Below are positions 1-64,000 of a DNA stretch of 64,000 bases, in pieces (the stretch's first letter is position 1; every line of letters begins with the position of its first letter). Source of the DNA: Gordonia sp. KTR9 (lineage in GTDB: Bacteria > Actinomycetota > Actinomycetes > Mycobacteriales > Mycobacteriaceae); assembly GCF_000143885.2 (NCBI RefSeq), contig NC_018581.1:2728001-2792000 (forward strand). Direction: 5' to 3'. Both the position numbers and the translations under genes were made by a program. The notes beneath the pieces were generated by a model, which saw nothing but the letters and a program-made list of their open reading frames with translations, ran no database searches and was not told where the DNA came from.

Positions 1-1
1 A

Positions 2-1567
2 CTCGGCCTCCTGTTCGCCGCACTCTTTGTCGGCGCGCCCCGCGCGCGCACGGGCGCCTGGGTCGGTTTCGTCTTCGGCCTGGCGTTCTTCGTGCCGCTG
101 CTCCCGTGGATCGGCGTCTACGTCGGCCCCCTCCCGTGGCTGGCGCTGGCCGCGATACTCGCCGGCTACCTGGCGCTGTTCGGCGCGATCGCCACCGTCA
201 CGATGCGGTTGCCCGTGCCGCCGGTGTGGTTCACGGTGTCCTGGGTGCTCGTGGAGGCACTGCGCTCTGCCTTTCCGTTCGGCGGTTTCCCCTGGGGACG
301 AACAGCTTTCAGTCAGGTCGACGGTCCGCTGCTGCCGCTGGCCTCGGTGCTCGGCGCGCCGGGACTGTCGGCAGGCGTCGCGCTGTTCGGCTCCTCGGTC
401 GCCTGGCTGCTCGTGGTCCTCGTCCGCGCCTACCGGCGCACCAGCACCGGCATGACCTGGACCCCGATCCCGGATTCCGACGGCCCGGTTCTCCCCGAAC
501 GTTCCTCGGGCGTGGTGCGCATCGCCACCACCGCGGTCGCCATCGCGTTGCTCGCCCCGATCGCGGCGATCGCGGCGACCCCCGCCAGCCTCGACCGGAA
601 CATCGCCACCACCTCGGCGCGCATCGGCGCCGTCCAGGGGAATGTCCCGCGCCTCGGCCTGGACTTCAACGCCCAGCGCCGCGCCGTCCTCGACAATCAC
701 GTACGCACCACGATGGCCTACGGCGGGGCGATCGACTCCGGACAGACCGAGCAACCCGACTTCGTCCTCTGGCCGGAGAACGCCTCGGACATCTCACCTC
801 TGGACAACGCGGACGCCGCGGCCGAGATCACCGCCGCCTCCGAGGCCGTCGACGCACCCATCCTGGTGGGAACCCTCATCCGCAACCCCGACGGGCGGCC
901 CACCAACTCGGTGCTCGTCTGGGACGGCGCGCGGGGTCCGGTCGCCCGCTACGACAAGCACATCGTCCAGCCGTTCGGTGAGTACCTCCCGTGGCGGCCG
1001 TTCTTCCGTCTGTTCTCGTCTTATGCCGACATGGCCGGGGATTTCCGCCCCGGCACCGGACCCACCGTGGTCGACGTGCCCGGTCGCTCCGGGACGGTGA
1101 CCGTCGGGGTCGCGACCTGCTGGGAGGTCGCCTTCGACCGGGCCGCGCGACAGTCCGTGCGTGAGGGCGCCCAGATGCTCTTCGTGCCCACCAACAACGC
1201 GACCTTCGGCCGGACCGAGATGACCTACCAGCAGTTGGCCATGTCACAGGTCCGCGCCGTCGAACACGGACGTGCCGTCGTCGTCGCGGCCACCAGCGGG
1301 GTGAGCGCGGTCATCGAGCCCGACGGATCCATCAGCCGACAGTCCGGCGTGTTCACCTCCGACGTCCTGACCGGACGTCTTCCGCTGCACGACGACATGA
1401 CCCTCGCGACCCGCCTGGGCCCGTGGCCGGAGGTGCTGGCGATCATCGCGGCGGTGGCCGGACTTTTGTTTGCGCTGCGCTCGCGTACTAGGTTCTCACT
1501 CAGGCCACGCAGGGTCGCCGCACGGGCGACCGGTGACACGAAGGAGCTCGATGGCATCGGGGATTGA
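2..1567 (+). CDS. lnt: Apolipoprotein N-acyltransferase, 5' truncated by window edge
   Basis: Lnt transfers an acyl chain from a phospholipid to the N-terminal cysteine of diacylated lipoproteins at the outer face of the cytoplasmic membrane. The reading frame is open from base 2, so the true start lies outside the window. Hydrophobic membrane segments come first, followed by a carbon-nitrogen hydrolase domain. The likely catalytic residues are visible as Glu in WPENAS, Lys in [15 protein letters not shown] and Cys in VATCWEVAF, and a last hydrophobic helix lies near the C-terminus. The gene overlaps ppm1 by 17 bp. In M. tuberculosis these two activities are fused in one protein (known); here they are separate overlapping genes. 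Confidence 0.95.
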
Positions 1568-2369
1568 CGCCACGGCAGGGCAGCGGCGGCCCGACGACGC
1601 GCCGCAACGCGTGGTCGGCGCCGACGGCACGGGCGCACTGGTCGTCGTGCCGACGTTCAACGAACGCGACAACCTGCCGCTGATCATCGGACGTCTGCAG
1701 GACGTGCTGCCGGGGGCGCACGTTCTCGTCGTCGACGACTCGAGCCCGGACGGTACGGGCGACGTCGCCGACGAACTCGCCCGCGCCGACGAGACCACGC
1801 GCGTGCACGTGATGCACCGCGTCGACAAGGACGGCCTGGGCAAGGCCTATCTCGCCGGCTTCGCGTGGGGACTCGACCGCGACTACGCCGTCATCGTCGA
1901 GATGGACGCCGACGGCAGCCACGCACCCGAACAGCTGCATCGACTCTTCGACGCCATCAACGACGGCGCGGATCTGGCGATCGGATCCCGGTACGTCCCC
2001 GGCGGCAGACTCGTGAACTGGCCCAAGCGCCGAGAGTTCCTCTCCCGTGGGGCCAACACGTACGCACGACTCGCCCTCGGGGCGGGGGTGCACGACATCA
2101 CCGCCGGTTTCCGCGCCTACCGCCGCATCGTTCTGGAGAAGATCCAGCTCGACACCGTCGAGTCCGCCGGATACTGCTTCCAGATCGATCTCGCCTGGCG
2201 AACCGTGCGTGCCGGATTCGACGTCCGGGAGGTGCCGATCACGTTCACCGAACGCGAGATCGGCGTCTCGAAGATGAGCGGCGGGGTCATGTCCGAGGCG
2301 TTCACGATGGTCGCCCGCTGGGGAGTCCAGAGCCGGCTCGAGCGCTGGGGGCTCCTCCGGACGCGCTGA
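1551..2369 (+). CDS. ppm1: Polyprenol monophosphomannose synthase (GT2)
   Basis: This is a 272-residue GT2 glycosyltransferase expected to move mannose from GDP-mannose to polyprenyl phosphate. The product feeds lipomannan, lipoarabinomannan and protein O-mannosylation in mycolata. The start is ATG at 1551, four bases after AAGGAG. Motifs include [12 protein letters not shown] near the N-terminus, [10 protein letters not shown] (metal/nucleotide site), EMDADGSH, the GSRYVPGG loop and the C-terminal SKMSGG. It overlaps the end of lnt, so translation is probably coupled, consistent with the Lnt-Ppm partnership known from mycobacteria. It is soluble, with no membrane segment of its own. Confidence 0.95.
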
Positions 2370-2382
2370 CCCTTGTGTGCAG

Positions 2383-2422
2383 ACGAACAGACCCGGCAGG
2401 TGATCCTGCCGGGTCTGTTCGT
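2383..2422. terminator. Bidirectional hairpin terminator between ppm1 and rbpA
   Basis: A perfect 18-bp stem (2383-2400 with 2405-2422) closes a four-base loop TGAT. It sits just after the ppm1 stop and before the convergent rbpA stop, so it can end transcription from both sides. No long T-tract is present, which is usual in high-GC actinobacteria. Confidence 0.85.
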
Positions 2423-2447
2423 ATCGGGGCGTCAGGCACCCGCTATG

Positions 2448-2792
2448 TCAGTTGGTGATGCCCTTGCGTCGCTGCTTGAGGAGGTCGAGGCGCTCGTTGA
2501 GCAGCACTTCGAGCTCTTCCTCACTGCGACGTTCGAGGAGCATGTCCCAGTGGGTGCGTGGCGGCTTGCCCTTCTTCTCCTCGGGCTCGGCGCCTTCGAG
2601 GATGGTGCCTTCCATGCCGTTCTTGCACGGCCACTTCGACGGGACCTCCGCGTCGTCGGCGAACGGCACGTCGAAGATCTCGCCGTTGTCGGTGCGGTAC
2701 TGGACGATGCGTCGTGGCGCGAGGTCGTGGTCTCGATCGGTCTCGTAGCTCACCGCGCCGAGGCGGCTACCCCGAAGTACTCGATCTGCCAT
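2448..2792 (-). CDS. rbpA: RNA polymerase-binding protein RbpA
   Basis: This 114-residue protein matches actinobacterial RbpA in length and sequence. RbpA binds the group 1/2 sigma factor and the RNA polymerase beta subunit, stabilises open complexes and is linked to rifampicin tolerance (known for the family). The basic N-terminal tail with GSRLGAVSYETD is followed by the core zinc-fold-like domain (YRTDNGE, PSKWPCKNG) and the C-terminal sigma-interaction helix region (RTHWDMLLERRSEEEL). The order ppm1 followed by a convergent rbpA is the same as in mycobacteria (Rv2051c/Rv2050). A possible stress-sigma promoter lies about 100 bp upstream. Confidence 0.97.
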   Translation of the reverse strand: MADRVLRGSRLGAVSYETDRDHDLAPRRIVQYRTDNGEIFDVPFADDAEVPSKWPCKNGMEGTILEGAEPEEKKGKPPRTHWDMLLERRSEEELEVLLNERLDLLKQRRKGITN

Positions 2793-2892
2793 GAAGGGTT
2801 CCTCTCAACTTCGTCGGATCTCCCGGTCTGCCGGGAGATCTCTGTTGCATTCCTGGTTCGCGCGCAACGCTGCGCACGACTTTCGGGTCGTC

Positions 2893-2918
2893 AACAGGAA
2901 TATTCTACGCGCTTTCCC
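2893..2918 (-). promoter_or_regulatory. Possible SigR/SigH-type promoter of rbpA
   Basis: Read on the minus strand, GGAAA (2917-2913) is followed after 17 bases by GTT (2895-2893). This resembles the GGAA(T/C)-N16-20-GTT consensus of actinobacterial redox-stress sigma factors. Streptomyces rbpA is known to be controlled by SigR. An alternative SigA-like -10 (TAGAAT) overlaps the spacer, so this is only a candidate. Confidence 0.35.
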
Positions 2919-2992
2919 GCGCAGGTTCGTCACCGGCGACGACCCGTGTTGCCCAGCGCCGTCAGTGGGACCGTAAGCGGTACGGTCTCGGT

Positions 2993-3382
2993 GTGGAACC
3001 AGGCACTTCGCACCGGGTGGAGAACGGCGCATCGCCGGGTGTCGGACCCGGCGTTTCGCGCCGCCGTCGGCCGTACGCCTGCGCATGGTGCGGTCGCGCG
3101 ATGGTCGACTCCGAGCTGGGGCGCCGTCGGAAATACTGCAAGCGTTCGTGCAGGCAGCGGGCCTACGAGCAGAGAACGCTGCTCGAGGGCACATCCATTC
3201 CCGACGACGCGGTCATCCTCTCCGCGGCCGAGGCCGCCGACTTCGGCGACCGGATGTTCGCCCTCCGGTGTGCCGCCGAGGACCTCGGCACGGCCGTGGC
3301 CGAACGCGCCGACCACGACGTGCTCGCCGGCCTCACCGACACCCTGCTGGATCTCGCCCGGGAAGCCGAGAAGTTGCGATGA
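2993..3382 (+). CDS. Small zinc-finger-like conserved protein
   Basis: A 129-residue protein with a GTG start at 2993. Residues about 28-56 hold a four-cysteine cluster (CAWCGRAM, then RRKYCKRSCRQRAYEQR) of the kind seen in short actinobacterial proteins that may bind DNA or RNA. The rest is a helical acidic tail. The stop codon overlaps the ATG of the next gene (ATGA), so it is translated with the DUF475 membrane protein. Its function is not known; nucleic-acid binding is inferred only from the basic Cys motif. Confidence 0.8.
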   Translation: MEPGTSHRVENGASPGVGPGVSRRRRPYACAWCGRAMVDSELGRRRKYCKRSCRQRAYEQRTLLEGTSIPDDAVILSAAEAADFGDRMFALRCAAEDLGTAVAERADHDVLAGLTDTLLDLAREAEKLR

Positions 3383-4467
3383 TCGCGCGCATCTTCGCAC
3401 CGTCCCTGGTCGTCACCCTGGTGGCGCTGGTCGTCGCCTACCTCTACCTCGGCTGGACCGGACTCGCGCTCTGCGCCATCCTCGGCGTCCTCGAGGTGTC
3501 GCTGTCGTTCGACAACGCGGTCATCAACGCGACCATCCTGGAGCGGATGAGCGCGTTCTGGCAGCGCATGTTCCTCACCGTCGGCGTCCTCATCGCGGTC
3601 TTCGGGATGCGCCTGCTGTTCCCGCTCGTGATCGTCTGGATCACCGGGAACCTCAATCCCGTCGAGGCGCTCGAGCTGGCCATGAACCCGCCGCCCGAGG
3701 GCCAGACCCACTTCGCCGACGGACAGCCCAGTTACGAGACCATCCTCACCGAGGCGCACCCGCAGATCGCGGCGTTCGGCGGGATGTTCCTCCTTCTGCT
3801 GTTCCTCAACTTCGTACTGACCGAGCGGTCGCTGACGTGGCTCACGTGGCTCGAGCGGCCACTGGCCACCCTCGGCAAGCTGGACCAACTCGCCGTCGTG
3901 CTCGCCGCATTGGCACTGGTGGTCACCGCCGAGTTCCTGGCGCCCGACGAGAGCCGCGCGACGGTCCTGATCGCCGGCCTCCTCGGCATGGTCACCTACA
4001 TCACCGTCGACGGATTGAGTTCGCTGTTCATGGAGCCCGATACGGGACGGGACGGTCCGCACCCGGTCACCGTCGCCACCGGCAAGGCCGGGTTCTTCCT
4101 CTTCCTCTACCTGGAGCTGCTGGACGCCTCGTTCTCCTTCGACGGGGTGATCGGCGCGTTCGCCATCACCTCGGACCCGATCATCATCGCGCTCGGGCTC
4201 GGTTTCATCGGCGCGATGTTTGTCCGGTCCATCACGATCTACCTCGTTCGCAAGGGCACGCTGGGGGAGTACCGCTACCTCGAGCACGGCGCGCACTGGG
4301 CGATCGGCGCGCTGGCCGCGATCTTGCTGATCAGCATCGAGGTCGAGATCAACGAGGTGATCACCGGGCTCGTCGGCGTGGCGTTCATCGGCGCCTCCCT
4401 CGCGAGCAGCATCCGCGCGAACAGGCGCGAGGCGCGGGCGGCGAGCCCCGATCGTGTCGCCGTCTGA
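3379..4467 (+). CDS. DUF475 / TerC-like integral membrane protein
   Basis: A 362-residue polytopic membrane protein starting at the ATG that overlaps the preceding stop. The N-terminal LEVSLSFDNAVINA and the second copy LLDASFSFDGVIGAF carry the paired acidic/Asn motif of the TerC/DUF475 superfamily, which is linked to metal ion export or tellurite resistance (known for relatives). About nine hydrophobic segments alternate with short loops, and one longer polar loop (about residues 100-130) separates the halves. The substrate cannot be read from the sequence; metal export is an inference from the superfamily. Confidence 0.88.
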   Translation: MIARIFAPSLVVTLVALVVAYLYLGWTGLALCAILGVLEVSLSFDNAVINATILERMSAFWQRMFLTVGVLIAVFGMRLLFPLVIVWITGNLNPVEALELAMNPPPEGQTHFADGQPSYETILTEAHPQIAAFGGMFLLLLFLNFVLTERSLTWLTWLERPLATLGKLDQLAVVLAALALVVTAEFLAPDESRATVLIAGLLGMVTYITVDGLSSLFMEPDTGRDGPHPVTVATGKAGFFLFLYLELLDASFSFDGVIGAFAITSDPIIIALGLGFIGAMFVRSITIYLVRKGTLGEYRYLEHGAHWAIGALAAILLISIEVEINEVITGLVGVAFIGASLASSIRANRREARAASPDRVAV

Positions 4468-4668
4468 GGTTCGTCTCGGGGTCTTCTCGAACGCGCGATG
4501 AACGTTTGAGACACCTTTGGAATCAGCCTGGGCCACCCGCTGTCATCTGTCGGTCGACAGGTGTAGAAATGACGACGTCGGTGACGTGCGTCACGCGGGG
4601 GCCGAAGTCGGATGGCTCCGCGGCGAACGTTCAGGTTCTCGGTCGAAAACGCAGATTCGGTGGCTTTC

Positions 4669-4890
4669 ATGGACAGCAAGCAGCAGCAGATGATCCAGTT
4701 CGAGACGAATTGGTACTCCTTGGGAGGGGGCTCCTCCCGACAGATCGGCGAGCAGTTCGGTCTCACGGATCGGGACTTCTTCTCGGAGGTCGACCGCCTG
4801 GTCGACACCGACCCGCCGTCGGCGTTGACGGACTCGGAGCTGCGTCGTATGCGTGAGGTCATCCGCCGGCGGCTGTGGATGGCCCGCTGA
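4669..4890 (+). CDS. DUF3263-like small protein
   Basis: A 73-residue protein starting at ATG 4669; the longer in-frame reading from 4612 has low-complexity coding upstream and is less likely. The pattern IQFETNWYS, then a helix-turn-helix-like stretch (RQIGEQFGLTDRDFFSEVDRLVD) and a C-terminal basic helix (RRMREVIRRRL), resembles DUF3263 proteins, which look like short HTH DNA-binding units. The gene stands alone with about 200 bp upstream. DNA binding is inferred. Confidence 0.7.
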   Translation: MDSKQQQMIQFETNWYSLGGGSSRQIGEQFGLTDRDFFSEVDRLVDTDPPSALTDSELRRMREVIRRRLWMAR

Positions 4891-4959
4891 CCCGAGAGAC
4901 CGCGCGCGACCCGGGCCGCCCGGCGCGATGGACCCGCGCCACAGGGGGATAATCGACGG

Positions 4960-5280
4960 GTGCCCTTCTCCGACGACGATCTCGAAGCGTTCTATCGCGA
5001 GATCGAGGCACGCACCGCGTTTCGTGATCAACCGCGCCGCCCGCGCCGCTCCGGAGTCGACTACCCCGCGTGCCCGACGCCCGACAAGTTGCCGTTCGCC
5101 TCGCCCGCCGACGCGCGTGAGGGCATCGATCGGCTGCGTCGGCACCTGGTCGGTACCGCGTCAGAACTTCGGTACTACGAGTGTTCGTGCGGCGCATGGC
5201 ATATCACGAGCTCCGCGCAATTGATCCATCGACGGGTCCCGCCGCCCACGGCGCGTCGAAAGGGTAAGAAGAAGCGGTGA
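4960..5280 (+). CDS. Conserved hypothetical protein with Cys pair
   Basis: A 106-residue basic protein with a GTG start at 4960. It has an acidic N-terminal helix (SDDDLEAFYREIEAR), a middle with CPTPDKLPF, a C-terminal YYECSCGAWHIT that could bind metal together with the earlier Cys, and a Lys/Arg-rich tail. It ends in a GTGA overlap with the VOC gene, so the two are co-translated. I do not recognise a named family. Confidence 0.75.
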   Translation: MPFSDDDLEAFYREIEARTAFRDQPRRPRRSGVDYPACPTPDKLPFASPADAREGIDRLRRHLVGTASELRYYECSCGAWHITSSAQLIHRRVPPPTARRKGKKKR

Positions 5281-6005
5281 CGAACCTCCCCGCCGGCCCG
5301 CACGCCCTCGTCGACCTCGCAAGCGACGATCTGCCGTCGGCCGCCGAGACCTATGAGCGGCTGCTCGGACGCGAGGTCGGTGCCGGCGCCGACGGCCGTC
5401 GAGCCGTGGGCGTCGGCAACGTCGTGCTCTCGCTGCGGCCACGCGCCGGCGGATCCGACACCCACGACGTCTACTTCACCGTCGACGACGTCCCGGCGAC
5501 CCGGCGGCTGCTCGGCCGACGCGGTCATCCGCTCGCCGATTCGGCCCTCGGCGCACTCGGTGACACCTCCGCGGTCGGGATAGCCGAGCGTCCCGACCGC
5601 GGGGCCGACCCGGGCGGCGACCTCACCGGTCTCGACCACCTGGTCTTCACCTGCGACAACCGGGATGTCGCCGTCGCCCTGTTCGCCGGCACCTTCGATC
5701 TCGATTTCCGGCTCGACCAGCCGATCGGGCAGGACGCCCGCCAGTTGTTCTTCCGGCGGGGCGACCTGATCGTCGAGGTCGTGGCGGCGCCTCGCCCGGC
5801 GGCCGACCCGGTGCCCTCGTCGCCGGTCTCGCTCTGGGGCGTCGCATGGCGGTCGGTCGACGTCGACGCCACCCACGCGCGCCTGACGGCGGCCGGCCTC
5901 GACCTCAGCGAGATCCGGGTCGGACGTAAGAAGGGCACGCGGATCTTCACGGTCCGCCACCGCGAACTCACCTCGCGAACCGTGGTCATCGGTCCCGACT
6001 CCTGA
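5277..6005 (+). CDS. VOC (glyoxalase-fold) family protein
   Basis: A 242-residue protein with two glyoxalase/bleomycin-resistance-type modules. The first spans about residues 7-75 (HALVDLASDDLPSAAETYERLLG) and the second about 118-240 (GLDHLVFTCDNRDVAVALFAGTF ending in the strand with VIGPDS). Members use a paired beta-alpha-beta-beta-beta fold to bind a metal or small ligand. The GTG start overlaps the upstream stop. The substrate is not predictable. Confidence 0.85.
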   Translation: MTNLPAGPHALVDLASDDLPSAAETYERLLGREVGAGADGRRAVGVGNVVLSLRPRAGGSDTHDVYFTVDDVPATRRLLGRRGHPLADSALGALGDTSAVGIAERPDRGADPGGDLTGLDHLVFTCDNRDVAVALFAGTFDLDFRLDQPIGQDARQLFFRRGDLIVEVVAAPRPAADPVPSSPVSLWGVAWRSVDVDATHARLTAAGLDLSEIRVGRKKGTRIFTVRHRELTSRTVVIGPDS

Positions 6006-6130
6006 CAGCGGCCTTCGGCGTCGAAGCGCCCGAAATCCGGCAAACGGTGGGTTTTCGAGAACGCCTGCGCTAATCTGACTACGAATGTTGTCGAATTAGC
6101 TTTGTTTCCGAGCCGATGTTGGGGGCCACC

Positions 6131-7138
6131 ATGACCGCGGTACACGAAGAACGGACAGTGACCGAACCCGTAACCAGTGACGTCGTGACGGGTGAGCCTC
6201 TGCTCAACCATCGCGACGACGAGATCGAGCTGATCCCGCCGGACTCGCTGACCGCCAAGCTCACGGGTATGTACACGTTCCTCCCGATCAACGGGGCGGC
6301 GTTCGTGATGCAGGTGATGCACCCGGTCATCGGCGACGTCGTCGACAAGTACTCGGTCTTCCGCACCGACCCCGTCGGCCGTGCGATCCGATCCGCCGAT
6401 TCGGTGCTGCGCTGGACCTACGGCGGGCAGGAAGCGCTGGAGGAGGGCAAGCGACTCCGGAAGTTGCACCAACCGCTGCAGATGCGCAATTCCGAGGGCA
6501 AGCACATCAGTGCGCTCAACCCGGAGGCCTATGCCTGGGTGATCGCCACCGCGCTGCCGACCATCAAGACCGCCGCGCCGCTGGTGCTGGGCCGTCACTT
6601 CACCCTCGACGAGCGCAAGGAACTCCTGCGCGACAACCGGCGGATCGCGAAGATCGTCCAGGTGCCGATGAAGGACTACCCCGAGACCTTGGAAGAGTTC
6701 GACGAGTACTTCGACGACTTCATCGAGAACAAGCTGGTCCGGCACCCGGTCGCGCTGGAACTGATCGGTCAGATGCGTGCGGCGCCGGTCATCCCGAAGT
6801 CGGTGCCCAGGCCGTTGCGTCCCGCTGCCAAGAAGGCGGCCGCCACCGCATCGGTGCCGTTCCAGAACTTCAACTACCTGACCACCGTCGGTGTCATGGA
6901 TCCGCGCGTGCGCGAGATCCTCGGCCTCACCTGGACCGATGCCGAGCAGCGACACCTCGAGCGAATCCATCGCAATCTCCGGTTCGCCTACCGCACACTT
7001 CCCGAACGCCTGACCTACTTTCCGCTGGCGTACCACGCACGACGCCACCACGACGCGATCCAGGCCATGAAGGTCCGCGAGAAGGCGAGCGCCGCCTACC
7101 AGCACCATCCGAAAGAGGCCGGGGCACAGCAGGGCTGA
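6131..7138 (+). CDS. MpaB-family (DUF2236) oxygenase
   Basis: The protein has about 335 residues, taking ATG 6131 as start; ATG 6116 is an in-frame alternative. It matches the MpaB/rubber-oxygenase catalytic domain family: NGAAFVMQVMHPVIGDVV, then FRTDPVGRAIRSADSVLRWTYGG and LRKLHQ, with further conserved polar helices to about residue 300. Family members (latex-clearing protein Lcp, fungal MpaB) are heme-dependent oxygenases that cleave unsaturated substrates. No signal peptide is visible, so it is probably cytoplasmic. It lies alone and converges on the LhgO-like gene. Confidence 0.85.
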   Translation: MTAVHEERTVTEPVTSDVVTGEPLLNHRDDEIELIPPDSLTAKLTGMYTFLPINGAAFVMQVMHPVIGDVVDKYSVFRTDPVGRAIRSADSVLRWTYGGQEALEEGKRLRKLHQPLQMRNSEGKHISALNPEAYAWVIATALPTIKTAAPLVLGRHFTLDERKELLRDNRRIAKIVQVPMKDYPETLEEFDEYFDDFIENKLVRHPVALELIGQMRAAPVIPKSVPRPLRPAAKKAAATASVPFQNFNYLTTVGVMDPRVREILGLTWTDAEQRHLERIHRNLRFAYRTLPERLTYFPLAYHARRHHDAIQAMKVREKASAAYQHHPKEAGAQQG

Positions 7139-7146
7139 GGTCGGCC

Positions 7147-7188
7147 GGTCGGTCTGGTCACGTCGTCGGGGGCGTGACCAGACCGACC
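7147..7188. terminator. Bidirectional hairpin overlapping the end of the LhgO-like gene
   Basis: A perfect 16-bp stem (7147-7162 with 7173-7188) with a 10-base loop lies between the convergent MpaB and LhgO-like genes. It overlaps the last codons and stop of the latter. Confidence 0.8.
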
Positions 7189-8333
7189 ACGTGGTCGGCG
7201 ATCGCCAGTGACGACGTGATGCCCGGTGACTCGATACCGAACAGGTTGACCAGCCCGGCGATCCCGTGTGTTTCAGGGCCGCGGATCTCGAAGTCGCCGG
7301 GAGCACTGCCGGGTCCCGCGACCTTCGGCCGGATCCCCGCATAGGCAGGAACCAGTGCGCCCGTGGGTAGTCCCGGCCAATAACTGCGTATGGCGCATTC
7401 GAACGCGTCGGTGCGGGCTTCGTCGACCGCGTAATCGAGTTCGGCCTCGGCAACCGCCCGTTCGGCGGGCACGGTCAACCATTCGACGTCGGGGCCGAAT
7501 CGCGTGGCGCCGGCGAGGTCCATCGTGAAGTGCACGCCCAACCCGCCGTCGGCGGGTACCGGATACACGAGGTGCCGGAACGGCGCTCGTACGCCGGACA
7601 GTCCGAAGTAGTTGCCCTTGGCGAGAAAGCGCGGCGGGATCGGGCCGTCGAATCCCATCAGGCTCCGAGCCACCTGCCATGCACCGATACCGGCGCAGTT
7701 GACCAGTGTCCGGGCCGCGGCCACCTCACCGTCGCGCGTCTGCACGGTGACACCGCCCGGATCGACCCGACCGCCGATCACGGTGCTGCGCAACGCGATC
7801 GCTCCGCCGAGTGCCTCGAGGTCCCGCCGCAGCGCACGAACCACACCGTCGACGTCGACGATCCCGGTCGACGGAGACAACAGCGCCGCCACGCCGTGGA
7901 CCTCTGGTTCGCGGTCGCGCAGTTCGTCGACGCCGACCCGCCGGAGGTCGGCGACGCCGTTGGCCAGTCCGCGCCGGAGTATCCCGTCCAGTCGATCGCG
8001 CTGGGTGTCGTCGGTGGCGACGATCAGCTTGCCCGGCCGCGCCCACGACACGTCGTGCTCATCGCAGAAGCGCGTCAACCGTTCCCGGCCCTCGACGCAC
8101 AACCTCGCCTTCAGGCTGCCCTCGGGATAGTAGATGCCGGCGTGGATGACCTCCGAACTGCGCGACGTCGTTTGCGCGCCAACGGAATCCCCAGCCTCCA
8201 AGACGACGACCTCGCGCCCTTGCAGGGCGAACGATCGTGCCACGGCTAGACCGACGATCCCACCGCCGACGACGAGACAGTCGACCTCGACACGCTCCTT
8301 CGTCGCGTGCTCGGCCCGGCGAATGCGGGTCAC
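7158..8333 (-). CDS. lhgO: L-2-hydroxyglutarate oxidase/dehydrogenase-like flavoprotein
   Basis: A 391-residue FAD-dependent oxidoreductase of the DAO superfamily. The dinucleotide-binding motif VVGGGIVGLAVARSF starts near residue 20. The hallmark SRSSEVIHAGIYYP of L2HGDH/LhgO enzymes follows at about 58, and the C-terminal FAD motif LFGIESPGITSSLAIAD is present. Such enzymes oxidise L-2-hydroxyglutarate to 2-oxoglutarate, passing electrons to quinone or oxygen, often as metabolite repair. It is monocistronic on the minus strand with about 110 bp to the divergent GlgC-like gene. Substrate assignment is by family resemblance. Confidence 0.9.
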   Translation of the reverse strand: MTRIRRAEHATKERVEVDCLVVGGGIVGLAVARSFALQGREVVVLEAGDSVGAQTTSRSSEVIHAGIYYPEGSLKARLCVEGRERLTRFCDEHDVSWARPGKLIVATDDTQRDRLDGILRRGLANGVADLRRVGVDELRDREPEVHGVAALLSPSTGIVDVDGVVRALRRDLEALGGAIALRSTVIGGRVDPGGVTVQTRDGEVAAARTLVNCAGIGAWQVARSLMGFDGPIPPRFLAKGNYFGLSGVRAPFRHLVYPVPADGGLGVHFTMDLAGATRFGPDVEWLTVPAERAVAEAELDYAVDEARTDAFECAIRSYWPGLPTGALVPAYAGIRPKVAGPGSAPGDFEIRGPETHGIAGLVNLFGIESPGITSSLAIADHVVGLVTPPTT

Positions 8334-8445
8334 GGCGTACCTCCCTCATCAGACCGGCCCGCGGGCCTCGTGATAGAGCATGCCACCGACAGCTCCACGG
8401 GCGCGCTATCCCGGCAAACCCGGCGGCGTGCGGCAGACTGGGGTG

Positions 8446-9675
8446 ATGCGTTATTCGGAGGTTCTCGCGATCGTGCAGGCCGGTGGACGTGGTTCGCGGA
8501 TGGAGGTGCTGACCGACCGGCGCGCGAAACCCGCGTTGCCGTTCGCGGGCAACTATCAGCTGATCGACTTTCCGCTGTCCAATCTGCATCACAGTCACAT
8601 CGACGATGTGTGGCTGTGCGTGCAGTACGAGGCCGAGACCATCACGCAGATCGTGGCGGGCGGACGTCCCTGGGACCTGGACCGCACGAGCGGCGGGCTA
8701 CGCGTCGTGACACCGGAACAGACCGACGCCGCGGAGACCGAAGACGGATTCGCCACCGGTAACGCCGACCTGCTGTACCGCATCCGCGGTCGCATCGCCG
8801 CCCACGCTCCGGCCGAGGTCATCGTCATGAGCGCCGACCACGTCTACGACTTCGACTTCCGCGATGCCATCGAGACCCATCGCCGGCACGGGGCCGAGTG
8901 CACCGTCGTCACCACCACCTGCCCGCTCGACGAGGCCGCCCAGCACGCCACCGTCAAGACCCGCCGCGACGGGACGGTCCGCGAGTTCCGCTACAAGCCC
9001 GAGCGCGCCACCACCCGCACGATCGCGACCGAGATCTTCGTCTACGACCCGGCCGCTCTCATCGAAGGACTGGAGTATCTCGAGAGGCGGACGACGGAGG
9101 GTTCGCCGAAGGACGACACCGGACTGGGCGACTTCGGCGAGCATCTGTTGCCCTGGTTCGTCGACCGCGGCAAGACGGTCGCCCATGCGATGCCGGGCTA
9201 CTGGATCGATGCCGGTCGTCCGGAGACCTACCTCCAGGCACATCGCGACCTCATCTCGGGGTCGATCGACGTCTTTCGCAGCGACCGGCCGATCCTCACC
9301 AATCAACCGCAACGGCCGGCCGCGCGTATCGAGGCCGGGGCGGTCGTCGAGGACAGTCTGGTCAGCGGCGGCGCCCACGTGCTGGGAACTGTCCGGCGCA
9401 GTGTCCTCGGACCGGGGGTGGTCGTGGAGAAGGGCGCGGTGGTGGCCGATTCGGTGGTCTTCGCCGACGCCGTCGTCGGCGCCGGCGCCTCGGTCGCATG
9501 GTCGGTGCTCGACGAACGGGTTCGCGTCGGCCCGAATGCGGTGATCGGCGGGCACCCCCGGACGCGCCCGGTACCCACGGACAAGATCACGCTCGTCGGA
9601 ATGGACACCCAGATCCTGCGTGGCGCCCGCGTCGCGTTGGGCGACCGCGTCGAGCCCGGCCGCCGCATCCGGTGA
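8446..9675 (+). CDS. Glucose-1-phosphate adenylyltransferase-like nucleotidyltransferase
   Basis: A 409-residue protein with the NTP-transferase signature AIVQAGGRGSRM at residues 7-18, RRAKPALPFAGNYQLIDFPLSN, a MSADHVYDFD metal-binding region and a C-terminal left-handed beta-helix of hexapeptide repeats (SVLGPGVVVEKGAVVADSVV). This is the GlgC architecture, which makes ADP-glucose for glycogen or glucosyl polymers. GlgC normally begins LAGGEGKRL, so AGGRGSRM and other differences suggest a paralogue and I withhold the symbol. It overlaps the phosphohexomutase gene (GTGA), fitting a two-step route from hexose-6-phosphate to NDP-sugar. Confidence 0.88.
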   Translation: MRYSEVLAIVQAGGRGSRMEVLTDRRAKPALPFAGNYQLIDFPLSNLHHSHIDDVWLCVQYEAETITQIVAGGRPWDLDRTSGGLRVVTPEQTDAAETEDGFATGNADLLYRIRGRIAAHAPAEVIVMSADHVYDFDFRDAIETHRRHGAECTVVTTTCPLDEAAQHATVKTRRDGTVREFRYKPERATTRTIATEIFVYDPAALIEGLEYLERRTTEGSPKDDTGLGDFGEHLLPWFVDRGKTVAHAMPGYWIDAGRPETYLQAHRDLISGSIDVFRSDRPILTNQPQRPAARIEAGAVVEDSLVSGGAHVLGTVRRSVLGPGVVVEKGAVVADSVVFADAVVGAGASVAWSVLDERVRVGPNAVIGGHPRTRPVPTDKITLVGMDTQILRGARVALGDRVEPGRRIR

Positions 9676-11342
9676 CGACGATCGAGACCGCACGACACTG
9701 GCGAGACCACGATCCCGATCCGTCGACCCGAGCCACGCTCACCGAACTGATCGACGCAGCCGAGGCCGGCGACGACGCTGCCGCCGAGGAACTCGCGTCA
9801 CGCTTCGGCGGGCCGCTGACCTTCGGGACCGCGGGCCTGCGCGGTGAGGTCGGGGCGGGCGAGTCGCGGATGAACGTCGCCGTCGTCACTCGGGCGACTG
9901 CCGGGCTCGCCCGGTATCTGCTCGACACGGTCGGTCCCGACGCGCGCGTCGTGGTCGGGTGCGACGCCCGGCACGGATCCGCCGAGTTCTTCGACGTGGC
10001 GACCGATGTGCTTGCCGCGCAGGGGTTCACCGTCTTCGCGCTGCCGCCTCGGCTGCCGACCCCGGTGACCGCCCACGCGACGCGATCGCTGGGCTGCGAC
10101 GCCGGGGTGATGATCACCGCCTCGCACAACCCGCCGGCCGACAACGGCTACAAGGTCTACCTGGGTGGCCGCGCCACCGACGATGCGGGCCGGGGAGTCC
10201 AGATCATCTCGCCCGCCGACGCCGACATCGCGGACCGGATCGCGCAGGCGCCGCCCGCCGACGAGGTGCCGCGTGATCCCGCGGCGGTGATCCACCTCGA
10301 CGACGAGGTCGTCCGCACCTACATCGAGCGCACCGCAGGGTTACGGACCGACCCCGATCTGTCACCGGTGCGCGTCGTCTTGACCCCGCTGCACGGGGTC
10401 GGCGGCTCGGTTGCCCGAGATGTGTTGCGGGCCGCGGGAATCGGCGACATGCATGTCGTGTCGGCGCAGTCGGATCCCGACCCGGACTTCCCGACGGTGC
10501 CGTTTCCCAACCCGGAGGAACCCGGCGCACTCGATCTCGCGCTGGCTCTCGCCAGCGACGTCGACGCCGACGTCGTGATCGCCTTGGACCCCGACGCCGA
10601 CCGATGCTCGGTCGCCACACCCGGTCCCGACGGGCACTGGCGGCAGCTGACGGGTGACGAGATCGGCGGGTTGCTGGGGGAGCAGGCGGCGCGTGACTCG
10701 ACCCGGCCCGGCGACACCCTGGCGAGTTCGATCGTGTCGAGCCGGATGCTGGGCCGTATCGCCGCGGATCACGGACTGCGGTTCGCGGCGACGCTCACCG
10801 GGTTCAAGTGGATCGCCCGCACGCCCGGCCTGCGCTTCGGCTACGAGGAGGCGATCGGGTACTGCACCGACCCCGACACGGTCCGCGACAAGGACGGCAT
10901 CGGTGCGATGGTCCGGGTGATCTCGCTGGTCGAGGAACTGGCCCGCGATGGCCGTACGCTCACCGACGAACTCGATCGCCTGGCGCGCCGCCACGGCCTG
11001 CACGCCACCGCACCGATGACGATCCGCGTCGAGGACACCGCCCTCATCGGCAAGATGATGGGGCGCCTTCGGTCCACGTCCATCGATCACCTCGCCGGGT
11101 CGCCGGTGGTGGAGAAACTGGACCTCGCACACGGATCGGCCGACCTGCCGCCGACGGACGGCATCTTGCTGCGGACCGCAGCCGACGACCGCGTCGTCGT
11201 CCGTCCCTCGGGCACCGAACCCAAGCTGAAGTGCTACCTGGAGGTCGTGCTCGACTGCCCGGACGGCGTCGTACCCCGTGCGGAGGCCGCCCATCGTCTC
11301 GACGCACTCGGCGCCGACATCGCCGCAGTACTCGAGGTCTGA
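9672..11342 (+). CDS. Phosphoglucomutase/phosphomannomutase (phosphohexomutase)
   Basis: A 556-residue alpha-D-phosphohexomutase starting at GTG 9672, overlapping the previous stop. TFGTAGLRGEVGAG marks domain 1 and MITASHNPPADNGYKVY holds the phosphoserine. ALDPDADRC is the metal-binding loop, GYEEAIGYC the sugar-binding loop, and VVRPSGTEPKLKCYLE the C-terminal phosphate-binding loop. All four catalytic elements are intact. The enzyme interconverts hexose-6-phosphate and hexose-1-phosphate, supplying the adjacent nucleotidyltransferase. The length (about 550) fits the PGM2/PmmB-like subgroup. Confidence 0.93.
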   Translation: MTTIETARHWRDHDPDPSTRATLTELIDAAEAGDDAAAEELASRFGGPLTFGTAGLRGEVGAGESRMNVAVVTRATAGLARYLLDTVGPDARVVVGCDARHGSAEFFDVATDVLAAQGFTVFALPPRLPTPVTAHATRSLGCDAGVMITASHNPPADNGYKVYLGGRATDDAGRGVQIISPADADIADRIAQAPPADEVPRDPAAVIHLDDEVVRTYIERTAGLRTDPDLSPVRVVLTPLHGVGGSVARDVLRAAGIGDMHVVSAQSDPDPDFPTVPFPNPEEPGALDLALALASDVDADVVIALDPDADRCSVATPGPDGHWRQLTGDEIGGLLGEQAARDSTRPGDTLASSIVSSRMLGRIAADHGLRFAATLTGFKWIARTPGLRFGYEEAIGYCTDPDTVRDKDGIGAMVRVISLVEELARDGRTLTDELDRLARRHGLHATAPMTIRVEDTALIGKMMGRLRSTSIDHLAGSPVVEKLDLAHGSADLPPTDGILLRTAADDRVVVRPSGTEPKLKCYLEVVLDCPDGVVPRAEAAHRLDALGADIAAVLEV

Positions 11343-11383
11343 ACCGTCTGCGCAGCAGATCGTCAGGGCACTACGATCGACTC

Positions 11384-11815
<432 letters not shown>

Positions 11816-11834
11816 GACTGCCTAGCCTGATCCC

Positions 11835-12245
11835 ATGAACATCACGATCCAGTACACCTTCCTTCCACACACCGACGGCGAGGCGGCCCTCTCCTTTTAC
11901 CGCGACCTCCTCGGTTTCGAACTCCGCAAGGACGTCGGATACGACGGCATGCGGTGGCTGACCGTCGGCCCGCCCGGACAGCCGGGTACGTCGATCGTCC
12001 TGCATCCGCCGGCCGCCGACCCCGGCATCACCGACGACGAGCGTCAGACGATCCTCGAACTGATCGCCAAGGGGAGCTACGGTGCCCTGACGCTGGCGAC
12101 CGACGACCTCGACGGCCTGTTCGAGAAGCTGCAGGGCAGTGGCGTCGACATCGTGCAGGAACCCATGGATCAGCCGTACGGCGTGCGCGACGCCGCCGTC
12201 CGTGACCCGGCGGGCAACCTCATCCGTATCGACCAGGCCGGCTGA
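11835..12245 (+). CDS. VOC family protein paired with AraC regulator
   Basis: A 136-residue single VOC module. The N-terminal strand-helix FLPHTDGEAALSFYRDLLGFEL, the central WLTVGPPGQ and the C-terminal VRDPAGNLIRIDQ are characteristic of glyoxalase/bleomycin-resistance proteins such as the PhnB/YycE-like subgroup. It follows the AraC-family gene on the same strand with a 19-bp gap, suggesting a bicistronic unit. Whether it is an enzyme or a binding protein cannot be told from sequence. Confidence 0.88.
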   Translation: MNITIQYTFLPHTDGEAALSFYRDLLGFELRKDVGYDGMRWLTVGPPGQPGTSIVLHPPAADPGITDDERQTILELIAKGSYGALTLATDDLDGLFEKLQGSGVDIVQEPMDQPYGVRDAAVRDPAGNLIRIDQAG

Positions 12246-12451
12246 AGAATGTGCGGACCCGGTCGATTCCCGCCTTCGGACGCACTCGTCGCCGCCGTCG
12301 ATGGACAACTCTCCGCGGCCGTGCCCTCCACCCTGGTTAGATCGACCGGGAGTCCGCGGACGCCTCCCGCGCAGCCGAACCCCCGGAACGACACGAGTGC
12401 CCCGAACCATGACGACCGTCGACCGGTGGTCGTTGCCCTGATGGAGAGACG

Positions 12452-14887
<2,436 letters not shown>

Positions 14888-14972
14888 GACTGAGGAACGC
14901 GCAAGTCCCTGACCTGCAGACGCACAGAAGCGGGCGCTCCTACGGGTTGCGCTGTAGCGAACCCTCCCTCCG

Positions 14973-15080
14973 CTCCCTGAGGTGTGAGGAGCGACGGCGA
15001 TGCCCTTGCCCCCGGGGGCGAGCGCCACCCCTCCGCTCCCTGAGGTGCGAGGAGCGCAAGCGACGAGCCACGAAGGGTCC
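14973..15080 (+). repeat. Two copies of dispersed repeat family A
   Basis: Within the 386-bp gap 14888-15273, CTCCCTGAGGTG recurs at 14973 (short, diverged copy to about 14993) and at 15036 (full copy to 15080 ending CACGAAGGGTCC). The same unit recurs at several other gene ends in this window. No gene is visible in the rest of the gap. Confidence 0.85.
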
Positions 15081-15273
15081 GGCGACCGAGACTGTGAAAC
15101 TTTCGTAACGCTCGCGCTTCAGCGAGCAGGGCGACGCTTGCACGTTCGCACCCAGTGAGCCGAGCTTCTAACTCTCGGCGTTCACTATCCCACTATGGAG
15201 TTGTCAAGGGACGGATCGCGGTCCCGGGCCGGCCGGGTGCGGAAGGTGCTACGCGAAGTGTGATCGGCGGGTG

Positions 15274-16563
15274 TCAGGCGGCGTTGTCGAGTCGCATGGT
15301 GCGTCGGTTGTAGGCGGGTAGTGGTCGTCGTTGTGGGTCGATCGTTGTGGGTGGGACGAGCCAGGGATGCCGGTCGAAGCCCATCACGACGTCCCAGCCG
15401 TGATGGTGGACCTGGGTGTGGCAGCGTTGGCAGAGCAGACACCCGTTGTCGAGGTCGGTGGAACCACCGTCGGCCCAGTGCTCGATGTGGTGGACTTGCG
15501 TATGCGATGGCGGCGCACCACATTTGATGCAGCAGCCATCTCTGACGATCACGGCTTTACGTAGGTGCGCCGGGAACAACCGCCGGGCGTGCCCCATCTG
15601 CAATGGAACCCCCTCACTGTCGAGGACGATCTCGGTCAACGACCCGTCGCACAACAGTCGTTTCGCGGTTGCCTGGCTTACGGATCCAGTCCACGGCAGG
15701 GTTGCCGGATCGGCGCCGGCGGCGGGGATGGTCACCAACAGCTGCATGCGGGGACTGCCGATGCTGTCAATGCCCGCACCCAACGCGGCTTGGTCGAGGA
15801 TCAACTCGAAGGCGTCGGCGCGGCGTTGCTCGGCGGTGCGTCGGTCGTTGGCGCCGTCGGGTTCAGGTCGTGGGCAGGAACGTTCGTCGATCATCGCCAG
15901 GAACTTCTCGCCGACGACCTGGGTGAGGTCGGCGCGGATGTCGATACGGCAGTCGTCGGTGGTGTGGACGTTGACGGTGTTCAACGACGAGTCGTCGGCG
16001 GCGGGGATGGCGGTGTCGGTGGCGTCGGCAAGGGTGTTGGCGATGGTGCGGGCGTGTTCAAGCACTTGTGCCGGTGTCGCGCCGGAGAGTGCTTGGCCGA
16101 GGAGTTCGATCTCGTAGGAACACTTGTCGTTCTCGGAAAGTCCGTCGGGACAGCGTTTGTCGATGTGCGACATCCCGCGGACGATAGCGTCGACGACTTC
16201 CGACGACAAGCGTCCGTCAGTGGCGTGACGAGCCAGGGCGGGCAGCGTGGGTAGGCCGTCGACGCTGCGCATGATGCGGCAGGCGATGGCGGGTGCGTGT
16301 CCCATCTCGATCAAGAGCTGCCGGGTGGTGCCACCTGCCTTGTGTGCGACTTCGAGTTCGTCGAGTTGTCCTGTGTGGGTGACGATCTGGTGATCGACGG
16401 CGTTGCGGATCAACCGCAGCACTTTCAACGCGTCGAATGTTGCTGTGCCCGTGGAGTCGTCGGCGGGCGGTGCGGTCTCGATGAGCTGATCGAGGAGGGT
16501 GGTGAGCTCTGGCATGACTCCAAGGTACAGGAACATTCGTTCGATTTCGAGAAGTTTCCACAA
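15274..16563 (-). CDS. 13E12 repeat family DUF222/HNH endonuclease protein
   Basis: A protein of up to 429 residues; ATG at 16515 (MPELTTLLDQ) is an alternative start giving 413. The N-terminal 260 residues form the helical DUF222 domain typical of the actinobacterial 13E12 repeat family. The C-terminus has an HNH nuclease: RDGCCIKCGAPPSHTQVHHI, HWADGGSTDLDN and CQRCHTQVHHHGW, with the metal-binding Cys pairs and catalytic His residues intact. These genes are multicopy in Gordonia, Mycobacterium and relatives and are suspected mobile or selfish elements. A 21-bp tandem repeat lies just upstream of its start. Confidence 0.92.
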   Translation of the reverse strand: MWKLLEIERMFLYLGVMPELTTLLDQLIETAPPADDSTGTATFDALKVLRLIRNAVDHQIVTHTGQLDELEVAHKAGGTTRQLLIEMGHAPAIACRIMRSVDGLPTLPALARHATDGRLSSEVVDAIVRGMSHIDKRCPDGLSENDKCSYEIELLGQALSGATPAQVLEHARTIANTLADATDTAIPAADDSSLNTVNVHTTDDCRIDIRADLTQVVGEKFLAMIDERSCPRPEPDGANDRRTAEQRRADAFELILDQAALGAGIDSIGSPRMQLLVTIPAAGADPATLPWTGSVSQATAKRLLCDGSLTEIVLDSEGVPLQMGHARRLFPAHLRKAVIVRDGCCIKCGAPPSHTQVHHIEHWADGGSTDLDNGCLLCQRCHTQVHHHGWDVVMGFDRHPWLVPPTTIDPQRRPLPAYNRRTMRLDNAA

Positions 16564-16581
16564 GCCTGGGATCGCGAAATA

Positions 16582-16650
16582 GTCGACTGTGCAGTCGATT
16601 TCGTCGACTGGGCGTCGATTCTCGTCGACTGTGCGTAAACCGTCGACAGT
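16582..16650. repeat. Tandem 21-bp repeat with GTCGAC cores upstream of the HNH gene
   Basis: GTCGACTGTGC/GTCGACTGGGC units begin at 16582, 16603 and 16624, with a fourth GTCGAC core at 16642. The spacings are 21, 21 and 18 bp, close to two helical turns. The array lies 20-90 bp upstream of the minus-strand HNH gene, where an operator would be expected. The rest of the gap 16564-16892 shows nothing else. Confidence 0.75.
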
Positions 16651-16892
16651 GGTGAACTCCCGTCACAGCCGTATCGCGATTCGGGCCGTAAGTCGACGTT
16701 CGTCGTCAACTTGCGCTTCTGCGTCCGCGATGCGGAGGAGGCGGGTGTTCGAACGCCAATACTCACGCCCCGGAATGCCACGGCTTGCCTGCCGGGGCGG
16801 CGCGCCCAGAGTCGCCTACCAAGCCGGCGAACGCTGTAGGAGTGGCTCAGCGTCGTTCTTCCACCTTTTCGATGGGAGTTGCGTCTCGTCTC

Positions 16893-17252
16893 TCATCCCT
16901 GTGTGGTGGTCATGCGTACTTCGTGGCAGTCCCAGTCGGGGTCGTAGCGTGTGCCACCGTCGAGTTGGAAGCCGTGTTTGCGGTAGAACGCCACGGCCCG
17001 TGCGTTGTCGCGTACAACCCACAGGTAGGCCGGGACTCCGGTATCGCCGAGCACCGAGGTCATCAATTCAAGGGCCGCGCCGTGGCCGTGATGACGGGGA
17101 ACGACATTCAGCGACCACAGTTCAGTCGATGCGGGAGCGACGCGAGCACCAATGCATCCACGAGATCCGCCAACCCAGGGGTTCCTCAGATGCAGTGCGG
17201 CCACTGACGAGCCGCACACCGCCCGTCCACGAAGCACTCTCGCCAACTGCAC
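16893..17252 (-). CDS. GNAT-family acetyltransferase (possibly short at N-terminus)
   Basis: A 119-residue protein with the GNAT core: strand ELWSLNVVPRHHGHGAALEL (motif A, acetyl-CoA binding), VPAYLWVVRDNARAVAFYRKHGFQ (motif B) and a terminal strand. The only standard start before an in-frame stop is GTG at 17252, so the N-terminal part is shorter than the usual 140-160 residues; the gene may be trimmed. It is transcribed away from the retron region, divergent from the reverse transcriptase. Confidence 0.72.
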   Translation of the reverse strand: MQLARVLRGRAVCGSSVAALHLRNPWVGGSRGCIGARVAPASTELWSLNVVPRHHGHGAALELMTSVLGDTGVPAYLWVVRDNARAVAFYRKHGFQLDGGTRYDPDWDCHEVRMTTTQG

Positions 17253-17325
17253 CAGCGGCAGCCGCCGCAGGTGACCCGCGCACGTCCCGTCGTTCCACCG
17301 AGTTGTCCCACCGCCGTGGCAGCAT

Positions 17326-17502
17326 GTCGGTTGATGAACGACGGGCGAGGTGAGAGTGGATCGTCGCGATCCGTCTCAGGGGTAACCCCTGGGTGCAATT
17401 CACGGCTGGTTCCTGCGTCCGACGCCGGCCCGCACGCTCCACGTGCCACGCGGCGCCGCTGCATCACAGTTCTGGTCACCACACCCGTCGTTCATCACCG
17501 AC
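17326..17502 (+). ncRNA. Candidate retron msr-msd RNA with a1/a2 inverted repeat
   Basis: Arm 17326-17345 (GTCGGTTGATGAACGACGGG) pairs with arm 17484-17502 (CCCGTCGTTCATCACCGAC) over 19 bp with one bulged T. The arms enclose 138 nt. Inside are a hairpin at 17351-17378 (TGAGA/TCTCA outer and GGATCG/CGATCC inner stems), an overlapping CAGGGG-TAA-CCCCTG hairpin (17377-17391), and a GC-rich hairpin at 17423-17455 (CGCCG/CGGCG outer, GCACG/CGTGC inner, loop CTCCA). The right arm ends 28 bp before the reverse transcriptase GTG. Flanking complementary arms, internal hairpins and position match the a1-msr-msd-a2 layout of retron RNAs. Assignment of msr and msd and of the branching G is inference. Confidence 0.72.
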
Positions 17503-17530
17503 AGCCCTCACGCCGACGCACGACGACGCC

Positions 17531-18802
17531 GTGACCGAGCCTTTTCTGGACGCGAACGAGGCGGCCGAAGTCGCTGCGGCGTTTTCGCGGACGTATTCGG
17601 CCTGGACGTGGCCGGAGGTGCTCACCGCGTTGCGGGCGGTTCTGCCCGCTGACGTGACCACGGACGTGGCCGCACGCATCTTCGACCTCTCACCACACGA
17701 ACCGCGCCATCCCGCGAGCGTGATGATCGAGGCCCTGCTGCCATGGACACATCTGGCCCCCGCGGTCGGTCAGCCCATCCTGCTCCACGAGCCGGAGTCG
17801 ACGGGAGCAGTGCTCGACGATCTGCCCGATCTCTACGATGTGGAGCAGTTCGCGCACTGGCTCGACTTCACCGTCCCGGAGCTCGAGTGGTTCGCCGACC
17901 GGGGCCAGTGGTTGCGGACCGCGCGTCTTCCGCTGCGGCATTACCGCATCTGGCGCCGTGAGAAACGCGACGGTGTTCGCGTCATCGAAGCTCCGAAGCC
18001 ACGGATGCGAGAAACGCAGCGGCGTCTGCTCAGACGGCTGGTCGAACGCATCCCGGCACACCCGGCGGCCCGCGGTTTCGTGCCCGGGTCATCGCCCGCT
18101 GCTTTCGCCTGGCCGCACACGGACCGGCCCGCGGTCGTGCGCGTCGACCTACGGCACTGCTTCGAGACCATCACCGTCCAGCGTGTCCGTGCGGTGTTCC
18201 GGGACGCCGGCTATCAGCCACACATCGCGCGCCTGCTCGCCGAATTGTGCACCACGGCAACACCTGTGGACGAACTTCAGGGACTCGATCGCGAACATGC
18301 GGTGCTACTACGGGACCGGCACCTGCCTCAGGGTGCGCCGACCTCGCCGCATCTGGCCAACCTCGTGATGCGACCGCTGGACCGGCGCCTGAACGGCTAT
18401 GCCCGCCGCAACGGTCTCCGCTACACCCGGTACGGCGACGACCTCGCGATCTCCGGCGACGCGATAAATGCCGACCGTGCGCTGTGGACGATGCTCCGGA
18501 TCGTCGAGGACGAGCGTTTCACCGTCCACCCGGGCAAGGTCCAGATCATGTACAGCCATCAGCGCCAACGCCTTGCCGGCCTGGTCGTCAACGACCGACC
18601 CCAGGTCGCGAGATCCGACTACGACAACCTGAGGGCCCTGCTTCACAACGCGCGCCGCCACGGGGCGTCGTCGCAGAATCATGACGACCACCCGGACTTC
18701 CGGGCGCACGTCTACGGACTCATCGCCTGGGTGGGCGCAACGGGGGAGGCGCGCCGACGCCGGCTCCTGGACATGGCCGGCTCGATCGACTGGGACACCT
18801 GA
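17531..18802 (+). CDS. Retron-type reverse transcriptase
   Basis: A 423-residue RT starting at GTG 17531. The N-terminal 90-100 residues are an extension with no recognised domain. The retron-like lead-in DVEQFAHWLDFTVPELEWFAD and EAPKPRMRETQRRLLRRLV follow. Motif A is VVRVDLRHCFETI (Asp about 206), motif B is LPQGAPTSPHLANLVM (about 265) and motif C is YGDD at 301-304, so the catalytic Asp triad is intact. RLAGLVVND sits where retron RTs carry their conserved VTG region. No maturase or HNH domain is present, which argues against a group II intron. The candidate msr-msd RNA lies directly upstream. Confidence 0.9.
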   Translation: MTEPFLDANEAAEVAAAFSRTYSAWTWPEVLTALRAVLPADVTTDVAARIFDLSPHEPRHPASVMIEALLPWTHLAPAVGQPILLHEPESTGAVLDDLPDLYDVEQFAHWLDFTVPELEWFADRGQWLRTARLPLRHYRIWRREKRDGVRVIEAPKPRMRETQRRLLRRLVERIPAHPAARGFVPGSSPAAFAWPHTDRPAVVRVDLRHCFETITVQRVRAVFRDAGYQPHIARLLAELCTTATPVDELQGLDREHAVLLRDRHLPQGAPTSPHLANLVMRPLDRRLNGYARRNGLRYTRYGDDLAISGDAINADRALWTMLRIVEDERFTVHPGKVQIMYSHQRQRLAGLVVNDRPQVARSDYDNLRALLHNARRHGASSQNHDDHPDFRAHVYGLIAWVGATGEARRRRLLDMAGSIDWDT

Positions 18803-18806
18803 GAAA

Positions 18807-18849
18807 ACACCGAAGCATCCCGAACCTCACACTGGGCGCACTTCGGTGT
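18807..18849 (+). terminator. Hairpin after the reverse transcriptase gene
   Basis: ACACCGAAG (18807-18815) pairs with CTTCGGTGT (18841-18849), 9 bp with a 25-base loop. An alternative 7-bp stem CTCACAC/GTGTGAG overlaps it. It starts five bases after the RT stop and separates it from the globin gene. Confidence 0.5.
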
Positions 18850-18894
18850 GAGACCACTGTTACCTCTGCCTTCCGCGCCGCGAGTCCAGCCGCA

Positions 18895-19365
18895 ATGCCA
18901 AGCCACCAAAGTCCGCACATGGACAAGCAACTGCTCGAAGAGAGCCTAGCCCTCGTCGACCTGCCCGACTCGGGACTCACGGTTCGCTTCTACGAGATAC
19001 TGTTCGACCGCTATCCCACGGTCCGTGCGATGTTCGGCCGAGACAGCCGCGCCCAGGCCGAGATGTTGCGGAACGTAGTCGTGTCGGTGGTGAAGCATGT
19101 CGACGACGCCGAGTGGCTGACGACGACGCTGCATGCGCTGGGGCGTCGGCACGCCGGGTTCGGCGTCACGCGGCCGATGTACACGGCAGTCGCGGAATGC
19201 ATGATCGCCGCCATGAGCGAGATCGCCGGCGACTCGTGGACTCCGGCCATGACGCTGGCATGGGACCGTGCGCTCGGCGCGGTCGCGACCATCATGCTCG
19301 ACGGTTACCCGGCAGAGTCCCGGACTCCGGCACGCGCTCCTCGACGCAGCGCCGGCGCGGCCTGA
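18895..19365 (+). CDS. Globin-family protein
   Basis: A single-domain globin of up to 156 residues; ATG 18919 (MDKQLLEESL) is an equally plausible start giving 148. It has the alpha-helical globin pattern FYEILFDRYPTVRAMFG (CD-region Phe) and the proximal-His region LGRRHAGFGVTRPMY, followed by the G/H helices with SWTPAMTLAWDRALG. It resembles the globin part of flavohemoglobins without the reductase domain. Such proteins bind oxygen or NO. It is 92 bp downstream of the RT behind a hairpin, so it is probably not part of the retron. Confidence 0.85.
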   Translation: MPSHQSPHMDKQLLEESLALVDLPDSGLTVRFYEILFDRYPTVRAMFGRDSRAQAEMLRNVVVSVVKHVDDAEWLTTTLHALGRRHAGFGVTRPMYTAVAECMIAAMSEIAGDSWTPAMTLAWDRALGAVATIMLDGYPAESRTPARAPRRSAGAA

Positions 19366-19453
19366 AACCTCCCCGAACGACGGCCGGTCCCGGACTCCGC
19401 TCCGATGCGCAGGAGGCGCCCCGCGATACGATCCCGCTCGGAAGTGAGGGCTC

Positions 19454-20728
19454 GTGACTGCTGCTGGAACCACCCGGAGTTCGCTGGATCGCTACCTGGA
19501 GACGCCCTGGGCACGATGGGCGACTCTCGCCGCCTTCCTCATCAGTTCGGTGGTCGCGATCGTCGTCCTGCCGAATCAGCCGCCCGCCCCCTATCGCATC
19601 GACTTCGACGTCTACCGCATGGGTGGTCAGGTCCTGCTCGACGGCGACGAGCTGTACGGCGTCCTGCCACCGCTGGCCGAGGGTGCGAGTCTGCCCTTCA
19701 CCTATCCGCCGCTGGCCGCCGCGCTGTTCTCGGTGTTCACCCTCGTCCCGCTGGCAGTCGGGCAGGCCCTGTTCACGGCGATGTCCATCGGCTGTCTGCT
19801 CGTGGTGTGCCGGATCGTGCTGTCGCGCCTCCTCGACCTATCGGCCTCCGACCTGTGGTGGCTCGCAACCGCGGCCGCGACGGTCGGTCTCTGGCTCGAG
19901 CCGGTCCGCGACACCCTCAACTTCGGACAGATCAACATCGTGCTGATGACGCTCGTCGTCGTCGACGCCCTGATGGGCCGGGGCAGGTGGTGGAACGGAC
20001 TCCTCGTCGGTCTCGCCATCTCGATCAAGCTGACTCCCGCGGTCTTCCTGCTGTACTTCTTCGTCCGGCGGGACTGGCGTGCACTTGGAGTGGCTGCGCT
20101 CTCGGCGGCCGGCTACGCCGCACTGGGACATCTGCTGACACCGGACGACTCGACGACCTACTGGACGTCGACCCTCTTCGACACCGACCGGATCGGGAGC
20201 CCACACTTCGCGAACAACCAGTCGATCAAGGGTGAACTCGGACGCCTGGGTGCGGAATCCGACCTCGCCTGGTTCCTCGTCTCGCTGGTCGTCGGATTGC
20301 TCATCGCCTGGGTGGCGTGGCGTCTGGTGTCCGCGGCACCGGCAGGCCCTCGAACGACGACACCGCACGACGTGGCGGCCCTGATCGCGGTCGCTTTCGC
20401 CGCGCTGTTCTGCTCGCCGGTCGCCTGGGACCACAGCTGGGTGTGGGTGGTCCCGCTGCTGATCCTGCTCACCTACCTCGCGACGCGCCCCACGGCGTCG
20501 ACGATCTGGTGGTGGCTGTTCGGCACCGGACTGGTCATCTTCGCCGTCGCGCCGCACCAGCGCATCCCGCAGCGGTACGACGCCGAGCTGTCCTGGTCTT
20601 GGTGGCAGCACGTCATCGGGTCGTCGTACCTGCTCTGGGGCCTGGTGTTCCTCATCGCCCTGGGAGCGTCCGCGCCCCGCGTGCTCGCCGCCCGGAGAGG
20701 CGCCGACACGCTCGCACAACCAGCCTGA
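19454..20728 (+). CDS. GT87-family (DUF2029) mannosyltransferase
   Basis: A 424-residue polytopic membrane protein with about ten hydrophobic segments. The early loop IDFDVYRMGGQVLLDG contains the acidic residues typical of GT-C enzymes, followed by LPFTYPPLAAALF and LNFGQINIVLM, both conserved in actinobacterial GT87 alpha-mannopyranosyltransferases (PimE, Rv2181 type). These use polyprenyl-phosphate mannose, the product of Ppm1 found elsewhere in this window, to extend lipomannan/LAM at the periplasmic side. GTG 19454 is the start. The exact linkage made cannot be inferred. Confidence 0.88.
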   Translation: MTAAGTTRSSLDRYLETPWARWATLAAFLISSVVAIVVLPNQPPAPYRIDFDVYRMGGQVLLDGDELYGVLPPLAEGASLPFTYPPLAAALFSVFTLVPLAVGQALFTAMSIGCLLVVCRIVLSRLLDLSASDLWWLATAAATVGLWLEPVRDTLNFGQINIVLMTLVVVDALMGRGRWWNGLLVGLAISIKLTPAVFLLYFFVRRDWRALGVAALSAAGYAALGHLLTPDDSTTYWTSTLFDTDRIGSPHFANNQSIKGELGRLGAESDLAWFLVSLVVGLLIAWVAWRLVSAAPAGPRTTTPHDVAALIAVAFAALFCSPVAWDHSWVWVVPLLILLTYLATRPTASTIWWWLFGTGLVIFAVAPHQRIPQRYDAELSWSWWQHVIGSSYLLWGLVFLIALGASAPRVLAARRGADTLAQPA

Positions 20729-20828
20729 ACACCTCGTCTGCGCGATCCCCTTGAAACAAGCGCTAAAATCCGTTCCAATGGTGCACGGTGATGTAACGCA
20801 CATCGGATCAACGGGGAGTGGCAGGTTC

Positions 20829-22244
20829 ATGACGAGTCGGAAGAAGCAGATCCAAGGCGTGCTGGCGAAGGCGAGCAGCATGTACCCGAGCTCGGAGCGC
20901 CCGCTGGCCGAGCCACCCGCCGGTTCCGACCTCAAGCCGGTCATGGGCGACCCGGGGATCCCGTGGCTCGGGAACACCCTCGAAGCGCTGGTCGACCCGC
21001 TGAAGTCGGCGATGGACCGGTTCGAGAAGTACGGCGAGGTGTCGTGGTCGGGTGCGCTGGGCATGAACATGGTCACCCTGGTCGGCCCGGATGCGATCGA
21101 AGCGGTCTGGATGAACCGCAAGAAGGCCTTCTCCAGTGAGCTCGGCTGGGAACCGATGATCGGGCCGTTCTTCCGCCGGGGCGTCATGCTGATGGACTTC
21201 GACGAGCACATGCAGCACCGCCGCATCATGCAGCAGGCGTTCAGCCGGCCGCGGCTCACCGGCTACCTCGACATCATGACCCCGCACATCGAGAAAACCC
21301 TCGCCAATTGGGAGGTGGGCAACGGCTTCAGGATGTACTCGCGCACCAAGGATCTCACCCTGTCGCTGGCGACCGAGGTGTTCATGGGTGCGCACGTGAG
21401 CGAGTCCGAGGCCCACCGCCTGGAGCATGCCTTCGAGGCGGCCGTGCGTGGCGGTCAGGCGATCGTCCGCAAGGACGTCGGCAACTGGACCTGGGCCAAG
21501 GGGCTCCGAGGCCGCGAGGTGCTGCAGGAGTACTTCCGCTCGGAGATCCCGCTGCGTCGCGGCAACGACGCCGACGACCTGTTCAGCGTGCTCTGCAACG
21601 CCGAGAGCGACGAGGGTGAGACGTTCTCCGACGAGGACATCGTCAATCACATGATCTTCGTGATGATGGCCGCGCACGACACCAGCACCATCGCGCTGTC
21701 GATGATGACCTACTTCCTCGGCCGCCATCCCGAATGGCAGCAGCGCCTGCGCGAGGAATCCCTCGCCCTCGACAAGCCGACGATCGACTACGACGACGTC
21801 GACAAGCTCCCCAGCATGGAGCTCGCGTTCAAGGAGACGCTGCGGCTCAACGCCCCGGTCGGCATGCTCTTCCGGATGGCGATCGAGGACACGGAGGTCT
21901 GCGGGCATTACATCCCGAAGGGCACACTGCTCGGCATCCACCCATGGGCGACGATGCTCCGTAAGGAGTGGTGGCCCAACCCCACCCACTTCGACCCCGA
22001 GCGTTTCTCGGCCGAACGTCGCGAAGACAAGGTCCACCGGTTCGCGTGGGCGCCTTTCGGCGGCGGCGCACACAAGTGCATCGGCCTGTATTTCGGTGGC
22101 ATGGAAGTGAAGTCGATCCTGCACCAGATGCTGCTGCGCTTCGAGTGGGACGTCCCGGCCGACTACCGCCCGGAGCTGACCTACGGCACCGGACCGACCC
22201 CCGCCGACGGTCTGCCGATCAACCTGCGGCACCGCAAGATCTGA
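20829..22244 (+). CDS. Cytochrome P450
   Basis: A 471-residue P450 taking ATG 20829; an upstream in-frame ATG at 20778 exists. The I-helix oxygen-activation motif reads MMAAHDTSTIAL, the ExxR is KETLR, and the heme-ligand loop is FGGGAHKCIGLYFGG with Cys about 417. PERF is present as FDPERFSAER. All core elements are intact, and no N-terminal membrane anchor is seen. No ferredoxin or reductase gene is adjacent, so electrons must come from elsewhere. The substrate is unknown; sterol or fatty-acid-type hydroxylation is common in this group. Confidence 0.92.
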   Translation: MTSRKKQIQGVLAKASSMYPSSERPLAEPPAGSDLKPVMGDPGIPWLGNTLEALVDPLKSAMDRFEKYGEVSWSGALGMNMVTLVGPDAIEAVWMNRKKAFSSELGWEPMIGPFFRRGVMLMDFDEHMQHRRIMQQAFSRPRLTGYLDIMTPHIEKTLANWEVGNGFRMYSRTKDLTLSLATEVFMGAHVSESEAHRLEHAFEAAVRGGQAIVRKDVGNWTWAKGLRGREVLQEYFRSEIPLRRGNDADDLFSVLCNAESDEGETFSDEDIVNHMIFVMMAAHDTSTIALSMMTYFLGRHPEWQQRLREESLALDKPTIDYDDVDKLPSMELAFKETLRLNAPVGMLFRMAIEDTEVCGHYIPKGTLLGIHPWATMLRKEWWPNPTHFDPERFSAERREDKVHRFAWAPFGGGAHKCIGLYFGGMEVKSILHQMLLRFEWDVPADYRPELTYGTGPTPADGLPINLRHRKI

Positions 22245-22247
22245 CAG

Positions 22248-22455
22248 CCCCCGAGGAGTGCAAGCGGATCCCCTGCTGCTCCCCGAGCCGCAAGGAGCGC
22301 AAACGGATCCCCCTCTGCTCCCTGAGGTGCGAGGAGCGCAAGCGACGAGCCACGAAGGGCCAGCACCGCGAAATCGGTACGGGCCCTTCGTGGCTCGCTG
22401 CGCTCGCACCTCAGGGAGCAGGGGGGCTGCGCTCGCACGTCAGGGAGCAGGGGAA
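22248..22455. repeat. Inverted cluster of family A repeats between convergent genes
   Basis: A full family A copy on the plus strand (about 22317-22360) faces an inverted copy (about 22384-22420), giving a long imperfect hairpin. Shorter, diverged copies flank both sides (about 22250, 22278 and 22426-22453). It fills the gap between the P450 and FKBP stop codons and could act as a bidirectional terminator. Confidence 0.8.
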
Positions 22456-22485
22456 GGCTGCCTCGCAGGCGCGGGAACTACCGCC

Positions 22486-23091
22486 TTACGACGCCGAAAG
22501 GATGCTGATCTCGAAGACGAGCGTGTCGCCGACCTCGATGCCCGCCTGGGGGTTTCCGGAGGCGTAGCCGTCGGCCGACGTCATGGCGACGCCCACCTTG
22601 GACCCGACCTTCTGCCCTGCGATGGCCTTGCTGAAGCCCGGGATCACGCCGTCGAGCGGGAAGGTGGCGGGGGAGCCGTTTGCGTAGGCGCTGTCGAAGG
22701 TCTCGCCGGTGCGGCCGTTCACACCGACATAGCAGACCGCCACCGAAGCGGTCTCTGGCACGACGGCGCCGTCACCTTCGACGAGCACCTTGACCTGGGT
22801 GGCATCGACGCTGAACGGGTTCTCGACGGTGATGTCCGGGGCCTGGGTCGCTGTGGACGCGACCATCTGCAGGCTGCCGGTGGTGCCCTGCTCGGTCCAC
22901 TGCGGTGTGGCGTCGGCGTTCGCGGGTGCGGTCGGGCAGCTCTCCGATCCTGCCGGTGTCTCAGCACCGCCGGTCGCCGCGGTCGCCGTGGGTTCCGTTG
23001 TGCTCGAACCGGAATCGGAGTCGGAGCTGCAACCGGCGACGGCCAGGACGAGGGCGGTGCCGAGGACGAGTGTCGCGTTCTTGATGTTCAC
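22486..23091 (-). CDS. FKBP-type peptidyl-prolyl isomerase lipoprotein
   Basis: A 201-residue secreted protein starting at GTG 23091. The signal peptide VNIKNATLVLGTALVLAVAGC ends in a lipobox (VAGC), so it is a lipoprotein for the outer face of the membrane. A Ser/Thr-rich linker (SSDSDSGSSTTEPTATAATG) follows. The C-terminal FKBP domain has GRTGETFDSAYANG, FPLDGVIPGFSKAIAGQKVGSKV and the final strand DTLVFEISIL. It likely assists folding of exported proteins. Activity is inferred from the conserved pocket pattern. Confidence 0.9.
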   Translation of the reverse strand: MNIKNATLVLGTALVLAVAGCSSDSDSGSSTTEPTATAATGGAETPAGSESCPTAPANADATPQWTEQGTTGSLQMVASTATQAPDITVENPFSVDATQVKVLVEGDGAVVPETASVAVCYVGVNGRTGETFDSAYANGSPATFPLDGVIPGFSKAIAGQKVGSKVGVAMTSADGYASGNPQAGIEVGDTLVFEISILSAS

Positions 23092-23120
23092 CCTGGGAAC
23101 GCTACCCGAGCCGCGACCAC

Positions 23121-23600
23121 TCACCGAGAGCCACGACCGGCGAGAACACGGGCGGCTCGCTCGAGATCGGCCCGCACCGCTCGCGCGGTGGGCCACCGCG
23201 CCGCGGTCAGCACCAACCCGCCGATCGCCGGCACCGTCAACACCGCCTCGGCATGGACATCGGTGCCCCCTTCTCGGCTCCCACCGTCACGCTCGGCGAA
23301 GGTCAACGTCAGGACCGCGTCGACCGACCGCCACCGCCCGATCTCCTGCCACACGCGATGCGCCTGGCACACAGTCACTTCCATCAGCGGTGACACCCCG
23401 GGTACGACGGTGACGTCGGTCCAGCTCGTCCCGGCGTCACCCGCCCGGTCACCGATCGGCCGCAGGTCGTCGACGCGCCGCAGACTCGATTGCCACTCCG
23501 GACGATTCGCCGGGTCCGCGAGGTAGTCGAAAGTGACGTCGAGCGGCGCGTCGAAGGAGACCACCGCATCGATGACGGTGACACGGGCGGGGGAGAGCAT
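23121..23600 (-). CDS. SRPBCC-family (START-like) protein
   Basis: A 159-residue protein of the polyketide cyclase/START-like fold: the N-terminal VSFDAPLDVTFDYLADPANRPEWQSSLRRV is the first strand and helices of SRPBCC proteins, and the long C-terminal helix is AVRADLERAARVL. It binds a hydrophobic ligand in related proteins. The start overlaps the stop of the LLM-class gene (TGATG), so it is the last cistron of a long minus-strand operon. Confidence 0.82.
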   Translation of the reverse strand: MLSPARVTVIDAVVSFDAPLDVTFDYLADPANRPEWQSSLRRVDDLRPIGDRAGDAGTSWTDVTVVPGVSPLMEVTVCQAHRVWQEIGRWRSVDAVLTLTFAERDGGSREGGTDVHAEAVLTVPAIGGLVLTAARWPTARAVRADLERAARVLAGRGSR

Positions 23601-24634
23601 CACCGGATCAGGTCGGCGAGCTGTTCGACCTCGGCGACGCTTCCCGGCGACACGAGCATCATCGTCACCCCACACGCTTCCCAGACCTTGATCTGTTCGC
23701 GCACGTGGTCGAGGTCGCCGACGATCGCCGAGTCGTCCACGACCGCGTCGGGGATGATCTGTGCTGCTTCGTCTTTGCGGTTGTTCCGGAACAGTGCGGT
23801 CACCTCGTCGACGACGTCGGAGTACCCCATGCGGCGGTAGACCTCGGCGTGGAAGTTGGTGTCCTCGCTGCCCATCCCGCCCATGTACAACGCCAGGAAC
23901 GGCTTGATCGCGGCATAGGTGCCCGCACGGTCGTCGGTGACGACGATCTGGGCGGTGGCGCACACCTCGAAGTCCTCGCGGCTGCGTCGTGCTCCGGGGC
24001 GCGCGAAGCCCTCGTCGAGCCACTCGTTGTAGGTGTCGGCCATCCGTGGCGTGTAGAACAGCGGCAGCCAGCCGTCGGCGATCTCGGCCGCGAGCGCGAC
24101 GTTCTTCGGCCCCTCGGCACCGAGCATCACCGGGATGTCGCTGCGCAGGGGATGGGTGATCGGCTTGAGCGTCTTGCCCAGTCCCGATGCGCCTTCACCG
24201 TTGTACGGCAGCGGGTAGTGGGGTCCGGCGCTGCTGACGGGGGCTTCGCGGGCCCACACCTGGCGCATGATGTCGATGTATTCGCGGGTCCGGGCGAGGG
24301 GCTTGGCGAACTTCTGCCCGTACCAGCCTTCGACGACCTGCGGCCCCGACACCCCGAGTCCGACGATGTGCCGCCCGCCGGACAGGTGGTCGAGGGTCAG
24401 CGCGGCCATCGCGCAGGCGGTCGGGGTACGGGCCGACAACTGCAGCACCGACGTCCCGAGCCGGACACGTTCGGTCGACGACCCTAGCCACGCCAGTGGG
24501 GTGTAGGCGTCGGATCCCCAGGCCTCGGCGGTGAAGATGCTGTCGAAGCCGGACGCCTCGGCCGCGGCGACGATCTCGGCGTGATGGGTCGGCGGTTGCG
24601 CGCCCCAGTAGCCCAGTTGCAGACCGAGTTTCAC
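23600..24634 (-). CDS. LLM-class F420-dependent oxidoreductase
   Basis: A 344-residue luciferase-like (TIM-barrel) protein from GTG 24634. Family signs are KLGLQLGYWGA at the N-terminus, FDSIFTAEAWGSDAYTPLAWLGSST, TERVRLGTSVLQLSARTPTACAM, and LGLGVSGPQVVEGWYGQKF, which form the F420-binding side. Such enzymes use reduced coenzyme F420, made by mycolata. It overlaps the NTF2-like gene upstream (GTGA) and the SRPBCC gene downstream, so the three form a co-translated set, perhaps acting on one small-molecule substrate. Confidence 0.9.
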   Translation of the reverse strand: MKLGLQLGYWGAQPPTHHAEIVAAAEASGFDSIFTAEAWGSDAYTPLAWLGSSTERVRLGTSVLQLSARTPTACAMAALTLDHLSGGRHIVGLGVSGPQVVEGWYGQKFAKPLARTREYIDIMRQVWAREAPVSSAGPHYPLPYNGEGASGLGKTLKPITHPLRSDIPVMLGAEGPKNVALAAEIADGWLPLFYTPRMADTYNEWLDEGFARPGARRSREDFEVCATAQIVVTDDRAGTYAAIKPFLALYMGGMGSEDTNFHAEVYRRMGYSDVVDEVTALFRNNRKDEAAQIIPDAVVDDSAIVGDLDHVREQIKVWEACGVTMMLVSPGSVAEVEQLADLIR

Positions 24635-25041
24635 TGGACAGCCCCTTCGGAGTCGGCAGCGGCTTCGGCGGCGATCTGATCGAACTGCGCGCCCATCGCG
24701 GCGGCGACGGCCTGCGCACCCGACAGCGGGCGGACCATGACCATGAGGTCGTCGATCTTGCCGTCGTCGTCGACGTGGATGAAGTCGCACCCGGTGATCT
24801 TCTTGCCACCGACCACGGCCTCGAAGACGAGTGCCGAGTCGTGTCCGCCGGCGTCGTTGATCTCGCGGATGTAGCGGAAGTCCTCGAAGACCCGCAGCAC
24901 GCCACGCAGGATGGCCGACGTGATCGCCTTGCCCGGGTACGGCTTGAACGCGACCGGACTGGTGAAGACCACGTCGTCGGCGAGCAGCGCGCTCATCACC
25001 TGCTCGTCACGTGCCTCGACGGCCTCTCGGAACTGCTTCAT
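24631..25041 (-). CDS. NTF2-like (SnoaL/nuclear transport factor 2 fold) protein
   Basis: A 136-residue cone-fold protein: the N-terminal FREAVEARDEQVMSALLADDVVFTSPV is the classic NTF2-like start, followed by the central helix and strands ending GKIDDLMVMVRPL. Members are isomerases, hydrolases or binding proteins. It overlaps the C-terminal end of the EamA gene by 35 bp and the LLM gene by 4 bp. No catalytic assignment is possible. Confidence 0.83.
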   Translation of the reverse strand: MKQFREAVEARDEQVMSALLADDVVFTSPVAFKPYPGKAITSAILRGVLRVFEDFRYIREINDAGGHDSALVFEAVVGGKKITGCDFIHVDDDGKIDDLMVMVRPLSGAQAVAAAMGAQFDQIAAEAAADSEGAVQ

Positions 25042-26008
25042 ACGTCGACCTCCCTGTCGATGATTCTGAGTCGACGCTAATGGATGCCGGGCCGGTCGAT
25101 GTAGGAAGGCGAGGAGCCAGGAGTACGAGCAAGGCCATCGCGAGCAGTGCGATGCCCACCCATCCGACCGCGGTGATCGGTTCGGCGAGCACCACGACGG
25201 CCAGCACTGTCGCCACGGCGGGCTCGATCAGGGTGATGGTGGTGGCGGTCGAGCTGTCGATCCGGCCGAGCCCGCGGCTGAACAACACGTACCCGAGGAA
25301 CTGCGGGACCAGGACGAGGTAGGCGAGGACACCGAGCGTCTCGGGGTGCGCGACCACCGCAGGTACGCCGAGCGCGACGATCGGCAGCAGCAAGACCCCG
25401 CCCAGACCCATGACGGTCCCGGCCGCGGCGCCGCGCGGCACGGAGCTGTTCATCAGTCGACGCATCGACCACGACAACCCGGCATAGGTGATCCCGGCGA
25501 GCAACCCGAGCCCGACGCCCAGCGCGGCCGACTGATTGCCCGACAGCGCGTCCCCGTGTGACGACTCGCTCCGCGACAACGCCAGCGCCGCGCTGCCGAC
25601 GATGCCGAGCAGGCAGGCGACCGTCCATCGCGGGGTCAGCTTCCGACCCTCGGCGACCCGTTCGATGACCGCCGACACGAGTGGTGCCGACGCCAGGGAC
25701 ACGACGGTGCCGAGCGCGACGCCGCCGACGCGCATGGATCCGAAGAAGCACAGCGGGTAGATCATCACGCAGATCCCGCCGAGGAGCGCGACCCGCCACT
25801 GCGCGGTCACCTGTGACCATGAGCGTCGAATGGCCCGCGCGTTGACAGACGCCTGCAACAGGCCGCCACCGCACATGGCCACGGCACCGATGGTGACGGC
25901 ACTCAGCGCGGGGGCCATCGCCGCCGCGGTACCCGACGTGCCCCACAGGATGGCCGTGAGCGCCACCGCCAGCATCCCGGCGCGTTCGTTCCTGCGCGAG
26001 TCGCTCAT
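25007..26008 (-). CDS. EamA/DMT-family transporter
   Basis: A 333-residue transporter with ten hydrophobic helices in two EamA repeats. The first starts MLAVALTAILWGTSGTAA and the second at about 170 (ALGVGLGLLAGITYAGLSWSMRR), each with the characteristic small-residue helices; IDSSTATTITLIEPAVATVLAVVVLAE is the family signature. The start ATG 26008 overlaps the stop of the glycosyltransferase gene (ATGA). It may export a product of the surrounding cluster; this is inferred from position only. Confidence 0.9.
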   Translation of the reverse strand: MSDSRRNERAGMLAVALTAILWGTSGTAAAMAPALSAVTIGAVAMCGGGLLQASVNARAIRRSWSQVTAQWRVALLGGICVMIYPLCFFGSMRVGGVALGTVVSLASAPLVSAVIERVAEGRKLTPRWTVACLLGIVGSAALALSRSESSHGDALSGNQSAALGVGLGLLAGITYAGLSWSMRRLMNSSVPRGAAAGTVMGLGGVLLLPIVALGVPAVVAHPETLGVLAYLVLVPQFLGYVLFSRGLGRIDSSTATTITLIEPAVATVLAVVVLAEPITAVGWVGIALLAMALLVLLAPRLPTSTGPASISVDSESSTGRSTYEAVPRGRRGT

Positions 26009-27147
26009 TCCCGCGTGTCGATCCGCCCCGCCGGATGCGGGTGCCGCGCGTAGAACTCGAGGTGCCGGCGCGCCGCGTCGTCCCATGTCAGGGAGGCGGC
26101 CAGGGCACGTCCCGACACCGTGCGGTCGGGGTCGGGCGTGAGCGACGCCTCGAGGGCGGACGCCAGCTCTCCGACGGTCGAGGCATAGGCGACGGTCTCA
26201 CCGAACACCTCGCGCAGGATGGGGAGGTCTCGCGCGACGACGGGCCGTCCCGCGGCGAGGGCCTCCATCGCGGCCAAGCCGAAACCTTCTTTGACCGACG
26301 GGAACGCGAACACTCGGCAGGCGGCGACGAGCGACGGGAGGTCGTCGTCGGGCACGTTGCCGAGCACGAGCGGTTCGACGTCGAGTTCGGCGCGCCGACG
26401 GTCGAAGTCGGCACGGTAGTCCCGGTAGTCGAACAGGGTCTCGCCACCGGCGAAGACGAGCGTCAGTTCCGGATGAACAGTGCGTAGAACGGCATACGCG
26501 TCGAGCAGGTCGATGCTGCCCTTGCGCGGTTCGATCCCGCCGACGGCCAGCACGTAGTCGCCGAGCCGATCCGACCAGCGTCGGCGCGCTTCGGAGGCGA
26601 CGGCATCATCCGACGCCGCGTCGGCGAAGCGTTCATACGCAACGCCGTTCGGGATCACAGTCGGGGTGAGGCCCCAGCCCGATTCGACCTCGTCGGCGAC
26701 CGCGCGCGACACACAGATCCGCGCATACGGATTGACAACGGCCTTCTCGTGGCAGTCGACGAGGATGGGCGTCGTGAACTGGTCGAGGTGGTGGATGGTG
26801 CGGATACACGTCCCTACGGCGTTGGCGCTGATGCAGTCCTGGGCGTGCACGATGTCGTAGGCACCGGGATCGAAGGCCGCCCGCAGGGTGTCGATGGACC
26901 GGACGATGCGTTCGGTGATCGTCTCGTTCTCGCGATCGGGGAAGGTGACGAGCCGCACCCGGACAGCCGGATCGACGGCACGAAAGAAGCCCTCGTCGCC
27001 GCCGCGGGCCAATGACCACACCGTGACATCGACGCCGAGCCGGGCCATCGCCTCGGCCAGGTTCAGCGTGTGGACCACGCCGCCACGGGGTTTCGTCGAG
27101 TAGGTGAGCAGTGCGACGCGCGGTGACGGATTCGGCGCCCCGGTCAT
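26005..27147 (-). CDS. MSMEG_0565-family glycosyltransferase (GT4)
   Basis: A 380-residue GT-B glycosyltransferase. The N-terminal domain starts VALLTYSTKPRGGVVHTLNLAEAMARLG; the C-terminal donor-binding domain has VGGIEPRKGSIDLLDAY and the EX7E-type FPSVKEGFGLAAMEALAAGRPVVA. This family is found almost only with nit1C nitrilase clusters (known for MSMEG_0565). It overlaps the CN-hydrolase homologue by 4 bp. Its glycan or small-molecule acceptor is unknown; it suggests the cluster product is glycosylated. Confidence 0.9.
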   Translation of the reverse strand: MTGAPNPSPRVALLTYSTKPRGGVVHTLNLAEAMARLGVDVTVWSLARGGDEGFFRAVDPAVRVRLVTFPDRENETITERIVRSIDTLRAAFDPGAYDIVHAQDCISANAVGTCIRTIHHLDQFTTPILVDCHEKAVVNPYARICVSRAVADEVESGWGLTPTVIPNGVAYERFADAASDDAVASEARRRWSDRLGDYVLAVGGIEPRKGSIDLLDAYAVLRTVHPELTLVFAGGETLFDYRDYRADFDRRRAELDVEPLVLGNVPDDDLPSLVAACRVFAFPSVKEGFGLAAMEALAAGRPVVARDLPILREVFGETVAYASTVGELASALEASLTPDPDRTVSGRALAASLTWDDAARRHLEFYARHPHPAGRIDTRE

Positions 27148-27992
27148 CGCTGGTCCGCCGACGTCGTCGACCGGTAGGTGTCCGGCCGGAGTTCGCCGAG
27201 ATGACTCAGGACCCGCCGGGCGCGGTCGACCTCGGCATCGACATCGACTGTTGCCGTGGCCAATCCACCCTTCGATCGGGTGGTGGCCAAGACGTCGCCG
27301 CCTGGTCCGACGACCTTCGCCTGTCCGAGGAAGCGCAGCGAACCCATCACGCCCGTCTGGTTCGACGACACGACGAAGACCTGGTTCTCCGCAGCTCGGG
27401 CGCAGTCGTAGAGGTCGAACAGGCGTGACTGCCGGTCGGCGGGCAGGCGAGCGGCACGGTCCGTGACGCTGGCGGGCCATGCGGACAGCGCCGCGATGAT
27501 CCGCGCCCCGTCGAGGGCCAGCGTGCGCGCCGACTCCGGAAACGTCTTGTCGTAGTCGATCAGCATGCCGAGGCGGCCGACCGGGGTGTCGAAGGCGCCG
27601 AACCGGTCACCGGCCGCGTATGCGAGTTCCTCGCCCGCGGGCTGATGGACTTTGCGGTGCGTACCGAGAATTCCGTCTCCGTTGACGCAGACGGCGGTGT
27701 TGAACCGCTGGTCGTCGACGGCTTCGGTGTAACCGATACACACCGTCATGTCGCCGGCGGCGGCGGCGATCGCGGCGAGTTCGGGAGCGTCGGGGTGAAG
27801 GGCCGGCGGCAGTTCGGCCGGGTCGGGGTGGCGCAGGTCGCCGAGGTAACCGCCGAGCGAGGCGTCGGGGAAGACGAGGAGGTCGACGCCGTCGCGTGCG
27901 GCGGATTCGATGATGCCGACCGCTTTGGCGACACCGCGTTCCACGTCGCGTCCGAAGTGCGCGGCGAGGGCGCCGAGGGTGACCGTCCTCAT
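27144..27992 (-). CDS. Nitrilase-superfamily protein with altered catalytic triad
   Basis: A 282-residue CN-hydrolase fold starting at ATG 27992. The usual Glu-Lys-Cys triad is changed: the Glu position is Asp43 (FPDASLGGY), Lys114 is kept (THRKVHQP), and the Cys position is Asp146 (LGMLIDYDKTFPE). The companion nitrilase at 32602-33513 has E41, K120 and C152 in otherwise similar motifs (FPEAAIGGY, QICYDKAFPE). Thioester chemistry is therefore not possible at this site and the protein is probably a pseudoenzyme or has another activity. It lies mid-operon, overlapping the glycosyltransferase (ATGA). Confidence 0.9.
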   Translation of the reverse strand: MRTVTLGALAAHFGRDVERGVAKAVGIIESAARDGVDLLVFPDASLGGYLGDLRHPDPAELPPALHPDAPELAAIAAAAGDMTVCIGYTEAVDDQRFNTAVCVNGDGILGTHRKVHQPAGEELAYAAGDRFGAFDTPVGRLGMLIDYDKTFPESARTLALDGARIIAALSAWPASVTDRAARLPADRQSRLFDLYDCARAAENQVFVVSSNQTGVMGSLRFLGQAKVVGPGGDVLATTRSKGGLATATVDVDAEVDRARRVLSHLGELRPDTYRSTTSADQR

Positions 27993-28032
27993 GGGCGAAC
28001 TGTACCGCTGGGGTCCGATACCGGGTGTGGAC

Positions 28033-29493
28033 TCATGCGCTGCCCAGCCCGGTGACGGTCGACGCGACGGCGACGGTCGTCTCACCGTCGGGCCACCGCA
28101 GCCGCACGCCGGGTTCGGAGGTCAGCCGGCCGCAGTCGGCGGTCGTCACCGGGTCAGGCGCGGGGACCGCGGATCGGGCGCCGGCACGGTTGGTGCTGAG
28201 CATGGCGTATCCGGGGAAGCAGGTGAGCCACGCGCCCATCGAGGCATCGTCGGGTCGCGGCACCGCCGTCACATCCAGTTCGGCGCCGGTTCCCGACGCT
28301 TCGGCGAGCATGCCCAGTGTTCCGACGATGCCGGCCATGCTGACGTCCTTGGCCGACGCGGGTCGGACGTTCGCCAGGTGCGACGCCATGGCGCACAGTT
28401 CGTCGCTGCTGCGGGAGCTCGTCGAGTCCCACTGGCGGTCGTGATAACCCGGTCGCCAGGAGCCGCCGAGGTCGGCATGGAGGGTCACGGTGTCGCCGAC
28501 GGCGCCGCCTCCGGCTCGCAGCGGACGATCCGTCGTGCCCAAGGCGGTCACCGACAACGCCGACGGCACGCCGACCTGGGTGTGTCCACCGAGAACGGGT
28601 GTGCGCCACGCCGCCGCGGCCGAGCTGATGCCCCGGATGATGCGGGTCAGGTGTGACGTCGTGGGCGCCCCGACGGCGTCGAGCAGACCGAGTGGTCGAG
28701 CACCCATGGCGCTGAGGTCGTTGATGTTGACGAGCACCGAACACCAACCGGCCCATTCGGGATCGCGTTCGATCATCGACGGGACGATCGCGTCGCAGGC
28801 GGCGATCACATCGGTGCCGGGCAGCGGAACGCCGTCGTCGCCGCGGAATCCGGCGGATCCCAGTCCGCCGGGCATGTCGGCGAACGGCGCGAGCGCCTCG
28901 GCGAGAACCGCTTTCGTCCCGTCGACCGTGCGTTGAACTCGGTCGACCGGGTAGCGCATCTCCCGATGCGACCGCCCTTCGATCTGCGGCCCCGGGCCGT
29001 GATCTTGCCAGCCGAGGCGGACGAACATCGGTGCGTACCGATCCTGGACGGTGGCGTCGAACCGCAGTGCACCGAGCTGCTCGACGTGCGCGCACGCCGC
29101 CCGGACGAGTGCTGCGCCCAGTCCGGCGGTGTGCCCCGCCTCGGCGACGACGAGCCGACTCCCGAACCACCAGCCGATGTCGGCGTGTGCCGAGCCCGCC
29201 CACGGTGTGGGGGCGACCCGCACCCCGCCCGCGATCGTTCCGTCGGGCAGGGTGGCGACGAGGACCGTGGTCCGTGGGTCCTCGTCGGTGTCGTCGAGAT
29301 CGGTGTGCTCGAAAAGTGCCTGGCGCTCGACGAATTCGTGGTGTCGTAGCGCCCGATACGCCGCCAGTTCCCGGGGGCTGTCCGCAACAGTGATGAGGAA
29401 CTCGGACCGGGGAGCCGTTCGCGGCAGTCCGGACAGGATCGACAGTTCGCCCGGCAGTGGAGTCGCTGCCGAAACGCGGGGGATGGACAGCAT
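28033..29493 (-). CDS. MSMEG_0567/sll0787-family GNAT-AIR synthase fusion
   Basis: A 486-residue two-domain protein from ATG 29493. Residues about 20-185 form a GNAT acetyltransferase (ELAAYRALRHHEFVERQALF, VAEAGHTAGLGAALVRAAC). Residues about 195-486 are an AIR synthase-like (PurM/SelD superfamily) domain with ATP-binding motifs (GDDGVPLPGTDVIAACDAIVPSM, VNINDLSAMGARPLGLLDAV, GGHTQVGVPSALSVTALG). In some nit1C clusters these are separate genes, nitE and nitF (known); here they are fused. They are thought to modify the nitrilase-derived product, but the chemistry is unresolved. Confidence 0.9.
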   Translation of the reverse strand: MLSIPRVSAATPLPGELSILSGLPRTAPRSEFLITVADSPRELAAYRALRHHEFVERQALFEHTDLDDTDEDPRTTVLVATLPDGTIAGGVRVAPTPWAGSAHADIGWWFGSRLVVAEAGHTAGLGAALVRAACAHVEQLGALRFDATVQDRYAPMFVRLGWQDHGPGPQIEGRSHREMRYPVDRVQRTVDGTKAVLAEALAPFADMPGGLGSAGFRGDDGVPLPGTDVIAACDAIVPSMIERDPEWAGWCSVLVNINDLSAMGARPLGLLDAVGAPTTSHLTRIIRGISSAAAAWRTPVLGGHTQVGVPSALSVTALGTTDRPLRAGGGAVGDTVTLHADLGGSWRPGYHDRQWDSTSSRSSDELCAMASHLANVRPASAKDVSMAGIVGTLGMLAEASGTGAELDVTAVPRPDDASMGAWLTCFPGYAMLSTNRAGARSAVPAPDPVTTADCGRLTSEPGVRLRWPDGETTVAVASTVTGLGSA

Positions 29494-29494
29494 C

Positions 29495-30550
29495 TCAGCC
29501 TCCGACCGTCGGCAGCACGCTGCACGCACCACACGCCGCGCAACCCGCCCGCTGCTCCGACCCGGACATGCCGATGAAGCACAGGTGACCCGCGACCTCA
29601 CGGCTGATCTTCTCGACGATCGCGGGATCGGGTGCGGGAGCATTGTCGACGTCGACGGCCAGGGTCCCCACGTGACGCCGGAACGGCACGATGAACGGGT
29701 ACACCCCCATATCGGCCAGTTCCTTGGCGCCGGCGATCATCTCGTCGGTGTCCTCGCCAAGACCGACCAGCAGGTAGGTCGACACCTGGTTGCGGCCGAA
29801 CACCCGGACCGCCTCGGCCCAGGCCGCGCGGTACTCCGCCATCGGTACCGTCGACTTGCCGGGCATCCAGCGGCGCCGCACGTCGTCGTCGAGCGATTCG
29901 ACGTGAATCCCGATGGCGTCGGCGCCGGCCTCGCGGAGTTCGGTCAGGACGGCGAGGTCCGCAGGCGGCTCGCATTGGACCTGGATCGGCAGTTCCGGCA
30001 CCGCCTCCTTGATGGCTCGGACGCACCGGGCGAGGTGGCGGGCTCCGCGATCGCGCCCGCCGCTGGTGCCGGTGGTCATGACCATCTGGGTGACGCCGTC
30101 GAGATCGACCGCCGCACGGGCGACTTCGGCGAGCTGCTCGGGCTTCTTCACCGCGATCGTCGAGCCCGACTTCAACGATTCCTCGATCGAGCAGAACCGG
30201 CAGCGCTGATCTTCGGCGTAGCGGATGCAGGTCTGGAGAACAGTCGTGGCCAGCACGTTGCGGCCGTGCAGGCGGGCGATCTTCTCGTAGCTGACGCCCT
30301 CGGCGGTCTGCAGGTCGTAGAACCGCGGACGTCCGATGGCGCTGACCTCGACACCGATGTCGACCCCGTCGTACAACACTCGGTCACCGTCGAAGACGAA
30401 CGGACTCTGCGGGTTCCGCGGAATCGCCGCGTGCAGCCCGTCGACCATCAGGTGACCGTCGTCGCTGGGCCCCGCACCGCCACTGCGCTGCAACGGCGGG
30501 TCACCGCGAATACCGAGCAACGCCAGGTCCACTCGTGTGGATACCGTCAT
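29495..30550 (-). CDS. MSMEG_0568-family radical SAM protein
   Basis: A 351-residue radical SAM enzyme. The cluster-binding Cys motif is CIRYAEDQRCRFCSIEESL, a CX8CX2C variant rather than CX3CX2C, as in the nit1C radical SAM family. The TIM-barrel follows (MVMTTGTSGGRD, IQVQCEPPADL, GADAIGIHVESLDD). The C-terminus has CAACGAC, probably an auxiliary iron-sulfur site. It ends one base before the next start, so coupling is likely, but a 320-bp repeat array separates it from the flavoprotein gene upstream. The substrate is unknown. Confidence 0.92.
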   Translation of the reverse strand: MTVSTRVDLALLGIRGDPPLQRSGGAGPSDDGHLMVDGLHAAIPRNPQSPFVFDGDRVLYDGVDIGVEVSAIGRPRFYDLQTAEGVSYEKIARLHGRNVLATTVLQTCIRYAEDQRCRFCSIEESLKSGSTIAVKKPEQLAEVARAAVDLDGVTQMVMTTGTSGGRDRGARHLARCVRAIKEAVPELPIQVQCEPPADLAVLTELREAGADAIGIHVESLDDDVRRRWMPGKSTVPMAEYRAAWAEAVRVFGRNQVSTYLLVGLGEDTDEMIAGAKELADMGVYPFIVPFRRHVGTLAVDVDNAPAPDPAIVEKISREVAGHLCFIGMSGSEQRAGCAACGACSVLPTVGG

Positions 30551-30567
30551 GGGTACTCTCTTTCTCT

Positions 30568-30839
30568 GCTCCCTGAGGTGTGAGGAGCGCTAGCGACGAG
30601 CCTCGAAGGGTCTGGTGAGCTACCTCGCGACTCGACCCACCGCTCCCTGAGGTGCGAGGAGCGCTAGCGACGCCCCCACCGCTCCCTGATGTGCGAGGAG
30701 CGCTAGCGACGAGCCACGAAGGGTCTGGCAAGCTACCTCGCGACTCGACCCACCGCTCCCTGAGGTGCGAGGAGCGCTAGCGACGCCCCCCATTGCTCCC
30801 TGAGGTGCGAGGAGCGTTAGCGACGAGCCACGAAGGGTC
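30568..30839. repeat. Five family A repeats in a 113-bp higher-order array inside the nit1C operon
   Basis: Copies start near 30568, 30642, 30681, 30754 and 30795. They alternate between a long form ending CGAGCCACGAAGGGTC and a short form ending CGACGCCCCC, so the pair repeats with a 113-114 bp period. The array fills the gap 30551-30870 between the radical SAM and flavoprotein genes, which otherwise holds no gene. Confidence 0.88.
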
Positions 30840-30870
30840 CCGTGAACCCCCGCGACAATCTGAACCAAAA

Positions 30871-32142
30871 TCACTGCGCAGCAGCCAGATACGGCTGCCC
30901 ACTCCGTACCGCCTCGACAACGTGCTCCGCCACATACCGCGCGTCGCGATCGATACCGAGGAACCGTCCGGACCCCCAGGTGTGCATCCACGGCAACCCG
31001 ACGAAGCTGAGTCCGGGAACCTCCGTGATCCCGCGGGTCTGCATGGGCCGACCGCCGCCGTCGAAGGCGCTGGCCTCGATCCACCGGTAGTCGGGCCGGT
31101 AGCCGATCGCCCAGATTATGGACGTGACGCCCTCGGCGGCGAGGTCGAGCTCGGACGGATCGACGTCCGGAACCCATACCGGTTCGTACCGAGAACCCTT
31201 GGGCGCGTCGATGCCGTGCTTGTCGATGTGACGGTCGATGTCGCCGCAGATCGAGTTGTACACGGCGTCGGCGCGGTCGAGGGCAGCGGTCAGGGTCGGC
31301 GCGAACCGCAGCGTCGAGTCCTTGCCGTCGGTGAGGACGCCGTAGAGCTTCATGCCCTCGACGGCGAATCGTCGTAGGTCGATGTCGCGGCCTCCATCGC
31401 GTCCGGTGACGTAGTGGTTGGTCTTCTCCTGTGCGGCCCGTCCGCCCGGGTACTCCTGGGTCGGGGTGTCGTAGAGGCCCATGTCCGACAGCCATGTCAT
31501 GCAGTCGCGGCCGCGGTAGAAGCGCGCGACCCGCGGCGCATTTCCGATCGCGAGGTGCACCTGCCGGCCGGCGAGGTGCAGGTCTTCGGCGATCTGCGTG
31601 CCCGACTGTCCCGATCCGACGACCAGCACAGCACCGTCGGGGAGTTGCTCGGGATTGAAGTACTCCTCGGAGTGCACCTGGTGCACTGCCAGATCCAGCG
31701 ACGGCGCGAACGGCGGCACCACCGGCAGCGGGTATCCACCCGTCGCGATCACGGCCTGGTCGCAGGTGATCGAATGGATCCCGTCGGGGCCGTCGAGTGT
31801 CAGCTCGAACCGATCACCGGACAACCGCTGCAGCCGAGTGACTTTCGTGTGCTCGACGAGCGGTGGTTCGAACGTCTGCAACCACCCGTGCAGCCACTCC
31901 ACGACCTCGTCGCGGGTCATGAACCCGTCCGGTTCCGGACCGTCGTAGGTGTAACCGGGGAGTTTGCAATGCCAATTGGGAGTCACGAGGGTGAAGTTGT
32001 CCCAGCGCTTGTCGGCCCACGCATGCACTGCGGTATCGGCTTCGACGACCAGATGCTCGACGCCGGCCTGTCCGAGGTACCAGCTGACCGAGAGCCCGGC
32101 CTGTCCGCCGCCGATGACCACGACCGGCACGTGTGCGTTCAT
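30871..32142 (-). CDS. MSMEG_0569-family flavin-dependent oxidoreductase
   Basis: A 423-residue monooxygenase-like flavoprotein: FAD motif VVVIGGGQAGLSVSWYLG at the N-terminus, VEADTAVHAWADKRWDNFTLVTPNW, a second Rossmann motif VLVVGSGQSGTQIAEDL (NAD(P)H) near residue 170, and ATGGYPLPVVPP. This is the architecture of Baeyer-Villiger/flavin-containing monooxygenase-type enzymes and of the nit1C flavoprotein. The start overlaps the stop of the MSMEG_0570 homologue. It is likely to oxidise a pathway intermediate; no substrate is established. Confidence 0.92.
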   Translation of the reverse strand: MNAHVPVVVIGGGQAGLSVSWYLGQAGVEHLVVEADTAVHAWADKRWDNFTLVTPNWHCKLPGYTYDGPEPDGFMTRDEVVEWLHGWLQTFEPPLVEHTKVTRLQRLSGDRFELTLDGPDGIHSITCDQAVIATGGYPLPVVPPFAPSLDLAVHQVHSEEYFNPEQLPDGAVLVVGSGQSGTQIAEDLHLAGRQVHLAIGNAPRVARFYRGRDCMTWLSDMGLYDTPTQEYPGGRAAQEKTNHYVTGRDGGRDIDLRRFAVEGMKLYGVLTDGKDSTLRFAPTLTAALDRADAVYNSICGDIDRHIDKHGIDAPKGSRYEPVWVPDVDPSELDLAAEGVTSIIWAIGYRPDYRWIEASAFDGGGRPMQTRGITEVPGLSFVGLPWMHTWGSGRFLGIDRDARYVAEHVVEAVRSGQPYLAAAQ

Positions 32143-32609
32143 AACTGCTCCTCAGTGTTGGCTGGGCCGGGTATCCCGCTGGTTGAGCCGGGCCGGAGCG
32201 AAGCGACGCTCGCGTCCCCTCCGCTGGTTGAGCCGGGCCGGAGCGAAGCGACGCCCGCGTCCCCTCCGCTGGTTGAGCCGGGCCGGAGCGAAGCGACGCC
32301 CCGAGTCGAAGCCACCTCCGCACCCGGCAACGGCGGGTACATCGAGACCACCTCGACCTCTGCCGAATCGGGGTGCCGGGCGGCGTCGACGGCGATCTCC
32401 TCGGCCGACGCCGCCGCGGACGTGCACGCGAAGCCGTACTTGGCGCGGACCCGTGCGCTGGCCTCGTCGAGTGCGGTGGTGGCACGGGACCGGAAGTCGT
32501 CGACGCGGTAGGTACCTGGCGCGAGATGGTCGTGCAGCACGAGGCTGGGGGAGTAGTACTGGCGGAACAGTCCGTCGGGCCAGCGCACCTGGACGGTCAT
32601 CTCAGGCAT
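32139..32609 (-). CDS. MSMEG_0570-family protein with repeat-derived C-terminus
   Basis: A 156-residue protein. The first about 100 residues (MPEMTVQVRWPDGLFRQYYS to VVSMYPPLPG) match the small MSMEG_0570 nitrogen-starvation-response family of nit1C clusters. The family is usually about 95-100 residues. The remaining about 50 residues are three in-frame 15-residue units (VASLRPGSTSGGDAG) encoded by 45-bp repeats, then GPANTEEQL. The repeat thus extended the protein without breaking coupling to the next gene (4-bp overlap). ATG 32609 or 32600 could be the start. Confidence 0.88.
   Translation of the reverse strand: MPEMTVQVRWPDGLFRQYYSPSLVLHDHLAPGTYRVDDFRSRATTALDEASARVRAKYGFACTSAAASAEEIAVDAARHPDSAEVEVVSMYPPLPGAEVASTRGVASLRPGSTSGGDAGVASLRPGSTSGGDASVASLRPGSTSGIPGPANTEEQL
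32177..32311. repeat. Three tandem 45-bp family B repeats inside a coding sequence
   Basis: Units starting CGCTGGTTGAGCCGGGCC begin at 32177, 32222 and 32267 and share GGAGCGAAGCGACG. The exact 45-bp period keeps the reading frame of the MSMEG_0570 homologue on the minus strand. Confidence 0.9.
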
Positions 32610-33513
32610 GAGCGAGGTCCCGCCAGGCGAAATCGGCGCCGGCGTCGGAATCGCTGTCGGTTTCGACGAGCATGCCGTACACCTCGGGCCGGCGGTCCCG
32701 CAGATGGAACATCCCGGCACGCATGGCGGTGAAGCTCTCCGCGATGTCCACCTCGGCGACGGCCAGTCCGCTCCCGAGAAGCGTTGTGTCGAGGATGTTT
32801 CCGCCCGGGTCGACGATCTTGGCGTTGCCGACGTAGCGCAGCGACCCGAACGTCCCGCTTTGATTAGAAGCCACCCAGAACACCTGGTTCTCCAGGGCCC
32901 GCGCGGTGTCGAAGAGGTTGAACCGGTAGGTCCACCGATCGTCTTGGAGGTTCTCGGCGGTCGCGGTGCGCGCGGCCGGCCATGCGGACAGGCTGGCGAT
33001 GATCTCGGCACCCTTGAGCGCCATGATCCGGGCAGCCTCGGGAAAGGCCTTGTCGTAACAGATTTGGAGACCGATACGTCCGACCGGGGTGTCGAAGACG
33101 CCGTATCCGTCGCCCGACGAGTACGACATGTTCTCGCCGAGCGGCTGGTGCACCTTGCGGTAGCTGCCGTAGATGTGGTTCCCGTCGAGGACGGCGGCTG
33201 CGTTGTAGCGGGTCTCGCCGTCCTCGCCGAGTTCGCAGAATCCGATCGCCACCACCAGATCGCCGACGATGGACTGCACCCGAGCGATCTCGGGTCCGTC
33301 GAGGGAGATCGCCGGCGGCAACGACCGGGCACTGTTCTTCCGGGTGTCGCCGTGGTTGCCCAGCGACGACAGGTATCCGCCGATCGCCGCTTCCGGGAAC
33401 ACCAGGAAGTCGACTCCCCGCGTTCGTGCTTCGCCGACGTACTGTTCGATCGTCGCGTAGTTCTGCTCGAGGTCGCGGGTGAAGTTCGCCGCGACGGTTC
33501 CGATGGTGGTCAT
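32602..33513 (-). CDS. Nit6803-like nitrilase of the nit1C cluster
   Basis: A 303-residue nitrilase from ATG 33513 with an intact triad: E41 (VFPEAAIGGY), K120 (SYRKVHQPLGE) and C152 (LQICYDKAFPE). It belongs to the branch-1 nitrilases of Nit6803 type that occur in nit1C clusters; in Pseudomonas the cluster is required for growth on cyanide (known). The enzyme hydrolyses a nitrile to acid plus ammonia. It overlaps the MSMEG_0570 homologue by 8 bp and lies 13 bp after the MSMEG_0572 homologue. The natural nitrile substrate is not evident. Confidence 0.93.
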   Translation of the reverse strand: MTTIGTVAANFTRDLEQNYATIEQYVGEARTRGVDFLVFPEAAIGGYLSSLGNHGDTRKNSARSLPPAISLDGPEIARVQSIVGDLVVAIGFCELGEDGETRYNAAAVLDGNHIYGSYRKVHQPLGENMSYSSGDGYGVFDTPVGRIGLQICYDKAFPEAARIMALKGAEIIASLSAWPAARTATAENLQDDRWTYRFNLFDTARALENQVFWVASNQSGTFGSLRYVGNAKIVDPGGNILDTTLLGSGLAVAEVDIAESFTAMRAGMFHLRDRRPEVYGMLVETDSDSDAGADFAWRDLAHA

Positions 33514-33526
33514 GTGTTTCGGATCC

Positions 33527-34051
33527 TCAGACCATGTAGGTGGAGTTGATGATTGCGCCCTTCCGGGCGTAGTGGATGAGCGCGTCCTGCACGTCGAGCG
33601 GGTGTGCCGGGATGACACCTTCGATCAGGTCCTCCTCGCGTCCGCCGTGCAGTGCGAGGCCGAAGCGACAGCAGAACACGGTGCCGCCCTCGGAGATGAA
33701 GGTCTCCAGCGAGTTGTTGATGTTCTGCTCGCCGGGGAACCCTGAGTCGCCGGTAGTCGGGAATCCGCGTGTGGCAAGGCAATTGATGGCGCCCGGACCG
33801 TAGAAGTACATGGCCGACTCGAAGCCCTTGCGAAGTGCGCGTGTGGCCTGCAGGACTGCGACGAAGGACACCGACGACTCGTGTGCGATGCCGTGCACGA
33901 GGGTGAAGTAGGACTCACCGTTCTCGGCCTGATAGTCCGGGAAGATCTTCGTACCGCCATAGATGCTCGAGCCCTTGGGAAGTGAGGGGTGCGGGATCTC
34001 CGCCAGCGACGCGGCGATGTTCTCGGTGATGGTTTCGTCGAAAGAGGGCAC
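33527..34051 (-). CDS. MSMEG_0572/Sll0783-family nitrogen starvation protein
   Basis: A 174-residue protein of the DsrE-like Sll0783 family that heads nit1C clusters. The GTG at 34051 is preceded by AGGAG with five-base spacing, a better start than the upstream ATG at 34135. Motifs include LPKGSSIYGGTKIFPDYQAE, FYGPGAINCLATRGFP and GTVFCCRFGLALHG, whose Cys residues may be functional. It is the first gene of the minus-strand cluster, with the promoter region expected in 34052-34310. Its biochemical role is not known. Confidence 0.9.
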   Translation of the reverse strand: MPSFDETITENIAASLAEIPHPSLPKGSSIYGGTKIFPDYQAENGESYFTLVHGIAHESSVSFVAVLQATRALRKGFESAMYFYGPGAINCLATRGFPTTGDSGFPGEQNINNSLETFISEGGTVFCCRFGLALHGGREEDLIEGVIPAHPLDVQDALIHYARKGAIINSTYMV

Positions 34052-34214
34052 AAGAACTCCTGGGATGGCGAGACGGTGTCTGCAAGTGTTCGGCCGCATG
34101 GCGGCTCGACGTGCGAAGGTGGGATCGGGCATCATTGCCCGGAGTGGTTCGACCGGAGATCCGGTCTGATCGAGTAGCGATTGTTTGCTACGACACTCAG
34201 TTCACTCGCCACCG

Positions 34215-34230
34215 ATTACCGAATGGTTTC
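34215..34230 (-). promoter_or_regulatory. Possible GlnR-like site upstream of the nit1C cluster
   Basis: On the minus strand GAAAC (34230-34226) is followed after six bases by GTAAT (34219-34215), resembling the two half-sites of the actinobacterial nitrogen regulator GlnR (GTNAC and GAAAC, 11-bp period), although in the reverse order. It lies about 165 bp upstream of the first gene. This is one weak match. Confidence 0.25.
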
Positions 34231-34310
34231 CGGCGGAATAAAGAAACCGCAGAATCGTGTAACACGACCCTGGTCGGTCGACCGACACGCACGGCCCCGG
34301 CCGAGCAGAC

Positions 34311-34362
34311 AAAAATGTCCGACGAACCGGTCGGGTCGGGGGTCTGACCGGTTCGTCGGACA
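34311..34362 (-). terminator. Intrinsic terminator for minus-strand transcription, no gene attached
   Basis: A perfect 17-bp stem (34316-34332 with 34346-34362, starting TGTCCGACGAACCGGTC) has a 13-base loop and, on the minus strand, is followed directly by TTTTT (34315-34311). No minus-strand gene ends here; the next sequence in that direction is repeats and an IS element. Confidence 0.8.
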
Positions 34363-34443
34363 TACACAGTGTATCCCTCGTGCCCCAGCACGGTCCATCG
34401 AGGTATCCGCAATTCTGTGACCTGTTGGATTGCAGATCCTTCA

Positions 34444-34560
34444 TCGCCTCTTGCTCGCTGAGATGCGAGGAACCACCTCTTGCTCCCTGAGGGGCGAGCA
34501 CCACCATGTGCTCCCTAAGGTGCAAGCAACCACCATTTGCTCCCTTCAGTGTCAGGGTTG
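34444..34560. repeat. Degenerate tandem family A repeats left of the IS element
   Basis: Short diverged copies of the family A head (TTGCTCGCTGAGATGCGAGG, TTGCTCCCTGAGGGGCGAGC, GTGCTCCCTAAGGTGCAAGC) recur about every 35 bp, separated by ACCACC. A last head TTTGCTCCCT stops at about 34548, where the IS element begins. No gene is seen in 34363-34548. Confidence 0.75.
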
Positions 34561-35840
34561 TGGAGCCACGTGAGTGGTGATTGGGTTTCGTCCACCGGGT
34601 GTTTGGCTCTCTTGCTCCCTGCCACCCCTGCTGGGTTGGTGTTGCCTCATCGTGCCGACATCTGGTGTGACGGACCGGCCGGCGTGACTTGATAGGAGCG
34701 TGGCAGCGCCCCTCCACTGAAGTATGTCCACCGACCGGCCCGACTGTCCGCCCACCCTGTGACAGGAAGGCAAGCTCCATGATCGTCATCGGTGCTGATG
34801 TTCACAAGCGCTCCCACACCTTTGTCGCCGTCGATGACGTCGGCCGCAAACTCGGATCCACGGTCGTACCCACAACGACCGCCGGTCATCACACAGCACT
34901 GCGCTGGGCCCACGATAGGTTCGGTCACGAACTGCTCTGGGCCATCGAAGACTGCCGCAACATGTCCGCCCGCCTCGAACGCGACCTACTCGGCGCAAAG
35001 CAGAAGGTCGTGCGGGTCACCCCGCGGTTGATGGCCGAACACCGCCGCACCGGGCGTGAACGCGGTAAGTCCGATCCCATCGACGCGTTGGCTGTGGCGC
35101 GGGCCGCCGCCCGTGAACCTGATCTGCCGGTGGCCTCCCACGATGACGTGTCGTATGAGGCCAAAGCGCTGGTGGACTATCGGGAAACCCTTGTGCGGGA
35201 CCGCACGTCGAAGATCAACCGGGTGTTGTGGCGGGTGCATCAACTCGACCCCGAATACCACATGCCTCGGGGCGGGTTGACGCTGAACAAACACCAGAAC
35301 AACCTCGCGGCGTGGCTGATCGACCGCCCCGGGATCGATGCCCGACTGGCCCGCCACGAGGTCGCCGCGATCATCGCATTGACCGCTGAGATCAAACAGG
35401 TCACCCGCGAGATCACCACCCTGGCGCGCGACGCAGTGCCGACGTTGATGACGATGCCCGGTTGCGCGGAACTGACCGCGGCGAAACTACTCGGCGAATC
35501 CGCCGGCATCACCCGCTTCGGCACCGAGGCGCATTTCGCCCGGCACGCCGGAGTCGCACCCGTGCCGGTGTGGTCAGCCAACCCCGGCCGCCACCGCCTC
35601 ACCCGCTCAGGGAACAGACAACTCAACGCCGCCCTGCACCGCATCGCTTTGACCCAAGCCCGCATGCCCGAGTCCCTCGGCCACACCTACTACCAACGCA
35701 AACGCGACGAAGGCAAACCAAACGCGAAGCCATGCGCTGCCTCAAACGACGCCTGGCCCGCGTCGTCTACAACAACCTCACCCTCGACCACCACAACCGC
35801 ACAACCCCACAACAAGACGCCGCTTGACATAGGAGCTATG
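34549..35840 (+). mobile_element. IS110-family insertion sequence inserted in a family A repeat
   Basis: The element carries an IS110 transposase with about 230 bp of non-coding left end and a short right end (TTGACATAGGAGC after the stop). The left flank ends TTTGCTCCCT and the right flank starts GAGGTGCGAGGAGCGCAAGC; joining them restores a family A repeat. This places the ends near 34549 and 35840, to within a few bases. There are no terminal inverted repeats, as expected for IS110. The left end is where IS110-group bridge RNAs are encoded. Confidence 0.75.
34779..35827 (+). pseudogene. IS110-family transposase with a frameshift near the C-terminus
   Basis: ATG 34779 follows AGGAAGG. The N-terminal RuvC-like DEDD domain begins VIGADVHKRSHTFVAVDD and includes WAIEDCRNM and DPIDALAVARAAA. 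The C-terminal transposase-20 domain has MPGCAELTAAKLLGE and HAGVAPVPVWSANPGRHRLTRSGNRQLNAALHRIAL. At 35715-35718 one A appears lost: the frame shifts and the expected tail REAMRCLKRRLARVVYNNL is found in another frame ending at 35827. Read without correction, the frame misses its stop and runs on into the ZIP gene. It may be a real inactivating change, a sequencing error or, less likely, programmed slippage. Confidence 0.85.
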
Positions 35841-35880
35841 AGGTGCGAGGAGCGCAAGCGACGAGCCACGAAGGGTCCAC
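35838..35880. repeat. Right half of the family A repeat split by the IS
   Basis: The copy ATGAGGTGCGAGGAGCGCAA runs to CGAGCCACGAAGGGTCC at 35880 but lacks the CTCCCT head, which is found on the other side of the IS at about 34542-34548. Confidence 0.8.
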
Positions 35881-35948
35881 GCAACCAACGGTCACCACCC
35901 CGCGTGCCGCACTCGCCATCGACCGCGCCACGAGGCAACCTTGTCCTC

Positions 35949-36635
35949 ATGCTCACCGCGGTTCTGTACGGTCTCGCGACCGCCGTTCCCATCGCAGTCG
36001 GCGCTGCAATCGGGCTGCGCTGGAATCTGCCGAATCCGATCCTCGCGACCCTGATGGCGTTCGGTGCCGGGACGATGATCGCGGCGGTCTCGACCGAACT
36101 GTTCGAACCGGCTTTCACCCAGGCCGGCACCGGGGTCGCGGCGATGGCGCTGTTCTCCGGCACCGCGGTCTACGTCGTCGCTGACCGGCTCGTCGAAACC
36201 AAGCTCGGGTCGTCGGCCATCGGACCCGCGCTGATGATCGGCGTATTCCTCGACGGCGTCCCGGAGAACACCGCGCTCGGCGTCTCGCTCACCGCGGGCG
36301 GTTCGCTCGTGCTGGTAGTGGCGATCGCGGTCGGCAACGTCCCCGAAGCGGTGAGCGGGGCGTCGTTGATGCGTCGCGAGCACGACGCCTCGATCCGCTC
36401 GGCGCTGGCGATGTGGTTGTTCACCGCCGTCGTCCTGGTTGCGGTCACGGTGGGCGGGTACGCGGTGGCCGACGCCATCTCACCGACCGCGATCAGCGTG
36501 GTGCAGGCGTTCGCCGGCGGCGCGACGCTCGGGGTGCTGGCAAACTCGCTGATGCCGGAGGCCTACCGCGAGGGCGGATGGTGGGTCGGCCTCGCGACCG
36601 CCGGTGGTTTCCTGCTGGCGTTCGTGCTCGGCTGA
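35949..36635 (+). CDS. ZIP-family metal transporter-like protein
   Basis: A 228-residue membrane protein with about seven hydrophobic helices. FGAGTMIAAVSTELFEPAF, LDGVPENTALGVSL and GNVPEAVSGA correspond to helices II, IV and V of ZIP transporters, where metal ligands lie. The usual His of HSFxDG and HKIPEG is replaced (LDGVPEN, GNVPEA), as in a COG0428 subgroup. ATG 35949 is chosen; it lies in the same frame as the frameshifted transposase, so the two appear as one open frame. Native regulation may have been altered by the IS and repeat upstream. Confidence 0.85.
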   Translation: MLTAVLYGLATAVPIAVGAAIGLRWNLPNPILATLMAFGAGTMIAAVSTELFEPAFTQAGTGVAAMALFSGTAVYVVADRLVETKLGSSAIGPALMIGVFLDGVPENTALGVSLTAGGSLVLVVAIAVGNVPEAVSGASLMRREHDASIRSALAMWLFTAVVLVAVTVGGYAVADAISPTAISVVQAFAGGATLGVLANSLMPEAYREGGWWVGLATAGGFLLAFVLG

Positions 36636-36667
36636 CTGTGCCCACCGCTCCCTCAGGCGGACCCGCC

Positions 36668-36687
36668 ACGACCCTGACGCGGGTCGT
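36668..36687 (+). terminator. Possible terminator of the ZIP gene
   Basis: ACGACCC pairs with GGGTCGT around a six-base loop, 33 bp after the ZIP stop. A partial family A head (CGCTCCCTCAGGCGG) precedes it. Confidence 0.35.
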
Positions 36688-36783
36688 CACTCCGGCAGCA
36701 ACAAGCCCCGCCACTGCCCGAGCCAGCCGTGTGTTTCACAGTCATGAGCTTGCCGACGGCTGCGGCATGAGGGACTTGGGCGC

Positions 36784-36924
36784 TTAGTCGTGCAGCACCA
36801 GCGAGGTCGTGACGGGGCCGTATCGAGCGAGTGAGTCGACGACGGTCTCCAGGCGAGCTGCGTCGACGCGGCGGATGTCGAAGATCAGGCAATCATCTCC
36901 GGTGACCCTCTGGGTGGAAATGAC
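36784..36924 (-). pseudogene. C-terminal remnant of an Lrp/AsnC-family regulator
   Basis: Forty-six codons and a TAA stop read on the minus strand: STQRVTGDDCLIFDIRRV, then LETVVDSLARYGPVTTSLVL, the ligand-binding (RAM) domain end of Lrp/AsnC regulators. An in-frame TAG lies just upstream and no HTH part is found before the DUF6924 gene, so this is a truncated fragment. The surrounding 36636-36783 and 36925-37041 hold no gene I can support. Confidence 0.72.
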
Positions 36925-37041
36925 CTATGGCTGGAGCCACGCCTGAACCAACGAGCGCGGAGAACGGTGCGGCTGGGTGCAGTGACGGGACACGCCATCA
37001 AGTCTTCGAAACGCAGGTATTGCAATACATCCGGACATGCC

Positions 37042-38856
37042 TCACGACGGCGTGGAGGGTTGGTATTGACGGAGCATCGCGGCTTCGAGCGTCCCGGTGT
37101 CGGGATCGATCACCAGACTCCAATGTCCGCCCCGGATCTGGACGAATCCATGCCGGCACATGCCTTCCCGGGCGGTTGCTGCCAAGTAGTCCTCGACTCC
37201 GACGCGGATCTCGTTGGCGGGAGGGTCGTCGAGCGCAGCCACTGAGTCGTGGACCTTCGTTCGGGTGGTCTCGTAGACGACCATGGACGGGTGGTCCACC
37301 TGAGGCAGCTCCTCGGCGAAGCGGGCCAGTGCCGGGGTCGACCGGTTGGTGGCACTGAGAGCGAGGAGTTCGTCGCGCTGCAGGATCGCCACATGCGGCG
37401 GCGACGGCGCGAAGCCACGAAAGACCCCATCGTCATCGACGGAGTCGGCGAAGTCACGAAAATCCATATTCGAGATCGAGAGGTTGTTCTCGACCGACTG
37501 CATCTGTTCAGGTATGACGCGGAAGGTCCGGCCGGGCTCGTGGCCGAAGTCGGTGCGGCCGCAATCGACCACCAGGATCGCCATCTCGGGATGGAACATC
37601 GTGACCGAATCAGCAACGAACGCATAGTAGGGCGGGTCGTCACCGATCCGCTCGACAAGGGCCTCGACTGTCAGACCGTCGTTGTCTCGGTGGTCGATAC
37701 ACGTCAGCCCCGCCTCGAAGGTGGACTCGTCGTCCATGCCGCTGTCCACGGGCGCCATCGCGGCCAGAGCGATCTCGCGCCAACGTCGGTCGTCGCTGAA
37801 GTCGGTGCGCACCAGTAGCGACACGCCGTACGAGTCGTGCAAGTAGTCATCGAGGTCACGACCGATACCCAACGCGGAGACGATCTCAGCCTCCTCAGCA
37901 GCTTCCTGACGGGCCGTGGTTGCGTCCCGAATGTCACCGACGGCGCCGGGCGGGTCTGGCAACCCCAGCTCGGCGAGAACACGATCGGCGTCGTCGGCGG
38001 AAATCTCGTTGTAGGAACGCAATTCGACAGTCCACGGCCCGATCGTGGTGCGTGCACGGGGTGAGTAGAGCTCCATCGAGAACCCCACCTCGGGCTCTCC
38101 CAGCTTGGTCAGCCAGCGGCGGATCCCGAACTGGGGTGAACTTGCCGTCACGGTCACATCCAGTGCACCCGACAAGGGGTCACCGTCTGTTGGTGACGCG
38201 GTGACCTGCATCGGCACCCACCCGATGTGGGTCGGCGGCATGTTCATCAGTTCCTGCATCTTCTGCTGGTGTTCGAGCTGTTCCCGTGACTCGAGGTACT
38301 CCTCGAACTCGACTGCCGGCCCATCCCAGGTGAACAGGGCGGGGTCAAAGTCCTCGTCGAGCACCGGCGATTCCATCTGCACCCACTGCTCGCCTTGCCT
38401 CCATGAGAGCGCTATCCCCAACTCGGCGTCGAGCACCATCGTGATCGTCGGACCGCCGTAGGAATCGTCGAACTCCACCTGCCAACCCCGCCGGCCCCGA
38501 ACCTCGGCCTCGATCAACTGATGCGGTTCACTGAAACGCGGTGGCCGTCCCGTCAGTTCCATTGGGGTCCAACTGCGGTACGCGGTGAACAACACCGTCG
38601 GAGACACGCCCGTCACTGCGACAAGGCGGTTCGGGTGCTTCGCGGTGTGGACAGCGACGCCATCCCCACGGAATACGTACTCGTCGGTGGCACTCTCGAT
38701 ATAGGAGGGTGACCCGTCAGCGACCTCCATCCGCCACGACGTGGGCGGAGCGAACCACACAGAGCTGGCTGTCCCGTCGCTGGAATACACGGTGCCACGG
38801 GCCGTTCGACCCATCGTGCTGTACGACAAACCCCGGATCTCTGGCCACGATGTCAT
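37042..38856 (-). CDS. DUF6924 domain-containing protein
   Basis: A 604-residue acidic soluble protein. The N-terminal about 190 residues (GTASSVWFAPPTSWRMEVADG, ITMVLDAELGIALSWRQGEQWV) resemble a LolA-like beta fold. The middle is unassigned. The segment from about residue 345 to 490 matches DUF6924: SYGVSLLVRTDFSDDRRWREIA, MAILVVDCGRTDFGHEPGRTFRVIP, SVENNLSISNMDFRDFADSVDDDGVFRGF. The last about 110 residues are another module, ending in HGFVQIRGGHWSLVID. Function unknown; the combination of domains suggests a metabolite- or lipid-binding role but nothing more. Confidence 0.82.
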   Translation of the reverse strand: MTSWPEIRGLSYSTMGRTARGTVYSSDGTASSVWFAPPTSWRMEVADGSPSYIESATDEYVFRGDGVAVHTAKHPNRLVAVTGVSPTVLFTAYRSWTPMELTGRPPRFSEPHQLIEAEVRGRRGWQVEFDDSYGGPTITMVLDAELGIALSWRQGEQWVQMESPVLDEDFDPALFTWDGPAVEFEEYLESREQLEHQQKMQELMNMPPTHIGWVPMQVTASPTDGDPLSGALDVTVTASSPQFGIRRWLTKLGEPEVGFSMELYSPRARTTIGPWTVELRSYNEISADDADRVLAELGLPDPPGAVGDIRDATTARQEAAEEAEIVSALGIGRDLDDYLHDSYGVSLLVRTDFSDDRRWREIALAAMAPVDSGMDDESTFEAGLTCIDHRDNDGLTVEALVERIGDDPPYYAFVADSVTMFHPEMAILVVDCGRTDFGHEPGRTFRVIPEQMQSVENNLSISNMDFRDFADSVDDDGVFRGFAPSPPHVAILQRDELLALSATNRSTPALARFAEELPQVDHPSMVVYETTRTKVHDSVAALDDPPANEIRVGVEDYLAATAREGMCRHGFVQIRGGHWSLVIDPDTGTLEAAMLRQYQPSTPS

Positions 38857-38905
38857 ACCGACAACCTAACTGCCGTACCTCGATCCGGCCGCCGTCTTCT
38901 GCGCT

Positions 38906-39301
38906 CTACGTGGTGGTCGGTGGCAGACCTTCGTCGTCGGTGCGGTCGGTCCTGTCGGCGGCTCGTTGCTGTTCGCGCGCGGTCCGACGTTGTTGTTCGG
39001 CGCGTTCTCGCACCTGCCGGAGGAACTCCCGGTCTGCCTCAGGGTCCCGCGGAATGTAGCGGCCGGGGTGGTCGTATTCCGGGAACTCACTGGTCGCGCC
39101 CGAGTGCTGCCGGCGCGGTCGTTCATCGGCGGTGGGGCGTCCGACCGCCAGCCATACCAGCGCGCCGGCCAGTGGGATCATCACCACCAGCACCACCCAG
39201 GCGAACTTGGGCAGCCCGCGCACGGCGGCGTCGTCGGTCTTGATGATGTCGATCAGCGCGACCACCAAGATCACCAGGTAGATCAGCCCGAGATACGGCA
39301 T
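38906..39301 (-). CDS. PLDc_N-domain membrane protein
   Basis: A 131-residue protein with two N-terminal hydrophobic helices (LGLIYLVILVVALIDII and FAWVVLVVMIPLAGALVWLAVG) matching the phospholipase D-like N-terminal (cardiolipin synthase leader) domain, with the GR after the second helix. A charged, probably coiled tail (EADREFLRQVRERAEQQRRTAREQQRAADR) follows. No catalytic HKD motif is present, so it is a stand-alone membrane module. Its role is unknown. Confidence 0.85.
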   Translation of the reverse strand: MPYLGLIYLVILVVALIDIIKTDDAAVRGLPKFAWVVLVVMIPLAGALVWLAVGRPTADERPRRQHSGATSEFPEYDHPGRYIPRDPEADREFLRQVRERAEQQRRTAREQQRAADRTDRTDDEGLPPTTT

Positions 39302-39502
39302 GTCTGTCCCCTCTTCTGAGCGTCGGTCACCACATCGGCCGTATCCACAGAGGAGGTCCGTTTGAGGCTCTTGGTTCGTCCAACATAAACCGCTGTCACG
39401 ATCCGCCCGCCCGGGAGGCGGCGACCAGGGATCTCGGCCTGGCTACGTTCGCTCCCCACGACACCCGGCGACGACGACGCCTCGACGATCCGCGCGGCGA
39501 AC

Positions 39503-40618
39503 TCAGTGCGTCTGCGCAGCGTCCGGATCACCCTCAACGTGCCCGTCCGCCAGCTCCGACAACGCCCGGAACACGCGCTTCGACGCCTCGGCCCACGGCA
39601 TGAGGATGGGGAAGACGTGGAACATGCCGGGTTCTTCGATGGCGTGCGTCGGCACCTCCGACGCCTCGAGCCGTGCGGCGAAGTCGCGTATGCCGTCGCG
39701 GAACATCTCGCTGCCGCCCCAGCAGACGAAGGTGGGCGGGAACCACGACGGGTCGGGTTCGGCGTTGACGGGCGAGACCCGCGCGTCGTTCGGCTGGACA
39801 CCGTGCAGGTAGGGAGTGACCGGGATGCTCCAGGGCAGGATGTCGTATTGGGCGTTCTCGGTGATCGACGGATGGTCGAGGTCGAGATCGATCTCGGGGG
39901 AGAACAATGCGAGTGCGCCTGGACGAGGCAGATCGTGGTCGTGAAGGTAGGCAACCAGCGACGCCGCGAGCCCACCTCCGCCGGAGTCACCGGCGACGAT
40001 GATGTGATCCGGGTCGACGCCGCGGCCCAGTAAGCCCCGGTAGACGTCGGCGGCGTCGTGAACACCTGCGGGAAAAGGAAATTCGGGGGCCATCCGGTAG
40101 TCGGCGATGAACACCTCGTGTCCGGCGATGCGCACCAGCGACGCCGCGAAGGCGGAGTACATCATCGGCGAGGTGCCGATGTATCCGCCGCCGTGCAGGT
40201 AGAGGATCGTCGCGCCGATCTCTTCCTTGTCCTTCTCGTCGTCGACGTAGGCGTCGGAGCTGGCCTTGGCGCGACACCACAGCCCGGGAACCCCGCCGAC
40301 GATGTCGTCGGTGAGTTCGACGCCGTCGGTCAGCTCGACGAAGGGCGGCATCACGATGCGGCACAGGTCGTCGAGGATCTTCTCCATCGACCGGAACTCC
40401 TCGATCGGCAGTCCCATCGAGTAGCCCATGAACGCGCGGATGGTCTGGCGGGTGACGGACTGGCCGACGTTGTCGAGCAATCCGGATGGGCCCGACCAGG
40501 GCTTGCGGAACGGCACCCGCGCGAGGCCGTTGATCATGCTCTGCGCGAGGCCGACGACCGTCAGCGCGGTCACCGGCGCCGACGCGGTCTGGACCTCCGG
40601 ACGATCAGCCATCACCAT
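39503..40618 (-). CDS. Alpha/beta hydrolase, hormone-sensitive-lipase (HSL) type
   Basis: A 371-residue esterase/lipase starting at ATG 40618 (MVMADRP; 40612 is an alternative). The oxyanion-hole motif YLHGGGYIG, the nucleophile elbow AGDSGGGGLAASL with catalytic Ser, and FHVFPILMPWA with the likely catalytic His place it in the HSL family. DPSWFPPTFVCWGGSEMFRD carries the segment near the acid residue. Such enzymes hydrolyse short-chain esters. It is divergent from jetA with about 124 bp between. Confidence 0.9.
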   Translation of the reverse strand: MVMADRPEVQTASAPVTALTVVGLAQSMINGLARVPFRKPWSGPSGLLDNVGQSVTRQTIRAFMGYSMGLPIEEFRSMEKILDDLCRIVMPPFVELTDGVELTDDIVGGVPGLWCRAKASSDAYVDDEKDKEEIGATILYLHGGGYIGTSPMMYSAFAASLVRIAGHEVFIADYRMAPEFPFPAGVHDAADVYRGLLGRGVDPDHIIVAGDSGGGGLAASLVAYLHDHDLPRPGALALFSPEIDLDLDHPSITENAQYDILPWSIPVTPYLHGVQPNDARVSPVNAEPDPSWFPPTFVCWGGSEMFRDGIRDFAARLEASEVPTHAIEEPGMFHVFPILMPWAEASKRVFRALSELADGHVEGDPDAAQTH

Positions 40619-40742
40619 GCGCCTCAGGGTAGCGACGCGCGTCTCCCGCGGCTGGACACGCGACCCACCGGGTGGGGCCGCGGCCGCCAGGCGTGGCAGA
40701 CTACCCGGGTCCTCTAGTCCCCGAGATCCCCGTGAGGCGGCG

Positions 40743-42257
40743 ATGGAGTTCTCAGCCTTCCCGGCTCCGGTCGAGGCCCCCGGCGCGTCGAGCGCCCCCG
40801 AGTCCGCGCAGCTCACGCTGGCCGACGCGTGGGAATCGAACCGCTCGATCCAGAAGTCGGCGGTGGGTCGGCTCTTCGCGGCCACCAACTCGGCCCTCTA
40901 CGTCACCTTGATGGAACGCCACCTCGACTACGGCACCAAACTGTCGGAGACCGAGCTGTCGGTGCGCCTCGATCGCGACCTCGCCGACCTCGAACTCACC
41001 GACCAGGCCAACGGCCTCGAACTCGTCAAGATGTGGGCTCGGCAGGGCTGGCTGCACCGCGTCACCGACACCACCGACCCGAACGCCCCCAACCTGTGCC
41101 ATCTGACCAGCGAGGCGCGGTCGGTCCTGGACTTCATGCGCCGGCAGCGTCGTGAGGATTCGATTGCCACCGGCGGCTCCATCACCGGGATCGCCGCCGA
41201 GCTCCGACGCGTCGCCGGCCAGGTCAGCAACGATCCCGACCAGATCCGCTCGGAGATCGAGGCGCAGATGTCCGACCTCGACGCCGAGCTCGCCGACCTC
41301 GACGCCGGCCGACGCCCGCCCGTCGACCTGCGCGTGGCCGAGGACGCGGCGCGCACCATCGGCTACCAGATGGAGCAGATCATCTCCGACATCGGCCAGT
41401 ACGGCACGATGCTCGACCGCATCACCACCGCCCTGCTCGACGACCCGGGCGACTCCGACCTCGCCTACCGCGACCGTCAGCGCCAGCTCTTCGACGACTA
41501 CGAGGCGCTTCTAGACTCGCCACAGTCCGCGTCGTACCAGGCGTTCTCGCAGATGATTCAGGACCCGGAGCGTCGGGCCCGCCTCAAGCACGACATCGAG
41601 ACGATCGTCGACAACTTCCCGGCCATGGACGCCGGCCTGCGGTCGGTAATGGACAACTTCTTCGGCCTCGTCACTCAGCAGATGGCCGAGGTCGGACGCA
41701 CTCGGCAGAGGTGTGCGCGCCGTATTCGACGCTTCGTCGCGTCCGGGACCCTCGAGCAGAGCCGCGGCCTGGCCCGTCAGCTCAACGACGCCCTCGCCAC
41801 GGCCAACGAACTGCTGAAGACGTCCCTGGCCGACCGTCGGATCGGGTACGAGCTTCCCCTCGCCACGCCGACGGTGAACTCCATCGGCCGGCTCGCCTTC
41901 GAGATCCGCGAACACGTACCGCCCGCACCGGCGCTCCCGGCCGCCGTCGACGCCGATCTCACGTCGTTCGCGTCACTGTCCGGCCAGGTCGACACCACCG
42001 AACTCACCGACACCGTGAACGCCGCGGTCGCCGCCGGACCCGTCGCCCTCGCCGACGTCATCGGTGGACTCGAGGAGCCGTACCTCGCGCACGTCATCGT
42101 GCTGTGGTCCTGGGCGTCCAAACAGCAAGCGGCGGGGGAGAAGGTGCCGATGACCACCGTGCGATTCCGGTCCCTCATCGGAGACGACCACGCCATCGAA
42201 GTGCCCGACCTGACCTTCACCGAACCGATTCCGACTGCGGAGGTCGACGCCGAATGA
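40743..42257 (+). CDS. jetA: Wadjet/Mks subunit JetA (DUF3375, MksF-like kleisin)
   Basis: A 504-residue DUF3375 protein with a winged-helix N-terminal region ([34 protein letters not shown]), a long charged helical middle ([21 protein letters not shown]) and a C-terminal domain. It is the kleisin-like subunit of Wadjet type I / MksBEFG, an SMC-like complex that restricts circular plasmids (known). It overlaps jetB by 4 bp and starts an operon of three genes. The start ATG 40743 follows GTGAGGCGG. Confidence 0.93.
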
Positions 42258-43177
42258 CATCTTTGCCCCCTGAGGTGGACGCCGACTCTTCGCTCCCTGA
42301 GGTGCCAGGGGACGACCCTCTGCTCCCTGAGGTGCGAGCGAAGCGAGCCTCGAAGGGTCCCGACACCGACCCTCTGCCCCCTGAGGTGCGAGCGCAGCGA
42401 GCCACGAAGGGCGCCCCAGAGACCGACGAATTCGCCGGCTTCGACGACCTGCCCACCGTCGCGAACCGCGCGGCGTCGCACACGCCGGACGCACCGCGCT
42501 TCGACGGCGACGTCAGCGAGCTGCCCGACCGCGCGTGCTGGGCGCTGCAGAACCTGTTGACCCGCCGCTACATCAGCGGTGACCGGCAACCGCAGCTGTG
42601 GTCGTGGGTCTCCGAGTACCAGGACGCCCTGCGCGGCCGCCTCTCCGAACTCGACCTCCGGCTGCGGATCGTCGACGAGCTGCAGGTCGCCTTCGTCGAG
42701 CAGGCCGGTTACGACTCCCGCTGGGGCCGAAAGATCCTCAAGCGCGAGACGATTCACACCTACGACGCGATCTTGGCGCTGCACCTGGCCAAGTACGTGC
42801 GCGCCGCCCGCGATGAGTCCGTCCTGATCACCCGCGAGGAGATTCACGAGCTGTTCGCCGGCGTCACCAACACCATCGACCGCGACCTCGCGCTCTTCGA
42901 CAAGCGCATCGAACGCGCGCTCGACAAGATGGAGGAGCTCGAGTTCCTGCGCAAGCAGCGCGACGATGCCGACACCTTCATCGTCAGCCCGGTGATCTCC
43001 GCGGTGATGACGGCGTCGGTGATCACCGACCTACAGCGGCAATTCGAGCAGTTCATCGGATCCGGTGACACCGGGGAAGTGCCGCCGGAGGACCTCGCCG
43101 ACGAGCCGGCCGAGCGCGACGACGACGCGGCCGATCTCGACAACGCCTACGGAGACGACGAAGGAGACGACTGGTGA
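42254..43177 (+). CDS. jetB: Wadjet/Mks subunit JetB (DUF4194, MksE-like) with repeat-derived N-terminus
   Basis: A 307-residue protein. The body from about residue 75 is a DUF4194 KITE-like winged-helix subunit ([59 protein letters not shown]). The first about 60 residues are low-complexity units ([28 protein letters not shown]) translated from family A repeats, which sit directly behind the start codon. The jetA stop overlaps this start, so the repeat-coded leader must be translated unless an internal start is used. An acidic tail ends the protein. Confidence 0.93.
42264..42413. repeat. Family A repeats inside the jetB coding sequence
   Basis: Two partial heads (about 42264 and 42291) and two nearly full copies (about 42321-42360 and 42375-42413) with CTGAGGTGCGAGCG and CGAAGGGTCC or CACGAAGGGC lie in tandem and read through in frame. 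Confidence 0.9.
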
Positions 43178-46100
43178 GCGGGCAGGTCGACCAGTACCAC
43201 CTGTCCCGGTTGCAGCTGATCAACTGGGGCGTGTTCGACGGATATCACTCGATCCCGTTCAGTCCCAACGGTTCTCTGATCACCGGCTCGTCGGGTAGCG
43301 GCAAGTCGTCGTTGCTCGACGCCATCTCGCTGGCGTTCCTGCCGGATCATCGGCGCAACTTCAACGCCTCGGGTGATGCGACGGCGGCCGGATCCTCCAG
43401 CGGCAAGCGCACGGTGGGCAAGTACGTGCGCGGCGCGTGGGGCGAGCGGCGCGACGGCACCAACGCCCACCGCGAGATCATGTACCTGCGCGGTACCGGC
43501 CCGGCGTGGGCGGCCATCTCGGTCACCTATACCTCCAGCTCCGGCGAGGCCATCACCGGCCTCGTCTTGAAATGGCTTGCCGCGGGCAAGATGACAGATG
43601 CCCACAGTTCGTATTTCATCTACGACGGCGACGCCGACATCGTCGAGGCCTGCAACGAGTGGGCCGCCAACAACTACAACTCGGCCAAGTTCCGCGACCG
43701 CGGCTGGCGCGGCGGACCCGGCGAGGGCAAGTACCTCTCGACGCTGTACTCGCTCATCGGCATCCGCGGCTCCGACGCCGCACAGCAGCTCCTCGGAAAA
43801 GCCAAGTCGCTCAAGAGCGTCGGCGGTCTCGCGCAGTTCGTGCGGGAGTTCATGCTCGACGCCCCGACCAGCATCGTCGGGATCGCCGACGCCCTCGACC
43901 AGATCGACCCGCTCGTCGAAGCGCGTGAACTGCTCGACGTCGCGCGCCGCAAGCGCACCATCCTCGGCAACATCGAGGAGGTGCACGAGCGGTACGCGGG
44001 GGAGGCGGCCACGTTCTCCGTCCTCGACACCATCGACAACACCACCATTCGCAGCTACGTCAACAACCTGCGGATCCGCAACGCGGAGCCCGAGGTTGCC
44101 GACCTCGACGACCAGATCACCCGCCTCGACGGTGATCTCGCCGCGCTGACCACCCAGCACGACCAGCTCCGCCAGGACCACAGCCTGCTGCTGTCCCGGA
44201 TCGCCACCTCCACCGGCGATCTCGCTCCGCTGCGCGAACAGCTCGGTGGCGCACAGAAACTCAGCACCGAGGTCACCGCCCGACGTAACGCGTACGAGGA
44301 CAAGGTCTCCGCTCTCGGCTTCACCCCGCCCACGCGGGCCGAGGGATTCTGGCTGCTCCGCGAGGAACTTCAGGAGGAGGCCACCAAGATCGACGGCCAG
44401 CTCGACGCCGGTCGCGCTCACTATGCCGAGGCGCTGGCCAGCGAGGTCGCTGCTCGTACCCGCCGCGACGCCGCGATGGAGGAACTCGGCCGCGTCGAGA
44501 ACGCCGGCTCCGCGCTCCCGCGCACCGAGCACGAGATGCGCCGCGTCATCGCCCACGGCCTGCAGATCGACGAGTCCGAGCTGAAGTACGTCGCCGAGCT
44601 CGTCGAACTCGATCCCGACGAGGAGCGCTGGCGTCTGGCCGTTGAGAAGGTGTTGCGCAACGTCGGCCTTCGTCTATTGGTGCCCGACAAGCACTTCCGC
44701 GCCGCCCTGCGCTTCGTGAACTCGCACGACATGCGCGGCCGGATCCAGCTGCACCAGGCCGATTCTCGCCCAATGCCGGTCCTCGAGCCAGGGACTCTGG
44801 CCTCGAAGCTCCGTCCCGTCGATGCCTCGCACCCGGGTGCGGCCGAGGCGATGACCGTCCTGTCGAAGCTGGGCAGCCACATGTGTGTGGACAGTCCTGG
44901 CGAGTTTTCCCAGTACGCTAAGGCCGTCACCGACCAGGGGTTGCGTAAGGATTCGGCAAAGCTCGCGGTGAAGGACGACCGCCAGCAGTTGCGCCGGTCG
45001 CAGTACATCTTCGTCGGCGACGTCGCGTCGAAGATCGCCGCGCTTCGCGACGAACTCGACTACGAGGAGCGGGCGTTCGAGGATGCCCGTCAGGATTGCG
45101 CCGAGCTCGATCGGGAGCGCAGCGCAAAGGAGAAGCGTCGCGACGCGTATCGCCGTGTGTGCGAGCAATTCACGCAGTGGAACGAGATCGACGTCGACTC
45201 CGTCGATGACCGCGTCGACCAGCTCACCGATCAGTACGACCTGCTGATCGAGGAAAACCCCGACGTTGAGGCGTTGCAGCGCAAGGCTGAAGACCTGTGG
45301 GAGCAGGTGCGCAACGCGATTTCGCAGGCAGCGCTGGTCAAGGACAAGATCGCTCGCCAGGACTCCCGCCGCACCCAGCTCCTGGACCTCATCGACCGGT
45401 TGAAGCCCGAAGACGTCCCCGCCCAGGCGGAGAAGACCCTCGACGGGTTCCGCGAGGACCTTTCGGCGACTCTCGACGTGCTCAACCCGGAGCCGTACCG
45501 CCAGGAGATCGTCAAGGCCGCGAGCCGTGAGCGCGACCGCATGCGTTCGGATGCTCGACGCTCCCGCGACGAGCTGGCCCGCATCCTCGACACCTACGAC
45601 GAGGAGTTCCCGGACGCCATCCCCAACGACAGCGACGACTTCGACGAACGCCTTCACGACTACGTCGCCGTCTGCCGCCGAATCGACGAACGCGAGCTGC
45701 CCGCCGCCTACGAGCGGATGCGCCGTCTCATCACCGAGCAGGCGCCGGGCGCGATCCTGGGCCTGCACATGGCCGCCGACGCCGAGGAACGACGCATCGT
45801 CGAGCAGATCGAGCGCGTCAACACCGGCCTCGGTGCGGTGGCGTTCAACCGCGGCACCCGTCTGCGGCTGCGACCCGGTCGCAAGAAGCTCGCCGCGGTC
45901 GAGGAGCTGACCGAGAAGGCCCGCCAGATCTCGAACCGCGCGACGGCGGTGAGCTTCGGCGATGAGCAGGCAATCCTCGAGCAGTACTCCGACATCCTGC
46001 TGCTGCGCGAACGTCTCGCCGGCAATACCCCGGAGGACCGCCAGTGGACGCGCGACGCCCTGGACGTGCGCAACCGCTTCGACTTCTACTGCGAGGAACA

Positions 46101-46518
46101 CGACGCCGAGTCGGGGGAGACCATCCGCACCTACTCCAACGCCGGCGACAACTCCGGTGGCGAGCAGGAGAAGCTGATGGCCTTCTGTCTCGCCGGTGCG
46201 CTGAGCTTCAACCTGGCCAGCCCGCACGGCAACGACAACCGGCCCATCTTCGCCCAGCTGATGCTCGACGAGGCGTTCTCCAAGTCCGACCCACAGTTCG
46301 CACAGCAGGCGCTGTCGGCGTTCCGCAAGTTCGGCTTCCAGCTGATCATCGTCGCCACGGTCCAGAACACCAGCACGATCCAGCCGTACGTCGACAACGT
46401 CGTGATGGTGTCGAAGACCGAGGCTGGGCCTGAGCTGCGGCCAATTGCTACCGCTACTTCGACGGGGATTAAGGCGTTCTCGGAGTTGAGGCGGTCGGGG
46501 AGTCAGTTGCCCGTCTAG
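43174..46518 (+). CDS. jetC: Wadjet/Mks subunit JetC (SbcC/MukB-like SMC ATPase)
   Basis: An 1114-residue SMC-like ATPase starting at GTG 43174 in a GTGA overlap with jetB. The Walker [20 protein letters not shown] is at about residue 36. Long coiled-coil arms occupy about 270-960, interrupted by a hinge-like segment. The signature [12 protein letters not shown] is at about 992 and the Walker [12 protein letters not shown] at about 1028. It drives the loop extrusion that Wadjet uses to detect small circular DNA (known). No jetD nuclease follows; the next gene downstream is unrelated. Confidence 0.95.
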
Positions 46519-46616
46519 CGCTGTGCTAGCCGAAGATTCGACGGGCATCCCTGCGCAGTTGAGCCGCCCGCGAGGTGCCCAGTTGCTAGTCGAGCTGTCG
46601 ACAAAGCGTTCTCTAC

Positions 46617-46727
46617 GCTGGTTAAGCCGTCGACGAGCGCTCCCACTGCCGCTTGAGCCGTCCAAGAGCGGCCCTTCTGCTGGTTGAGCCGTCGACGAGC
46701 GCTAGCGAGGAGGCGTGTCGAAACCAC
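46617..46727. repeat. Family B repeats downstream of jetC
   Basis: Three units (GCTGGTTAAGCCGTCGACGA, CCGCTTGAGCCGTCC, GCTGGTTGAGCCGTCGACGA) end in GGCGTGTCGAAACC. They occupy the gap 46519-46895, which holds no gene. Confidence 0.8.
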
Positions 46728-46895
46728 CTGGCGACCAGACCTCGGGCGGTTACACCCTCAACCCACTAGTGGTTCCCACAAGATGCGCTCGACGCCGACC
46801 CTCCGAGCCGGGTGCATCTAACGCCCATAGGGACGCGTCGGTGCAGTATGCATCTGCGTCCGGGCTTGGGACTGCACTCCGACTAGGTTGATGAC

Positions 46896-47453
46896 ATGTC
46901 CGACTACTGGGTCGAGTTCATGAGCCTCGACGCCGACGAGAATCAAGCGTCAGATCTCGTTGACGCGCAGATCACTTGGCTGCTCAGCCAGGAGATCATT
47001 GCGCCATCAGCAAAGCCGGACGCGTTCTATGGGACTTTCCGCGAAGGCCCGCGATTCGCCGATGCCATGGACCCGGAATGGATTGAAACCGGCGCCGTCG
47101 CCGGAGGTCGGTACATCTTGTTCGGTGTGCGGATCAAGAAGGGCTGGCAGATGTCTCACAACATCGGTGGCTTCGAAGGTCCGCCGTGTCCTCGGTGCGG
47201 CCACCAGCAATTCGACGGCGGCGCAGCGGGTGCACTCATACTCGACTGGTACGAATCACGGGCAGAACCGACCGTGAACTGTACGAACTGCGGACACATT
47301 GATCTGATCGGGAACTGGCCCCACGAGCTTTTCGGCTACTGCAACTACGCCTCTCTGTCTTTCATCAACTGTCCGACGCTCGCAGGGGAGTTCAGCGACG
47401 AGCTCCTCGCGCGTCTCGGGAATCGTCCTCGGGCCATCGATGTGAGGCTGTAG
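46896..47453 (+). CDS. Hypothetical protein with two CxxC zinc-ribbon pairs
   Basis: A 185-residue protein from ATG 46896. It carries CPRCGHQQF at about residue 98 and CTNCGHIDL at about 128, a spaced pair of CxxC knuckles that would form a zinc ribbon. The N-terminal part (SDYWVEFMSLDADENQASDLVDAQITWL) is acidic with no known domain. It lies where jetD would be expected but has no Toprim or DUF2220-like features. Function unknown. Confidence 0.75.
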   Translation: MSDYWVEFMSLDADENQASDLVDAQITWLLSQEIIAPSAKPDAFYGTFREGPRFADAMDPEWIETGAVAGGRYILFGVRIKKGWQMSHNIGGFEGPPCPRCGHQQFDGGAAGALILDWYESRAEPTVNCTNCGHIDLIGNWPHELFGYCNYASLSFINCPTLAGEFSDELLARLGNRPRAIDVRL

Positions 47454-47596
47454 ACACCGACTCGTGCTTCTTCGACACATCAGACGTCGTGCAACGCGCC
47501 ACGGTCACTTTGACGACATCTGGCTGCTGAGCGACTGAACCAACGAGTTCAGACACACGCTGACCTGCCGCGCCGCGTGTCTGATTAGGTGAACCT

Positions 47597-49535
47597 ATGA
47601 GCAACGCCGCCAACGGTTCCGGCCATCCCCTTCGTCGTTCACGGACGGATTGAGGCCCTGGGCGCTGATGCAGTCGTGGTGCCGACCGACGCAGACTTCG
47701 AAGTCGAACCGCACTAGTACCCGCTGTTCGGCGGTGAGCAACCCTCGAAACCCGATACCTAGGACAAGGCCTTCTGTCGCGACGCCCAGGACGGGCACAA
47801 CTGGTTTGTGAACGTCATCGACCACTCCGCAGCCGTTGGCGCCCAGCTGGCTGATCGCCTACGAGCTGTCCTGGCCGACGTAGCTCGCGCGTTCGAGCCG
47901 AGTGGCCACGTCCACCCGTGGTGGCTATGCCCGTCTTCGGCATAGCCGGGGGAGGGAAGGGAGGTCTCAAGGGGCTGGTTATCAGAGACCTCGTCACGTT
48001 GCTGCGGAGCGTGGCGGCCGACCGCTCGCTCGATGTGGCTCTGGTGACCCCTGACCGGTCCGTCTACAGCGCACTTCAACATTTCCGGAGAACAGCGACT
48101 GCTGTCCATTGGGAGCTCAGCCCCGGACAGCTTCGAGTCGCGAAGGATCTCGGTACCCGGGCACGCGATGGCGACCTCGCGCTGTTTCTCGGTGCTGGGG
48201 TCAGCGTGTCTGCGGGGCTTCCGGGTTGGAAAGCACTCCTAGAAGAGCTGGGATCGAGGGCCGGCGTCGACGCCAACACACTGATGAATCTCGAAGACAG
48301 TCCGCTCGACCAGGCGGAGTTGATCTCTCTGCGGTTGGGCGACAACTTGGGTAGCGAGATCGCACGAATAGTGAGACGCGCCAAGAAAGTCTCTCTTGCG
48401 CATCCCCTCGTGGCGGGACTTCGTTGTCGCGAGGTGGTGACCACCAACTACGACGAGCTGTATGAGGATGCGGTCGAGGCGACCGGTGAACTGAGGCCGA
48501 CGGTGATCCCCTGGGAAGCGGTCCAACCCCGCCGACCACGGGTGCTCAAGATGCACGGCGAAGTCGGTAGACCTGAGTCCGTCGTTCTCACCCGTCGAAG
48601 CTTCGTGCGATATGACGCAAACTCCCGGCCCGCTGGCTCGCTTCTGCAGGCCTTGATGATGACCCGGCACGTGCTTGTCGTCGGCACATCCATGTCCGAC
48701 GACAACGTCATCAGATTGGCGATCGAGGTCGACGACTTCTTAGAATCCGATGACTCGTTCGGCACGTTCATCGATGTTTCTGAGTCGCCGGCTCGAGCCG
48801 AACTCTAAAAGACCCGCTTTCGTTGGCTACATTGCGATGCCGACGGGATGGTCGCCCGCGTGCGAGCCATGGAGATGTTCCTCGACGCAGTGGCCATGTA
48901 TGCCGCACAGGACGAATCGTGGCTGCTCGATGAGAGGTTCCGCGGGCTGCTTCAGTCCAGTGACCAGACCGCCGCCAGTGAGGTTCGACGAGTTCTCTCT
49001 CACGTTCAATCGAGCCCACGGACGCAGCTCCGCCCACTTCGCGACAAGCTCGCTGAGCTCGGTGCGGACCCGCACTGGGACGAGTCACGAACGCTACTGA
49101 CGGAACTAGAGCAACTCATGCGAGCATCGAAGAATGGGCGACGAGCCACGTACAAGTACGTGGTACTCCTGTGGGCGGTCATCCGAGCCGAGCACGGACA
49201 CGAAACGTCTGACCAGCTACGAGGACGCACGCGGCGAACTGGCCAAGTTGCTGTCGCCGTTCCGTATCGCGGAAAGTGCTCCCAAGCCGGTAGATCCGTG
49301 GTTTGCATTGGGCACCTCGTCCTGGTGGGAAATCCGCGATCTGCCAAGCTCTTCCAAGGTGCAGGACGTGATTCAACGGAACGCACGTGCCGGCCTGTCG
49401 GTCAATGTGTACAACCTGGTGCGCCGCGACTCGGTTTTCGCCCAAGAAGCCGTCGAGCGGCTGGTCAAGTTGATTGCCGAAGACGTCGAGAGTGCATCCC
49501 TTTTAGAGGACTTGAGGAGGCAGCTGTCGTCGTAG
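47597..49535 (+). pseudogene. Decayed SIR2-domain defence-type gene
   Basis: Reading across frames reconstructs one long protein. The N-terminal module (FVVHGRIEALGADAVVVPTD, FEVEPH, PLFGGEQPSKPD, NWFVNVID) contains two TAG codons (about 47716 and 47759), probably former TGG Trp codons. After a frameshift near 47915 comes the SIR2 part: LFLGAGVSVSAGLPGW (NAD site), VVTTNYDELYE, VLKMHGEV and LVVGTSMSDDNV. A TAA at 48806-48808 interrupts the same frame before VRAMEMFLDAVAMYAAQDESWLLDERF. A further shift near 49215 leads to WWEIRDLPSSSKVQDVIQRN and the end at 49535. SIR2 proteins deplete NAD in anti-phage defence (known). The longest intact piece is 47918-48808. Confidence 0.82.
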
Positions 49536-49637
49536 GCCGCGCAGTGAAGGACTGCAGTGGCCGCCTAGGAGCGGTCCTCGCGATCGCGCCCAAACACGCG
49601 ATACACGAGTCGTTCCTGAGTACGTCCGACGTCTCGA

Positions 49638-49961
49638 TCAGTTGCCAGGTCGTGCCGGTGGTCGGTCTGCATCAGTGACGGCAGCGTGCTTGTCGATGGC
49701 ATCCGCTATCGCATAGACCTCTGGGTACTCGACCGTGAAAGGTTCGTAACCGCCGCTGTGCCGATGCGCACGTACGAGATAGAAAGCCCACCCTCGAAGC
49801 AGGTCGATCCCTGCCCAGTCCGGCACCATCCCGTGTTGATCGAACTCTTGCCGCAGCGGAGCCAGGAGTTCGTATAGTTTGCCCGGGCCTGCGGCCAGAC
49901 GCTCGTAACCGTTGTAGGTGTGCGCCCACTCGATCAGGACCTGGTCGTAGTTCATGCTCAT
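49638..49961 (-). CDS. Small hypothetical protein
   Basis: A 107-residue protein from ATG 49961. It is helical and acidic, with YDQVLIEWAHTYNGYERLAAGP, a middle WAGIDLLRGWAFYLVRAHRHSG and PFTVEYPEVYAIADAIDKHA. No known family is recognised. Codon use resembles the island rather than the core genes to the left. It lies between the SIR2 relic and an unannotated 243-bp gap (49962-50204) in which nothing is seen. Confidence 0.65.
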   Translation of the reverse strand: MSMNYDQVLIEWAHTYNGYERLAAGPGKLYELLAPLRQEFDQHGMVPDWAGIDLLRGWAFYLVRAHRHSGGYEPFTVEYPEVYAIADAIDKHAAVTDADRPPARPGN

Positions 49962-50204
49962 CTCAGTTCGAAGCTCCTTGTCGATACGAACGACGGACTG
50001 ACGCCAGACGCTGCACTAATCCTGCCCCGCGCGGCTCACCTGACGCTGATCATCCGAAGATCGCAACCGGACGCGCTTGATGAACGACTTAATCTTCTGC
50101 CCAAGCGCACGGTCCCGCTACAAGTGTGGCCGATAGCCAGTCTTCCAAGCTCTCGTGGGTCGCATGCTGCCCTGGACAGAGGTTCGCCTGTAAGTCGTTA
50201 GCGC

Positions 50205-50522
50205 TCAATCGGAACTTGCCGCCGTGTACTCCGTGGCGATACGGGTCCGGACTTCAATTGTTCCTATGACGCCCCAGCCGCAAGCTTCGTCGATGTACTC
50301 GTCTGCGTCGAAGTCGCCGTCTCTCCAGCGCGATTTGTCGGCTGGGATCGTATCGGCCTCCGCTGTCACCGAAGCTACTACTTCGTCGTACGTTGCCCAG
50401 GACCCGTCGTATTCATACAAGAGCTCGCAACCAAGCTCGGACTGAGCGGTGGCCTCGTCGACGGTCCTCCAATTCCATGGTGCTTGCGGGTCGTCGATCA
50501 GCGGGTGCTCTGTCTCGGTCAC
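50205..50522 (-). CDS. Small acidic hypothetical protein
   Basis: A 105-residue protein with a GTG start at 50522, rich in Asp and Glu (ADTIPADKSRWRDGDFDADEYIDEACGWG), with NWRTVDEATAQSELGCELLYEYDGSWATYDEVVASV in the first half. It follows the AddA-like gene on the same strand 30 bp after its stop, so it may be the last gene of that operon. Small acidic proteins in defence islands can be DNA mimics or antitoxins, but nothing specific supports that. Confidence 0.65.
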   Translation of the reverse strand: MTETEHPLIDDPQAPWNWRTVDEATAQSELGCELLYEYDGSWATYDEVVASVTAEADTIPADKSRWRDGDFDADEYIDEACGWGVIGTIEVRTRIATEYTAASSD

Positions 50523-50552
50523 GGTGTCCTCATTCGGTCGACATGATTACGA

Positions 50553-53500
50553 TTACGGGTAGTTCCCCGGTGCGGCCCGTCTCTCTGCCGTTCGAGACAA
50601 TACGGCCGACTCGCCCGCCCGACTGAACACCAATTTCAAGGCTGAGACCCGTTCGCCTGCAACAGTTGTGACGAGATGAGCATAGATCGATAGCTGCGAC
50701 CAATACTGCTCTAGTGTCGTGGCAGAAACGCCAACGTCAGTCTTGTAGTCGACAACAACCAGCGAACCGTCGTCCTCCCGATAGATGAGGTCCGCGATGC
50801 CTTCGATAACGGTTGTGCCGTCGGGACCGAGACCAGCGAGCTGCATCTCGCGCCAGTGCTCGCGGTCTGCAGCACGTCTGACCGGCTCGGACGCCAGCGT
50901 CGAGCGGATCGTGTCGACGAAGTGTTCAACGTCCTCGATTCCCTGTGTGTATGCGGTCCCGCGGGCAGCCTCGTCGATCAGAGCGTGGTCGGCGGATAGC
51001 GGGATTCTTTCCAAGATCGCGTGGAGAGCCGTGCCGTAGGACTTTCCAGAGTCGTGGCTGGCCCTGCCAGCGGGAACTACTTCGGAACCGTTCGCCGTGG
51101 GCAACAGACCAGCATCGCGGTACCCGGCAAGGATCGCCCGCGCGTCGAGATCGTCGCTGTGGACGGCGTCCGTCACCGTGTAGGAAGGGCGAATGGATGA
51201 TGCATCGCGTACTCGTGCGGTTTCTAGAGTCCACTCGTCCCAGCTCTGGCGAACCTCCGAACGCACCGCTTCGTCGTCGCGCCGAACGGGCTCAACAAGG
51301 CTGGGTACATCGTTAGGCAACCCATCGAGAGCGGGCGCAAGTATTGATCCCCAGGAAGCGCCCCGCTTTGCTGCGTAGCCGGAGACGGCCAAATGACTCT
51401 CCGCCCTCGTGCAGGCAACATAGAGCAGACGTATCTTCTCGGCTTCAGCGTGGACCTTTTCTGCGTCACGCGCAGCGGGATAACCCTTGGTCGTGGCTGA
51501 CGTGGAGATACACGCTTGAAGTGCGCCGCTGTTGTCGACCAGCACCGGTTCGGGCTGGGTTCGGAATCCACCGCTCATTCCGGCTAGCACGACCATCGGA
51601 AACTGTAGTCCCTTGGCGGCGTGGATGGTCATGATCCGCACCGCGTTCACACCAATCTCCGGGAGTACCGTCTCGGCGACACGGGCATTCTCGTCGGCCT
51701 GGGTCGCGGCCCAGTCTAGGTAGTCGCGCATGGACCCGCGGTCCTCGGCATACCACGCCCGCGCCTGGTCGATGACGAAACGCAGGCGGCGCCAGACGTC
51801 ACGGTGACGCGGAGAATCCATGGAGATCTCGAACACCCGCCGGTCGGTGGCTAGTTTGCTCAACAGGGTTGCTGGATTGAGTGACCCCAGCTCATCGGTG
51901 ACCGAACGCAGATAGGCGAAGGCACGAGCGATAGGAGAGTCCTGTAAGTCATCGGGGGCTTCCGCGAAGATGCTCCAGTAGCCGCCGGCGGCCCTCCACC
52001 GCAACAGATCGTCGTCGCCGCAACCGAACATCGGCGTCCGTAGCGACCCGACGAGGGCAGCCTCGTCGGCGGTGTTCGCGAGAGCCCGGCAGGCGAGCAA
52101 GAGGTCATGAACCTCCTGCGTCGAATACACGAGACTCGATGCTTCGGAACGGAATTCGATCCCAGCCTCGTCGAGACTCTTCTCCAGGTACGGAAGCACG
52201 GTGCGCGACGGGATCAGAATGCAGATGTCCTTCCATTGCACCGCTTGGTGGTCGTAGCCGCTTCCGGTGAAACTCTCCTTGCACCAGCCGCGTTCGACGG
52301 CTGTTGCGATGATGCGCGCGACGTCACGGGATTCGCGGGCTCGGGTGACGTCGGCATCCGACAGGGATGCTTCATCTGACACCTGCTCGTCGCTGATGAA
52401 TACTAACGGGGTCGGGCCCCACTCCGGGTCCCATTCGGGCCGTCCCGGTGCGGGGTCCAATGGGATGTATTCGGCCTGCACGTTATCCGATGGAGTGATG
52501 AGCGCGCCAAAGACCCGGTTGACCCAGTCGATGACCGGACGGGTTGACCTGAAATTGGTGGTGAGCTGCACGACATCGGTGTCAGGGGTTTGCTTGCGTG
52601 CACCCATGAAAACCGAGATGTCGGCCCGACGGAACCGGTAGATCGACTGCTTGGGGTCGCCGACGGTGAACAGTCGTCCTGGGTGGTCCGGACCGGCGAC
52701 GATCTTCTCGGCGAGCGCGATCTGCAACGGGTCAGTGTCTTGGAACTCATCGAGGAGCACCCGCTGGTAGCGGGCATGGGCATCGGCAGCGACGTGAGTG
52801 TTATCGAGCACTCGGTTGGCGAGTACGAGGAGGTCGTGGAACTCGAGCTGTCCACTCCGCTGACGTTTGGTCGCTTCGTTGAGAACGACTTCGGTGAGAT
52901 GCCAGACGACGACCTCCACCGCCGCCGCGATGTACGAGTCGACGACGTCGGGAAATACAATGTCGCGGAGATCTTTGACGGCCTGCTGAATTGCCTTGCG
53001 CTGAGTCGTTCCTCCGCGCCATGCGGCACCACGACCTACGTTGCCCACCTTTGGGCAAAGCGCGACCATTGGAATCCACCCGAATGCGTCCTGCTCGGCT
53101 GCGACCAGTATCCGCCACTCTCGCAGTTCCTCGAGTTTCATCGCGAGCTTGTCCTCGCGGTCCAGGCAGTCGGTGAGTCTGTCGACTATCAGGTCGGTTT
53201 CGCGCAGGATGCGATCGACGTCGGCCGGAGCTATCCCAGCGGGTTCATCGCCCAGTTCGAGCCAGTCCCAGGTGCGGTCCAGCGCGTCGGCGAGTTTCTT
53301 CACTTGGTCGACGGAGACTCCGCGCGCCATCAGAATGCCGAGCGCATCAACAAGCACTGGGCTGGCTTCATCGGTGTACAGCCGGTTTTGCATTCGGCGC
53401 CAACGGCGTTCGAAAGATAGCTCCGATCCCATAGCGTCGACGATCTCAACCCGCGGCGGTACGCCGGCCTCGAGCGGATGTTGCCGGACGATGCGCGCGG

Positions 53501-53807
53501 CAAACGCGTGCAGGGTCTCGATGGCGGCGACGTCGACCTGATCAAGCGCAGTGTTGGCTCGGTCTGTGTCGTGCTTGGCGAGTTCGACTCGGACTCGCTC
53601 GCGGAGTTCAGCGGCGGCCTTCTCGGTGAAGGTGATTGCGGCGATTGTGTGGAGCTCGACTCCCTCGTCCAACACGAGGCTGCAAATTCGGCTCACCAGG
53701 GAGTGGGTCTTGCCGCTGCCCGCACCAGCTTCGACGAACAGCGTGGTCGACGTCGCGGTTGCGATCCTGTCGCGTGCGGCCTGGTCGGCCAAGGCGAGGG
53801 CGGTCAC
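50553..53807 (-). CDS. AddA-like UvrD/Rep helicase-nuclease
   Basis: A 1084-residue SF1A helicase from GTG 53807. Walker A is EAGAGSGKTHSLV (residues 28-34 core). Motif II is LLDEFQDTDPLQ, motif III VGDPKQSIYRFRRADI, motif IV LTTNFRSTRPV, motif V IMTIHAAKGLQFPMVVLAG and motif VI LLYVACTRAESHLAVSG. The C-terminal RecB-like nuclease carries GIADLIYREDDGSLVVVDYKTD. It overlaps the AddB-like gene (GTGA). Together they resemble AddAB/RecBCD-type end-processing machines, but the island context suggests a defence role. Confidence 0.92.
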   Translation of the reverse strand: MTALALADQAARDRIATATSTTLFVEAGAGSGKTHSLVSRICSLVLDEGVELHTIAAITFTEKAAAELRERVRVELAKHDTDRANTALDQVDVAAIETLHAFAARIVRQHPLEAGVPPRVEIVDAMGSELSFERRWRRMQNRLYTDEASPVLVDALGILMARGVSVDQVKKLADALDRTWDWLELGDEPAGIAPADVDRILRETDLIVDRLTDCLDREDKLAMKLEELREWRILVAAEQDAFGWIPMVALCPKVGNVGRGAAWRGGTTQRKAIQQAVKDLRDIVFPDVVDSYIAAAVEVVVWHLTEVVLNEATKRQRSGQLEFHDLLVLANRVLDNTHVAADAHARYQRVLLDEFQDTDPLQIALAEKIVAGPDHPGRLFTVGDPKQSIYRFRRADISVFMGARKQTPDTDVVQLTTNFRSTRPVIDWVNRVFGALITPSDNVQAEYIPLDPAPGRPEWDPEWGPTPLVFISDEQVSDEASLSDADVTRARESRDVARIIATAVERGWCKESFTGSGYDHQAVQWKDICILIPSRTVLPYLEKSLDEAGIEFRSEASSLVYSTQEVHDLLLACRALANTADEAALVGSLRTPMFGCGDDDLLRWRAAGGYWSIFAEAPDDLQDSPIARAFAYLRSVTDELGSLNPATLLSKLATDRRVFEISMDSPRHRDVWRRLRFVIDQARAWYAEDRGSMRDYLDWAATQADENARVAETVLPEIGVNAVRIMTIHAAKGLQFPMVVLAGMSGGFRTQPEPVLVDNSGALQACISTSATTKGYPAARDAEKVHAEAEKIRLLYVACTRAESHLAVSGYAAKRGASWGSILAPALDGLPNDVPSLVEPVRRDDEAVRSEVRQSWDEWTLETARVRDASSIRPSYTVTDAVHSDDLDARAILAGYRDAGLLPTANGSEVVPAGRASHDSGKSYGTALHAILERIPLSADHALIDEAARGTAYTQGIEDVEHFVDTIRSTLASEPVRRAADREHWREMQLAGLGPDGTTVIEGIADLIYREDDGSLVVVDYKTDVGVSATTLEQYWSQLSIYAHLVTTVAGERVSALKLVFSRAGESAVLSRTAERRAAPGNYP

Positions 53808-56611
53808 ACTCGGCCTCCATACTTCTGGACGTAGTCGGCTAGTTCGCGAACGTTCTCGAGATTGGCCCAGGCGCGATTCAAACCGCTTCGCCCAAGCAGG
53901 TCGATGACCGGCAGATCCCAAAACGTGTCGGCCACCTTGGGCGGGAACTGCCCGTCGCTGATGCAGCGGTGGACGAGTGCAAGATCGTCTGCGAGTGTGG
54001 CGACGACGCTGTCGGTCACCGGATATCCGACCGACGTAAACTCGCCTTTCCGGGTGACGAACCAATATCGAGCTTCGACGTTGTCGCCGAATGTGCGGGC
54101 GAACAATCCATACACAGGTAGCTGGAACTGCTTGCCACCACCAGTAGGTGTATCCACACTGATTTCGTTGTACTTCTTGTCGACCTTGCCGGTCTTGTAG
54201 TCGGTGATGCGAACTCGACCGTCCAGGTGGGTGTCGATCCGATCGATCTTTCCCCGAAACCGGATCATGTTGTTGCCGATGAGTAGTACGACCGTGGCTT
54301 CAGTACCAAACTGTTCCTCGGCGTGGGTGGGCTTCCATCCGCTGGCTTTGTCGGCATGGTCGTGGTGGAACCAGTCGGCGAGATCGCGGACGATGATTCC
54401 ACGGTCTTTCGCCCAGAGTTGTTGGAGCCAGCCGGGGTTGTCGGCCTCGGCGTTGTCGAGAATTTCCTGCGCGACGAGACTCAGTCTGGCGAAGTCGAGC
54501 TCGGTCCCTTCGATGGAGTCGATGACGTACCTCTCGAGGATCGCGTGGACGAGGTTGCCTCGTGTCAGCGCATCAATCTGGGCGGCCTCGTCGGGATCGT
54601 CGAGAGTCGTCAGCCGGAGTATGTGTTCGAGGAAGAACTGGTAGGGACTTGCGACCCAGGTCTCGAGACCAGTGGGGGACACCGGATGGTCGAAGGTGGA
54701 AATGAGTTCGCAGACCTCGGCGAGGTTGCCATTAAAGCGCGTGAACCGGCCGTTGAGTCGGTCGCTACGCATCTGCATGCCGAGGTTGATGACCGGATCG
54801 TCGAGCGCACCCCGTCGGCGGTACGCGGGGACGCCGGCTAGCTCACGGAGACGCCACTCGGTAGGGGAGGCCGCAGAGGCACCGATGCGTTCATCTGCGT
54901 GCTGCGCAGCGACATCGAAGGACTCCACGGCAACGATAGATGTGGCGTCCTGTGTCTGGCGTTGCCATTCGACGACGTTGACTTTGCGGCCGGCCAGGTC
55001 GGTTAGTGCCGGGACAAGCCAGCGGGAGGGTACCTTTTCGGCGCCGCCGCGAAGGCTTCCGCGGGGAAAGGTGGCAATTCGTGCGATGGTTCCCGCGTTC
55101 AAGGCGTTCGTGTATGCCCAGAGCTGCTGGTCGACGTGCTCTCGGGCGGTAATGCCCACAAGGTCGGGTGGGAGGAGCGGGTTGTCCGCGCGTCGGCCCG
55201 GCACCATGCCCTCGGCAACGCCGACGACGATACTGATGTCGAGTTCTCTTCCCACGCCGGCGCTCAGAGGTGCCACGGTAACACCGATCCTGGAGTTTCC
55301 GAGTGTTCCGCGGAACGATTCGAGACGGACCGCGACAGCGGCATGAACACGCGCGGGCGACGGAACCGCGGCGAGGCCGTCTAACAGATCGAGATCGGCA
55401 ACGGCCTGACGAACCGCGGTCAGGTCCGCATGGCCGACGTCCGAGGTTTGGGTACGGAACGTCACGTCGAGGAGTGAGCCGAGTTCCGCTGCGACAGTGC
55501 CCCAGTCGGGCGCGTACCCGGTTGATGCGAGCCGTTTCTGCAAGCGTTGCACGTAGTCGTACAGGGCGATCGAGGAGGGATGGTGTTTCTTCTCTGCAGC
55601 AACGTGCATCAGCTTATGCCAGTCATCGCCGCCGACGATTGGTTCGATGTGTCGCGTGAGGCGCTCCAACTGGGGCTGCGATAACGGCTTGTTGTCGACC
55701 CGGGGACGTGTGAGTGCGCCGTCGGCAAGAATTGAGAGAAGTTCTCGCCGGGGCATTTTCGTCGTGTCAAGTGAAAGCAGGCCGAGGACACTACGTCCGA
55801 TCGGACGGTCGACGAGAGTGTGGCATTCGGGGGCATGGAACGTGACGTTCCCCGCGGTCAGGTGCTCCTGAAGTAAAGGTAGATAGGGGTCTTCGGTGGG
55901 GTAGAAGATCCCCATCCGGTGACCGGGTACACCGTCAGCCAGGTGCTTGCGAACGAGTCGAACCACCGCCCGGACCTCGTCGTCGGCGTCGGAGGTGTGG
56001 ATGACCTGGGTGGGGGCGGCAACCGGGTCGGAGGCAACCACTACGCCGACGTTCTCGAGTCGCTCGATCAAGGCAGCGTCAGCTGCAGTGGTCGGCTGTA
56101 GGCGATAGGCGATGATCTTGCCGACCTCGGGAAGGTTTTCTCCCGCCGCAGCGTACGCCTCGTGTTGCAGGAAGTATCGGCTGGTGAGGCGTTCGACGGC
56201 GATCCGGTACACACGCAGCAAATCTGTGACCAGGGGAGTCTCGTAGGCCATCTCAGGGTGGGAGAGAGTCGTCAGTTCCCACGCTGCTGCAGACAGCGCC
56301 CGAGAGGTGGCCGGTTCCTGGGCGACCTCGTGAAATGCGCCTGGAGCATCCATGAGCACCCGCTCAATGGCTGCCTCCAGGAGGGGATAGCGCAACGGCA
56401 GTCTCGGCGCCAGCGCAGGTGTCGCGAGTGCGGCCACGAGCTGGGGAACCGTAAGAACGCGGGTGTTCGCAACACCGCCGCGGCGCGCAAGGTGGTGGAG
56501 AACGTCACGGGCGGCACCAGGACTGGGCACCACGATAGTGACGAGTGCCAGCGGGGACTTCGCTTTAGCGGCGCAAACAGCGGCGACCAGGGAATCGACC
56601 GGGCGCGTCAC
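53804..56611 (-). CDS. AddB-like PD-(D/E)XK nuclease
   Basis: A 935-residue protein from GTG 56611. The N-terminal half has a helicase-like fold but no Walker A (VTIVVPSPGAARDVLHHL), as in AddB-type inactive subunits. The C-terminal RecB-family nuclease has GLETWVASPYQFFLEHIL, RGNLVHAILERYV and GKIDRIDTHLDGRVRITDYKTGK. The Cys residues that hold the iron-sulfur cluster in typical AddB are not visible in the SPYQFF region. It is co-translated with the AddA-like gene and with the small gene upstream. Confidence 0.88.
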   Translation of the reverse strand: MTRPVDSLVAAVCAAKAKSPLALVTIVVPSPGAARDVLHHLARRGGVANTRVLTVPQLVAALATPALAPRLPLRYPLLEAAIERVLMDAPGAFHEVAQEPATSRALSAAAWELTTLSHPEMAYETPLVTDLLRVYRIAVERLTSRYFLQHEAYAAAGENLPEVGKIIAYRLQPTTAADAALIERLENVGVVVASDPVAAPTQVIHTSDADDEVRAVVRLVRKHLADGVPGHRMGIFYPTEDPYLPLLQEHLTAGNVTFHAPECHTLVDRPIGRSVLGLLSLDTTKMPRRELLSILADGALTRPRVDNKPLSQPQLERLTRHIEPIVGGDDWHKLMHVAAEKKHHPSSIALYDYVQRLQKRLASTGYAPDWGTVAAELGSLLDVTFRTQTSDVGHADLTAVRQAVADLDLLDGLAAVPSPARVHAAVAVRLESFRGTLGNSRIGVTVAPLSAGVGRELDISIVVGVAEGMVPGRRADNPLLPPDLVGITAREHVDQQLWAYTNALNAGTIARIATFPRGSLRGGAEKVPSRWLVPALTDLAGRKVNVVEWQRQTQDATSIVAVESFDVAAQHADERIGASAASPTEWRLRELAGVPAYRRRGALDDPVINLGMQMRSDRLNGRFTRFNGNLAEVCELISTFDHPVSPTGLETWVASPYQFFLEHILRLTTLDDPDEAAQIDALTRGNLVHAILERYVIDSIEGTELDFARLSLVAQEILDNAEADNPGWLQQLWAKDRGIIVRDLADWFHHDHADKASGWKPTHAEEQFGTEATVVLLIGNNMIRFRGKIDRIDTHLDGRVRITDYKTGKVDKKYNEISVDTPTGGGKQFQLPVYGLFARTFGDNVEARYWFVTRKGEFTSVGYPVTDSVVATLADDLALVHRCISDGQFPPKVADTFWDLPVIDLLGRSGLNRAWANLENVRELADYVQKYGGRV

Positions 56612-56961
56612 GAGGTCTCGTCAGCAACGGAGGGTTCGGGGTACTGGCAATCCGTATGGGAGTCGGGTGACGCCAGACTGAACATCCGTCCATTGACGCT
56701 CAGTACGCTGTATCGCGAAATCCAGTGTGCGCGTTTCATGACACCGCGGGGCAAGTCGAGCTCCTCGGGATCGTGAGTCCACATCCTCAGGTTCAGGCCG
56801 TCGGCGCGGAGGTCGACCATGCCGTCGAGGTGGACGGTTACCGACGCGGGGATGGGGCGCTCATCTAACTCCTGCGCCCTTCGTGCCTGGATGTAGTGCA
56901 GGCGGTGTCCAGGAGAATTGGACACGCACCGGCTGGCGGTAGGCTTTCGTCTCGTCGTCAA
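56608..56961 (-). CDS. Small protein leading the AddAB-like operon
   Basis: A 117-residue protein taking TTG 56961, which lies five bases after AAGGAAGG; a longer frame to ATG 57066 lacks such a site. The C-terminal two-thirds is beta-rich (PIPASVTVHLDGMVDLRADGLNLRMWTHD, RYSVLSVNGRMFSLASPDSH) with no known domain. Its stop overlaps the AddB-like start, so it is probably a third component of this helicase-nuclease set. No function can be assigned. Confidence 0.68.
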   Translation of the reverse strand: MTTRRKPTASRCVSNSPGHRLHYIQARRAQELDERPIPASVTVHLDGMVDLRADGLNLRMWTHDPEELDLPRGVMKRAHWISRYSVLSVNGRMFSLASPDSHTDCQYPEPSVADETS

Positions 56962-57212
56962 CGCGACCTTCCTTGCCTCAGCGCGAGGGCGAGGACCGAC
57001 GCGCAGCGTGGGCTGATCAGGCGAGCGGACCAGTCCGTGAAGTTGCATAACTATAGCGACGAGCACCGACAGTCTGATCAGATGACATGCGGCGCAAAGG
57101 CTGAGCCGTATTCTCGATCAGCACCAGGTTTGGACGGTGCTGGCGATGGCCGGTGACGTACTCTCGCCGCCTGGGTTGAATCCCCGCCCACCGTGCCGTC
57201 GAAGGAGCTGAC

Positions 57213-58139
57213 TTGTCAGATATCGGGTTGCATCTCGTGAACAGCCTGTACCAGCAGCTCATGATCGATGATCAGTGGGCGCTGCGGCGTGAACGAGGCT
57301 TCACCTGGTGGTCGTACCGGCTCGCGCAACATGTCGAGGTGAGCCCCCCTTTCATGTCACAGGGTACCGAGGTATGCCGAGTCCGCATGTGGACCGAGAC
57401 CGTGGGTGCTGTCGATCCGAACTTGGATCCGGCACGGGTGGTGGCTGCGTTCAATACGCATGCGACACTCGACGCTCTTGTGTGGGACCCCGAACGCGCA
57501 ATGCTCAACCGTTGCAGCACCGGCGTCGTTCACGCAGAGAACTTCGTCTGGCTGAGCGAGGTTCTAGCCACCGCGGCGATACTGCAGAACGCTGCTGCCC
57601 ACAACCAGGCGCAGGAACTCGCTCGGATGCTCAACGGCGAGCCTGCGGCGTCGAACCATCCGCGTAGCGGGGTCCGTCCGGTAGGCGACGGCATACTGGA
57701 CGTCCCCTCACAGGTTGTGATCCGCGAGGGCGCCTATGGCTCGCGTTTTGCCGGTCCGAGGATGGCAGATCTCGGAGGGTTCTTGGTTGAGATGAGGTTC
57801 TTAGGATCTGCCGATGAGGAAAACCTCACGTGTGAAGTGCCGTATACGCAGAACGAACCGGTATCAGTAACTTGTCGCGGCACGTCCTTGCACAGAACAC
57901 AGTGGTGGACCTCGCTGTCCACTCACGGTTTGCGTGCGGCTGGTTCAGTGGCTGACAGTTGCGCTCAGCTACGCGGTTCCCACCGCCAACCACGGTCGTT
58001 ACGTCGGTTGCTGCCGCACGCGATCAGTGACCACCGAGCTCCACGGAGGCCGAACACAGCGACTTGCCCGAACCGCGCTCCCAACGACCGCGCCTCCTCA
58101 TCGGTGAGGCCGAACACCGCTCGACTGTCCTCGCTGTAG
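57213..58139 (+). CDS. Hypothetical protein, C-terminal end doubtful
   Basis: The TTG at 57213 follows GAAGGAG with five-base spacing. About 235 residues look genuine (LHLVNSLYQQLMIDDQWALRRER, VEVSPPFMSQGTEVCRVRMWTETV, ENFVWLSEVLATAAILQNAAAHN). After PYTQNEPVSVT near 57870 the frame becomes Arg/Ser-rich and overlaps the convergent DUF3293 gene by 175 bp, which suggests a frameshift. The alternative frame reads RHVLAQNTVVDLAVHSRFACGWFSG and stops at about 57953. The gene is divergent from the AddAB-like operon. The family is not recognised. Confidence 0.65.
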   Translation: MSDIGLHLVNSLYQQLMIDDQWALRRERGFTWWSYRLAQHVEVSPPFMSQGTEVCRVRMWTETVGAVDPNLDPARVVAAFNTHATLDALVWDPERAMLNRCSTGVVHAENFVWLSEVLATAAILQNAAAHNQAQELARMLNGEPAASNHPRSGVRPVGDGILDVPSQVVIREGAYGSRFAGPRMADLGGFLVEMRFLGSADEENLTCEVPYTQNEPVSVTCRGTSLHRTQWWTSLSTHGLRAAGSVADSCAQLRGSHRQPRSLRRLLPHAISDHRAPRRPNTATCPNRAPNDRASSSVRPNTARLSSL

Positions 58140-58453
58140 CTGCCGTCGAAACTTGCGCCTACAGCTTGTGCATACGCCAGTCCGGCGGAATCGAGTTCGT
58201 CATCCAGAACCTTGATGCGCGCTGCGTTGTCAGCGCTGAGGGGGTCGGTGTCCGGAAGCACTGCGGTAACCACATGAAAGTCCGGCAGCTGCAGCTGCGG
58301 ATCCGACCTGTCGGCGGGCCACACAGTGCCGGTCGCCATCGCGGACTCGATGGACACCTTGGTGTTCAGGTAGTTCTGCCAAAGCTGGTCGTCGGCGGCA
58401 TACTCTGCCAGCTTCGAAACGGTCGGCCAGCTGAAGTCTGAGTGCGAATTCAT
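57965..58453 (-). CDS. DUF3293-domain protein
   Basis: A 162-residue protein with the DUF3293 pattern: FHVVTAVLPDTDPLSADNAAR, KVLDDELDSAGLAYAQAVGASFDGSYSEDSRAVFGLTDEEARSLG, then GARFGQVAVFGL. The ATG 58453 overlaps the preceding stop (ATGA), so it is the last gene of the cassette that begins with the large helicase. DUF3293 has no established function. Confidence 0.83.
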   Translation of the reverse strand: MNSHSDFSWPTVSKLAEYAADDQLWQNYLNTKVSIESAMATGTVWPADRSDPQLQLPDFHVVTAVLPDTDPLSADNAARIKVLDDELDSAGLAYAQAVGASFDGSYSEDSRAVFGLTDEEARSLGARFGQVAVFGLRGARWSLIACGSNRRNDRGWRWEPRS

Positions 58454-59397
58454 GAGTCGGACCGCCGAGTGCCGTGCATCGGTGTCGGAGCAGTCCGAGT
58501 GTTGTCATCGATTGGCCCGGGATCGTCTACCCCTTGAATGATCACGGCGTACTCGCGTTCCTCGGCGCTCAGCCGATCGAGGGTTGCTTGGACGATCTCA
58601 GGCGGCAGATCGAGACGAAGTTCCCAGCGCGCGCTCGGTCCACACCCGATCTCGCCGTCATCGGCGTGCTCTCCCGCCAGGAAGTCACCCCACCTGACGG
58701 TGGGTTCGGTTCTCTTGTCGGCGCCTGCTGACTCGGCGAACAGTCGAACTAGCATGGTGGAGGGCGTCGTCAGATAGTCGATCAGCCCGTTGGCGGTGAT
58801 CCAGTCAGACACGATCTTGGGGGTCGAGTCGTCCGTCAGATCCCATAGCTGAACCGGCATTTCAGGAGCGCCGACAAGAGGATCCAAGCGGGTGCTCGAC
58901 ACCGCCACAGAGTCGGAGATCAACCCTAGCGTCACTGTGTCGAGACCGGACGTCATGCTGCCGGTCTCACAAAATGAGATCGACGCCCATGTCGTCGAGA
59001 ACTCGATGTCTAAATCGCTGTCAACAGGAAGAAGGCGCAGAGTGTCCGAGGTCGTGCGGAACGGGGCATGGGGCACGTCGTTGATGGTGACGTCCCAATC
59101 GTCACGGTCAGGCAGTTGATCGCCAGTTACCCTGACGCGTAGGAACAGTGGCATCCTCGGTGCGAGATCCGGCGCCACGGAGATCGATGACAGCTCGGCT
59201 TCATGCACTACTCCCAGACGCTCGTCCTGCTGAATCGCTGCCAGCGGCGTAGTGCCTTCAGGAATCTGTGCGTCGCTTTCGCCGTCGACACAACGAGTAA
59301 GGCGGTCCGCGCTTCTGCTCAACCGAACGTGTTCGTGCTCCTGACCGTTCTCTATGTCGGATTTACGGCGCACGATTTCATACACGATCTCCGACAA
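58450..59397 (-). CDS. Hypothetical protein of the GIY-YIG/helicase cassette
   Basis: A 315-residue protein with a TTG start at 59397 behind GGAAGG. It is acidic and beta-rich: MPLFLRVRVTGDQLPDRDDWDVTIND, LRLLPVDSDLDIEFSTTWASISFCE, WITANGLIDYLTTPSTMLVRLFAE, then an amphipathic helical part (LPPEIVQATLDRLSAEEREYAVIIQG). No domain is recognised. Overlap with the DUF3293 gene and a 94-bp gap to the GIY-YIG gene place it in the same transcription unit. Confidence 0.7.
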   Translation of the reverse strand: MSEIVYEIVRRKSDIENGQEHEHVRLSRSADRLTRCVDGESDAQIPEGTTPLAAIQQDERLGVVHEAELSSISVAPDLAPRMPLFLRVRVTGDQLPDRDDWDVTINDVPHAPFRTTSDTLRLLPVDSDLDIEFSTTWASISFCETGSMTSGLDTVTLGLISDSVAVSSTRLDPLVGAPEMPVQLWDLTDDSTPKIVSDWITANGLIDYLTTPSTMLVRLFAESAGADKRTEPTVRWGDFLAGEHADDGEIGCGPSARWELRLDLPPEIVQATLDRLSAEEREYAVIIQGVDDPGPIDDNTRTAPTPMHGTRRSDS

Positions 59398-59491
59398 AAG
59401 TCAGTCCTTCCAATATGTGGCGGTCGTTGTTCAACGCCCGAGGGCAGAGATCACGGGTGACACGGCACAGACGTCGCGATTGGGTCTTCGG

Positions 59492-61288
59492 TCATGTCCA
59501 AGCGCGCGGCAGTTCTAGCGCTTGCTCTACGAGGTAGGGGTTGTGGATGGCCCGCTGCATCGACGGCCCCATGCGGCATAAGCGGAGCGCCGAGGTCGAG
59601 GCGGCTCGAGTGATCTGTGCGTCGTCGAGGAGTCGTTCGAGGGCGTCGAGGGAGTCGGCTTCAACTGCGACCGTCCCAGGACCAAACTCGTGGTAGTCGC
59701 TAGTCGCCACAGAGACCTCGGGATGGTGGCGGATGAGTCTGACGATGCCGAAAGCGTTGTGGAGCTGCGCCTCGATCTCGTTTGCCTGGAGGAATCCCAT
59801 TACACGGTTCGACCAGTCTTCACGCAGGATCGTTAGGGACTCAGTTCGTGAGATCGATAGACAGGTGATCACTGAATAGGTTCTACCGCTTGTCCCTCGT
59901 TTCGAGGTGGGCAGGCAGCTGATAGACCAACTGCGGTACTCAGTAAGAGCAGGGAACGGCACGCACCGACGCAGATACGTACCGACGATGCGAGTGATCT
60001 GGCTGGCCTCGGGGAGTTGGTTGAACCTGTTGATCCTGTCCATTGCGCCGCCGAATTGCGCTGCGGTGAAGGATTGGAGTGGAGTTCTATCGCTCGCGTT
60101 CACAGCGTCGGGATGCGCAAACCACTCTGTCAGTCGCTGCTCCGCGGACGTGCCGGCGAACAACTTGGTGAACTCGGGCGAGGGTACGATCGGGTTGGCC
60201 ATCTCGCGGAAGTTCCTCGCGACAAGCGCCTGATTCTGTGCGTCGTGAATCAACGAACGTTCTGCGTTGAGTAGGTGGCGCTTTCGCGCTTTGCTCCCGC
60301 TGGGTTGTGCTGCTGCGGCTTGATCGAACCGCAGGTGATACGCCTCGATCTGACCCTCATATGTCCTGTCATGTGTGGCGAAGCGCGTCCTAAAGTCGAC
60401 GGTTTCCCCGATGTAGCAGCTACCGTCGCGGAACGCGAGCACGTAGTGGCCCACGGGGCTACGCTCGCCGATGAACTCTGATACTGCAGTTCGCGTTAGC
60501 AGTGGCGAACTCATGTCGTGAGTGTCTAGCCACCTAGCAAGTTGTTCTTTGCGTCCGTCGGAGCCGCCGTCGCTCCCAAGACCCTCGTCCGTGTAGGGAT
60601 CCGATGGAAGACTAGTTCTAGCCGTCGAGTTGCCGTGGGAGTGCCAGGTGGGTTCAATGACTACCTCGTCTGGCATGACCCAGTTCGGTGCGACCGCCAG
60701 GGCCAGGCCGACAAGGCTGTCGAAGTCTATGGGCTCCGCCTTGCCGTCGGCACCTCGAACCCGGGAGGCCGCGACATCGATCTGGAGGTTTCCAGCGTCG
60801 GATCTTACAAGGACGATGGTCACGGGCGAGGCTGGTGCGAGGGCGCGCTTCTCCCACGCGAGATCTGTCAGTACGCTGGCCCAACTCTTGGGCGGTATTG
60901 CCCTTATCGAGATTCGACTGATGTCCACGGCCGAAGAGATGCGCCAGCCCAGGCTGAGGAGCGTGTAGACCAAGTTAAGTGGCGTGGGCTCGGATGTATC
61001 AACAGCGTCCCCTCGCGTCGGGTAGGACTGGCTCGCCTGTACCCAACCCTGCTTGCTGTCCCAGACCGCGACGGGATCACTGCTGTTTGCGACTCGAATC
61101 CGTAAGCCCTCCTCTGAGGGCTCGACCCACGTGGTCATCTCCGTACCGGTGGTCAAGGATTCGAACAGCGCCGGCGTGGAGGGATCGTCAGTATAGAACC
61201 CCACCTCGTTTGCGAAGTCGACCTCGTCAGCGACCAGTTCGCTGGGATCGACCTTGTCTGTGCCTTCAGGCTGGGTCAATTGAGTCAT
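59492..61288 (-). CDS. Large protein with GIY-YIG nuclease-like domain
   Basis: A 598-residue protein from ATG 61288 behind GGAGG. Residues about 1-255 are a beta-rich unknown domain. A GIY-YIG-like module follows at about 270-350: VGHYVLAFRDGSCYIGETVDFRTRFATHD, with GHYV and CYIG as the two signature strands, then the Arg helix and ERSLIHDAQNQ carrying the likely metal-binding Glu. The C-terminal 240 residues are helical and unassigned. Its place between a DUF4011-type helicase and small unknown genes suggests it is the nuclease or sensor of a multi-gene defence cassette. Confidence 0.82.
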   Translation of the reverse strand: MTQLTQPEGTDKVDPSELVADEVDFANEVGFYTDDPSTPALFESLTTGTEMTTWVEPSEEGLRIRVANSSDPVAVWDSKQGWVQASQSYPTRGDAVDTSEPTPLNLVYTLLSLGWRISSAVDISRISIRAIPPKSWASVLTDLAWEKRALAPASPVTIVLVRSDAGNLQIDVAASRVRGADGKAEPIDFDSLVGLALAVAPNWVMPDEVVIEPTWHSHGNSTARTSLPSDPYTDEGLGSDGGSDGRKEQLARWLDTHDMSSPLLTRTAVSEFIGERSPVGHYVLAFRDGSCYIGETVDFRTRFATHDRTYEGQIEAYHLRFDQAAAAQPSGSKARKRHLLNAERSLIHDAQNQALVARNFREMANPIVPSPEFTKLFAGTSAEQRLTEWFAHPDAVNASDRTPLQSFTAAQFGGAMDRINRFNQLPEASQITRIVGTYLRRCVPFPALTEYRSWSISCLPTSKRGTSGRTYSVITCLSISRTESLTILREDWSNRVMGFLQANEIEAQLHNAFGIVRLIRHHPEVSVATSDYHEFGPGTVAVEADSLDALERLLDDAQITRAASTSALRLCRMGPSMQRAIHNPYLVEQALELPRAWT

Positions 61289-61404
61289 CAGGGTCCTCCG
61301 TTCGATGCTGCCGGCTCCGCACCTGCGAGGCCTGTGGCGGTGGTCAACCATAGATGTGGCGCGCGAGGCTTCAGGAGGTGGTACGAATGTCCAATTTTAC
61401 GAAA

Positions 61405-64000
61405 TCAAGCTCCGGCTCTGATCGTCAGACCTATCCGCAGCAACCTGCCAGACTTCACACCTAGAGCGATGCATGTTGCGAGGCGCTCGGTCATTCCCTG
61501 GGTCAGCCGGCGCTGCCCGAACTTAGCGATGGTTGCGCGCATCAGTGCCTCCTCGTCGAGGCCGCGGGGGCCGCACGACGTCGCCATCGCGTTGATGATC
61601 TCCTCCGGAGCGATCTCCGTCAGAGGACGTGTCATACCGGCTGAAGTCGAGCGGAACCCACGCCATGCTTCTCGGTCGAGTTGCTCGGGCCACACGAAGG
61701 TTCCCAACGGGGTGCCGTGAACCAGTGCGCGCGGTACGCAATCGACGATGAGATCTTTACGCGTGGCGCGCAACCGGTCATAGCCGAAGCGGTGTCCAAT
61801 GCTTCGCGCGAGTCGATCGAGCTCTATCGGACCTTCGATGGACACGGTTTCACGAACTGCGTTGGTGATCGTCTGCTTGACCGACTGGGAGTTGATTCGG
61901 TCGAGGTCTTCTCGAGCGCCGAGGGCGGTCGTTGGCGCCTGCATATACCTCGCGCCCTTGCGATCCCAGTCCCGCTCAGTTGCCGTGGTCGTGACTGGTG
62001 GGGGTTCGACGGTCGTGAGACTCGCAATGAGGCGCGGCGACTCGGTCGCGACCTCCGACGATCCACTCGAGGGAGGTGCTTCCGGCTTCCATTGCTCCGA
62101 CGATTCCGCGTCATCCGAGGAATAGTCGGTGGCGGACTGAAGCGAAGCGATCTCCGCTGCGCGAGCGGCGGCTGCGTCAGCGAGCTTCGCCTCGTACTCG
62201 CGCTGTTTCTCGTTCGCGTGTCCAACCGCCGCGTCTACCCGTTCCAACACTGAAGTCGGAGAATCGATCCACTCGGGCAACCAGAGCCGCAGCGCTGCGC
62301 CCCAGTGCATCATCGGTTCGAGTAGTTGAGGGGTCAGGTCTCGGTCGGCGACTGTTGGGCGGTCTGCCCAGTTGGGGCCGTCGAGCAGTATCGCCACCTG
62401 CCAGCGTGGTGAGGTTGGTTCGCGCACGACAAAATCGATGACGAAGTCCGACAATCCGAAGTTCACTTCGACTTCGTAACCACGTTCGCGCAGGGCAGCG
62501 CAAATACGTTGCTGAACACGGTCACCGCCGGGATCGCGCCGCGACGCGTCGGATTTGGTGGGAAGTACCCCGTTGGCTGCCATCTCGAGGTAAGCGCGTA
62601 GATGGGCAAGGCCCACAGACTTTGTCCGTGCCAAGTCGATGTCAGCGGGATCAAACGATGTGAAGATGAGCACCTTTCGTCGCGCGCGGGTGACCGCAAC
62701 GTTGAACCGCTTCTCACCGCCCGATCGCGTCAACGGGCCGAAGTTCAGGGGCATCTTCGGATCGTCGGGCTTCTTGGAGAATGCAGTACTGAAGAGAATC
62801 ACGTCTCGTTCGTCGCCCTGGACGTTCTCGAGGTTCTTCACGAAGATCCCTTCCTCGGCATCGGGGCGTAGTCGCTCCAACACAAGGGGGTCGCCGCTCT
62901 CTTCGAGGAGATCCTGAACGAGTGACTGCTGCTGGATGTTGAACGTCACCACGCCCAAGCTCTGGGCTGCGAGGTGTGGCGTCGCGAGTCGCGCTCGGAC
63001 TTCCGCCACGATCGCTTCTGCCTCGACACGGTTTGTACGGAGACCGGCCTTCCTGTCCTCTCGGTTGAAGTGACCATCGACTCGACGCCATTCGATGCCC
63101 GCAGTGTCATCGCCGCCGGGGGAGGGCAGACTCGCAAGACGACCTTCGTAGTACTTCTGATTCGAAAAGTTGATGAGCGACTCGTCCTGGCTGCGGTAGT
63201 GCCACGACAACCAAAGCTGTGGGACACCGGATTCGACGCATTCAGTGAGGATGCTCTCGAGATCCTCGGGCGCGACCTCCCCGCTCTCATCGGATTCATC
63301 GTCGTCATTGATGCTGACCTGGCCGATCGAGGTGGGCGGCATCTGCTGAGAATCTCCCACGATGACTGCTGCCCGTCCCCGGCCGAGAGCACCAATCGCC
63401 TGCGAAACAGGGACCTGGGACGCCTCATCGAACACAACGAGGTCGAACGTGACCGAACCCGGTGGAACGAACTGCGCTAGAGACGCTGGGCTCACGAACA
63501 TGACGGGCGTCGCAGCGAGGATGTGCTTTCCGTACTGAGTCATCAGATTCCGGAAACTGGCACCACCACGCTTGCGATCGAGTTGCCGCCGCAGCTCGCC
63601 GACTTCACCGCGAAGCTCCTTCGCCCGGAAAGGTCGATTCGCGAGCAACGCGGCAGGCAGAGCCTTGATCTGCTCTGCTCGAAGTTCCGCGGCCGAGCGT
63701 ACGAAGTCGGCGATCTCACCATCTCGAAGCGCTGAATTGAACGCGCTGAGTCCGCCGGCAAGCCGACGTTCCCTCAGAGAGGTCTCGGCGGCCCCTCGAA
63801 TGAACGCTCCCACAGCATGGGCAGCTGCGACCTCGCCGTTCAGCAGCGCGCCCACGTACTCGTCGAGCTTCGCCTGGCGGAGTGGCTCCAAGCAAGCGGA
63901 CGTCCTGGACCACACGATGAAGCGGCGCGCATCCGCGTCGGCAGCCTCTTTCTCCCAGATGTCGTTGTCCGACTGCCACGCGTCGAGCCAATGCCGGCCA
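61405..64000 (-). CDS. DUF4011/DUF3320-type SF1 helicase-nuclease, 5' truncated by window edge
   Basis: The frame is open through base 64000, so at least 865 codons of a larger protein are seen. Visible parts are the SF1 motor (VVFDEASQVPVSQAIGALGRGR, IVGDSQQMPPTS, WHYRSQDESLINFSN, NVQGDERDVILFSTAFS, FNVAVTRARRKVLIFTS), a Vsr/MTES_1575-type PD-(D/E)XK region (RVQQRICAALRERGYEVEVNFG, DFVIDFVV, VAILLDGPNW) and a C-terminal DUF3320 domain (DRLARSIGHRFGYDRL, FVWPEQLD). The Walker A part lies outside the window. Helicases of this build are reported in anti-phage contexts (hhe-like); that link is by resemblance. Confidence 0.87.
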   Translation of the reverse strand, partial: GRHWLDAWQSDNDIWEKEAADADARRFIVWSRTSACLEPLRQAKLDEYVGALLNGEVAAAHAVGAFIRGAAETSLRERRLAGGLSAFNSALRDGEIADFVRSAAELRAEQIKALPAALLANRPFRAKELRGEVGELRRQLDRKRGGASFRNLMTQYGKHILAATPVMFVSPASLAQFVPPGSVTFDLVVFDEASQVPVSQAIGALGRGRAAVIVGDSQQMPPTSIGQVSINDDDESDESGEVAPEDLESILTECVESGVPQLWLSWHYRSQDESLINFSNQKYYEGRLASLPSPGGDDTAGIEWRRVDGHFNREDRKAGLRTNRVEAEAIVAEVRARLATPHLAAQSLGVVTFNIQQQSLVQDLLEESGDPLVLERLRPDAEEGIFVKNLENVQGDERDVILFSTAFSKKPDDPKMPLNFGPLTRSGGEKRFNVAVTRARRKVLIFTSFDPADIDLARTKSVGLAHLRAYLEMAANGVLPTKSDASRRDPGGDRVQQRICAALRERGYEVEVNFGLSDFVIDFVVREPTSPRWQVAILLDGPNWADRPTVADRDLTPQLLEPMMHWGAALRLWLPEWIDSPTSVLERVDAAVGHANEKQREYEAKLADAAAARAAEIASLQSATDYSSDDAESSEQWKPEAPPSSGSSEVATESPRLIASLTTVEPPPVTTTATERDWDRKGARYMQAPTTALGAREDLDRINSQSVKQTITNAVRETVSIEGPIELDRLARSIGHRFGYDRLRATRKDLIVDCVPRALVHGTPLGTFVWPEQLDREAWRGFRSTSAGMTRPLTEIAPEEIINAMATSCGPRGLDEEALMRATIAKFGQRRLTQGMTERLATCIALGVKSGRLLRIGLTIRAGA

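Follow-up and report, generated by a model that had tools for sequence, protein, structure and literature searches.

The window analysed here, a stretch of 64,000 nucleotides of Gordonia sp. KTR9 (contig NC_018581.1), carries a reverse transcriptase (RT) gene that is preceded by two complementary arms with hairpins between them. The question raised by this locus is whether RNA and RT together make up a retron and, if so, of which kind. A retron had been proposed in a first-pass annotation, and this reading is supported by covariation in the RNA, by the retron type of the RT and by the linkage of the two. With high confidence we interpret the region from about 17300 to 18845 as a retron cassette of ~1.5 kb, consisting of promoter, a1-msr-msd-a2 RNA and RT, with a predicted msDNA.

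Closing helix and interior of the RNA

The arms had been placed at 17326-17345 and 17484-17502, and on reading the sequence they were found letter-for-letter right, with 14 bp, a bulged T and a further 5 bp. The distance to the RT was also correct, as the GTG at 17531 lies 28 nt past 17502. The pairing therefore stood, but its position had to be adjusted: the conserved helix lies slightly further inside, with the a1 arm at 17332-17353 and the a2 arm at 17476-17497 (both + strand). In an ungapped helix search 20 of the 22 positions of these arms were paired, and covariation and arm-swap pairing support both of them. Six inner pairs of this helix had been overlooked; relatives keep the inner pairing as far as A17353-T17476. 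By eye, the closest relatives retain the 5 bp at the outer end (17326-17330 with 17498-17502) only in part.

In dinucleotide shuffles of 17231-17530, none of 500 reached 20 paired positions, and the best gave 19, once. Across the window, 2 of 425 tiles had at least 20 paired positions, and as one of these is the retron's own, one other place in the window equals the match. Thus conservation, rather than length alone, decides on the arms. When arms were swapped between species in 86 RNAs (the 90 model matches described below minus four antisense artefacts), own arms paired with a mean of -36.6 kcal/mol versus -21.9 kcal/mol for swapped arms. The own partner was best or tied in 46 of the 86, among the top five in 72 and below 20th in 4.

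Covariation across relatives carrying the RT, which had been suggested as a check, likewise spoke for the RNA. Of 101 relatives searched with the RT, 38 had a match with an E of 0.001 or less, weak matches included, and thirty loci were retrieved; the first 22 were those with the RNA found by motif, and they were aligned without structure. Over 45 pairs in 22 sequences, 93.3% of the cells were paired, and both partners had changed in 22 of the 45 pairs of this alignment, a1/a2 accounting for 14 of the 22. The covariation score was 0.283 versus a shuffled mean of 0.110, and the observed covariation was reached by 0 of 500 shuffles in four measures and by 2 of 500 in a fifth. When partners were shifted by 1-3 columns, pairing fell to 34-49%; this comparison somewhat favours true over shifted pairings, since window sequence and consensus were the source of the structure. 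In a 90-row alignment, which was fitted to the structure by the model and has four antisense artefacts among its rows, 42 of the 45 pairs changed on both sides, with compensatory changes in every helix. A covariance model built from the 22 sequences was applied to the other eight loci; it was positive for L023-L029 (E 5e-5 or better) and gave no match in L030.

The two hairpins suggested as msr at 17351-17391 were recovered at 17358-17372 and 17375-17393 (+ strand). The first shows covariation in both alignments. The second, a GGGG-loop-CCCC hairpin supported by covariation and conservation, is the most conserved element, its mean pairwise identity across the 22 aligned sequences being 93%. 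A hairpin was also found where the msd had been suggested, at 17423-17455, but its extent is 17420-17458 (+ strand), with an outer stem (17420-17427/17451-17458) and an apical stem (17432-17436/17442-17446) that are supported by covariation. The whole RNA has a folding energy of -91.5 kcal/mol (z -4.5). Folded by itself, the window sequence gives a minimum-energy structure with other pairs in the interior, and the msd hairpin therefore rests on comparison. The complementary DNA has this hairpin as its centroid fold too, with an energy that is not unusual (z 0.46), and the predicted stability of the msDNA was no greater than that of shuffles.

Directly past the a1/a2 helix lies G17354 (+ strand), a guanosine that is invariant in the 22-sequence alignment and in the window has the context GAGA. 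Simon 2019 puts the priming guanosine at the inner end of the a1/a2 stem, either within it or immediately past it, and gives TAGC as the most frequent context, with the variants CAGA, CAGC, GAGC and ACGC. GAGA is none of these five, CAGA and GAGC being nearest; the equivalent context in relatives is, by eye, GAGA, GAGC, AAGC or CAGC. By its position, and by analogy with Simon 2019, G17354 would fit the role of priming (branching) guanosine.

A probable promoter region is located at 17303-17331 (+ strand), with a -10-like CAGCAT at 17320-17325 that is TAGNNT-like in several relatives; transcription from it would begin close to the base of a1. In three of the four relatives with the retron, the homology block that includes RNA and RT begins at 17299-17304, in agreement with this region, and in the fourth at ~17141. 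A search of the locus found neither a sigma-70 consensus promoter nor a terminator. The RNA is strongly conserved in sequence among relatives. No matching RNA was found with 4227 Rfam models at 17000-19000 of the window, where the single match was at chance level and elsewhere, or in four distant loci, which gave only chance-level matches elsewhere.

The reverse transcriptase and its linkage to the RNA

The RNA and the RT occur together. When 298 genomes of the host's order were searched with the RNA covariance model alone, 22 had a match, and in all 22 tblastn detected an RT directly downstream. In the own genome the RNA model and RVT_1 each match once, both at this locus. In three plasmid records the RNA lies 6-12 nt ahead of the annotated RT. 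A scan of named genomes with the RT alignment gave at least 574 loci, and the best 80 were taken. With minus-strand and stray matches excluded, the RNA was found upstream of the RT at E<=0.01 in 59 of these best 80 of at least 574 and at E 0.01-1 in 11 of them; the covariance model gave no RNA match in the other 10. The named loci include Dietzia, Rhodococcus, Amycolatopsis, Nocardioides, Planctomycetota, Acidobacteriota, Burkholderia, and Pyxidicoccus and Labilithrix (Myxococcota); Planctomycetota, Acidobacteriota, Burkholderia and Myxococcota are all represented among the 59. With a Pyxidicoccus member as query, 7593 of 7997 scored candidates were at E<=1e-60.

The distribution of the clade is patchy. 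When the phylum was sampled evenly with 246 genomes, RT_outgroup matched in 43, strongly in the own genome only (545 bits, the next reaching 74). Carriage by phages was considered and rejected, as 18 records matched and none of them covered 80%. On Dietzia plasmid pII (46.8 kb; L188 2854-4298) RNA and RT lie between mercury reductase and transposase genes, a setting that suggests that the RNA-RT pair travels. The M. xanthus RT P0148, which PADLOC classes as RT_other and not RT_XIII, has 2-5 matches in all 27 genomes of the Pyxidicoccus genus group. A full-length RNA-model match at E<=0.01 was found in 5 of 13 P0148-type loci (L153, L156, L157, L160 and L165), and the model stayed above E 0.01 in 8 of the 13; the observation belongs to the Myxococcus-group genomes L153, L156-L167 and L170.

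The RT itself (17531-18802, + strand) has 423 aa and a GTG start, in place of which several relatives have ATG. It matches Pfam RVT_1 and was recognised as retron-type by PADLOC and structure searches. PADLOC gave 568 bits for RT_other and 546 bits for RT_outgroup, both over nearly the full length, and 300 bits for RT_XIII. By sequence the best solved structure was Ec86 with 195 bits, the best group II intron protein reaching 53, and rows 1-14 of this search were all retron RTs. An AlphaFold2 model of the RT (mean pLDDT 92) was used in Foldseek, and ranks 1-18 were again all retron RTs. Both by sequence and by fold, the window RT is closest to retron RTs.

Its motifs are YGDD (residues 301-304), FAWPH in region X and LAG in region Y, and N-terminal helices lie within residues 8-68. 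Compared with NAxxH, region X retains A and H and has F for N, and LAG stands where VTG is expected. Among 48 RTs including that of the window, LAG was found in 37, YGDD in 29 and YADD in 17, and region X was FAWPH in 17 and FAAPH in 8. Toro 2014 reports VTG in 47% of its retron-lineage sequences and an identifiable NAXXH in 59%, with H in 100%, A in 87% and N in 62%; both motifs vary within the retron lineage.

The RNA could also be a structured leader that regulates the RT gene, or be bound by the RT, in either case without serving as msDNA template. Its strong sequence conservation would agree with such a role, as would the spacing, a2 ending 33 nt before the RT start in the window and 6-12 nt separating RNA end and annotated RT in three plasmid records. 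We nevertheless consider this unlikely, given an a1-msr-msd-a2 layout whose closing helix of 20 pairs covaries, an invariant G right after that helix and an RT that is closest to msDNA-making RTs. Still less probable is a decayed retron, in which RNA and RT would be remnants whose DNA synthesis has been lost. Two relatives, G006 and G036, do have a stop codon inside the RT match, but in the window the 423-codon frame is open and YGDD intact, and there are compensatory changes among relatives. A DRT-type defence RT using a neighbouring RNA without 2'-5' priming is the least credible of all: DRT2 likewise has a neighbouring non-coding RNA, but NCBIfam Drt2 scored 34.9 bits and the best retron model 149.7, none reaching its curated cut-off, and solved Drt2 37 bits against 195 for Ec86. 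The retron interpretation has on its side an RT of the retron lineage, an upstream RNA with a1/a2 arms around msr and msd, and a conserved guanosine where the a1/a2 helix ends on its inner side, a position that in retrons usually lies within AGC.

Genomic site and search for a partner gene

The unit is present in some relatives and absent from others at one site. In close relatives it occupies a common site with the UvrA-like gene on one side and GT87 on the other; in other lineages it lies elsewhere. The site is empty in six Gordonia genomes, which keep the AraC-like, glyoxalase, UvrA-like, globin and GT87 genes in order and in this stretch have no RT match and no RNA match at E<0.4. The right-hand homology restarts at 18844-18847, 42-45 nt past the RT stop. 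In another Gordonia genome a partial, stop-bearing RT match (G036:C1:1448261-1448833) may mark loss.

Neighbours of the retron in the window are GNAT, DUF222-HNH, UvrA-like, globin and GT87 genes, and comparison of the site showed that they can be separated from the retron or occur in its absence. The GNAT gene (16893-17252) was rejected as partner: it is at the site in three of four retron-bearing relatives and absent in retron-bearing L171, and is therefore separable from the retron. GNAT matches lie left of the retron block, and GNAT is also missing from the six empty sites. The globin gene (18895-19365) is at the same place in the six retron-less genomes and missing from retron-bearing L174, and GT87 too keeps its place in the six genomes without the retron; neither was retained as a candidate. 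The DUF222-HNH gene (15274-16563, - strand) has a tblastn match in four of the six retron-less genomes and in two of the four retron-bearing relatives.

Among 18 neighbourhoods (16 from Gordonia, two from others) the RT alone was common to all, the next family occurring in 5. In the best 80 of at least 574 named loci, the largest two non-RT families were found 6 times each, and neither is general. Judged by eye, a pentapeptide-repeat-like protein lies downstream of the RT in 6 of the 80 (L088 7754-8461, L120 9249-10019, L081, L089, L095 and L097), and a DNA polymerase III alpha-like protein ~3.4 kb upstream of the RT match in 6 (L080, L081, L088, L089, L091 and L123). The N-terminal domain of the RT was considered as effector and rejected, having no fold match in the PDB (best E 1.1). 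Twenty loci were hand-picked from the 80 for this domain, and 5 have no room for it, four from Amycolatopsis and one from Kutzneria; a fifth Amycolatopsis locus, L097, has room. Absent from some Amycolatopsis and from one Kutzneria member, the N-terminal helical domain is not a general answer.

As the retron has no stably linked partner gene, the complex of RT, RNA and DNA probably works by itself or on a target whose gene lies elsewhere. Retrons of known function mostly serve phage defence with a linked effector, and phage defence is the default guess here. A review notes that some retrons have no clear link to nearby effectors, so the absence of a partner is not unheard of.

Proposed product and closest known systems

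By its anatomy the RNA suggests the following course. The transcript would fold with a1 pairing to a2, the RT would bind the msr hairpins, and the 2'-OH of G17354 would serve it as primer. The msd, which we infer to be the 17420-17458 hairpin with its flanks, would be copied from ~17475 leftwards through the hairpin. The largest span likely to be copied into msDNA is 17395-17475 (- strand, starting opposite 17475), and the product would be a branched RNA-DNA with a DNA part of at most ~80 nt.

The evidence is convincing for a retron without numbered type or evident effector; this kind of system is already known. The idea of an undescribed type was borne out in that no numbered PADLOC type fits best and Rfam lacks the RNA, but not entirely, as PADLOC RT_other and RT_outgroup (PDLC02949, PDLC03740) do fit the window RT. 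Neither model belongs to a numbered type. With the two of them, scores of 449-554 bits were obtained for six relatives of other groups (Myxococcota, Planctomycetota, Burkholderia and other actinobacteria), and the order of PADLOC models is the same as for the window RT. The best numbered type, RT_XIII, reached 300 bits versus 568 for RT_other, and no effector gene is evident nearby. In the literature searched, no paper describing this RNA was recognised; it may nevertheless already be catalogued in Mestre 2020 or among the PADLOC msr-msd models. Tentatively, we see here a multi-phylum, effector-less retron clade near myxobacterial type XIII with its own msr-msd RNA family, in which the complex itself or a protein encoded elsewhere would do the work. 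A clade of many members that keeps RNA and RT together, with no steady partner, makes the purpose of msDNA testable in a two-part system, and it offers actinobacterial retrons for DNA production.

Near type XIII, the 485-aa RT of L169 and the 427-aa RT of L168, which from sequence and length we take to be those of Mx162 and Mx65, have an N-terminal extension like the window RT. Their identity to it is 35% over 336 columns (Mx162) and 41% over 271 columns (Mx65). Unlike the window RT, they score best with RT_XIII (510 and 435 bits; RT_other ~300), and their loci have no match of the window's RNA model. An identity of the window retron with Mx65 was rejected, as the L168 RT is best in RT_XIII and its locus is without an RNA match. 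For Mx65, Simon 2019 gives the priming context GAGC and a substituted N in region X. The best solved match to the window RT is Retron-Eco1 (Ec86). A solved complex of Ec86 contains its effector, whereas the window retron is without a linked one; the order a1-msr-msd-a2-RT, as given in Simon 2019, is the same in both.
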